Virus record (IMG/VR): IMGVR_UViG_3300032291_002781
Span: 1-31,392 of that record
Direction: 5' to 3' (one strand)
DNA: 31,392 nt
Source: a virus
This document shows positions 1 to 31,392 of the stretch, in pieces (the stretch's first letter is position 1; the number at the start of each line of letters is the position of its first letter). The position numbers and the translations under genes are program-made. The notes beneath the pieces are model-generated. The model was not told the DNA's origin, did no database searches, and saw only the letters and a list, made by a program, of their open reading frames with translations.

Positions 1-1
1 T

Positions 2-427
2 TGTAAGACCTGTGAAAATAAGGATCGGTACCAAAGAAAGAAATTACAAAGGTTGGATCCGGAATATGATAAAATGTGTAAAGAGTATGATGTCATAAGA
101 AAAAGAAAAAAAGAACGGGAATGTTCTCTTACTTATTTCAAACAACTAATGAGACAATCAGTTAGGAAAGCTTTCAAAAGAAGGGGTTATGGTAAGAAAA
201 CAAAAACATATATCATATTGGGGGAAGAGTGGGAAGTTGTTAAATTATATTTTGAATCGTTATTTTCTAATGGAATGTCCTGGGATAATTATGGTCTCTG
301 GGAAATAGATCATATTATCCCATTGTCAACATCAAACACCGAAGATGAGGTTATTAAATTGTGTCATTACAAAAACCTTCAACCTCTATGGAAAGAGGAC
401 AATTTAAAGAAGGGGTATATTTATTAA
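2..427 (+). CDS. HNH endonuclease, 5'-truncated by window edge
   Basis: The frame is open from base 2 with no start codon inside the window; the TTG at 53 is only an internal codon. The first visible residues are C-K-T-C, a CxxC pair of the kind that often forms part of a zinc knuckle in HNH proteins. The C-terminal half has the HNH core: W-E-I-D-H-I-I-P-L-S, then H-Y-K-N-L-Q-P-L-W-K, then N-L-K-K-G. The D-H pair, the central N and the final N/K fit the His-Asn-His metal and catalytic positions. Such proteins cleave DNA and are common as free-standing homing endonucleases in large phages. It has no leader sequence, unlike the next gene, whose promoter motif lies inside its last codons. The family is well supported; homing versus packaging-linked role cannot be decided here. 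Confidence 0.85.
   Translation, partial: CKTCENKDRYQRKKLQRLDPEYDKMCKEYDVIRKRKKERECSLTYFKQLMRQSVRKAFKRRGYGKKTKTYIILGEEWEVVKLYFESLFSNGMSWDNYGLWEIDHIIPLSTSNTEDEVIKLCHYKNLQPLWKEDNLKKGYIY
418..424 (+). promoter_or_regulatory. TATTTAT box before gene 429
   Basis: TATTTAT ends 4 bases before the ATG and lies inside the end of the HNH gene. Candidate phage late promoter core; at this distance the transcript would be almost leaderless. Confidence 0.5.
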
Positions 428-428
428 T

Positions 429-830
429 ATGAAAATCATTATAACAGAATCTGATTTAACTAGGGTAATTAAAAAAATTATTTCTGAATCAAAAAAAGCT
501 CCGTCATTACAAAAGGTGTATAATAAAATATATCAAGTTTTAGAAGATATGAAGTTATCTAAATTTAACGATGATTTTGATATACTATATGTTCAATCCA
601 ATAGTTCGACAAAGTTTCCTAGTCCTGCACGTAACTATGGTAAGTATGTAGGGACTTACTTATTTAAAGTAAGTTTATATTTAGAAGATGATGTCAATAT
701 AGAAATGATTTCAAAAAAAGTTATTGATGAATTAAATAATGAGTTTGGTAATGAGTTCTTTGAACTGGGGGATTTATATAAAAAACATTTTTTAATAAAA
801 TTCAATAAGTTAGCACTTGTAGATGCGTAA
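429..830 (+). CDS. Leader-bearing small protein of unknown function
   Basis: 133 aa. The N-terminus M-K-I-I-I-T-E-S-D-L-T-R is a hybrid of the two commonest leader types in this window and runs into K-K-I-I-S-E-S. Thus I18-S19-E20 followed by S matches the [ILV]-x-E site seen at residues 20-22 in the sibling leaders. The rest is a lysine-rich helix and then a mixed alpha/beta stretch (Y-L-F-K-V-S-L-Y-L-E-D-D) with no recognised domain. It starts 1 base after the HNH stop but has its own TATTTAT box. Start choice is fixed by the leader. Function unknown; head packaging is inferred from the leader only. Confidence 0.8.
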   Translation: MKIIITESDLTRVIKKIISESKKAPSLQKVYNKIYQVLEDMKLSKFNDDFDILYVQSNSSTKFPSPARNYGKYVGTYLFKVSLYLEDDVNIEMISKKVIDELNNEFGNEFFELGDLYKKHFLIKFNKLALVDA

Positions 831-947
831 AATATTTTTCCCACAAACACTCCACTAACGTACCGGTCTACAAAACACGACCCCCCATTTTAAAATAACC
901 CCCAATTCTCAAAAAAAATTTTTGGGAAAATTTCTTAAGATTAGGAA

Positions 948-954
948 TATTTAT
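948..954 (+). promoter_or_regulatory. TATTTAT box before gene 960
   Basis: TATTTAT in the sequence AATATTTATT, 5 bases upstream of the ATG. It follows a 129-base non-coding gap (831-959) in which I see only C-rich and A/T-rich runs and no convincing gene. Confidence 0.5.
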
Positions 955-959
955 TTAAT

Positions 960-1484
960 ATGAAAAAATTTATAATCACAGAAGAAGAAAAATCAAGAAT
1001 CCTTAACCTATATGAAAAGGTTGGGGAACCATTAAGTGCCGATGGTCTTAGTTCAAAAAAAGCTCAAGCAACAAAAAAAGAAGCTCAAGTCTTAAATAAT
1101 TACTATAAGATAAATCTAAAATCGGCAACCACTGGTGATTGGCAAGATAAAGAATTTAATGATACTCTTAAAAAGTTTATGGAAGAAAAGGGAATACCAG
1201 TTCATATTTGTAAAAGTAATGATGGTTGGTGTGGACCTGATAGTGATGGTGAGGTTGTTGCCGGAAATAAAGAAGATATGGATAAACTATACAAAGCATT
1301 ATACGGTGATAATCAAACCGAAAAGATTAACACAACTAATGATAGGGACTACGATTATAAATTCTCAAATGAAAAATATTATTTCAAGGGTAAAGAGGGT
1401 AGACCATCTGCGACCAAATATCCCAATTGGGTTGAGGCAACAGGAAAAGGACTTGAAGCTATAAAGAAAAATGTTAAGTTCTAA
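960..1484 (+). CDS. Leader-bearing protein of unknown function
   Basis: 174 aa. Opens with M-K-K-F-I-I-T-E-E-E-K-S-R-I-L-N-L-Y-E, the leader variant with E-[EG]-[KE]-x-x-[RQ]-[IL] also found in the genes at 9056 and 18489. After the leader comes a polar segment rich in K and A, then a region with W-Q-D-K-E-F-N-D-T-L-K-K-F and a C-K-S-N-D-G-W-C pair of cysteines about 80-90 residues in. The C-terminus is polar and charged with no membrane segment or signal peptide. No domain recognised. It stands alone between two TATTTAT boxes, so it is probably its own transcription unit. Confidence 0.8.
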   Translation: MKKFIITEEEKSRILNLYEKVGEPLSADGLSSKKAQATKKEAQVLNNYYKINLKSATTGDWQDKEFNDTLKKFMEEKGIPVHICKSNDGWCGPDSDGEVVAGNKEDMDKLYKALYGDNQTEKINTTNDRDYDYKFSNEKYYFKGKEGRPSATKYPNWVEATGKGLEAIKKNVKF

Positions 1485-1509
1485 ATAAAAAAATTTCATA
1501 AATTCCGAG

Positions 1510-1516
1510 TATTTAT
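1510..1516 (+). promoter_or_regulatory. TATTTAT box before gene 1533
   Basis: TATTTAT 16 bases upstream of the ATG, one of the long-spacing examples. The gap between box and gene is wholly A/T. Confidence 0.45.
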
Positions 1517-1532
1517 TATTAAATAATTTATT

Positions 1533-1754
1533 ATGAAAAAAACCATACGCCTTACAGAATCTGATTTAACTAGAATTGTTAAACGAATTGTTAATGAGAA
1601 TGAATCAAAACTTTCAGGAGATTTTGAAAGTGAGATGGGAAAACTATTAAGAGATTTTGAAGATAAGGGTATGCCTCTTGAACAAATGTATGAACAATTA
1701 AAAACTTGGGGACAAAGCATACGAGCCAAAATTCATAGAAAAAATAAAAAATGA
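1533..1754 (+). CDS. Leader-bearing 73-aa protein
   Basis: 73 aa, one of the clearest copies of the leader: K-K-T-I-R-L-T-E-S-D-L-T-R-I-V-K-R-I-V, then N-E-N with V20-N21-E22 at the usual [ILV]-x-E position. If cleaved there, only about 50 residues remain: an acidic and lysine-rich helix (G-D-F-E-S-E-M-G-K-L-L-R-D-F) ending in basic residues. A leader almost half the length of the product makes this gene a good test of what the leader does. A strong terminator follows directly (1766-1790), so it is monocistronic. No functional family recognised. Confidence 0.8.
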   Translation: MKKTIRLTESDLTRIVKRIVNENESKLSGDFESEMGKLLRDFEDKGMPLEQMYEQLKTWGQSIRAKIHRKNKK

Positions 1755-1765
1755 TTCAATAACCC

Positions 1766-1790
1766 CCCCTCCTACAAAGAGGGGTTTTTT
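1766..1790 (+). terminator. Rho-independent terminator after gene 1533
   Basis: Perfect 6-bp stem CCCCTC / GAGGGG around a 7-base loop, followed by six T. It ends the unit 1533-1754. Confidence 0.9.
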
Positions 1791-1825
1791 ATTTCCTTTT
1801 TATATTTTTCAACTATATATAAATT

Positions 1826-2005
1826 ATGAATAACGAACTAAAAGCAGAACGGTATAATCAACTAATGTTTGAATATACAAGAACACAAAATAAAATTTCT
1901 TCAATAAAGGGGGAATCCCTGGAATTAAACCAAAGACAGCTAAACGAAATAAGGGAACTGGAAAATAAGTTAAGATACCTTATGGAAGCCGCATCCCGTT
2001 TATAA
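1826..2005 (+). CDS. Small helical protein (59 aa)
   Basis: ATG at 1826 and TAA at 2003-2005 give 59 residues, starting M-N-N-E-L-K-A-E-R-Y and ending E-A-A-S-R-L. It is very rich in E, K, N, Q and L, with hydrophobic residues spaced like heptads (L-E-L-N-Q-R-Q-L-N-E-I-R-E-L), so it is probably a short coiled coil. It carries no leader and no TATTTAT box; a weak TAnnTTTG-like box (TATATTTT at 1801-1808, one mismatch) lies 17 bases before the ATG. Flanking terminators isolate it as a single-gene unit. Codon use looks ordinary for the window. Function unknown. Confidence 0.65.
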   Translation: MNNELKAERYNQLMFEYTRTQNKISSIKGESLELNQRQLNEIRELENKLRYLMEAASRL

Positions 2006-2012
2006 AAACATT

Positions 2013-2038
2013 CCCCACCTCATTAGTGGGGTTTTTTT
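2013..2038 (+). terminator. Rho-independent terminator after gene 1826
   Basis: Perfect stem CCCCAC / GTGGGG with a 7-base loop, then seven T. Same design as the terminator at 1766, so gene 1826 is boxed in on both sides. Confidence 0.9.
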
Positions 2039-2049
2039 ATTTTATAAGA

Positions 2050-2056
2050 TATTTAT
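2050..2056 (+). promoter_or_regulatory. TATTTAT box before gene 2063
   Basis: TATTTAT 6 bases upstream of the ATG, right after the terminator at 2013-2038, as expected for a new transcription unit. Confidence 0.55.
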
Positions 2057-2062
2057 TCTTAT

Positions 2063-2392
2063 ATGAAAATCATTATCACAGAAAATCAAAATTATATCCT
2101 TAGACGGTTACAGGAATTTGTTGAGGTTGTCGAACAAAGGATTGATGACTACGAAATGAGTGAACACAATGCTTGGTGGTGTCGTAATAATGGTCCATAT
2201 TCATTTTTGGATACTTTTGCGGAACAATGTATTGAAGACTTTACCGTTCGGAATTGGGATTTCTTTCGTGATGAGTCTGAAAAGGGTGGGGCAAATATGG
2301 ATATCAGTATATTAAATAAAATTGTTGAGAAAAACTATGGAAATTACATTAGAAATATGTTTGTTCGTATGTGTGATAAATCTCATTGGTAA
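2063..2392 (+). CDS. Leader-bearing 109-aa protein
   Basis: 109 aa. Starts M-K-I-I-I-T-E-N-Q-N-Y-I-L, the short ITE-type leader that lacks a downstream [ILV]-x-E at residues 20-22; if it is cut, I5-T6-E7 is the only early site. The body is rich in aromatic residues (N-A-W-W-C-R-N-N-G-P-Y, V-R-N-W-D-F-F-R) and has three cysteines. No domain recognised. The next gene begins 15 bases later without its own TATTTAT box, so the two are probably co-transcribed. Confidence 0.75.
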   Translation: MKIIITENQNYILRRLQEFVEVVEQRIDDYEMSEHNAWWCRNNGPYSFLDTFAEQCIEDFTVRNWDFFRDESEKGGANMDISILNKIVEKNYGNYIRNMFVRMCDKSHW

Positions 2393-2407
2393 ATTAAAAA
2401 TGTTATT

Positions 2408-2770
2408 ATGAAAATCATTATCACCGAATCCCAGTACGAAATGTTATCTAATTCTCTTAGAAGAAGATTAACCCCGGATGATTTTAAATACTTTGATACT
2501 AATTTAGTTTATCATATTGATGATAGTACTTGGATTCCGAATTTTAATCAATTTTCTTATGAAGTAATTAGTACTCTTGTTAATGAGTTTATTACTGAAA
2601 CAAGGGGTGATGAAATTGATGTTAATTTTATTCCGGATTTTGGTGAACTTTATAATGATGAAAGTTTTAATAATGTTTTTGAAATGTATTCTGATTTAAT
2701 CCCCGTTCTTGAAAAGAAATATAAAAATAGATTATACCAGGCCTGGAAGGTAAAAGGTAGGTCCAGATAA
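2408..2770 (+). CDS. Leader protein, R-R-R-L-T-P-D-D-F family, member 1
   Basis: 120 aa. Leader M-K-I-I-I-T-E-S-Q-Y-E-M-L-S followed at once by N-S-L-R-R-R-L-T-P-D-D-F and a domain ending V-L-E-K-K-Y-K-N-R-L-Y-Q-A-W. The same domain is found in the first third of the gene at 4591 and the second half of the gene at 5506. Shared landmarks are R-R-[LM]-T, D-F, an N/H-E-F-I motif, D-E-I-D and a terminal [LF]-[EK]-K-[KR]-Y. Here the leader directly abuts the domain, so this is probably the simplest member. No recognised function; acidic, soluble, no membrane segment. Confidence 0.8.
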   Translation: MKIIITESQYEMLSNSLRRRLTPDDFKYFDTNLVYHIDDSTWIPNFNQFSYEVISTLVNEFITETRGDEIDVNFIPDFGELYNDESFNNVFEMYSDLIPVLEKKYKNRLYQAWKVKGRSR

Positions 2771-2868
2771 AAAATTCTTCTTTTCTTATTGGGGGTGGAA
2801 ACCGAACCCGGACTTCGTCCGTGTATTTTGAATAAAATTTTTGGGCCGCCGTTTTTGAACGGTCAATA

Positions 2869-2879
2869 TATTTATTTAT
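2869..2879 (+). promoter_or_regulatory. Double TATTTAT box before gene 2893
   Basis: Two overlapping TATTTAT copies (2869-2875 and 2873-2879), the nearer 13 bases from the ATG. They lie in a gap of 122 bases that also contains two small hairpins (CGGAC/GTCCG near 2809-2822 and CCGTT/AACGG near 2848-2862) of unknown meaning. Confidence 0.5.
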
Positions 2880-2892
2880 AAAGTAAATTATT

Positions 2893-3561
2893 ATGAAAAA
2901 AATAATAACATTAACGGAATCAGATTTAACTAGAATTGTTAAACGGGTAATTGAGGAACAATGGTGGTTGGCGTTTGCTGAAGCTGCCGTTTCGGAAGGA
3001 CCTGGAATGGGATGGGGTCCAGATATTAATTTTGGTGGTGGTGTTAGTGATGCTGGTGACCCTAAAAGTTTAAAAGACACACAAGCTCAATTAAAAAAAG
3101 TGCGGACTTTAATACAAACTGCAACAAATTCAAAAAATAAAATTAATAAAAGATGTTCACCCTATAATACTATAAAAATACCTAAAGCCAATGCTGGTGA
3201 GATACAAGACTTTTTAATTGCAATTGGTCATAATATAGCAAAAGATTGGACTTTTGGTGATGGGACGGCAACAGCACTTGGGACATATTTTTATGGGACC
3301 AAACCTGGAATAAACTCTGTTTCAAAATTATGGACCAAACTTAATGGTGAAGGTTATGATGTTGGTACAACATCTGGTTTTGGACCAAAAATGGCAACGG
3401 CTGTGGCCTCAAAAATAAACACAATTATCGGTAAGGTTAAAAGTGGTTGCAACACAGAATTAACAAAAATAGATAAAAGTTTAAGTAATTTAAATAAAAC
3501 AAAAAGTAAACTTGAAGATTTGGAATATAAGTTTTCACCAAAAATTAAATATTCGGCATAA
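2893..3561 (+). CDS. Leader-bearing 222-aa protein of unknown function
   Basis: 222 aa. A textbook leader copy (L-T-E-S-D-L-T-R-I-V-K-R-V-I-E-E) with I20-E21-E22 followed by Q, the preferred residue after the predicted cut. After it comes an alanine- and glycine-rich stretch with G-W-G-P-D-I-N-F-G-G-G, then a lysine-rich helix. A glycine-rich central part (F-G-D-G-T-A-T-A-L-G-T-Y-F-Y-G-T) precedes a C-terminal coiled-coil-like segment (L-S-N-L-N-K-T-K-S-K-L-E-D-L). No family recognised. A good terminator follows. The Gly-rich segment just after the cut resembles the linkers in other large leader proteins here. Confidence 0.8.
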   Translation: MKKIITLTESDLTRIVKRVIEEQWWLAFAEAAVSEGPGMGWGPDINFGGGVSDAGDPKSLKDTQAQLKKVRTLIQTATNSKNKINKRCSPYNTIKIPKANAGEIQDFLIAIGHNIAKDWTFGDGTATALGTYFYGTKPGINSVSKLWTKLNGEGYDVGTTSGFGPKMATAVASKINTIIGKVKSGCNTELTKIDKSLSNLNKTKSKLEDLEYKFSPKIKYSA

Positions 3562-3575
3562 AATTTATATTATTC

Positions 3576-3602
3576 CCCCATTCCAAAAGAGTGGGGTTTT
3601 TT
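3576..3602 (+). terminator. Rho-independent terminator after gene 2893
   Basis: Eight-base stem CCCCATTC / GAGTGGGG including one G-T wobble, 5-base loop, then six T. Confidence 0.88.
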
Positions 3603-3619
3603 ATTTTAAATCATTTTCT

Positions 3620-3627
3620 TATCTTTG
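3620..3627 (+). promoter_or_regulatory. Bacteroidetes-type promoter -7 box (TATCTTTG)
   Basis: TATCTTTG fits the TAnnTTTG -7 consensus of Bacteroidetes housekeeping promoters. It lies 4 bases before the ATG at 3632 and just after a terminator. No clear -33 TTG is seen at the usual distance. The genes it serves have no leader. Confidence 0.6.
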
Positions 3628-3631
3628 TGTT

Positions 3632-3886
3632 ATGGATAAAAATAAATTTAATGTTAGAATTAATGTCACACTAAAAGACGGTAGATTCTATTTTGATATA
3701 TTGGCCAATGATGATTTGGACACAAAAACGATTCGGCCAATTCTTGCTGGCGCTGTCGCATTATCTATTCGTGGTGAGAAAACCCCCAAGTTACAAGCAA
3801 AAGCTCTTAATGATGTTATAACCTATCTTGAATCGGAATTTATTAACCCTGACTCATTTACAGATATTCGTACAAAGGATGAATAA
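3632..3886 (+). CDS. Untagged 84-aa protein
   Basis: 84 aa, starting M-D-K-N-K-F-N-V-R-I-N-V. The frame is open further upstream to 3512, but that would cross the terminator at 3576-3602 and the TATCTTTG box, so 3632 is the likely start. The N-terminal part looks like two beta strands (F-N-V-R-I-N-V-T-L and R-F-Y-F-D-I-L-A) and the C-terminal part is helical. It has no leader and, with the overlapping next gene, probably belongs to the small set transcribed by the host sigma factor. No recognised domain. Confidence 0.7.
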   Translation: MDKNKFNVRINVTLKDGRFYFDILANDDLDTKTIRPILAGAVALSIRGEKTPKLQAKALNDVITYLESEFINPDSFTDIRTKDE

Positions 3887-4073
3887 TATAGTTTATAATT
3901 ATTTTAAGATTGTTGATCAGGATGGTGAGGTGATTGGTGTTGGTGCCGCAGAAAAGGGTTCAGATAATGAAGTTAAAATAATTGATGAAATCCTTAATCT
4001 TGGGTATTATCCGGTTATAATCTCCGAACAAGAGTTTAATGATTTTGATGGTGATGAATTAACCAATTTCTAA
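3879..4073 (+). CDS. Untagged 64-aa protein, overlaps previous gene
   Basis: 64 aa, M-N-N-I-V-Y-N-Y-F-K-I-V-D-Q-D-G-E-V. The ATG at 3879 overlaps the end of the previous gene by 8 bases, typical of translational coupling, and AAAGG just upstream is a rare plausible Shine-Dalgarno here. An upstream ATG at 3828 in the same frame would give 81 aa with a long overlap and is less likely. The sequence is acidic toward the C-terminus (F-N-D-F-D-G-D-E-L). Function unknown; cotranscribed with 3632. Confidence 0.65.
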   Translation: MNNIVYNYFKIVDQDGEVIGVGAAEKGSDNEVKIIDEILNLGYYPVIISEQEFNDFDGDELTNF

Positions 4074-4082
4074 TTGGTGTTG

Positions 4083-4089
4083 TATTTAT
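4083..4089 (+). promoter_or_regulatory. TATTTAT box before gene 4096
   Basis: TATTTAT 6 bases upstream of the ATG. An identical heptamer at 4397-4403 is inside a gene, so the heptamer alone is not specific; position is what matters. Confidence 0.5.
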
Positions 4090-4095
4090 CATTAT

Positions 4096-4578
4096 ATGAA
4101 AATCATAATTACAGAATCTCAAAACGAATCATTAAAAAATAATTTAATGAAACTTATTAATCGTTCCGGATTTGATGCCGGAGTGAAGGCCGTTGGTTCA
4201 TTTGATAGATTGGTAAATATAATTGGAAAAGAAACCGTTTATTCCATTCTTGTTAAACACGGATTTGACCCTGTAAATAATCTTAAAATAGTTCAATCAC
4301 GATTTGATGTACCAAGAGGTTTTTTTGAACAACAATTTGGATTTATTTCAGTTGTTGGGATTAATACATTATTAAACCGTTTTGGACCAATGTTTTTATT
4401 TATGATTGATAACAAATATTATTTATATCAAAATCAACATAAAGAAAATTTATTTGTTGGTGAATACGATGGTTTAATTCCGGAAGAAAGTTTTCAAAAT
4501 TCAATTCTTTATCCCCTTGGTCTTAAAGGACTTGACATAGGAAAAGTTATTGACCTTTATTATACCGAGGAAAACTAA
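4096..4578 (+). CDS. Leader-bearing 160-aa protein
   Basis: 160 aa. Starts M-K-I-I-I-T-E-S-Q-N-E-S-L, the short ITE-type leader. The body has repeating hydrophobic stretches (V-Y-S-I-L-V-K-H-G-F-D-P, F-G-F-I-S-V-V-G-I-N-T-L-L-N-R-F, M-F-L-F-M-I) but none long enough for a confident membrane span. No cysteine and no recognised catalytic motif. It heads a run of three ITE-leader genes (4096, 4591, 5506), but the second has its own TATTTAT box. Function unknown. Confidence 0.75.
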   Translation: MKIIITESQNESLKNNLMKLINRSGFDAGVKAVGSFDRLVNIIGKETVYSILVKHGFDPVNNLKIVQSRFDVPRGFFEQQFGFISVVGINTLLNRFGPMFLFMIDNKYYLYQNQHKENLFVGEYDGLIPEESFQNSILYPLGLKGLDIGKVIDLYYTEEN

Positions 4579-4585
4579 TATTTAT
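4579..4585 (+). promoter_or_regulatory. TATTTAT box before gene 4591
   Basis: TATTTAT 5 bases upstream of the ATG, starting directly after the stop codon of the preceding gene. Confidence 0.5.
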
Positions 4586-4590
4586 AGAAT

Positions 4591-5502
4591 ATGAAAATCT
4601 TAATAACAGAAGAACAATTTTATAACCTCATCCCTCCGGTAGTTAGAAGGAGAATGACCGAAAAAGATTTTGGGATTCTTTATGATATTATTGATAATAA
4701 TAAAAGATATTATGTTGCACAAGATTTTGATAGGTACCTTGAGGGTAATTTACGTGATTCTTTAAATGAGTTTATTCACGATTATAAAGTAGAAGAAATT
4801 GACCCAAACCTTGATAATGATGATTGGGATGATGAGGAAAATACTAAATATAAAATTTTTTGGCAATTAATTCCATTTCTAAAAAAGAAATATCACGATG
4901 ACTTATATGATTATCATATGGAGTATCATAGACGACGTGGGAATATAAATGAATCACAGTACGAAAAAATACAAAACCAGATTTTAAACTCAATTAAAAA
5001 GAATGGGTTTTATAAGACTATGAATGCTTATAAATTAAATATTGAGAGTCTTCATAAAATATTTGGTGAAGGTAATTTACCAAAATTTGATTGTCGTGAT
5101 TTGTATCAAATATTTTCATACTTTGTTTTTAAAAATTTAGTTCAGACTGAATTTGAAATTAAAAAAAATGGGTCAATTAGTTTTTATGTTGATAATTTTT
5201 CCGGTACTAATTTCTTTAGAAGAAAATTCAAAGATTCAACTATGATTGATGGTTATGCAACACCTTACTTTGATGGTAATTGTAATTTACCTCTGGATGC
5301 TGATTATTACGTATATGACATTAATGACGATGAAGAGCCAAATGAAGTTGATATTGTGGGTAACTATCAAGAATATGTTAAACTACCAAAACAATGGAAC
5401 TCATTTATGGAAATAAAAAACTGGCTTGAGAATGACTATGTTAAAATTTTAATTGATTACACAAATAATGTTTATGATAAACTGGGTGACTATCGTGATT
5501 AA
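4591..5502 (+). CDS. Two-part leader protein, R-R-R-M-T-E-K-D-F family, member 2
   Basis: 303 aa. Residues 1-10 (M-K-I-L-I-T-E-E-Q-F) are the leader. Residues about 15-115 repeat the family domain of gene 2408: R-R-R-M-T-E-K-D-F, L-N-E-F-I-H, E-E-I-D, L-I-P-F-L-K-K-K-Y. Residues 119-127, I-N-E-S-Q-Y-E-K-I, look like a second internal leader that opens a new, longer domain (about 130-303) containing F-K-N-L-V-Q-T-E-F-E-I-K and many acidic residues. The simplest reading is fusion of two formerly separate leader proteins, which would make I119-N-E-S a possible internal processing site. No function recognised for either part. Confidence 0.8.
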   Translation: MKILITEEQFYNLIPPVVRRRMTEKDFGILYDIIDNNKRYYVAQDFDRYLEGNLRDSLNEFIHDYKVEEIDPNLDNDDWDDEENTKYKIFWQLIPFLKKKYHDDLYDYHMEYHRRRGNINESQYEKIQNQILNSIKKNGFYKTMNAYKLNIESLHKIFGEGNLPKFDCRDLYQIFSYFVFKNLVQTEFEIKKNGSISFYVDNFSGTNFFRRKFKDSTMIDGYATPYFDGNCNLPLDADYYVYDINDDEEPNEVDIVGNYQEYVKLPKQWNSFMEIKNWLENDYVKILIDYTNNVYDKLGDYRD

Positions 5503-5505
5503 ATA

Positions 5506-6168
5506 ATGAAAATAATAATAACAGAAAATCAAAAAAAATTATTACATCTTCACCGAAGAATTGGTGAGATTGAAGATATACTTAAAGAGTATGAAAATCT
5601 TTTTATCCGTACCGCCAAAGGTTTGGACAAAGATGGTTTTATTCATGCGACATCTATGTTTATTGGTGATATAATTGCTGGAAGACTAGAAGATGAAAAT
5701 GTTGATTTTGATTATGTTACTTTTAGAAATCAAATTAAAAGATTTGTTCAGTCACATTTTTATCAAGAATTAGTAGATTTTTATCATAAACATAAAAAAC
5801 AATTAACAGAATCCAAGGATAAAAGGTTATTTGATGAATTATCTGATTCTCTTAAACGAAGATTAACCCAGGATGATTTTGATTATCTTGATAAAGAATT
5901 AACACATTATATTTTATCTACACCACCGGTAAACAAGTTTGAAGAGTTTTCCAGTTATGTTATTGGAGATCTTCTTCACGAATTTATTATTGCTAGAAAA
6001 GATGATGAGATTGAGACCGAGGAGGATCCGGAATATGGTGTCGTTTATGTTGAAAAAAGTAGAAATAAAATTATGGATGTGTATTGGGAATTAAAACCAA
6101 TTCTTGAGAAAAGATATAAGGACAGATTATATAAAGCTTGGGAAAGAAAAAAATCAATTGGTTTGTAA
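5506..6168 (+). CDS. Two-part leader protein, R-R-L-T-Q-D-D-F family, member 3
   Basis: 220 aa, 3 bases after the previous stop, no TATTTAT box of its own. Residues 1-13 are the leader (M-K-I-I-I-T-E-N-Q-K-K-L-L). Residues about 15-95 form a helical region unrelated to its neighbours. At residues 99-110 comes Q-L-T-E-S-K-D-K-R-L-F-D, an internal leader-like stretch followed directly by S-L-K-R-R-L-T-Q-D-D-F and the rest of the family domain, ending L-E-K-R-Y-K-D-R-L-Y-K-A-W. The internal junction copies the leader-to-domain junction of gene 2408 almost exactly, so this gene looks like a fusion that kept the second partner's leader. Confidence 0.8.
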   Translation: MKIIITENQKKLLHLHRRIGEIEDILKEYENLFIRTAKGLDKDGFIHATSMFIGDIIAGRLEDENVDFDYVTFRNQIKRFVQSHFYQELVDFYHKHKKQLTESKDKRLFDELSDSLKRRLTQDDFDYLDKELTHYILSTPPVNKFEEFSSYVIGDLLHEFIIARKDDEIETEEDPEYGVVYVEKSRNKIMDVYWELKPILEKRYKDRLYKAWERKKSIGL

Positions 6169-6196
6169 AATACAATAATTTTTTAATATGATTATA

Positions 6197-6203
6197 TATT
6201 TAT
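6197..6203 (+). promoter_or_regulatory. TATTTAT box before gene 6208
   Basis: TATTTAT 4 bases upstream of the ATG. The same heptamer, spacing and following bases (TATTATG) recur at 20366. Confidence 0.55.
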
Positions 6204-6207
6204 TATT

Positions 6208-6585
6208 ATGAAAAAAATTATAAAACTTACAGAATCAGATTTAACAAAAATTATTAAAAGAATTGTACTTGAGGTACAAGAATCTAAAGGTGGAAAAATA
6301 ACTAGATTAACAAGTTTGGCAAATCAAGTTAGTAATGCTGAATTTCCTGGGATGCCTAAAAAGTTTGCAACCACAACAACAACTTGGGTTGTTGACCTCA
6401 CTAATGGTAATCCAAAAATTGGTGGAGTTAGTGATTTAGAAGGTAAATACTTTAAATCAAATGATACTATTGAATTATCTAGTGGTGATAAAATCTATTT
6501 TAGAGAAAAGGGTGGTAAGGAAACTTTTGGTTGTGCCGTACAAAATTCAAATAATACAATTTCTTTAAATTGTATGTACGCCTAG
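6208..6585 (+). CDS. Leader-bearing 125-aa protein
   Basis: 125 aa. Strong leader (K-L-T-E-S-D-L-T-K-I-I-K-R-I-V-L-E) with V20-L21-E22 at the consensus site. The putative mature part is about 100 residues, rich in G, T, N and S with alternating strands (T-T-T-W-V-V-D-L-T-N-G-N, K-I-Y-F-R-E-K-G-G-K), suggesting a small beta-rich fold. Two cysteines lie near the C-terminus (F-G-C-A-V-Q and L-N-C-M-Y). No recognised family. It is followed by a host-type promoter for the next, untagged gene. Confidence 0.78.
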   Translation: MKKIIKLTESDLTKIIKRIVLEVQESKGGKITRLTSLANQVSNAEFPGMPKKFATTTTTWVVDLTNGNPKIGGVSDLEGKYFKSNDTIELSSGDKIYFREKGGKETFGCAVQNSNNTISLNCMYA

Positions 6586-6628
6586 TAAAAATGTAGTTTA
6601 TTTTTTTTAAAAATTAAAATAATTTTAT

Positions 6629-6636
6629 TATCTTTG
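6629..6636 (+). promoter_or_regulatory. Bacteroidetes-type promoter -7 box (TATCTTTG)
   Basis: TATCTTTG, identical to the box at 3620, 16 bases upstream of the ATG at 6653. The -33 region is only T-rich. It serves an untagged gene. Confidence 0.6.
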
Positions 6637-6652
6637 TAATCAAATAAAGATA

Positions 6653-7399
6653 ATGATGCTGACAAAACAAGAAAAATCAATTAGAGAGATAGCAATACAA
6701 GAAAAAGAAAATGTTGTTAAACACGTAAACAGTGTTATCTCTCAACAAAAAAACATTGAAAATCATTACGATAACTTTTTTGCTGAAATTTCAAAAGTTT
6801 CAAATGATTTCCAACTCACAAAAAATAAAAGAACTTATTCCAGAGAAGTTAAGTATAGACACACCAATGGAAAATATATTACACTTGGTGATGTAACTGA
6901 AGAATATAATGAATGTTTTATTTCCTATATTGGTAAATTACCAGAAAATGCTAGACGCCCATTTAATATTTCTGTTGAGGAACATATAATATATGGTAGA
7001 GGGTATTGGAATAGTAAAAGAACCGAAGGTCTTAAATTAACATTAAGAATTAATTACGATAACCCAATTTATTATAAAACAGGTAAAGGTCTTGTAAAAA
7101 AAGTAACAGAAAAAGTTAATTCAATTTGGGCTATACATAATAATGAACTTATTGTTGAAGATAAGCGTAACTTGGCGATTAAAAAATTATCTGAAAAATT
7201 TAAGGGTTGTAGCGTATTAAGTAGTGATTCAGTTATGATTTATTTTTCATTTAAAAATAGTGTTCGAGTTAAATTATATTATACATCGGATCTTGAAACT
7301 GGTAAAGTTGTATTTAAACTTGCTAATATAGATTTTGGTGGCGCAATTACAAATGATGAAAAATTAATGGAACTAATTAATTTCTCTAGTAACATATAA
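6653..7399 (+). CDS. Untagged 248-aa protein of unknown function
   Basis: 248 aa. Starts M-M-L-T-K-Q-E-K-S; either ATG (6653 or 6656) could be used. Residues 1-60 are a charged helical segment with many K, E and Q, likely a coiled coil. The rest alternates strands and turns (Y-R-H-T-N-G-K-Y-I-T-L, L-K-L-T-L-R-I-N-Y-D-N-P, V-R-V-K-L-Y-Y-T-S-D-L). There is no leader, membrane segment or catalytic signature that I recognise. It is expressed from a host-type promoter and ends at a clear terminator, so it is a monocistronic unit, probably outside the late regulon. Confidence 0.75.
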   Translation: MMLTKQEKSIREIAIQEKENVVKHVNSVISQQKNIENHYDNFFAEISKVSNDFQLTKNKRTYSREVKYRHTNGKYITLGDVTEEYNECFISYIGKLPENARRPFNISVEEHIIYGRGYWNSKRTEGLKLTLRINYDNPIYYKTGKGLVKKVTEKVNSIWAIHNNELIVEDKRNLAIKKLSEKFKGCSVLSSDSVMIYFSFKNSVRVKLYYTSDLETGKVVFKLANIDFGGAITNDEKLMELINFSSNI

Positions 7400-7423
7400 T
7401 ATTTTTTTATACCTTAAATTAAA

Positions 7424-7450
7424 CCCCATCTTTAATAGGTGGGGTTTTTT
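7424..7450 (+). terminator. Rho-independent terminator after gene 6653
   Basis: Seven-base stem CCCCATC / GGTGGGG with one wobble pair, 7-base loop, then six T. Confidence 0.88.
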
Positions 7451-7461
7451 ATTTTGTATAA

Positions 7462-7468
7462 TATTTAT
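7462..7468 (+). promoter_or_regulatory. TATTTAT box before gene 7474
   Basis: TATTTAT 5 bases upstream of the ATG and 11 bases after the T run of the preceding terminator. Confidence 0.55.
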
Positions 7469-7473
7469 ATAAT

Positions 7474-7818
7474 ATGGGAAATATTAGTTTTTTAAGAAGA
7501 AGAGAAACAATTATAGATTTGATTGATAATGGTATTCAAGTTATTAGGGATGATGCCGATTTATGTGATTATACATTTTCTGATTTTCTTACCGAAGTTT
7601 GTTGGCAAGTATCAGATAATTCAGATGAGATGGGGATTGAACTTAACGCTAATAAGATAGATTTAATACATAGGTGGGTTAGAAATAATTTTTCTCAATA
7701 TATTAAAGATGAGTATCTTGAATTACTTGATAGTGAAGGATGTAATGATTATGACGAAGATGATATTGATGATGATTACTTATCCGGATTTTTATATGGT
7801 GTAGATAATAATCAATAA
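7474..7818 (+). CDS. Acidic 114-aa protein
   Basis: 114 aa, M-G-N-I-S-F-L-R-R-R-E-T-I-I-D-L-I. It has a TATTTAT box but not the ITE leader; the first 20 residues are an amphipathic basic helix that may be an eroded version. The C-terminal 30 residues are very acidic (Y-D-E-D-D-I-D-D-D-Y). Two tryptophans and two cysteines lie in the middle (E-V-C-W-Q-V). No family recognised. It shows that the promoter box and the leader do not coincide perfectly. Confidence 0.72.
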   Translation: MGNISFLRRRETIIDLIDNGIQVIRDDADLCDYTFSDFLTEVCWQVSDNSDEMGIELNANKIDLIHRWVRNNFSQYIKDEYLELLDSEGCNDYDEDDIDDDYLSGFLYGVDNNQ

Positions 7819-7825
7819 CTTGTAG

Positions 7826-7832
7826 TATTTAT
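7826..7832 (+). promoter_or_regulatory. TATTTAT box before the small frame at 7837
   Basis: TATTTAT in the context TATTTATTAATATT, matching the box of gene 429 (TATTTATTAATATG) base for base except the last, where ATG becomes ATT. Confidence 0.45.
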
Positions 7833-7836
7833 TAAT

Positions 7837-7938
7837 ATTAAAAAAGAAGAAACAAAACCAAGAAATAGAAAAAACTTGTCAAAGAAACTTAAATTAATTA
7901 AGAAAAATACCGAGTTGATTCAAAAATACACAGATTAA
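7837..7938 (+). CDS. Possible 33-aa basic protein with ATT start
   Basis: After a TATTTAT box with the standard 4-base spacing, the start position is occupied by ATT instead of ATG. The frame from there stays open for 33 codons (K-K-E-E-T-K-P-R-N-R-K-N-L-S-K-K-L-K-L-I) to TAA at 7936-7938, giving a very basic peptide. ATT is a rare start codon, so this may be a real small gene with a weak start, a gene inactivated by a G-to-T change, or a leader RNA for the next gene at 7954. No ATG exists in the frame. Confidence 0.35.
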   Translation: MKKEETKPRNRKNLSKKLKLIKKNTELIQKYTD

Positions 7939-7953
7939 TTAAAAAAATAAATT

Positions 7954-8496
7954 ATGGGAAGAAAAATACTAGTAACAGAATCACAATTAAAAAAATTAAT
8001 TAATGTGATTAAAGAAGAAGCTGCCGGCTATGATGATTTTTATATTATGAACCAACATGGTGGAAAATCAATGACTTTATTAGTTGATACGTTAAATGAT
8101 TTACTAAATGTGTTTAAAGGTATATCATCAATGTTAAATTCTGATAATATAGAATATATTGATTTAAGAGAGAATTTAATGGCGGCTGTTGATTTAATTA
8201 CAGAAATCAATGATGTTATGCGAATTGTTTTTAAAGATTTTACAGATAGAGAGGTCATTAAGTCTGGTGAAATTATGCACAGAAAACTTGAGTCATACCA
8301 AGAAAAAATAAGAATGATGGTAAATATGGGTGAGGAGTTATTATCAAAAGAAAATTTATTAGACAAACTTGAATCTATGACAGAAAATGTTGGGAGTAGT
8401 ATGGTAGAATATGCAAATAAACTACATAATGCCGATAAAAAATTTAGAGGAAGAGTAAAAAAGGGTAAAGATCAAAGAAATCCGGATTTTAATTAA
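7954..8496 (+). CDS. Leader-bearing helical 180-aa protein
   Basis: 180 aa. Leader variant M-G-R-K-I-L-V-T-E-S-Q-L-K-K-L-I-N-V-I-K-E-E with I19-K20-E21 at the consensus site. The remainder is almost entirely helical and methionine-rich (L-V-D-T-L-N-D-L-L-N-V-F, M-R-I-V-F-K-D-F-T), ending in a basic tail (R-G-R-V-K-K-G-K-D-Q-R-N). The all-helical body with a basic tail would suit a DNA-associated internal head protein, but this is inference. No own TATTTAT box; the nearest is at 7826. Confidence 0.77.
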   Translation: MGRKILVTESQLKKLINVIKEEAAGYDDFYIMNQHGGKSMTLLVDTLNDLLNVFKGISSMLNSDNIEYIDLRENLMAAVDLITEINDVMRIVFKDFTDREVIKSGEIMHRKLESYQEKIRMMVNMGEELLSKENLLDKLESMTENVGSSMVEYANKLHNADKKFRGRVKKGKDQRNPDFN

Positions 8497-8515
8497 TTTT
8501 TTTGATTTATAAATG

Positions 8516-8522
8516 TATTTAT
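8516..8522 (+). promoter_or_regulatory. TATTTAT box before gene 8540
   Basis: TATTTAT 17 bases upstream of the ATG, one of the long-spacing group. Confidence 0.45.
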
Positions 8523-8539
8523 AAATAAAATAAAATATT

Positions 8540-9043
8540 ATGAATAGAAGTTATAGTAAAATTAGGGCAATGCAAGAATTAAACTTAATTGCTGAATCTA
8601 GATTTATTACAGAAAGAAAAAAATACAAATCTTTAATTAGTGAAGCTTATAGTGCTCAACCTGGTGAAGGTTATGATGGTGGTGTTGAAGCTTGTAAAAA
8701 AGAATTACCGTATAATGTTGTTACTAAAGCTGGTAAAAACTGGAATGAAGCTAAAAAAGCTTGGGGGTCAACAGGAACCGCGCAAGATAATCTAGCTCTA
8801 AGAGATGCTTGGTGTCAAGGTTGGAGACCTGGTGACGCTAAAGATGGCGGTACTGGTACACCAACAGAACAAAAACCTGGAGAACAACAAGGAACTGTAC
8901 CTGGTTCTGAACAAAAACCTGGAGAACAATTAGGAACTGTACCCGGAACAGAACAAAAACCTGGAGAACAACTAAGTGGTGATAAACAATATTCAGAAGA
9001 ATATATAGCACCAACATTTGGTCAACAACTTAAAGCCGATTAA
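8540..9043 (+). CDS. Leader-variant protein with 14-residue repeats
   Basis: 167 aa. The N-terminus has three E-containing sites in a row: L17-I-A-E-S (the same I-A-E as the T4 capsid-targeting sequence), F-I-T-E-R and L32-I-S-E-A. After the last, the chain becomes glycine-rich (A-Y-S-A-Q-P-G-E-G-Y-D-G-G) and then a small domain with two cysteines and several tryptophans (N-W-N-E-A-K-K-A-W-G, D-A-W-C-Q-G-W). Residues about 110-150 are three copies of E-Q-K-P-G-E-Q-x-G-T-V-P-G-[ST], encoded by a 42-base tandem repeat; the last copy is partial. The tail is polar. Function unknown; probably structural or packaged. Confidence 0.75.
   Translation: MNRSYSKIRAMQELNLIAESRFITERKKYKSLISEAYSAQPGEGYDGGVEACKKELPYNVVTKAGKNWNEAKKAWGSTGTAQDNLALRDAWCQGWRPGDAKDGGTGTPTEQKPGEQQGTVPGSEQKPGEQLGTVPGTEQKPGEQLSGDKQYSEEYIAPTFGQQLKAD
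8867..8992 (+). repeat. 42-base tandem repeat, three copies
   Basis: The 21-base core encoding E-Q-K-P-G-E-Q begins at 8867, 8909 and 8951 with an exact period of 42 bases. Units 1 and 2 continue into G-T-V-P-G; the third diverges after the core. The repeat is in frame, so copy number changes alter protein length by 14 residues. Confidence 0.85.
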
Positions 9044-9055
9044 AAATATATAGTT

Positions 9056-10000
9056 ATGAGTTATTATTTAAAAAATTTATTAAATGAGTCTGAAAAAAGA
9101 CGAATTTTAGGTCTTCACGAAAATCGTAAACAATCCGAGTGGAGAGGTTTGATTATAGAGCAAACACAAGCTGAAGTTCAAGCTTTCTTTGAAAAAAGAA
9201 AAACAAAAATGAAAAACTTCCCAACAAACGGAAATTTGGAACCATATAAAGGAGCTGACGGTAAAGAACAATTTGTTTGGAAAACAAATGATGGTATATT
9301 TTTATTTATGGATGGTACGGCAATGAAAGATGGTGTTGTAGCAACAAATAGGTGGTATGGTCAATTAAGTCCTGATGAACTTGCAAAAATGCCAACATTA
9401 AAACAAACAGAAATACAATCTAAGACAAGTCCAGAAGCTTTTGTATCAACACCTAGCACTCCTGGTTCAGGACCTCAAGGTATGATGACGGGTAGGGAAG
9501 TTAGTCAAGGACGAAGAGCTTTAAAAAAAGAGTTAAAAGCCGCAAAAAAACAATTAAAAAAAGAAAATAGAAAAAATATACAAAATTGTTTAACATATTT
9601 TAAAAATTGGGAAAAAGACTGGAATCAAAAAGATGAGGCATTACAAGTCATTGTTAAAGAAACATCACCAAATTATAAAGCTTATGCAACATTTTTAAGT
9701 TCTTGTTGTGACATTTTAAATGCAAATGGAAAACAACCCGCACTTGTTGGACTTTGTTCAACTAAGGGTGTTGAGCCAGAAACAGTACTAGGTTCTGGAC
9801 CAACAAACCCAACTGCAAATAACCCAGTTTCTGGCGCACCAGCCGCTGGTACTGAAGTTATAGGTGCAATACCACCAAGTAACTCAATTGCAAATACACC
9901 GGTTGGTACTGGTATGCCAACACAAGGAACTACAACACAAGCTCGCCCTACTAGAAGTAGAGAAGATCAAGAAATGATAGATCAAGGATTAGGTCAATAA
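9056..10000 (+). CDS. Leader-bearing 314-aa protein with Pro/Thr-rich tail
   Basis: 314 aa. Leader L-L-N-E-S-E-K-R-R-I-L-G-L-H-E-N (residues 8-23), then a site I33-I34-E35 followed by Q. Residues 36-110 contain W-K-T-N-D-G-I-F-L-F-M-D-G-T, a short beta-like segment. Residues about 155-180 are a strongly basic helix (L-K-K-E-L-K-A-A-K-K-Q-L-K-K-E), followed by a region with C-C and aromatic residues. From about 245 on the chain is low complexity, rich in P, T, G, N. Probably cotranscribed with 8540 (12 bases apart). No enzyme motif seen. The basic helix could contact DNA; that is inference. Confidence 0.77.
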   Translation: MSYYLKNLLNESEKRRILGLHENRKQSEWRGLIIEQTQAEVQAFFEKRKTKMKNFPTNGNLEPYKGADGKEQFVWKTNDGIFLFMDGTAMKDGVVATNRWYGQLSPDELAKMPTLKQTEIQSKTSPEAFVSTPSTPGSGPQGMMTGREVSQGRRALKKELKAAKKQLKKENRKNIQNCLTYFKNWEKDWNQKDEALQVIVKETSPNYKAYATFLSSCCDILNANGKQPALVGLCSTKGVEPETVLGSGPTNPTANNPVSGAPAAGTEVIGAIPPSNSIANTPVGTGMPTQGTTTQARPTRSREDQEMIDQGLGQ

Positions 10001-10006
10001 AAAAAA

Positions 10007-10030
10007 GGGAGTTTTAAACTCCCTTTTTCT
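10007..10030. terminator. Bidirectional terminator between convergent genes
   Basis: GGGAGTT / AACTCCC with a 3-base loop, an A run on the left and a T run on the right. It can end both the plus-strand unit at 10000 and the minus-strand FKBP gene at 10034. Confidence 0.88.
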
Positions 10031-10033
10031 TTT

Positions 10034-10459
10034 TTATTTAACTTCTAATAATTCTAAATCAAATATTAGGGTTTTACCAGCCAAAGGATGGTTGGCATCT
10101 AATAATACAACATCATCTTTAACCTCAACAACTTTAACAATCATAGGACCAGTTGGACCAAATGTTTGCAACATAGCACCAGCCTCAACACCTTCTGGTA
10201 CTTTATCTTTTGATACTTCAGCAATTAAACTTTCGTTGTAATCCCCATAAGCTTCAGTAGATGGAATCTCAACAGTTTTTTTATCACCAACTTCCATATC
10301 AATCAAACCATTCTCAAAACCAGGAATTAATTGTCCTTTACCTAGTTCTGCCGTTAAGGGTTCTCTACCCTCATTTAATGAAGAATCAAAAATTGACCCA
10401 TCTTCTAATTTACCTGTGTAGTTTACAGTCACAGTACTGTTTACATTAACTTTTGACAT
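10034..10459 (-). CDS. SlyD-like FKBP peptidyl-prolyl isomerase
   Basis: 141 aa, the usual length for a SlyD-type FKBP without the metal-binding tail. The FKBP part is V-N-Y-T-G-K-L-E-D-G-S-I-F-D-S-S, then G-K-G-Q-L-I-P-G-F-E-N-G-L and V-G-D-K-K. An inserted flap of about 50 residues precedes V-L-L-D-A-N-H-P-L-A-G-K-T-L-I-F, the signature that closes the FKBP fold in SlyD. These cytosolic enzymes catalyse cis-trans isomerisation at proline and act as holdases. No leader and no TATTTAT box; a near-consensus TTAATTTG lies about 55 bases upstream on its strand. A folding helper in a phage full of unusual structural proteins would make sense, but that link is inference. Confidence 0.92.
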   Translation of the reverse strand: MSKVNVNSTVTVNYTGKLEDGSIFDSSLNEGREPLTAELGKGQLIPGFENGLIDMEVGDKKTVEIPSTEAYGDYNESLIAEVSKDKVPEGVEAGAMLQTFGPTGPMIVKVVEVKDDVVLLDANHPLAGKTLIFDLELLEVK

Positions 10460-10628
10460 AATTTAAATTTTTTAAAAACTTAACTGAAAAAAAATTAAAT
10501 GTAAAATAAAAACCAAATTAAAATATTAATTATAGTTGTTATTATTTGACACCAAATTAAAAAAGAAAACATTTTAAATATAATACCGGGTTTTTTAAAA
10601 AGCAAAAAATCTAATATAAAATTTTTCA

Positions 10629-10646
10629 TATTTATAAACTATTTAT
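10629..10646 (+). promoter_or_regulatory. Two TATTTAT boxes before gene 10652
   Basis: TATTTAT at 10629-10635 and again at 10640-10646; the second is 5 bases from the ATG. The rest of the 192-base gap between this gene and the divergent FKBP gene is A/T-rich with no visible gene. Confidence 0.5.
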
Positions 10647-10651
10647 GTTAT

Positions 10652-11290
10652 ATGAAAAATATAGTAATTGAAAATTTAAATTCAAAATCTTTAATTGATG
10701 ATATTGTAAAATTTTTAACATTAGGTATTGATATTTCTGTCGTTGATAAAATTGATGAACCGGAAAATGATGAAAAAATTAATGATAATAAATTACCCTC
10801 GGATGTTGAAGCGGCAATTAATAAGTTAAAGAAAACTTATAATTTAAATATAACACAAAATCATATTGATAAAGAATTTAAACAAGAAGGCGAAACAAGA
10901 AAAGATGCTGGGGGAGTAAATATTGAGGCACAATCTGAAGTACTTAAATTAATTAAAGATTGTAAAACGGCAAATCCAAATGTTAATTATCCGGCAAATA
11001 TTGTTTCTAGTTATAGGAGTTATAGTCAACAAATATCTAATTTTGGTAGTAAGGCGAAATCAAGAGGCATTGACGATACTCAAGCATCAAATACATTACC
11101 TGGTTTTAGCCAACACCACACAGGAAAAGCTTTTGATATTTTTAGCACTGAAGAAAGTTGGTGGGACGCAAACCCAAGTGTTGAGAAATGGGTTGCAAAT
11201 AATTCAAAAAAATATGGGTTTGATGTTACATATAAAACACAAGGTCCGGTTAGAAAACCAGAACCTTGGCATTTATATTATATTGGTTAA
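10652..11290 (+). CDS. M15 family (VanY-like) peptidoglycan peptidase
   Basis: 212 aa. The C-terminal domain (about 85-212) is an M15 zinc peptidase: S-S-Y-R-S with R122, S153-Q-H-H-T-G-K-A-F-D162 fitting SxHxxGxAxD with zinc ligands H155 and D162, and E204-P-W-H207 fitting the catalytic Glu and third ligand. Such enzymes cut D,D or L,D bonds in stem peptides and serve as phage endolysins. Residues 1-30 contain S-L-I-D-D-I-V-K-F-L-T, a leader shared only with the next gene, followed by an acidic linker. There is no secretion signal, so export would need a holin or delivery from the virion. It heads a five-gene operon. Endolysin is most likely; a virion-borne wall enzyme is the alternative. 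Confidence 0.9.
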   Translation: MKNIVIENLNSKSLIDDIVKFLTLGIDISVVDKIDEPENDEKINDNKLPSDVEAAINKLKKTYNLNITQNHIDKEFKQEGETRKDAGGVNIEAQSEVLKLIKDCKTANPNVNYPANIVSSYRSYSQQISNFGSKAKSRGIDDTQASNTLPGFSQHHTGKAFDIFSTEESWWDANPSVEKWVANNSKKYGFDVTYKTQGPVRKPEPWHLYYIG

Positions 11291-11301
11291 TAAATTTTAT
11301 T

Positions 11302-11862
11302 ATGGGAAATAGACAAAGAATAAATGAATCTCTAATTAATGACTTAGTTTCTTTTTTAACTAGTTCATTATCTGATTTGACAATATCATCAAGTGATAAT
11401 ACTAGTGTTGATAAACCAACAATGAGTGATGATGAAATGTATAAAAAAATTTTACAAGGAATTGGAGCTCCAGTTACAGATGAAAATATGAAATTTTTTT
11501 ATGGGTGGAGACAAGCTGAAAGCGCTAAAGCGGCATTTAACCCATTTAATACAACAAAGAAAAAAGAAAACGCATCATTTTATAATTGTTTAAAAAGAAA
11601 AGATGGTGTTTGTGTTGGTGGTGTTAGAAATTATAAATCACAACAAGAAGGTATTGACGCAACAGTTGAAACTCTAAAACTATCATATTATGACTGTATA
11701 ACTAACGGTTTAAGAAATAATATTGGTGCTAAAAAAATAGCTAAAGGTTGTAGGTCTGAACTTAAAACTTGGGGTACCGGTGATCTTGTTACTAAAGTAC
11801 TTGATGGTAAATCGGTAAACCCACCAGATATTGCAACATCACCAGGTAAAATAGTCACATAA
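11302..11862 (+). CDS. Lysozyme-like / glucosaminidase-like peptidoglycan hydrolase
   Basis: 186 aa. The start at 11302 (M-G-N-R-Q-R-I-N-E-S-L-I-N-D-L) avoids overlap with the previous gene; an upstream ATG at 11266 would lie inside that gene. Residues 8-20 (E-S-L-I-N-D-L-V-S-F-L-T) match the N-terminus of the M15 protein. The main domain has the order typical of a phage transglycosylase-like family: W-R-Q-A-E-S with a candidate acid Glu, F-N-P-F-N-T-T, then G-G-V-R-N-Y-K-S-Q-Q-E-G-I-D-A-T-V-E-T-L. It probably hydrolyses glycan strands next to the M15 enzyme. The catalytic residue is inferred from the pattern, not proven. Confidence 0.75.
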   Translation: MGNRQRINESLINDLVSFLTSSLSDLTISSSDNTSVDKPTMSDDEMYKKILQGIGAPVTDENMKFFYGWRQAESAKAAFNPFNTTKKKENASFYNCLKRKDGVCVGGVRNYKSQQEGIDATVETLKLSYYDCITNGLRNNIGAKKIAKGCRSELKTWGTGDLVTKVLDGKSVNPPDIATSPGKIVT

Positions 11863-11865
11863 TCT

Positions 11866-12084
11866 ATGATTAAATTTTTTAAATATTTAATTGTTCAGTT
11901 AATGAATAAATATGGTTCTTTTATGTGGTTTGGGACTCACGTATCTATGACACAAACTGACTGGCATTATTTAATAGAAACTTTTTTATGTGTTTTTGTT
12001 AACTTTTTAGTTATTTTTTCTTTATATTTGCAATATAGAGAAGAACAAAATGAAAAATTACAAAAAACTGATAGTACCAAATGA
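11866..12084 (+). CDS. Small membrane protein in lysis-like operon
   Basis: 72 aa, 3 bases after the hydrolase gene. One clear membrane span at about residues 37-57 (L-I-E-T-F-L-C-V-F-V-N-F-L-V-I-F) follows an aromatic, weakly hydrophobic N-terminal half; the C-terminus is charged (Y-R-E-E-Q-N-E-K-L-Q-K). Placement beside two cell-wall hydrolases suggests a holin or spanin-like role, but there is no diagnostic motif. It overlaps the next gene by 35 bases, which points to translational coupling. Confidence 0.65.
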   Translation: MIKFFKYLIVQLMNKYGSFMWFGTHVSMTQTDWHYLIETFLCVFVNFLVIFSLYLQYREEQNEKLQKTDSTK

Positions 12085-12631
12085 TTCTGCTTGGAGTAGA
12101 GACGTTCTATGGAGACGTTTACACTGGAGAATAAGATACTTTATAACCGGGGTTAAAAACATATTTAGGTGGGCACCAACTTTATATAAAGATAAAGATT
12201 GGGACTCTTGGTATATCTATAATATTTTACAAAAAAAGATAGAATATCAAAGACAAGAAATCATCAACGCAAATCGTCACACTGATATAGATAGAGATAA
12301 TCGTGATATGACAATAGCTCTTAATTTACTTGAAAGAGTAAAAGACGATTACTATGGTATGGAGCATGTTGATTACAGTAAAACTGAATTTGATTTTATC
12401 CCTGTTGAGGGTAACTCAAATTTAAAGGAAATGAAAATGACTGTTTTAAGTGAAAACTATGATGAGTTTTTAAAAAAATATCCGTCAAGTGTTAGAAAAG
12501 TATTAAAAGAAAAAGGTAACGATTTAGATAAAGACGTTCTTTGTCATTATGTTGCTATACACAACCAAGAAAAAGCTAGAAAATTATTATTTAAATTATT
12601 AGAACAAAAAATTGAAAGATGGTGGGACTAA
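12050..12631 (+). CDS. Conserved-looking 193-aa phage protein of unknown function
   Basis: 193 aa, M-K-N-Y-K-K-L-I-V-P-N-D-S-A-W-S. It is rich in tryptophan and arginine in the first third (W-R-R-L-H-W-R-I-R-Y-F, I-F-R-W-A-P, D-K-D-W-D-S-W-Y-I-Y), then helical and charged (H-T-D-I-D-R-D-N-R-D-M). The pattern of D-W-D-x-W/Y-Y-I followed by a long helix resembles hypothetical proteins of large T4-like phages that I recall only in outline. No leader. It overlaps both neighbours (35 bases upstream, 13 downstream), so it belongs to the 10652-12804 operon. Function unknown. Confidence 0.7.
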   Translation: MKNYKKLIVPNDSAWSRDVLWRRLHWRIRYFITGVKNIFRWAPTLYKDKDWDSWYIYNILQKKIEYQRQEIINANRHTDIDRDNRDMTIALNLLERVKDDYYGMEHVDYSKTEFDFIPVEGNSNLKEMKMTVLSENYDEFLKKYPSSVRKVLKEKGNDLDKDVLCHYVAIHNQEKARKLLFKLLEQKIERWWD

Positions 12632-12804
12632 CGGTATATAAAGTAAAAGATAAAGAAACATATAACCATTTACACACAGTTTTGACTGGGTGGGTATTTT
12701 TTAGAAATGAGGGTGATAATTATTATATTAAGGCACCAGAAAATAAAACAATTAATGGTTTAATTGAAATGGGTCTTATTCTGGAATATCAACCGAAAAA
12801 TTAA
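12619..12804 (+). CDS. Small 61-aa protein, last gene of operon
   Basis: 61 aa, M-V-G-L-T-V-Y-K-V-K-D-K-E-T-Y. Begins 13 bases inside the previous gene and ends 29 bases inside the convergent gene on the other strand. Beta-rich with two tryptophan/phenylalanine strands (T-G-W-V-F-F-R-N and Y-Y-I-K-A-P-E-N). No leader, no recognised domain. Confidence 0.6.
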   Translation: MVGLTVYKVKDKETYNHLHTVLTGWVFFRNEGDNYYIKAPENKTINGLIEMGLILEYQPKN

Positions 12805-13054
12805 CCATTATTGGTTTTTTATCACCAACAACACTCCACGCTTGTTTTATAATTAGTGGAGCACCATCTCTAATTAATTCTAAATCAACCTCAAGATCAT
12901 CAATATGTAGTATTGCATTAATCATATAACTATCCTTACTTTTAACATAAATAAGATTTGTTATTGTAATATAACTATTTTCACCAAACATATTTGTTAT
13001 TCTATTTTTAAGTGCTGTGTCTAAAATCTTCTGTAGATATTTTTTTCTTTGCAT
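12776..13054 (-). CDS. Unknown 92-aa protein on minus strand
   Basis: 92 aa from the ATG at 13054 (M-Q-R-K-K-Y-L-Q-K-I-L). An in-frame ATG at 13090 would give a longer form, but the TATTTAT box lies between the two, so 13054 is preferred. The first 20 residues are a basic helix; the rest looks beta-rich (Y-I-T-I-T-N-L-I-Y-V, A-I-L-H-I-D-D-L-E-V-D-L-E-L-I). The C-terminal 10 codons overlap the opposing operon. No known family. Confidence 0.65.
   Translation of the reverse strand: MQRKKYLQKILDTALKNRITNMFGENSYITITNLIYVKSKDSYMINAILHIDDLEVDLELIRDGAPLIIKQAWSVVGDKKPIMVNFSVDIPE
12803..12820 (+). terminator. Weak possible terminator for the 10652-12804 operon
   Basis: AACCA / TGGTT stem of 5 bp with a 4-base loop followed by T. 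It starts in the last codon of the operon and lies inside the opposing gene's coding end, so it may be fortuitous. Confidence 0.4.
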
Positions 13055-13057
13055 ATA

Positions 13058-13064
13058 ATAAATA
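13058..13064 (-). promoter_or_regulatory. TATTTAT box before minus gene 13054
   Basis: ATAAATA on the plus strand, TATTTAT on the gene strand, 3 bases from the ATG. Shows the box keeps its orientation relative to the gene on the minus strand. Confidence 0.5.
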
Positions 13065-13122
13065 ATAACCAAGAAATATTCATTTAACAATACTAAAACT
13101 GTATCTTATTGAAGATAATTTA

Positions 13123-13129
13123 TATTTAT
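13123..13129 (+). promoter_or_regulatory. TATTTAT box before the secreted trio
   Basis: TATTTAT 6 bases upstream of the ATG at 13136; supports that start rather than the in-frame ATG at 13109, which lies upstream of the box. Confidence 0.5.
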
Positions 13130-13135
13130 TACTAT

Positions 13136-13729
13136 ATGAAATGTTTATTCACAATATTATTATTATTTTTTACTTTTAATACCTTTAGTCAATGTAATGG
13201 GACACAATCTTTTACTCTAACTCCACCGCCAGTTGGAGGAACATATTTACCCGGACAAACCGTTACAATGTGTTATACTATGAATGGTTACACCCAAGCT
13301 GGTACTAACTGGATTGAGGGTTTTGACTTAAATCTAGGTCCTGGTTGGGCGTCTGTTGCACCACAATCGGCACCAGCAAACTGTGGTGGTAATGCAACAG
13401 GAGGTCAATGGGTATGGAAGACTTCTGTAACATCAACAACAACACCAATAGTGACTGTAGGTCCAGGATATTTCTTTGATCTAACCGTTGACGGAAACCC
13501 CGGAAATGATTTTGGTGATGCCGGTAGTTGTGTGTGGACATTTTGTGTAACTTTAACAGTTGCAAACGTATGTACACCCCAAAACTTATTAATTCAAGTT
13601 ACACCAGGATCTGATGGTCTATGGGGGAGTTATACTAGTACTTCTTGTGATTTAGCAACACCATTTAATGTATTTAACGGAACAATAAACGCAACCCCAA
13701 TTGTATTGGGACCAATAAACCATAATTAA
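13136..13729 (+). CDS. Secreted protein, first of T9SS-linked trio
   Basis: 197 aa. The start at 13136 gives a clean Sec signal peptide: M-K-C-L-F-T-I-L-L-L-F-F-T-F-N-T-F-S-Q, with cleavage probably after F-S. The mature part is rich in T, G, P, N and cysteine, with beta-sandwich-like strands (G-T-Y-L-P-G-Q-T-V-T-M-C-Y-T, W-V-W-K-T-S-V-T, C-V-W-T-F-C-V-T-L-T-V), typical of Ig- or PKD-like extracellular modules of Bacteroidetes. The last residues are G-P-I-N-H-N, close to the S-P-I-Q-H-N end of the next protein. It is not tagged with the head leader. Likely exported to the periplasm or surface during infection. Confidence 0.75.
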   Translation: MKCLFTILLLFFTFNTFSQCNGTQSFTLTPPPVGGTYLPGQTVTMCYTMNGYTQAGTNWIEGFDLNLGPGWASVAPQSAPANCGGNATGGQWVWKTSVTSTTTPIVTVGPGYFFDLTVDGNPGNDFGDAGSCVWTFCVTLTVANVCTPQNLLIQVTPGSDGLWGSYTSTSCDLATPFNVFNGTINATPIVLGPINHN

Positions 13730-13738
13730 ATAAAAAAA

Positions 13739-14320
13739 ATGAAAAGAATTTTACTAATTTTAATGACAATGATATCGACAATTTCGTTATCACAACTATC
13801 AACAGTTAATCCGGATACAGTTTGTTATCAATCAACCGCACTATCAACCTATACAGTCCCTTCTGTTGGCTCCGGAACATACACTTGGACTGTTACAGCT
13901 CCTGGTGTGATAACAACTGGTCAAGGAACTAATAGTATTTCTGTAAACTGGTCAGCCGCAGCTCCTGGATTAATAACAAATGGTGTGTCGGTAACATATT
14001 CTTCACCTCCACCAGCAAACTGTCCTGCAACACCGGTTAATTTAAATGTTTTAATCTATCAAGTAATACCAACAATTACCGCAATAGGACCATTTTGTGA
14101 GTCAGACCCTTGTGTTACACTTGTTGGTACACCAGTTGGTGGTACTTGGTCTGGTTTAGGTGTTTCTGGAAACCAATTTTGTCCAGATAACGTAACAAAT
14201 GGTACTAACGCAACATCAACCGTTACATATACAGTAGGTTCTGCTGGTTGTACATTCACAACATCTGTTCTTGTACCAGTATATGGAACACCAACATTAT
14301 CACCTATACAACATAATTAA
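13739..14320 (+). CDS. Secreted Ig-like protein, second of trio
   Basis: 193 aa. Signal peptide M-K-R-I-L-L-I-L-M-T-M-I-S-T-I-S-L-S-Q. The mature part reads like two Ig/PKD-type modules: G-S-G-T-Y-T-W-T-V-T-A-P-G-V-I-T near residue 43 and a second with G-P-F-C, G-G-T-W-S-G-L-G-V and a T-V-T-Y-T-V strand. These are common in Bacteroidetes surface adhesins that end in gliding-type domains. It ends S-P-I-Q-H-N. Its stop overlaps the next start by one base (TAATG), so translation of the three is coupled. Function in a phage unknown. Confidence 0.75.
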   Translation: MKRILLILMTMISTISLSQLSTVNPDTVCYQSTALSTYTVPSVGSGTYTWTVTAPGVITTGQGTNSISVNWSAAAPGLITNGVSVTYSSPPPANCPATPVNLNVLIYQVIPTITAIGPFCESDPCVTLVGTPVGGTWSGLGVSGNQFCPDNVTNGTNATSTVTYTVGSAGCTFTTSVLVPVYGTPTLSPIQHN

Positions 14321-14886
14321 TGAAATATTTTGTTTTCATATGGTTTTTAATAACATCGTTAATTGTTTTAGGACAACAAACATTTGAATTGTGTGCCGGA
14401 CAAACTAAAACAGTCACATATACAACAATTTCAGGTGGTGACGGATCAAATATATGGTCTGTAAATGGTGATACTTACCTATCAGAAGACTTAATATATA
14501 CTTTTAATCAAGCTGGTACATATAATATTGTCGTAAAAAGAGAAAATGGTCCTTGTTATGTTGAGGAAACCTTACAAGTACTTGTTACAGACTGTCCTGG
14601 GAACATTTACTGGATTCCAAACTGCTTTACACCAGATGGGAACGAACATAATCAACTATTTGGACCAGTTATGACTGAAGGATTTGATGTAAACGGGTTT
14701 GAATTTTATATTTTTAACCGTTGGGGTGAGGTTGTATGGGAATCTAACAACCCAAATAGTCGCTGGGACGGTACTTTTGACAATAAAATGTGTACAGAAG
14801 GTGTTTATATATGGAAAATGAAGTTTAATGTCTTTGGTGATGATGGAAAAATAGAAAATCACGGACATTTAACCTTAATTCGTTAG
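14320..14886 (+). CDS. Secreted protein with gliding-motility/T9SS type B C-terminal domain
   Basis: 188 aa. Signal peptide M-K-Y-F-V-F-I-W-F-L-I-T-S-L-I-V-L-G-Q. Residues about 20-90 are a PKD-like module (G-D-G-S-N-I-W-S-V-N-G-D, F-N-Q-A-G-T-Y-N-I-V-V). Residues about 98-188 match the gliding-motility-associated C-terminal (CHU_C) domain: I-P-N-C-F-T-P-D-G-N-E-H-N-Q, F-E-F-Y-I-F-N-R-W-G-E-V-V-W-E-S, W-D-G-T-F, G-V-Y-I-W-K-M-K-F and a terminal H-L-T-L-I-R. In Flavobacteriia this domain directs cargo through the type IX secretion system (type B). So the product is expected on the host surface. It lies in an operon with two other secreted proteins, and could alter adhesion, motility or receptor access. 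The domain is clear; the role is inferred. Confidence 0.88.
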   Translation: MKYFVFIWFLITSLIVLGQQTFELCAGQTKTVTYTTISGGDGSNIWSVNGDTYLSEDLIYTFNQAGTYNIVVKRENGPCYVEETLQVLVTDCPGNIYWIPNCFTPDGNEHNQLFGPVMTEGFDVNGFEFYIFNRWGEVVWESNNPNSRWDGTFDNKMCTEGVYIWKMKFNVFGDDGKIENHGHLTLIR

Positions 14887-14894
14887 TATTATTG

Positions 14895-14922
14895 ACAATT
14901 TCTTTTAAAATTGTTATTTTTT
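14895..14922 (+). terminator. Hairpin with T run after the secreted trio
   Basis: Perfect inverted repeat ACAATTT / AAATTGT with a 6-base spacer, followed by TATTTTTT. The stem is A/T-rich, so it is a weak terminator. TTG at 14892-14894 and TATTTTTTG at 14915-14923 also resemble a Bacteroidetes -33/-7 pair with 20-base spacing, so it could instead be a promoter with an operator-like repeat for gene 14941. Confidence 0.5.
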
Positions 14923-14940
14923 GTGTAAAATAATTAAATT

Positions 14941-15171
14941 ATGACACTTATAACAATATTATTATTAATTTTAGTAGTACAACTAACTATTTTTGGGGTT
15001 TTAGGATACATTTTTTGGAAAAAATTTGGTAAAAATATGGTAAATATGTTTAAAATGGTTAAAAATATGAATAATTTACCTTTTAATAACCAAAAATTAC
15101 CAAATTTAGACAATATTAAACAACAAATGAGTATTTTTAATGATTTAATGAAGAAAAACTACAAAAAGTAG
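14941..15171 (+). CDS. Small single-span membrane protein
   Basis: 76 aa. An N-terminal membrane helix (M-T-L-I-T-I-L-L-L-I-L-V-V-Q-L-T-I-F-G) continues to residue 25 and is followed by a basic segment (W-K-K-F-G-K-N) and an N/K/M-rich tail. No lipobox and no signal-peptidase site, so it is probably an anchored protein with its tail in the cytoplasm. The last 13 bases overlap the convergent gene. Function unknown. Confidence 0.65.
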   Translation: MTLITILLLILVVQLTIFGVLGYIFWKKFGKNMVNMFKMVKNMNNLPFNNQKLPNLDNIKQQMSIFNDLMKKNYKK

Positions 15172-15602
15172 TCATTTTTGGTATTAATTTCCTCAATTTT
15201 AACAATTTTTACGTTTTTTCCCTTATTTTTTACTGTAATTTCCAATTCATTGGGATAAAGTATGTTATTTTTAAGCATTTCTTGTAAATCTACCTCTTTT
15301 TTTGGTATTTTTGCTGTAATTAGGTAGTATTTTTCGCCACAACCAGTACAAAATGAGTGATTTGATAGTAATTCTACCTTATTTTCACTAAAATGTGAGC
15401 CGATTTCGTCTAAATTGATGTCTTTTTTGTCATTTACAACCAAAATTCGGTACCCAGTTAGTGTTTCTGGAAGGTTTTTTACCCTATTTAGGTGGTCTTT
15501 TAGCTCATTTTTAGCCTCTTTTTCACTATAATCCATTGATTTTAAAACCGAAATAAGGGCTTTTTTGTCTATTATTTCACTTAAAATGGGTAATAACTTC
15601 AT
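15159..15602 (-). CDS. Unknown 147-aa protein with CxxC motif
   Basis: 147 aa, M-K-L-L-P-I-L-S-E-I-I-D-K-K-A. The N-terminal helix contains L-S-E-I near residues 7-10, a weak echo of the leader, but the ITE core is absent. In the middle H-S-F-C-T-G-C-G-E-K-Y-Y-L-I-T-A has a CxxC pair preceded by a histidine, possibly metal-binding. The C-terminus is lysine-rich and beta-like (L-E-I-T-V-K-N-K-G-K-N-V-K-I-V-K). It overlaps the opposing gene by 13 bases. No family recognised. Confidence 0.65.
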   Translation of the reverse strand: MKLLPILSEIIDKKALISVLKSMDYSEKEAKNELKDHLNRVKNLPETLTGYRILVVNDKKDINLDEIGSHFSENKVELLSNHSFCTGCGEKYYLITAKIPKKEVDLQEMLKNNILYPNELEITVKNKGKNVKIVKIEEINTKNDYFL

Positions 15603-15613
15603 ATAAATAAATA
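15603..15613 (-). promoter_or_regulatory. Overlapping TATTTAT boxes before minus gene 15602
   Basis: Two overlapping copies on the gene strand (plus-strand ATAAATA at 15603-15609 and 15607-15613), the farther one 4 bases from the ATG. Confidence 0.48.
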
Positions 15614-15619
15614 CTATAA

Positions 15620-15775
15620 TTAACCTTTTTTCTTTACTTGTTTGATTTCTACCTCATATGGACCGGTATTTGTCTTATGATTATCGTATTTCCAGATAAC
15701 AATACTATCATCAAAGGTAATAGTTCTCTCCAATTTCTTATGTTCTACAGGTTTCTTAAGTTTTTTCTCACTCAT
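15620..15775 (-). CDS. Small basic 51-aa protein
   Basis: 51 aa from the ATG at 15775 (plus-strand CAT 15773-15775) to TAA at 15620-15622. Starts M-S-E-K-K-L-K-K-P-V-E-H-K-K-L-E-R and ends Q-V-K-K-K-G. A central strand I-T-F-D-D-S-I-V-I-W-K-Y is followed by P-Y-E-V-E-I-K, giving a small beta-hairpin-like shape with basic ends. It has no leader and is preceded by a host-type TATATTTG box. It lies between two minus-strand genes in the same direction. Short length limits certainty. Confidence 0.6.
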   Translation of the reverse strand: MSEKKLKKPVEHKKLERTITFDDSIVIWKYDNHKTNTGPYEVEIKQVKKKG

Positions 15776-15781
15776 AGATTA

Positions 15782-15789
15782 CAAATATA
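15782..15789 (-). promoter_or_regulatory. Bacteroidetes-type -7 box (TATATTTG) before gene 15775
   Basis: Plus-strand CAAATATA reads TATATTTG on the gene strand, fitting TAnnTTTG, 6 bases from the ATG. No clear -33 element. Confidence 0.5.
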
Positions 15790-15800
15790 CAAAAAATATC

Positions 15801-15829
15801 AAAAAATAAACCCCTCTTTATGGGAGGGG
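15801..15829 (-). terminator. Terminator of the holin-like gene
   Basis: On the minus strand the stem CCCCTC / GAGGGG with a 7-base loop is followed by TTTATTTTTT. It lies 20 bases after the stop of the gene at 15850-16083 and just upstream of the small gene at 15775. Confidence 0.85.
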
Positions 15830-15849
15830 AGTAAAAAAACTAAAAATAA

Positions 15850-16083
15850 TTACTCTTTGGGTTCAGAGTCATCCTCTTTAAAGAAATTTGTAAGAAATTT
15901 TCCTACTACACCAAATATAATTGATGTTGTAATCATAGTTTTTATTTCTTCTGGAGTAAAAATTTCTTTTAAACTGTCATATTGCCAAATACCACCAACG
16001 GCAATTATTGTAGCAACAGCAAGCAGTGAATCCCCAAGTCTTCTCCACTTTTTAGGTGTGGGTTTCCAATAATGTTTCATCAT
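15850..16083 (-). CDS. Holin-like membrane protein
   Basis: 77 aa from the ATG at 16083 (M-M-K-H-Y-W-K-P-T-P-K-K-W); the second ATG at 16080 is equally possible. A longer upstream frame would cross the terminator at 16113-16140 and is rejected. Layout: short basic N-terminus, span 1 (L-L-A-V-A-T-I-I-A-V-G-G-I-W), acidic loop (L-K-E-I-F-T-P-E-E-I-K), span 2 (I-T-T-S-I-I-F-G-V-V-G-K-F-L) and charged C-terminus (F-K-E-D-D-S-E-P-K-E). This is the form of a class II holin, with both ends in the cytoplasm. It has a TATTTAT box, fitting late expression. No sequence family recalled with certainty. Confidence 0.65.
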   Translation of the reverse strand: MMKHYWKPTPKKWRRLGDSLLAVATIIAVGGIWQYDSLKEIFTPEEIKTMITTSIIFGVVGKFLTNFFKEDDSEPKE

Positions 16084-16096
16084 AGTTGTTTTTACT

Positions 16097-16103
16097 ATAA
16101 ATA
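16097..16103 (-). promoter_or_regulatory. TATTTAT box before the holin-like gene
   Basis: Plus-strand ATAAATA, TATTTAT on the gene strand, 13 bases from the ATG at 16083. Confidence 0.5.
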
Positions 16104-16112
16104 TCACAAAAT

Positions 16113-16140
16113 AAAAAAAGGGACAGTAGCGAATTGTCCC
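16113..16140 (-). terminator. Terminator after minus gene 16183-16740
   Basis: Perfect stem GGGACA / TGTCCC with a 9-base loop; seven T follow on the minus strand and five T on the plus strand, so it can act in both directions. Confidence 0.85.
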
Positions 16141-16182
16141 TTTTTGTGTTACCATAACCGGTAACGGCCCTAAAAAAAACTC

Positions 16183-16740
16183 TTATTGTCCTTTTGCAAG
16201 ATTAATACATTGTTTTAAATATTCTTTTGCTCTTGCTGAAGGTGTGAACTCATCTTCTTTTGTTTGAAGTGCTAAAACCCTTTCAATATCTTTAACTAAT
16301 TCAGTTCCATGTTCATTTTCTTTATATAGTTCAGCTATTTTATCCATAGCTTTATGACATTCACCGGTCGTTTCATCGTGATAGTTTTTATTTCTAAAAC
16401 GATTTAAATGGTTCATCATCTCATAAGCTAAATGTGATCCACCATCTTTAATATCGTTTGCCCAACGAAGATTGTTTAAAATTCCTAACGTATCAACCAT
16501 AGAATTAACACCCATCCTTCTCTTTTTAATTCCCGGTGAATATTTTACATAATCATCAGCATTACCAACAATCTCTTCAAGAGGAATCATATTTTCAGGA
16601 ACACATCTTGGTTTTGGTGGTTCCTTCTTTTTATTTTCTTTTGTTTCACCAGCAACTTGCGGTAGCTGCATTTGATTTTCTTTAAGTACTCTTTTTATAA
16701 CTTTTATAAGATCACTTTCGGTTAATCTAATTTTTTTCAT
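16183..16740 (-). CDS. Leader-bearing helical 185-aa protein, minus strand
   Basis: 185 aa. The leader K-K-I-R-L-T-E-S-D-L-I-K-V-I-K-R-V-L-K-E appears intact on the minus strand, with L19-K20-E21 at the consensus site. Then a basic/proline linker (K-E-N-K-K-K-E-P-P-K-P-R) leads to a helical domain with R-R-M-G-V-N-S-M-V-D-T-L-G, W-A-N-D-I-K-D-G-G-S-H-L, H-L-N-R-F-R-N-K and a cysteine near each end. The linker right after the predicted cut is what a mature N-terminus would look like. Function unknown. Its presence on both strands shows the leader is tied to the protein, not to a local duplication. Confidence 0.78.
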   Translation of the reverse strand: MKKIRLTESDLIKVIKRVLKENQMQLPQVAGETKENKKKEPPKPRCVPENMIPLEEIVGNADDYVKYSPGIKKRRMGVNSMVDTLGILNNLRWANDIKDGGSHLAYEMMNHLNRFRNKNYHDETTGECHKAMDKIAELYKENEHGTELVKDIERVLALQTKEDEFTPSARAKEYLKQCINLAKGQ

Positions 16741-16753
16741 ATGATTTTTTATT

Positions 16754-16760
16754 ATAAATA
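16754..16760 (-). promoter_or_regulatory. TATTTAT box before minus gene 16740
   Basis: Plus-strand ATAAATA, TATTTAT on the gene strand, 13 bases upstream of the ATG, the same distance as for the holin-like gene. Confidence 0.5.
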
Positions 16761-16785
16761 TGTTTTATTTAAATAAGTTGTAATG

Positions 16786-16792
16786 TATTTAT
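16786..16792 (+). promoter_or_regulatory. TATTTAT box before gene 16819
   Basis: TATTTAT 26 bases upstream of the ATG, the longest spacing of the set and therefore the least certain. With 16754 it forms a divergent pair. Confidence 0.38.
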
Positions 16793-16818
16793 AGTAATAA
16801 ATATCTAAATATATCATA

Positions 16819-17430
16819 ATGTTAGAAAATATTGTAAGAAAGGTTTTACTGAAAGAATATAAACCTAAAATGATTTTAAAAGAACAGACTGAAATTTCTG
16901 AAGAATTAAAATACCATTTGGATAATTCAATTTCATTAACCGAAAATGTTTTTAGAATTTATTCTGATTCTTATTTTAATTTAATAAACGAAGTTAGAGA
17001 TTTGTATTATTCTGGATATGTAAATCTTGAAGATGAAGATGATATTTGGTTAGTTGGGTCAAACTTAGGTGAATCAGTTACATTGGATAATGGTAAAGTT
17101 GTATGGTTGGATGCACCGTTTGAAATAACCGAAACGTTAAATGAGGCAAAACATCGAGGAAAAAACGTAAGACTTAATAGTCCTTTTAGAACTCCGGGTG
17201 GACCAAAGAAATTTGCCGTATACGTTAAAACACCAGGTGGTGGTGTAAAAAAAGTTACATTTGGAGATCCTAATTTAAGAGTAAGAAATGCGAGTAAATC
17301 TCGTGCTAAATCTTTTAGAGCAAGACACAAGTGCGATCAGAAAAAAGATAAAACAACTGCAGGTTACTGGTCTTGTAATGTCTCAAGATATAGAAAAAAA
17401 TTAGGTCTTAAATCTTCAAGAAGTTGGTAA
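16819..17430 (+). CDS. Leader-variant protein with FRARHKC / YWSC domain
   Basis: 203 aa. Residues 1-23 are a degenerate leader ending I19-L20-K21-E22-Q23. Residues 40-105 are an acidic middle part. At 107-110 L-N-E-A marks a junction directly before a conserved basic domain: S121-P-F-R-T-P-G-G-P-K-K-F-A-V-Y-V-K, V-K-K-V-T-F-G-D-P-N, then S165-F-R-A-R-H-K-C172 and Y183-W-S-C186. I recall this R-T-P-G-G-x-K-K / FRARHxC / YWSC arrangement from uncultured marine phage proteins of unknown function; the two cysteines and histidine might bind zinc. L-N-E-A at the junction looks like a second protease site that would free the basic domain. First gene of a three-gene operon. Confidence 0.8.
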   Translation: MLENIVRKVLLKEYKPKMILKEQTEISEELKYHLDNSISLTENVFRIYSDSYFNLINEVRDLYYSGYVNLEDEDDIWLVGSNLGESVTLDNGKVVWLDAPFEITETLNEAKHRGKNVRLNSPFRTPGGPKKFAVYVKTPGGGVKKVTFGDPNLRVRNASKSRAKSFRARHKCDQKKDKTTAGYWSCNVSRYRKKLGLKSSRSW

Positions 17431-17434
17431 TAGT

Positions 17435-18487
17435 ATGACACCATATAAAAAATTTATAAACCCAACATATGTAAAGGTATTTAACTACTTTTTAAAAAAT
17501 GTCGTTGAAAAACAATTTGAACGTAAGTACCATCAAGAAATAAAATTAAAATTATATGGTATTTCGATAGAACCAAAAAGTTCTGTTTATGAGGCAATAC
17601 CAAAAGAAGAATTATTACCATCACAAGCAATGATTAAGTTTTTTATTGATTCAAAAAACCCACAACTTTATACTAGTAATTTTATTGAAGATTTAATATT
17701 TAATGGAGGTAAGGTATTTTTACAATTACGGGACACTAGTTGGTTTCACGAACCAGACAAAGCCCTTTTAAGAATTAATTTCAATAAAAGACCACTATAT
17801 GAGTTGGATTATCAATCTGACGAACCATTAAATGGAGAACAATTAAACGAAAGTCAATATGATTATCAGGATAGTGAGGAATATTATGAAAAATTAGATA
17901 AAATATTAAATAAATTTTTATCAACAACTGGTAAAGAAAAAAATATACCGAACTTTTTAGGTTATAAAGCCTTAACCGGTAAAAATCGTTATGGTGATTT
18001 TGCTGTTAAATTAACTGGCATTTTTAAAGAACCTTTTAGTGGTGAAGATTCTAATACAATTCAGACAAAAAGTCGTAAAATGATAAAATTATTAAAACAA
18101 ATGTTTCGATTTTTAACTGCAGCAACATTTTACGGTGGTAATACATCAACATTAGACAATTATGAACAAAATTTAAATTCGGAAAAAAAATATCTCAAAA
18201 GAAAAGTGAAAGACAATGACGATGAATTACCATTTTTACAAGAAGAAAAAAATGGTATAAAAACAAGACTATTTAAAGAGAGTACCGACAATCATGAATT
18301 AAAATGGCACTTTGATGAACTTGATAGAAATGTAAAGGTTGTCAAATCAAATGGTTGGAAACTACAACTGGACAACCAATTACCAATTAAACTAAACGAA
18401 GGTGATGTTATAACAATACCAAAAGGTATTTATCATAGAGTAATTAAAGGTGTTGGGGACTTAATTGTAAAAATTAAAGAATATTAA
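17435..18487 (+). CDS. 350-aa protein with C-terminal cupin-like domain
   Basis: 350 aa, 4 bases after the previous gene. No N-terminal ITE leader. Residues 1-135 are mixed alpha/beta with no known signature. L137-N-E-S-Q-Y-D-Y is a leader-like motif at the start of an E/Y-rich linker and then a helical middle region. Residues about 286-350 form a compact beta-barrel-like module: H-E-L-K-W-H-F-D-E-L-D-R, W-K-L-Q-L-D-N-Q-L-P, G-D-V-I-T-I-P-K-G, Y-H-R-V-I-K-G. That strand order and the H residues are cupin-like and recall modules in T4-like marine phage proteins. No enzyme activity can be assigned. The internal L-N-E-S could be another processing site. Confidence 0.75.
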   Translation: MTPYKKFINPTYVKVFNYFLKNVVEKQFERKYHQEIKLKLYGISIEPKSSVYEAIPKEELLPSQAMIKFFIDSKNPQLYTSNFIEDLIFNGGKVFLQLRDTSWFHEPDKALLRINFNKRPLYELDYQSDEPLNGEQLNESQYDYQDSEEYYEKLDKILNKFLSTTGKEKNIPNFLGYKALTGKNRYGDFAVKLTGIFKEPFSGEDSNTIQTKSRKMIKLLKQMFRFLTAATFYGGNTSTLDNYEQNLNSEKKYLKRKVKDNDDELPFLQEEKNGIKTRLFKESTDNHELKWHFDELDRNVKVVKSNGWKLQLDNQLPIKLNEGDVITIPKGIYHRVIKGVGDLIVKIKEY

Positions 18488-18488
18488 A

Positions 18489-19367
18489 ATGTCTAAAAGA
18501 TTTATTATAACAGAAGGTGAAAGAAACCAAATAAAAAAACTTTATGGTTTGTTAACCGAACAAGAAAATACAACTGGTTGTACTTTTAGTGATGTTTATA
18601 AAAATACTTTAAGTGACTATAATGGGATAATGTCTAAATATGGTAATGACGTTAATAAAGTTTCTGAAGCTTTAACAATTAAAGCAAAAGAAATATTACA
18701 GAATGTAAGAAATAAAGATCAAAATGAAAATCTTGAGATTAGGTCTGCTTGTCAAGTTGCTTTAAATACTATAAGACCAAATTACCAAGATAAACCTTGG
18801 TTAATAATAGACCAGGTTAAAAATACGGTATATTTTTTTGATAATGGTGGAACATATTTAACCGGTACTTTAGCAATTATGGGAAAAGACAAACCAACTA
18901 AAGAATTTGAAAATTGGTCTAAAATGAGTTATGATGAAAGAGTTAAATCCGGTCTTGGCGACCCAATATCAAGAGTCGGAGGTAGATTTGCACCTAGTGG
19001 TACGTTTAACGCCGGACCTGGACAAACCTACACCCAATATACTGGCGCTGGAACACCAGAAGACCCAAAAAAAAATCTTTGGTCTTTTTTTGATGACGCC
19101 GGTAAAGAATTAGTACAAGCAATACACGGAGTTAAAGATACTAAAGAAAGAATTGATGCTTTTAAGTGTGTAAATGGTACAACACTTACTAAAGATACTA
19201 ATTTAGATTTATCTAGTGGTTGTATAAATTTACCAACAAGTTTTTTAGATAAATTAGGTAATATGGGAATTGATATATCCAAATATAGAATTTTTAGTTT
19301 AGGCGATAAAGACTATCTTGTTAAAAATTCATCAAATATTGACAACTCAAATATCACATCCGCATAG
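18489..19367 (+). CDS. Leader-bearing L,D-transpeptidase-like (YkuD fold) protein
   Basis: 292 aa. Leader R-F-I-I-T-E-G-E-R-N-Q-I-K-K-L-Y-G-L-L-T-E-Q (4-25), with L22-T23-E24 followed by Q25. After a linker and helical region the YkuD-type catalytic domain starts at P103-W-L-I-I-D-Q-V-K-N-T-V-Y-F-F. It carries H213 (A-I-H-G-V) and the nucleophile motif S242-S-G-C245-I-N. Classical L,D-transpeptidases have [ST]-H-G-C-[IV]-[RN], so the usual His before Gly is Ser here. These enzymes form 3-3 crosslinks in peptidoglycan or attach proteins to it. No secretion signal; with the head leader, injection with the DNA is possible. It overlaps the opposing GMP reductase gene by 14 bases. Confidence 0.78.
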   Translation: MSKRFIITEGERNQIKKLYGLLTEQENTTGCTFSDVYKNTLSDYNGIMSKYGNDVNKVSEALTIKAKEILQNVRNKDQNENLEIRSACQVALNTIRPNYQDKPWLIIDQVKNTVYFFDNGGTYLTGTLAIMGKDKPTKEFENWSKMSYDERVKSGLGDPISRVGGRFAPSGTFNAGPGQTYTQYTGAGTPEDPKKNLWSFFDDAGKELVQAIHGVKDTKERIDAFKCVNGTTLTKDTNLDLSSGCINLPTSFLDKLGNMGIDISKYRIFSLGDKDYLVKNSSNIDNSNITSA

Positions 19368-20316
19368 TGTATTTAACAGTATCTAAACAAGATAAATCAC
19401 TTGGATTACCACCAGCATATGAAATTGCACTTTGTAAAGATTCCTCAACTTCGGTTAATTTGTTAAAAATAGATTGATTTTTATATGGGATTAATTTTTT
19501 GATACCCTCAACCCTATTAGTTTTTCCAGATTGTGACGATGACGCACTGCCCCAGAATGCCTTATATTTTTTGGAGTTTTCTTCGATTAAACTACCTGGA
19601 GATTCATTATATCCGGCAAACATACCACCAACCATAACCATTGACGCACCTAAAACTAAACTTTTAACAATATCGCAATGTTCTTTTATAGACCCATCAG
19701 CAATAATTGGAACCTTTGATACTTTAGCACATTTTTTTATCATACTAGCTTGCCAACCACGATTACCAAACCCTGTTGAGTGGTATGTTGTACAAGCAGA
19801 TCCACCACCAATACCACATTTAATTGCATCACAACCCCATTCTGTTAAATCTTCTACAGCTTCCGGAGTACAAACATTTCCACCAATTAAAAAAACATCT
19901 GGCATTCTATTTTTAATGTATTTAACCATTTTTTTCATCTTAATACAATGTCCGTGAGCAATATCAATTGTAATAAAATCTGGGATTAAATCTTTTGTTA
20001 CCAAATTATCGATTAATTCATAAGAATCATCATTTACACCAACAGAAATTGATGAAATTAAATTTAATGTTTTCATTGTCTCAACAAATAAAACCTCATC
20101 AATATCAAATCTATGTAAAATATAAAAGTATCCGCTCTTAGCTAACTCTATTGCTAATTTGACATCAATTATACTTTCCATATTAGCCGGAACAACCGGT
20201 AGTTTAAATGTATGATTACCAAACTTACAACTTGTATCACAATCAGACCTACTTTCAATATAACTAAAATTCGGTAATAATGTTATATTGTCAAAATCAA
20301 ATATTTTATTTTTCAT
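19354..20316 (-). CDS. guaC: GMP reductase (type II GuaC)
   Basis: 320 aa, close to the usual length of the bacterial enzyme. IMPDH/GMPR barrel features: P43-A-N-M-E-S, D118-I-A-H-G-H, G145-G-N-V, then G168-I-G-G-G-S-A-C175-T-T with catalytic C175. T181-G-F-G-N-R-G-W-Q and A206-D-G-S-I-K-E-H follow the pattern of Gram-positive GuaC rather than IMPDH, whose CBS insert is absent. It reduces GMP to IMP with NADPH, releasing ammonia, and so redirects host guanine nucleotides. No leader, no TATTTAT box, probably expressed early or constitutively. GMP reductase versus IMP dehydrogenase is judged from motifs; a minimal IMPDH lacking CBS is the alternative. Confidence 0.88.
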   Translation of the reverse strand: MKNKIFDFDNITLLPNFSYIESRSDCDTSCKFGNHTFKLPVVPANMESIIDVKLAIELAKSGYFYILHRFDIDEVLFVETMKTLNLISSISVGVNDDSYELIDNLVTKDLIPDFITIDIAHGHCIKMKKMVKYIKNRMPDVFLIGGNVCTPEAVEDLTEWGCDAIKCGIGGGSACTTYHSTGFGNRGWQASMIKKCAKVSKVPIIADGSIKEHCDIVKSLVLGASMVMVGGMFAGYNESPGSLIEENSKKYKAFWGSASSSQSGKTNRVEGIKKLIPYKNQSIFNKLTEVEESLQSAISYAGGNPSDLSCLDTVKYTMRM

Positions 20317-20365
20317 ATATTTTTATTAAAATAATAGGTAGGATTAAAATTACAGTCAAGATGAA

Positions 20366-20372
20366 TATTTAT
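20366..20372 (+). promoter_or_regulatory. TATTTAT box before gene 20377
   Basis: TATTTAT 4 bases upstream of the ATG, in the same local context as the box at 6197. Confidence 0.55.
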
Positions 20373-20376
20373 TATT

Positions 20377-20973
20377 ATGGATTATAGAGGACTATTACTT
20401 GAAGATGGTAGAAGAAGAGAAATAATTAGAACCATTGTTAGAGATATTATTAAAGTTTATAAGGAAGAAGACGATGGTGAGTTTTATTTACCAAATTATG
20501 TTGATGATGAAAAAGATTTTTATGAATTTAATAATTTTGGGAGTGAACTTATTGTTGAATTAGTATTACAACCAAATGAAGATATTGAATCATTTAAAGT
20601 TGATGGTAATTTTTACAAAGATGATGACATCATTGAACTTATTTTAGAATATAACCCAAACAATAAAACAAAAATAACTTATGATTTAATTGGTGAATTA
20701 AATGAAGTCATTGCACACGAAATAAGACATGTTGACCAAAAAGATAAAGGAACGTATGATTTAGACGGTCCAGAAGAAAAAGACCCATATAAGTATTATA
20801 CACAACCACACGAAATTGATGCTCAAGTTTTTGGATTTAAAAGATTGTCAAAAATAACAAAGACACCATTTGATGTTGTTGTAAAAAGATGGTTTAACAC
20901 CCATAAAGATGTTCATAGATTGGACGATAAACAAGTTAGAGACGTTATGTCAAAAATATTAAATCAAGTATAA
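20377..20973 (+). CDS. Zincin-like metalloprotease candidate (HExxH)
   Basis: 198 aa. H114-E-I-R-H118 is a zinc-binding HExxH in a helix (V-I-A-H-E-I-R-H-V-D-Q). About 27 residues later Q143-P-H-E146-I-D-A-Q-V-F-G could supply the third ligand, as E does in gluzincin-like folds. The first 30 residues (M-D-Y-R-G-L-L-L-E-D-G-R-R) are a basic helix that may be an eroded leader, with L7-L8-E9 resembling the cleavage rule. I recall similar HExxH / Y-T-Q-P-H-E-I proteins in large marine phages with no proven role. Not the prohead protease itself by any visible signature. Cotranscribed with 20978. Confidence 0.78.
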   Translation: MDYRGLLLEDGRRREIIRTIVRDIIKVYKEEDDGEFYLPNYVDDEKDFYEFNNFGSELIVELVLQPNEDIESFKVDGNFYKDDDIIELILEYNPNNKTKITYDLIGELNEVIAHEIRHVDQKDKGTYDLDGPEEKDPYKYYTQPHEIDAQVFGFKRLSKITKTPFDVVVKRWFNTHKDVHRLDDKQVRDVMSKILNQV

Positions 20974-20977
20974 ATAA

Positions 20978-21397
20978 ATGAGAGGATTACCAGAAAAATA
21001 TAACCAAAAGATTGAAACAATTAAAAGGGCAATTTTAGTTAGATCAGGATTTATGTCTGAATTTGGGAATAAAGTATCTCTTGAATTGACTGGTGGTGAT
21101 GCAAGTGGGTATGGTGGTACTGAAAAATTTAAAATTTATGAATTAGTTTTTACTTTAGAGATAAACGAAGTTTTAGATTGTCCCGATTGTGCACATAACC
21201 CAGATGAAATTTTGGATGTTATAACCGAATATCAAGAAAAAATATACAAAGCAGCAAAATTTTATGTGGATGAAGATTTAACAATTAAATCTGGTAATTC
21301 TCTAAGAGGTGTTTTAGTTAATGGCTTTAGGTTTAGTTGGGATGAAATTCACAATCTCCAACTTGAAATATTTTTTGATGTGGCAAATGACTATTAA
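20978..21397 (+). CDS. Unknown 139-aa protein
   Basis: 139 aa, 4 bases after the HExxH gene, M-R-G-L-P-E-K-Y-N-Q-K-I-E. It has a glycine-rich turn (L-T-G-G-D-A-S-G-Y-G-G-T), a C-P-D-C pair near residue 70 and acidic strands (V-F-T-L-E-I-N-E-V-L-D). No leader. The stop overlaps the stop of the opposing gene at 21394 by 4 bases. Function unknown; its pairing with a metalloprotease candidate is the only hint. Confidence 0.68.
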   Translation: MRGLPEKYNQKIETIKRAILVRSGFMSEFGNKVSLELTGGDASGYGGTEKFKIYELVFTLEINEVLDCPDCAHNPDEILDVITEYQEKIYKAAKFYVDEDLTIKSGNSLRGVLVNGFRFSWDEIHNLQLEIFFDVANDY

Positions 21398-22011
21398 GAT
21401 TTAAACCTTTTTACAATTTCTTGGATTAGCCTTTTAACAAAGGCACCACTAAAACTAACACTAACAAAAGATACAATTCTTAAAATAGTTTCTCTTAAAT
21501 CTAAAGGCTCATTACCTTGAGCGACTTCATATAAATCTGGAATTAAAGGTATTAAAAAAGTATATGCTAACATATTACTAATTTTAGAAACCGGAATTGC
21601 TAAACTATTAACAAAATTAAAAAAAGTTTCTTTTAATTTTGCTGCAATCTCTAAAGTCTTATCAAATTCAAAAATAAGCCCTCTTTCTTTTATTTTTTCT
21701 AAAACTTTATGTAACATTTCTTTATTTGATTCATAATATGTTATTATTATTCCAGTAGAAAGTAATGCTAAATCTGAATTTGATAATTCCGGAAAAGAAC
21801 CACTAATGTATTGTTGAACCGGTGATACAAAACCTGCAATTGTTACACCCCAAGTTGTTAAAAAACTTAAATCTAACCCAATTTGTTTTTTTGATTCACT
21901 AGAAACTTTTTTAAAAAAATCTTTAAGCTCGTCTATCTTATTTTCAAGACTTTTTAATCTAGATTCAAGTAATATTTTTTTATATTGAGATTCTGTTATT
22001 ATTATCTTCAT
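21394..22011 (-). CDS. Leader-bearing membrane protein, minus strand
   Basis: 205 aa. Short leader M-K-I-I-I-T-E-S-Q-Y-K-K-I-L-L-E-S with L14-L15-E16 followed by S. Then a coiled-coil stretch (L-E-N-K-I-D-E-L-K-D-F-F) precedes several hydrophobic segments: L-T-T-W-G-V-T-I-A-G-F-V, L-A-L-L-S-T-G-I-I-I-T-Y-Y, M-L-A-Y-T-F-L-I-P-L-I-P and I-V-S-F-V-S-V-S-F-S-G-A-F. It is thus probably a polytopic membrane protein yet carries the supposed head leader, which suggests delivery with the DNA or a different use of the leader. Divergent from gene 22045, with back-to-back promoter boxes between them. Confidence 0.75.
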   Translation of the reverse strand: MKIIITESQYKKILLESRLKSLENKIDELKDFFKKVSSESKKQIGLDLSFLTTWGVTIAGFVSPVQQYISGSFPELSNSDLALLSTGIIITYYESNKEMLHKVLEKIKERGLIFEFDKTLEIAAKLKETFFNFVNSLAIPVSKISNMLAYTFLIPLIPDLYEVAQGNEPLDLRETILRIVSFVSVSFSGAFVKRLIQEIVKRFKS

Positions 22012-22016
22012 AACAA

Positions 22017-22023
22017 ATAAATA
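22017..22023 (-). promoter_or_regulatory. TATTTAT box, minus strand, of divergent pair
   Basis: Plus-strand ATAAATA; on the gene strand TATTTAT lies 5 bases from the ATG at 22011. Its partner at 22032-22038 faces the other way. Confidence 0.55.
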
Positions 22024-22031
22024 TTACGCTA

Positions 22032-22038
22032 TATTTAT
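22032..22038 (+). promoter_or_regulatory. TATTTAT box, plus strand, of divergent pair
   Basis: TATTTAT 6 bases from the ATG at 22045. Only eight bases separate it from the oppositely oriented box at 22017-22023. Confidence 0.55.
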
Positions 22039-22044
22039 TATTGT

Positions 22045-22350
22045 ATGGCAAATAAAAGAAAATATGAGACTAATGCAGAATTACAACCTGGAGATAAGGT
22101 TGTCTGTTTAAAAATGGAAGATGAATTTTCACCAATTCCTGGTGGAACACCTGGCGTCGTAAAAAGCGTTTCAGAAGTTTTTGGTCAAAAACAGTATTAT
22201 GTTAACTGGAAAAGTGGATCAAAATTAGCTTTAATTGATGGTGTTGATAAATGGGTGAAAGTTGTTGAAGAAGAAGAAAGTGAGGACTTATCCGAAGGCT
22301 TTATGTTTTTTACAACAAAAAGAGCAATAATAAAAGAAATAAAAAAATAA
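22045..22350 (+). CDS. Small SH3/KOW-like protein
   Basis: 101 aa. Residues about 13-75 look like a small SH3-type barrel of the KOW/DUF4314 kind: L-Q-P-G-D-K-V-V-C-L, G-G-T-P-G-V-V-K-S-V, Q-Y-Y-V-N-W-K-S-G, D-K-W-V-K-V-V. Such barrels often bind DNA, RNA or protein. The C-terminus is E-rich (E-E-E-E-S-E-D-L-S-E-G), then basic. L-S-E-G resembles the cleavage rule and is followed by a hydrophobic basic tail. No N-terminal leader. First gene of a three-gene operon with acidic partners. Confidence 0.72.
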   Translation: MANKRKYETNAELQPGDKVVCLKMEDEFSPIPGGTPGVVKSVSEVFGQKQYYVNWKSGSKLALIDGVDKWVKVVEEEESEDLSEGFMFFTTKRAIIKEIKK

Positions 22351-22352
22351 AA

Positions 22353-22949
22353 ATGGCACAGTACTTTTTTAAAATGAGTCAAGCGGAAAAAAATAATATT
22401 CTTGACCAACATAAATCATTATATGATGGATTTGTAACACAATATGCACAAGGACCAAATCAACAACCTTTATATATCCAAGATTTTGCAAACGACAAAA
22501 ATGGCATAACAGTTTCAAATAAAGGGGTTGTTAAAAACTATACAAATATGAATATCAATGAAGACATTGATAGAACAGATAGAATTGGTGATGGACCAAT
22601 GGATTTAAAAAACGGAACCGTTGATTTATCTGGTGAATTAGATAATGAGGATGAATATGTTTCACTTGGTTTGAGTGATGATTATAAAGACTTAAGTATG
22701 TATAACCCTTATTATGGTGATGAAGAAGATGATGATTCATTGGACATTGTAATTGACTTTGATGAATTAGGTGAGGAATTTGAATATGATATCGATAGAG
22801 ATTTTAGTGAGGATCTTGCTGGCCCTATGAATTATGAAGTAAGTGGAGATAGTTTTAAAGATGAAGTTGAGGATGAAGAGTTACCTGATTTTATGGAAAA
22901 ACTAAACGAATCTTTGGATATGTTTAAAAGACTTAGAAAATATAACTAA
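22353..22949 (+). CDS. Acidic 198-aa protein with degenerate leader
   Basis: 198 aa, 2 bases after the preceding gene. N-terminus F-F-K-M-S-Q-A-E-K-N-N-I-L-D-Q-H-K-S follows the rhythm of the E-K-x-x-I-L-x-x-H leader seen at 9056, but ITE has become K-M-S-Q. The middle contains I-N-E-D-I-D-R-T-D-R-I-G-D-G-P and D-L-K-N-G-T-V-D-L, then long acidic runs (D-E-E-D-D-D-S-L-D). It ends K-L-N-E-S-L-D-M-F-K-R-L-R-K-Y, where L-N-E-S again resembles the leader core. Highly acidic scaffold-like composition; function unknown. Confidence 0.72.
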   Translation: MAQYFFKMSQAEKNNILDQHKSLYDGFVTQYAQGPNQQPLYIQDFANDKNGITVSNKGVVKNYTNMNINEDIDRTDRIGDGPMDLKNGTVDLSGELDNEDEYVSLGLSDDYKDLSMYNPYYGDEEDDDSLDIVIDFDELGEEFEYDIDRDFSEDLAGPMNYEVSGDSFKDEVEDEELPDFMEKLNESLDMFKRLRKYN

Positions 22950-22950
22950 A

Positions 22951-23259
22951 ATGGAAATTCAAGAAATCATATCATATTACTTATATGAGGAGGCGAAAAG
23001 ATTGGAAGTGTCATTTAGATTATCAATTGATTCGGAAGATGAAATAAGAAACGATGTGGTGAATCTTGATGACTCAAAAGAATTTGGTTATCAACTAATT
23101 GAAGAAAGTTTAGACTTTTTTACTTTTGATGACGATTTTGAGGATGATGAAGAGGATGAAGAGGATTTCCAAACAATTGATGAAGATGCGTTATTATCTT
23201 TTTTAAATGAATATTATATTGTATATCCGGACAAATTACCAAAAACTGAAATAATATAA
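22951..23259 (+). CDS. Very acidic 102-aa protein
   Basis: 102 aa, 1 base after the preceding stop, M-E-I-Q-E-I-I-S-Y-Y-L-Y-E-E-A. Contains F-D-D-D-F-E-D-D-E-E-D-E-E-D-F, an almost pure D/E run. Acidic proteins of this sort can act as DNA mimics or scaffolds; neither can be claimed from sequence alone. Last gene of the 22045-23259 operon; convergent with the lipoprotein gene. Confidence 0.68.
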   Translation: MEIQEIISYYLYEEAKRLEVSFRLSIDSEDEIRNDVVNLDDSKEFGYQLIEESLDFFTFDDDFEDDEEDEEDFQTIDEDALLSFLNEYYIVYPDKLPKTEII

Positions 23260-23281
23260 AAAAGTCCGTATTTCTACGGAC
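23258..23281 (-). terminator. Terminator of the lipoprotein gene
   Basis: Perfect stem GTCCGT / ACGGAC with a 6-base loop, then six T on the minus strand. The stop codon of the lipoprotein gene (TAG, 23274-23276) lies inside the hairpin. The plus strand lacks a T run, so it mainly serves the minus-strand gene. Confidence 0.85.
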
Positions 23282-23777
23282 CAACTCTTGTTAAAAATAA
23301 TGTTATTGATTCACTAGCACCGGATGAACCACTTGGCCATTGACCAGTTGATCGTAAAACTAATGTTTCAGCACCATCCTCAATTATATTAAAAACTTTT
23401 CTTGTCCCTTCATACTCAACAATTAAATTACCAAGATTTGAATTTGTTTCACCAACAACATTATAAAAATATTCTTTACCCCAATATGTTGAACCGTCTG
23501 GCATTGGGTTTGGTGAAAAACGCATTATAACATAATCCATATGTAATTTAAAAAAACCAACAGCAATCGTATCAAATGGTGAATTGTCATTTGGATTAAT
23601 ATACATATCACCAGGGTAGAACACCATAGATTGTGGTGATGCGGTATTATCCGTTTGTTCATATGTGATTTTATCAACCCTATATTCACCACTTAAAGAT
23701 AAAAGTTTTGGTTGGGTGTATTTAACACAAGAACTTAAAGAGATAAGAACAATTAAAAGTTTAAAAATGTTTTTCAT
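23274..23777 (-). CDS. Small secreted lipoprotein
   Basis: 167 aa. The N-terminus M-K-N-I-F-K-L-L-I-V-L-I-S-L-S-S-C-V-K is a lipoprotein signal peptide: two basic residues, a hydrophobic core and lipobox L-S-S-C with C17 lipidated. The mature part is beta-rich (G-E-Y-R-V-D-K-I-T-Y-E, V-I-M-R-F-S-P-N-P-M, Y-F-Y-N-V-V-G-E). No membrane span or leader follows. It has its own host-type promoter and terminator, so it is an independent unit, like morons that alter the host surface. A role in superinfection exclusion is possible but unproven. Confidence 0.85.
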   Translation of the reverse strand: MKNIFKLLIVLISLSSCVKYTQPKLLSLSGEYRVDKITYEQTDNTASPQSMVFYPGDMYINPNDNSPFDTIAVGFFKLHMDYVIMRFSPNPMPDGSTYWGKEYFYNVVGETNSNLGNLIVEYEGTRKVFNIIEDGAETLVLRSTGQWPSGSSGASESITLFLTRVGP

Positions 23778-23783
23778 ATTGTA

Positions 23784-23834
23784 TTATTTATATATGTACA
23801 AAGTTAATACTTTTTTTTAAATCTACAACTATTT
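23784..23834 (-). promoter_or_regulatory. Bacteroidetes-type promoter of the lipoprotein gene
   Basis: On the gene strand TAACTTTG (plus 23799-23806) fits TAnnTTTG, and a TTG about 19 bases further upstream fits the -33 element. It is the best complete host-type promoter in the window. Confidence 0.65.
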
Positions 23835-23836
23835 AT
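23830..23836 (+). promoter_or_regulatory. TATTTAT box before gene 23851
   Basis: TATTTAT 14 bases upstream of the ATG; it overlaps the divergent host-type promoter region on the other strand. Confidence 0.48.
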
Positions 23837-23850
23837 AAAGAAATGTTTTT

Positions 23851-24093
23851 ATGCAATTAGAAGATTTAATCCAGTTAATGGAAAAATATACTTTTGATAA
23901 CACTAGTGACGGTGAGTTAGACGAACAAGATGCTGCTCCGGCTGCCGATTCTGGTGGAGGTGGTGGTGGTTACCCAACTGTTACAAAGTGGGAAACCGGA
24001 TTAACAAGAAGTGTTGCAAATACTATTGATGATAAAGTTACTTGGTCGTCATTATATAAAATTACAAGAGGAAAAGCAAATACGTTATTATGA
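23851..24093 (+). CDS. Small leader-variant protein with Gly run
   Basis: 80 aa. M-Q-L-E-D-L-I-Q-L-M-E-K-Y, then L23-D24-E25 followed by Q26 at the predicted cut site, then A/P/D and a run of six glycines ending Y-P-T-V-T-K-W. The C-terminal 40 residues contain W-E-T-G-L-T-R-S and W-S-S-L-Y-K-I-T-R-G-K. The layout (helix, E-Q, flexible linker, small domain) is a miniature of the larger proteins downstream. It overlaps the next gene as ATGA, so the two are translationally coupled. Confidence 0.7.
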   Translation: MQLEDLIQLMEKYTFDNTSDGELDEQDAAPAADSGGGGGGYPTVTKWETGLTRSVANTIDDKVTWSSLYKITRGKANTLL

Positions 24094-25010
24094 GTAGAAT
24101 AATCACATTAACGGAAAATGATATAACTAAAATTGTAAAGAAAGTTCTTTATGAAGATAGAAAAAATATTTTAGAACAGGATCGTGATGGTGATGGTGTT
24201 TTGGATAAAAATGATAATTGTCCTGATGTTCCCGGTAAAAAAGAACTTAACGGTTGTCAACCATTAACAAAAACTGTTGACATTAAAGGTTCACCATTAA
24301 ATTTTTATGGTGAAGTTAAACAAACATTTGGTGACGCACTAACAAAAGTTTTTTTAAATACAAATGACCCAAACGCTACCGTAAAATATTATCAAGATTT
24401 AGGATCCGATAAGACAACATTAGGTGCTAGGTTATACTCAATGTGTTACGCATCATTATCAACTTATGCTAGGTCAAATGAGAATATGTATTTTCAAAAT
24501 AAAGAAATAACAAATTGTATTTCAGACAGTAAACAAAGTTTAAGTGCTCTAAATCAAAAAGCGCCATTTTTAGTTACACAAGGACCAAAAGATTTATTTT
24601 ATTTATATTTCCAATGTGGAGAATATGGTAATTATAGAAATCAAAATATGCAGTATAAATTTTATCCCGATGGTTGTAATACTAGTAATATTACTGGGGA
24701 ACGTGGTTATTATAATTGGGCAACTGACAAATGGTTACCAGTTAGAACAAAAACAACAGTACAACAACCAATAAAAAAACAGATACCGAAACCAAAAGAA
24801 AAAGAATTAACTAAAAATTTAGCTGACTTTGAAATAACAGGAACAAAGGGGTCGACAAATAAAACAAATGACTCAAAAGCCAAAGAAACAAAAGGTACTG
24901 ATTTAGGTGTTGAGGGTGGTAAAAAAAGTGATTTTGGAAGTACTAATAATTTAGTACCAAATACTGATAGTAAAAGTAAAAATGATACTTTTAGTTTAGA
25001 ATTAAATTAA
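24090..25010 (+). CDS. Leader protein with thrombospondin type 3-like Ca-binding repeat
   Basis: 306 aa. Leader I-I-T-L-T-E-N-D-I-T-K-I-V-K-K-V-L-Y-E (4-22) gives L20-Y21-E22; a second site N-I27-L28-E29 followed by Q30 comes just before D31-R-D-G-D-G-V-L-D-K-N-D-N-C-P-D. That D-x-D-x-D-G-x-x-D spacing is a calcium-binding TSP3/OmpA-linker-type repeat, with C44 and C56 likely paired. The following 150 residues hold several cysteines (M-C-Y-A, Q-C-G-E-Y-G). From about residue 215 the chain is polar and low complexity, and it ends D-T-F-S-L-E-L-N, the same last six residues as the next protein. Confidence 0.78.
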   Translation: MSRIITLTENDITKIVKKVLYEDRKNILEQDRDGDGVLDKNDNCPDVPGKKELNGCQPLTKTVDIKGSPLNFYGEVKQTFGDALTKVFLNTNDPNATVKYYQDLGSDKTTLGARLYSMCYASLSTYARSNENMYFQNKEITNCISDSKQSLSALNQKAPFLVTQGPKDLFYLYFQCGEYGNYRNQNMQYKFYPDGCNTSNITGERGYYNWATDKWLPVRTKTTVQQPIKKQIPKPKEKELTKNLADFEITGTKGSTNKTNDSKAKETKGTDLGVEGGKKSDFGSTNNLVPNTDSKSKNDTFSLELN

Positions 25011-25011
25011 T

Positions 25012-25866
25012 ATGGAAAATTTAAATAAGAATATTGAAAAAATATTATTGGGTATGAAATATGACTCAAGAAAGACTTTATCTGAAAATAAAAAATATAT
25101 TCTAGAAAGTTGTATACCATTAACAACTAAATTGACTGACTTTAGTAATGGTAAAAATAGGTCTAATGAATATCCAGAATTAGGTAAATGGGGTGATGGT
25201 ACCTGTAAATGTTCAGAAAATACAAGGTGTTTAGAATTTAAAAAAAATTGTTGTGGAAAAGTAAATAAAGTACAATCAGGTAAATTAACACAAAGTACCG
25301 AAGAACCTAAAGAGTTAAATCAAGATTATCAAAGAGTTATTGGTTATAATGGTTCTGAAATGATATTACCAACCCAAGCAATTATTGGTGGAAAAAATAA
25401 TTGTAGTAATAATAAATTTTATTATGGTGATGCTGCCGAATTAGAAACACTAGAAAAAAGTTATCCTAAAATTGTAAAAGCTTGTAAAAATCAACAAACT
25501 TTAAATTTAAAATATGAAGAATGTATTAGGTCGTATGTTAATTCATGGTTAAATATGTGTACTAATGACTCAATAGCAACTTTTGAACTTGATGGCTTAA
25601 CATATAGACCTTGTTTTAGTGTTGGGTCAATTAATAAAGGTTTTAAAAAACCAGAAGATATTGAAATGACTGGATATTATGGTTTAAAACCAAATGAAGG
25701 TGTTAATAAAACAGATGGTGATTGTTTTGGCGTAAAATGGGAAGGGATGGAAGAGTATAAATCAAAAGTAAAAAATGGCAAACCTACAGATAATAAAAAT
25801 GCTATTGAGGGTGGCCAAGGAGATCCAGATTTAGACGGATCCGCATTTTCATTAGAACTTAATTAA
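25012..25866 (+). CDS. Leader-variant cysteine-rich 284-aa protein
   Basis: 284 aa, 1 base after the previous stop. Degenerate leader ending Y-I30-L31-E32-S33, then a domain with W-G-D-G-T-C-K-C-S-E-N-T-R-C and K-N-C-C-G-K, at least five cysteines close together. More cysteines follow (N-N-C-S-N-N, A-C-K-N-Q, M-C-T-N), suggesting disulfides or a metal site. The C-terminus is G-D-P-D-L-D-G-S-A-F-S-L-E-L-N. The shared F-S-L-E-L-N end with the upstream neighbour is unlikely to be chance. Function unknown; likely works with 24090. Confidence 0.75.
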   Translation: MENLNKNIEKILLGMKYDSRKTLSENKKYILESCIPLTTKLTDFSNGKNRSNEYPELGKWGDGTCKCSENTRCLEFKKNCCGKVNKVQSGKLTQSTEEPKELNQDYQRVIGYNGSEMILPTQAIIGGKNNCSNNKFYYGDAAELETLEKSYPKIVKACKNQQTLNLKYEECIRSYVNSWLNMCTNDSIATFELDGLTYRPCFSVGSINKGFKKPEDIEMTGYYGLKPNEGVNKTDGDCFGVKWEGMEEYKSKVKNGKPTDNKNAIEGGQGDPDLDGSAFSLELN

Positions 25867-25874
25867 GTATTAAA

Positions 25875-25881
25875 TATTTAT
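25875..25881 (+). promoter_or_regulatory. TATTTAT box before gene 25889
   Basis: TATTTAT 7 bases upstream of the ATG. Confidence 0.5.
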
Positions 25882-25888
25882 ATAAAAA

Positions 25889-27886
25889 ATGGAAAAACAA
25901 ATTTTACTAGAATTACATAGAATAAAAGAAATTATGGGTTATGATAGGTCAAACCCAAAAGATTTTATATTTGAGCAAGACTTTGAAGGTGGTGACGGTA
26001 GCGTGGAATTTAAACCAAGAACCGAAGTTGGAAATTTTGAGGATTATAAAATATTAGAAATTGGTCCTGGAAGTAATAAAAAATACCCAACAATTATGGC
26101 AGCACCAATTAAAATTGTGTATGACCCATATAAAGGACCAGAGTTAAAAAAGTTCCAACCAGGGACAACAGCAAAAAATTTTGTATCAAATGTTAAAACT
26201 TTTGGTTCTGGAGAACAATTATCAGACGGAACACCAGCACCAGAGGGTGTTGAATATATAGAACTTGAAGATAAAAAACTATGTCTACCAAGTAAAGAAT
26301 TTTGGGATGAGGCACATGTTAAAGACCAATATGTATATCAATTTAAAAACCCAAAAACAGAGTCAGTTTTCACAATGAGATTATCTTTATCGGCTGAAGG
26401 ACAAGCATTTATTAATGGTGTTGCAATGAGCGGTAAAGAAGCCGCAATGAAATGTAAAGGTGGTAGAAATGGTTGGAATTTTAAAGTTAATGAAAGTGGT
26501 ATGGCATTTTTTAAAAAAGGAACATTAGAACCATATGGAAACAAACCAGAAGAAATGGAAACAAAATCAGATTTTGATACTTGGTGGGACTCTGGATGGG
26601 GTATTGTTATTGAGATTGGTGTTGGTATTTTAGCATCAATTGTTTCTGGTGGATTAGCAGGTGTTTTATTAACGGCCGCTAGAGCAGGAAGATTAATTGG
26701 GTTGTTAGGTAGAACAATATTATATCTTGATAAAGTAAGATATTTGGGTGGTTCGGTAACATTGTTAACTGTTCTAACTGAATCATTGGTAGAAGCTGGA
26801 CTTATGATACCAATTGCTGCATATCAATTTAATAGAGGAAATGATAGTGACGGTGTGTTAGCTATTGCATTATCGTTTTTACCATTTTTTACAAATATTC
26901 CAGCAGTATCAAAGTATATTAAATCAGGTAAAATATTTAGAAAATCTGATGCAGAGGTTGTTATGCAAAAAGTCGCAGCTGAAGGTGGTTTTGAGGTACT
27001 TGACCAATCAAAAGAAAAAACAGCAGCACTTCTTTTAAGTTTAACAGATGATCAACAAGAAATGTATAAAACTGCTGTAACAATGCTTAAAGAGAGTCCA
27101 GGTGATTTTGAAAAAGGATTAATTGAGGTTTTTAATAAAGAGGGTGATAAAATTGCTGATAATATAGCTAAAAATAAAAACCTTGATAAATCAGTTAGTC
27201 AGAAAATTAAAGATATTGCAAAAGAAAATATTAGTTTAAGAAGTGGTACCGGAATTTTACCATCATTTGTTAGAGCTGCAGTACCAATTGCTGGATTATT
27301 TGTACTGCCAACTGTTGGAATATTTAATTACTTTAAATCACAAAATTTATCCGATAAGGCAGCTGGGGAGTTGACAAATCAATTTAGTGATGCAATACAA
27401 AACTCTGAATATATCGCAAAAATAAATAAACTACACGAAAAGTTAGGTTTAGGTATTCAAGCAACTGAAGAAACTGTTGTTAATACGTTAAAAGACATTG
27501 TTGCAAAAGACCCAAAAATGTTACAAGAAGTGATTAATACTGATGCAGTACAAAAACAATATTTTGACCAAGGAAAAATTGATGCGGCGGCAAAAACTAA
27601 CGTACAGAAAAATAAACAGTATATTATGGAGTCACTGGATAAAGCACAAAAGGAATTACAAAGTGATCCAGAGGTTATTGATTTATTAGCCCAGCTTGAA
27701 ATTGCAACTAAACAAGACTCAATTATGACTATTGCTAGTAAAAATGGTTATAAAATTAATTCTTGGGACGATACTGTGAATAAAGACTTGTGGAAGTTTA
27801 CAACAAGTACTGGAGAAAAAGGTGAGGTTAAATTTCAGACTGATAAATTTTTAATTGTTGTTAACGGAAAAACAATAAACACTTAA
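25889..27886 (+). CDS. Large leader protein with hydrophobic central region
   Basis: 665 aa. Leader variant M-E-K-Q-I-L-L-E-L-H-R-I-K-E-I-M-G, shared in outline with gene 27929. Then F26-I27-F28-E29 followed by Q30 and an acidic Gly-rich linker (D-F-E-G-G-D-G-S). Residues about 30-230 are a soluble domain. From about 232 to 345 come several hydrophobic helices (I-G-V-G-I-L-A-S-I-V-S-G-G-L-A-G-V-L-L, G-S-V-T-L-L-T-V-L-T-E-S-L-V) and another near 470-490 (A-A-V-P-I-A-G-L-F-V-L-P). The rest is helical and charged. This resembles an injected, membrane-associating protein in shape, but no family is recognised. Confidence 0.75.
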   Translation: MEKQILLELHRIKEIMGYDRSNPKDFIFEQDFEGGDGSVEFKPRTEVGNFEDYKILEIGPGSNKKYPTIMAAPIKIVYDPYKGPELKKFQPGTTAKNFVSNVKTFGSGEQLSDGTPAPEGVEYIELEDKKLCLPSKEFWDEAHVKDQYVYQFKNPKTESVFTMRLSLSAEGQAFINGVAMSGKEAAMKCKGGRNGWNFKVNESGMAFFKKGTLEPYGNKPEEMETKSDFDTWWDSGWGIVIEIGVGILASIVSGGLAGVLLTAARAGRLIGLLGRTILYLDKVRYLGGSVTLLTVLTESLVEAGLMIPIAAYQFNRGNDSDGVLAIALSFLPFFTNIPAVSKYIKSGKIFRKSDAEVVMQKVAAEGGFEVLDQSKEKTAALLLSLTDDQQEMYKTAVTMLKESPGDFEKGLIEVFNKEGDKIADNIAKNKNLDKSVSQKIKDIAKENISLRSGTGILPSFVRAAVPIAGLFVLPTVGIFNYFKSQNLSDKAAGELTNQFSDAIQNSEYIAKINKLHEKLGLGIQATEETVVNTLKDIVAKDPKMLQEVINTDAVQKQYFDQGKIDAAAKTNVQKNKQYIMESLDKAQKELQSDPEVIDLLAQLEIATKQDSIMTIASKNGYKINSWDDTVNKDLWKFTTSTGEKGEVKFQTDKFLIVVNGKTINT

Positions 27887-27905
27887 ATTTTTTATAAAAG
27901 TATAA

Positions 27906-27912
27906 TATTTAT
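27906..27912 (+). promoter_or_regulatory. TATTTAT box before gene 27929
   Basis: TATTTAT 16 bases upstream of the ATG. Confidence 0.48.
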
Positions 27913-27928
27913 TAATAAAATTAAAATT

Positions 27929-29374
27929 ATGGAGAAACAATTAATAACGGAAGTTAATAGGATAAGAGAAATGATGGGTCTTTCACTTTTAAGTGAACAA
28001 GTTACATCAACAACTAAAAAAGTTTTTAAAGCTCTTGGGTTTTCCGATGATGCAATTGAGGCCACAGCAAAAAACGTGGATTTTGGTGATTTAACTAAAT
28101 TATCTGATGAATTTACATCACTTGGTATTAAAAATATGGATGATTGGCAATCAAGTTTAAGCGCTAAAGGTGTTGATTTATTAAGTGCGTCAGATAGTCA
28201 AATTATGAAATTAATTGATGAGACACCCGGTTTAAAGTCAGCACTTGAGGCTGCATATACTAAAGCGGTAAAGGAAACAACGGATAGTTTAACTAAAGCT
28301 TTAACATTACCGGCTAGTTTGGTAACTAATTTAAAAAGTATTGCATCAACTAAACTAACCGATTTGAATAAAAATATTGTTTCACAAACAATAGAAAAAC
28401 AATTAGAGAAAGTTGATGATATAATTGACGATTTAGTTAAAAAAAGTATTGCAGTTCCTGATGAATTAAATAAGCTAAAAAACTTTTTAATTAGTAAAAA
28501 AAGTGAAGCTATGAGTTTTAATCCAGCTAAAGCCGCTGATGATGCTGGAACACCATCACCAAGTAGTAGGTTTGTTGGTGATGTAGACGGTGGAGATATA
28601 CCAACACCAATTATTAATGGTGGATATAAAGTTGGTGATGACCCAGATTTTGATTCGATATTTAAATTAGGTATTGATGGTGCTGGTGTTAAATTAACTG
28701 ACTCACAAATTGATACTGTAAGACAAGCAATTTGGGTTGCAACAAAAGATTTAAATAATATTAATATTTCTAATTTACAAAAACAAATTGCTGAAGCGGC
28801 ACAAAGATTAGCAAATTCTAGTGACCAAATATCAAGAACTAGAGGTAAGAAACTTTTAGAAGCTTTAAAGAAATTACCAACATGTGGAATTAAACAATTA
28901 AGTTATAAAACTTTATGGCAAGCACCTGGTTGTTTTTTAGGTTGGGTTGGTGCTATAACAGCAATTTCTGCTGGTGCTGATTTTATGGGAATTAATAATA
29001 ATGTTTGGAAAAAATCAATGTGTACTTTACTATCAATTGCGGATTTAAATGTGTTAGGTGATATTTGGACTATAACTGATAAAGAATTTTACCAAGAAAT
29101 GTGTGTTGAGGGCGACCAAGAATGGTGGAAAGATTCATCAAGTAATAAAAAAGGTGGTTTAACACCACAAATTAAAGATAAAATAACAAGTTGGTTTAAT
29201 GGTCTTACAGGGGCTGGACAAGATTTGGAGGGTGCAACTAACCTTTCAATAACTGTAAGTAAGGACACTAATGGAAACCCAATTCCAGATACATTTGATT
29301 TGACATATTCTGTAGGTGGTACAAGTCAAGCAGTTAAGGTAAAAATTATAAATGGTGAAATTGTGCCTCAATAA
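27929..29374 (+). CDS. Large leader-bearing 481-aa protein
   Basis: 481 aa. Leader M-E-K-Q-L-I-T-E-V-N-R-I-R-E-M-M-G, a clear bridge between the I-T-E type and the M-E-K-Q type, then L20-L21-S22-E23 followed by Q24. Residues 25-190 are helical (K-K-V-F-K-A-L-G-F-S-D-D-A-I-E-A, T-D-S-L-T-K-A-L-T-L-P). An acidic/Gly linker sits near 215-240 (D-V-D-G-G-D-I-P-T-P). A short hydrophobic helix (C-F-L-G-W-V-G-A-I-T-A-I-S-A-G-A) lies near 335-350. The last 60 residues are a small beta module (S-I-T-V-S-K-D-T-N-G-N-P-I-P-D-T-F). Same overall plan as 25889. No known family. Confidence 0.77.
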   Translation: MEKQLITEVNRIREMMGLSLLSEQVTSTTKKVFKALGFSDDAIEATAKNVDFGDLTKLSDEFTSLGIKNMDDWQSSLSAKGVDLLSASDSQIMKLIDETPGLKSALEAAYTKAVKETTDSLTKALTLPASLVTNLKSIASTKLTDLNKNIVSQTIEKQLEKVDDIIDDLVKKSIAVPDELNKLKNFLISKKSEAMSFNPAKAADDAGTPSPSSRFVGDVDGGDIPTPIINGGYKVGDDPDFDSIFKLGIDGAGVKLTDSQIDTVRQAIWVATKDLNNINISNLQKQIAEAAQRLANSSDQISRTRGKKLLEALKKLPTCGIKQLSYKTLWQAPGCFLGWVGAITAISAGADFMGINNNVWKKSMCTLLSIADLNVLGDIWTITDKEFYQEMCVEGDQEWWKDSSSNKKGGLTPQIKDKITSWFNGLTGAGQDLEGATNLSITVSKDTNGNPIPDTFDLTYSVGGTSQAVKVKIINGEIVPQ

Positions 29375-29385
29375 AAATTTGAAAT

Positions 29386-31392
29386 ATGAGAAATTTAATA
29401 AATGAAGTTCATGTGACTGGTAACTGTACTGGTAAAGGGTTTAATGATAAAAAATCCACAACTAGTATAAAACCAACTTGGTATGAACAAGACGCAACAA
29501 CATATGAATATTGTGAAGATGGTATCGGTTCTGCAAAAAGATATTATAGAAAACTTAAAGTTGTTACAACAACTACAACAAGAAACCCAATCGTAACAAC
29601 AACTACAACAAGAAATCCGATTGTTACAAACACCTATTCTGTTTGTTCTGGACCAACTTATTCAAATGGCTGTAAAGATAGTGGTGCACCAAATCCTAAT
29701 GGTATTATATATAAAGTACAAGGATGTATTGGTGCGAGTCAAGATAGTAAATTTGGACCAAAAACAGAAAAAGCCCTTAAAGCAAAAACTGGTAAAACAA
29801 CATTTAAAGAAAGTGATGTTGAGAATATTTGTAAAGGTGTTTCAGTTGATGACCAATCACCTAATAATCAAGGTGGTACAATACAAAAACCGGAAGAACA
29901 AAAACAATTTTTTGAGAAACTAGAAAGTAGAGGAAGAATTGGTAATGGATATATACAACAGTTAGCACCAGAAATTTATAGTAAATCCGGTTCGTTCCAA
30001 TATGAGTACACGTATGTTAAAAAATATGAATGCGTTAAAGATGGTGATAAAATTGTTTCTGTTGGAAATGAAATTCCAATTACAAGTAAATCAGACGTTG
30101 TAAATAGTGATAAATTTTTATATATACTGTTATTCTCCGATTTAGTTTATGGTATAATGACTAATAAAGGTAGGATAAATATGTTAGGATATAAAGGAAA
30201 ATGGTCGCCAGATGATGCTGGTGCTTCTAATATATTTATGGAATCTAAAAGAAATAGAAAAAGATATATTAGTGAACAAAATATTGATTTTAGTGAAATA
30301 TTAGGAACAGCATGGTCGTTTAATCCAAGTAGTACAACAAATCAAGGTTCAAGTAGTACAACAAATCAAGGTTCAAGTAGTTCTAACGTAACAAGTAATT
30401 TTAATGAGGCTGTAGAGACTGAAAAAGTTATGGGTCCTATAAAAGAAAAGGCTTTAAAAATTATTGATGAGTGGGATGAAAGTAATTCAAAAAAATTGGC
30501 TATTAATCCAGCTAAAGGTAGGATTAATACCGAAATTGATAACGCAAGAGCTCAAATACAAGGAAAAAACCCTAAAGATTTTTGTAGTCCACAAAATAAA
30601 GCTGAATTGGCTAAAGCAAAAGAAGATATCGCAAAAAAGAAAGCTGAGTTGAGACTAGCTTTAAGTAAAGAAGATGAATCATATATGGGTCAATTAGAAT
30701 CTTTATTAGGTCAAGTTGAATCACAATGTTCTGAAATTGAAAAGAAAAAAAGACAATCACAAAATACTAGTAGTAACCAAGGTTCAGGTAGTCAAGGTTC
30801 AGGTAGTCAAGGTTCACCAACAGTAGTAAGTGGTAGTAGAAAAGATGAACTAAGAAAACTATTTGGATTTGTTGATAAAGATGGGAATACAAGGAATCCA
30901 AAAAGTGCTGTAATGAGAATGAATAAAATTCCAGAAAAAGGAATTAATGGTGGTGGTAGTATTCAATTTGCAATAAATAATTATGATGCAAAATCAGAAT
31001 GGTTTGAAGATTATAATGAATTAATGGATGCTGAAGGTTTAAGTGAGTATAAATTAAGATTTCCAGATGATTATGAAGTTACGGAATTTGCCGGTCAAGT
31101 AATCGATAAAGAAAATTATGCTGATTTAGTACCAAGAAAAAGTGATGCTAGAGAACAGTATAAAAGATTTACTTTTGGTAAATTTTTAGAAACAGAATCA
31201 AATTTAGAAATTTATCAAGTACAATCTGGTACAGGTGAAGCCCAAACAATTGGTACACAATGTAAAGATGAACCAGAAGTTGTTAGAGAAAAACTTAAAA
31301 ATTATTTAGAAGCTGCGTTTAGTGCTGATAGAAAATTTAGAGGAAACCAAAAAGAATTAGATTATTTTGAAAGATGTTTAGTAAAAAGAAAA
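29386..31392 (+). CDS. Very large protein, 3' end beyond window; PG-binding-like domain
   Basis: ATG at 29386 opens a frame with no stop for 669 codons to the last base, so the gene is cut by the window end. N-terminus M-R-N-L-I-N-E-V-H-V is a shortened leader. T-T-T-T-T-R-N-P-I-V is repeated twice at residues 61-80. Residues about 108-150 (I-Y-K-V-Q-G-C-I-G, D-S-K-F-G-P-K-T-E-K-A-L) match a peptidoglycan-binding-1 type module. Residues 285-298 (M-E-S-K-R-N-R-K-R-Y-I-S-E-Q) are an internal leader-like segment with I-S-E followed by Q. Serine/glutamine/glycine linkers and helical segments follow. It starts 11 bases after 29374 and is probably cotranscribed. Confidence 0.8.
   Translation, partial: MRNLINEVHVTGNCTGKGFNDKKSTTSIKPTWYEQDATTYEYCEDGIGSAKRYYRKLKVVTTTTTRNPIVTTTTTRNPIVTNTYSVCSGPTYSNGCKDSGAPNPNGIIYKVQGCIGASQDSKFGPKTEKALKAKTGKTTFKESDVENICKGVSVDDQSPNNQGGTIQKPEEQKQFFEKLESRGRIGNGYIQQLAPEIYSKSGSFQYEYTYVKKYECVKDGDKIVSVGNEIPITSKSDVVNSDKFLYILLFSDLVYGIMTNKGRINMLGYKGKWSPDDAGASNIFMESKRNRKRYISEQNIDFSEILGTAWSFNPSSTTNQGSSSTTNQGSSSSNVTSNFNEAVETEKVMGPIKEKALKIIDEWDESNSKKLAINPAKGRINTEIDNARAQIQGKNPKDFCSPQNKAELAKAKEDIAKKKAELRLALSKEDESYMGQLESLLGQVESQCSEIEKKKRQSQNTSSNQGSGSQGSGSQGSPTVVSGSRKDELRKLFGFVDKDGNTRNPKSAVMRMNKIPEKGINGGGSIQFAINNYDAKSEWFEDYNELMDAEGLSEYKLRFPDDYEVTEFAGQVIDKENYADLVPRKSDAREQYKRFTFGKFLETESNLEIYQVQSGTGEAQTIGTQCKDEPEVVREKLKNYLEAAFSADRKFRGNQKELDYFERCLVKRK
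29566..29625 (+). repeat. 30-base direct repeat, two copies
   Basis: Two in-frame units (29566-29595 and 29596-29625), each encoding T-T-T-T-T-R-N-P-I-V, differ only at synonymous third positions. That pattern suggests selection on the threonine linker rather than a recent duplication. Confidence 0.75.
30331..30380 (+). repeat. Short Ser/Thr/Gln linker repeat
   Basis: Two copies of about 24 bases encoding S-S-T-T-N-Q-G-S, and further on (30781-30816) three G-S-G/Q-G-S units. Flexible linkers within the truncated large gene. Confidence 0.6.

Follow-up and report, generated by a model that had tools for sequence, protein, structure and literature searches.

Here we report a three-gene locus in which a virus encodes a small cargo protein of the type IX secretion system (T9SS) together with two further proteins that share a conserved C-terminal tail. 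The locus lies in IMG/VR record IMGVR_UViG_3300032291_002781, of which positions 1 to 31,392 (31,392 nucleotides; hereafter the window) were analysed. The trio is real, conserved and phage-borne, and the product of its third gene is confirmed by sequence as T9SS type B cargo. We propose, with a confidence that is evenly balanced, that the trio is a split modular adhesin whose subunits are joined by their tails and which is exported and anchored on the Bacteroidota host by the host T9SS. The novelty lies in the division of a type B system among three genes and in the tail; phage-encoded T9SS cargo, of type A, is already known (PMC7468147).

The gene trio and its type B sorting domain

The open reading frames (ORFs) of the trio (Table 1) coincide exactly with the span of 13136-14886 given in the preliminary description. 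Gene1 and gene2 are separated by a 9-bp gap, and the stop codon of gene2 overlaps the start codon of gene3 by 1 nt (TAATG), an overlap that recurs in 58/82 loci. All three N-termini are hydrophobic, signal-peptide-like and end in SQ or GQ. Judged by a hydropathy proxy for signal peptides, 96-97% of the copies (78 per gene; 97% for gene3) passed the threshold, compared with 8% of 1036 other ORFs, which supports the earlier description of the trio as secreted.

Table 1. Features of the trio locus, with positions in the window.
Feature	Position	Strand	Basis or remark
gene1, head subunit, 197 aa	13136..13729	+	ORF; ATG at 13136
gene1 C-terminal tail GPINHN	13709..13726	+	all 26 aligned heads of the window type have G-x-I-x-H-N
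gene2, linker subunit, 193 aa	13739..14320	+	ORF
gene2 C-terminal tail SPIQHN	14300..14317	+	P, I and H do not vary among 23 aligned homologues
gene3, base subunit, 188 aa	14320..14886	+	ORF; stop ends at 14886
CHU_C / Bac_Flav_CTERM domain, T9SS type B sorting and anchoring signal	14614..14883	+	PF13585, TIGR04131

Gene3 consists of a signal-peptide-like N-terminus, a PKD-like domain and a CHU_C domain (residues 99-184), which was recognised by PF13585 (49 bits, cut-off 27; E 6.6e-13) and by the NCBIfam model TIGR04131 (40.8 bits, cut-off 35; aligned to profile position 85/85). Both scores exceed the curated cut-offs, and the type B end previously ascribed to the third gene therefore stands. 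This is the sole CHU_C domain in the window record, and a Pfam search found no type A sorting domain (PF18962) in the window proteins. Within the trio the T9SS signal is confined to gene3; neither a type A nor a type B C-terminal domain (CTD) was found in gene1 or gene2 with Pfam, PHROG and NCBIfam. Like other T9SS type B substrates (TIGR04131/PF13585; F. johnsoniae SprB, P. gingivalis PG1035), gene3 combines a Sec-type signal with a type B domain, whereas the trio is very small, divided among three genes, phage-encoded and without a PorP/SprF partner gene, and its genes 1 and 2 lack a CTD. In the PDB, the gene3 family has a single sequence relative, the C-terminus of the Aureispira grappling hook protein GhpA (E 3.5e-21); GhpA is related through its CHU_C end and, unlike the trio, is a bacterial single chain of 5898 aa.

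For gene1, AlphaFold2 predicted one beta-sandwich domain (about residues 23-184; pLDDT 82), followed by the C-terminal tail. Its 25 aligned homologues show 47-91% identity, no family was matched in Pfam, PHROG or NCBIfam, and a PDB fold search returned only generic and weak beta-sandwich matches (TM below 0.6). Gene1 also matched an iota-carbonic-anhydrase over 46 aa (E 3e-5), which was dismissed as a short local similarity. Gene2 has two predicted Ig/cadherin-like domains (pLDDT 88), the first of which is a PKD_6 domain (PF19408, E 8.3e-8); the tandem Ig/cadherin matches of its PDB fold search were likewise generic and weak (TM below 0.6). Gene2 and gene3 have N-terminal domains that are homologous to each other (hhalign 93.8%, E 1.7e-7), and none of the remaining eight domain pairs compared by hhalign showed homology.

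PHROG searches recognised no capsid or terminase gene in the window; the PHROG and Pfam searches covered 32 window ORFs and revealed little about the neighbours of the trio. The phage nature of the window rests on the IMG/VR record and on terminase-bearing relatives. A VanY-type D-alanyl-D-alanine carboxypeptidase domain at 10652-11290 (PF02557, E 3.6e-21) marks a probable endolysin-like peptidase, and the product of 19354-20316 (-), which matched phrog_9582 'dehydrogenase' (E 1.7e-87), is probably an enzyme of nucleotide metabolism. By a loose pattern, 16/50 listed window ORFs have a common N-terminal motif of the MKIIITESQ or MKKIIxLTESDLTRIVKRVIEE type (429-830, 960-1484, 2063-2392, 2408-2770, 2893-3561, 4096-4578, 4591-5502, 5506-6168, 6208-6585, 9056-10000, 11302-11862, 16183-16740 (-), 18489-19367, 21394-22011 (-), 24090-25010 and 29386-31392). 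The motif resembles the capsid-targeting leaders of T4 internal proteins, and similar leaders occur at loci L008-L010.

Distribution among phages and fused counterparts

IMG/VR was scanned with each gene, and 87 contigs were considered, including the window. They contain 78 complete trios, always in the order head-gene2-gene3; many of the contigs are interrelated, and after coarse filtering for redundancy 45-48 distinct proteins remain for each gene. The trio contigs are up to 436 kb long, and a terminase was found in 10/20 long ones tested (two size classes), which led us to reject a bacterial origin of the contigs. These terminases and the IMG/VR record uphold the earlier statement that the trio is phage-encoded. 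All three genes are under purifying selection (dN/dS 0.04-0.44; window vs seven relatives), and since the trio is kept in 78 contigs at such ratios, chance is excluded as an explanation.

The neighbourhoods of the trio differ; at L004, L005 and L007 it is flanked by the window's neighbours, and at L008-L010 it stands alone between two oppositely oriented genes. This variation bears on an alternative already raised in the preliminary description, according to which the products are Ig/PKD-like proteins that decorate released virions. Ig-like domains are indeed present on many phage particles. However, PHROG searches recognised no structural protein beside the trio in the window, a T9SS sorting domain is part of gene3, and the signal-peptide-like N-termini of all three proteins would not be expected of virion components, because virions are assembled in the cytoplasm. 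Decoration is therefore highly improbable, and the least likely of the possibilities when set beside receptor masking and altered gliding.

The CHU_C domain was also sought in other phages, as had been suggested; in addition to the trio in 78 IMG/VR contigs, relatives of gene3 were present in only three annotated phage records, namely LR745206 (634,780 bp), LR756502 (642,428 bp) and a 4.2-kb fecal contig. The first two are records of uncultured phages, and the complete phage genomes of 634 and 642 kb described by Al-Shayeb et al. are predicted to replicate in Bacteroidetes (PMC7162821). LR745206 encodes a 732-aa protein with a gene2-like region followed, in the same order, by a gene3-like region (43% and 41%), and LR756502 encodes a 1670-aa CHU_C protein with a gene1-like domain near the N-terminus (41%) and a gene3-like C-terminus (32%). 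Residues 1-426 of the latter match residues 1-422 of the 428-aa head of locus L104 (67%). Domains, order and CTD family are alike in the trio and in these proteins, but the trio is split, whereas they are fused and lack the H-N tail at their joints; in the trio, the tail is positioned where the fused chain would continue. These counterparts suggest that the trio is a split version of the fused proteins or that the fused proteins are fusions of the trio. In IMG/VR, no fused protein related to that of LR745206 was found. In total, LR745206 has four CHU_C proteins and LR756502 has three (loci L014-L020 and L188-L190), with one short one in each, and a type A sorting domain is present at least once in each record as well.

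Some trios are immediately preceded by genes for large secreted proteins that end in type A T9SS sorting domains (L077, 2473-4932; L089, 2484-4934; L063, 1749-3908; L066, 2268-4484), three of these domains scoring below the Pfam cut-off (hmmscan). By their domains, some phages thus appear to have cargo of type A next to cargo of type B. Cryophage encodes type A cargo for the host T9SS as single proteins (endoglucanase, GH39, PA14; Bellas et al. 2020, PMC7468147). Cryophage cargo and the trio are both phage-encoded for the host T9SS and variable between phages, but the trio is of type B and has three subunits and a conserved tail.

The conserved tail and subunit assembly

A terminal His-Asn or His-Asp is present in 70/70 distinct complete head-slot proteins and 65/65 distinct gene2 proteins, and in 0/855 other complete ORFs of the trio loci. 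The peptides used as search queries excluded the tail, and its codons vary synonymously while the residues stay constant; sampling and recent ancestry therefore fail to explain it. Co-variation of HN and HD between gene1 and gene2 was too weak for use. Intein-like C-termini, which likewise end in HN, were rejected as an explanation on the absence of a Hint domain (Pfam, NCBIfam).

Different phages have exchanged the head gene for others with unrelated domains (Gly-rich, SprB-repeat, T9SS galactose-binding-like), yet the tail is kept. The head slot holds the 197-aa sandwich of the window, proteins of 425-428 aa in which another domain precedes the sandwich domain, and further types of 489-490, 632, 348-349 (Gly-rich), 322 and 262 aa, all with the tail. 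SprB repeats (PF13573) were found in the heads of L059 and L094 and are absent from the window trio (Pfam search).

Bacterial relatives of the trio domains are common in giant T9SS proteins. Relatives of gene1 in three Flavobacteriales genomes lie within frames of 980-1429 aa, with another in a 331-aa frame there whose examined sequence stops inside the domain. In 395 Bacteroidota genomes, where eight candidates per genome were scored, the relatives of gene2 among the matches listed (E<=1e-10) all occupy frames of 604 aa or longer. The trio might accordingly consist of captured pieces of host surface proteins with no dedicated assembly, a general adhesion or cargo set comparable to the variable type A cargo of Cryophage (PMC7468147), and the type A proteins directly upstream of the trio in several phages would fit this origin. 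We consider it unlikely, as it explains neither why the three genes keep exactly one order in 78 contigs nor the tail statistic, and no short bacterial version of gene2 was found among the matches listed in the 395 genomes.

In AlphaFold2 single-chain models of gene1 and gene2 both tails are unpaired. From this, and from the homology that gene2 and gene3 show in their N-terminal domains, we infer a polar chain of head (tail only), linker (acceptor and tail) and base (acceptor and CHU_C), in which the tails of the head and of gene2 would most likely bind the PKD-like N-terminal domain of the next subunit, gene2 and gene3 respectively. Gene2 would be a rod-like linker and gene1 an exchangeable ligand-binding head. 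That the subunits associate through their tails, as models and sequences suggest, is a reading to which we give slightly less than an even chance. Somewhat more tentatively, the six-residue tail (G/S-x-I-x-H-N/D) may represent an undescribed assembly signal that docks CTD-less secreted subunits onto a small type B anchor, forming an adhesin with swappable heads that is exported through a host shuttle. Strand-exchange or donor-strand pili would work in a similar way, as polar chains joined by short terminal peptides; the joining is proposed for the trio, which has no sequence relation to these pili, and the likeness implies no claim of groove insertion.

Alternatively, a host factor could bind the tails as its ligand, and their absence from the fused proteins could be incidental. 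If the H-N tail served a host factor as a signal for export or sorting, genes 1 and 2 would encode independent cargos that form no complex, and invariance of the tail across unrelated heads is what such a signal would show. However, no set of host proteins appears to use the tail; the pattern G-P-I-x-H-N-stop, which represents only the GP form, gave a single match in the 395 Bacteroidota genomes, in a non-coding 25-aa antisense frame. The fixed order with gene3 and the fused counterparts also favour association, and a sorting signal thus seems improbable.

Export and role at the host surface

Export of the trio via the host T9SS is predicted with good confidence. Sec would carry each subunit across the inner membrane, and the type B CTD of gene3 would then engage a PorP/SprF-type shuttle of the host and anchor the complex. 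Both the secretion and the anchoring of type B substrates require such a shuttle (PMC12618676, PMC9143113). In F. johnsoniae, a cognate PorP/SprF gene near the substrate is usual but not universal (9/12 type B substrates), and three orphan substrates use one common shuttle (PMC12618676). A PorP/SprF shuttle was found in 0/27 phage records, while the positive control yielded 18-21 copies each in three bacterial genomes; a host shuttle must therefore serve if the adhesin model is right. The missing PorP/SprF, which type B substrates normally need, and the lack of a CTD in genes 1 and 2 count against that model, and no documented case of co-export of CTD-less partners by the T9SS was found in the literature consulted.

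Phage type B proteins without a shuttle of their own could also act by titration, a small type B protein occupying scarce PorP/SprF so that host adhesins like SprB are kept off the surface, with genes 1 and 2 as accessories. Substrates and shuttles are required stoichiometrically and shuttles are scarce (PMC12618676); moreover, mutations in gliding-motility genes cause phage resistance, and SprB and RemA may be receptors (PMC13288928). Such a decoy, however, could dispense with genes 1 and 2, and titration leaves the swapped heads, the tails and the strict three-gene order unexplained, which makes it quite improbable.

For the tail-joined adhesin, a role at the surface of the infected cell is moderately probable. 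The likely gain would be altered binding to the infected cell, such as receptor masking against superinfection, or a change in adhesion. Altered gliding and mimicry of adhesins, suggested in the preliminary description, are further candidate effects. Since gliding adhesins have been linked to phage adsorption (PMC13288928), receptor masking is an appealing possibility, although superinfection exclusion specifically is rather doubtful. If the model is true, large aquatic phages change the surface of the Bacteroidota they infect by means of a purpose-built modular adhesin delivered by the gliding and secretion machinery of the host, and the tail would be a short peptide signal for the assembly of T9SS-linked subunits. 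It would also offer a handle on the blocking of superinfection or on changes in adhesion in hosts whose gliding adhesins are the suspected phage receptors.
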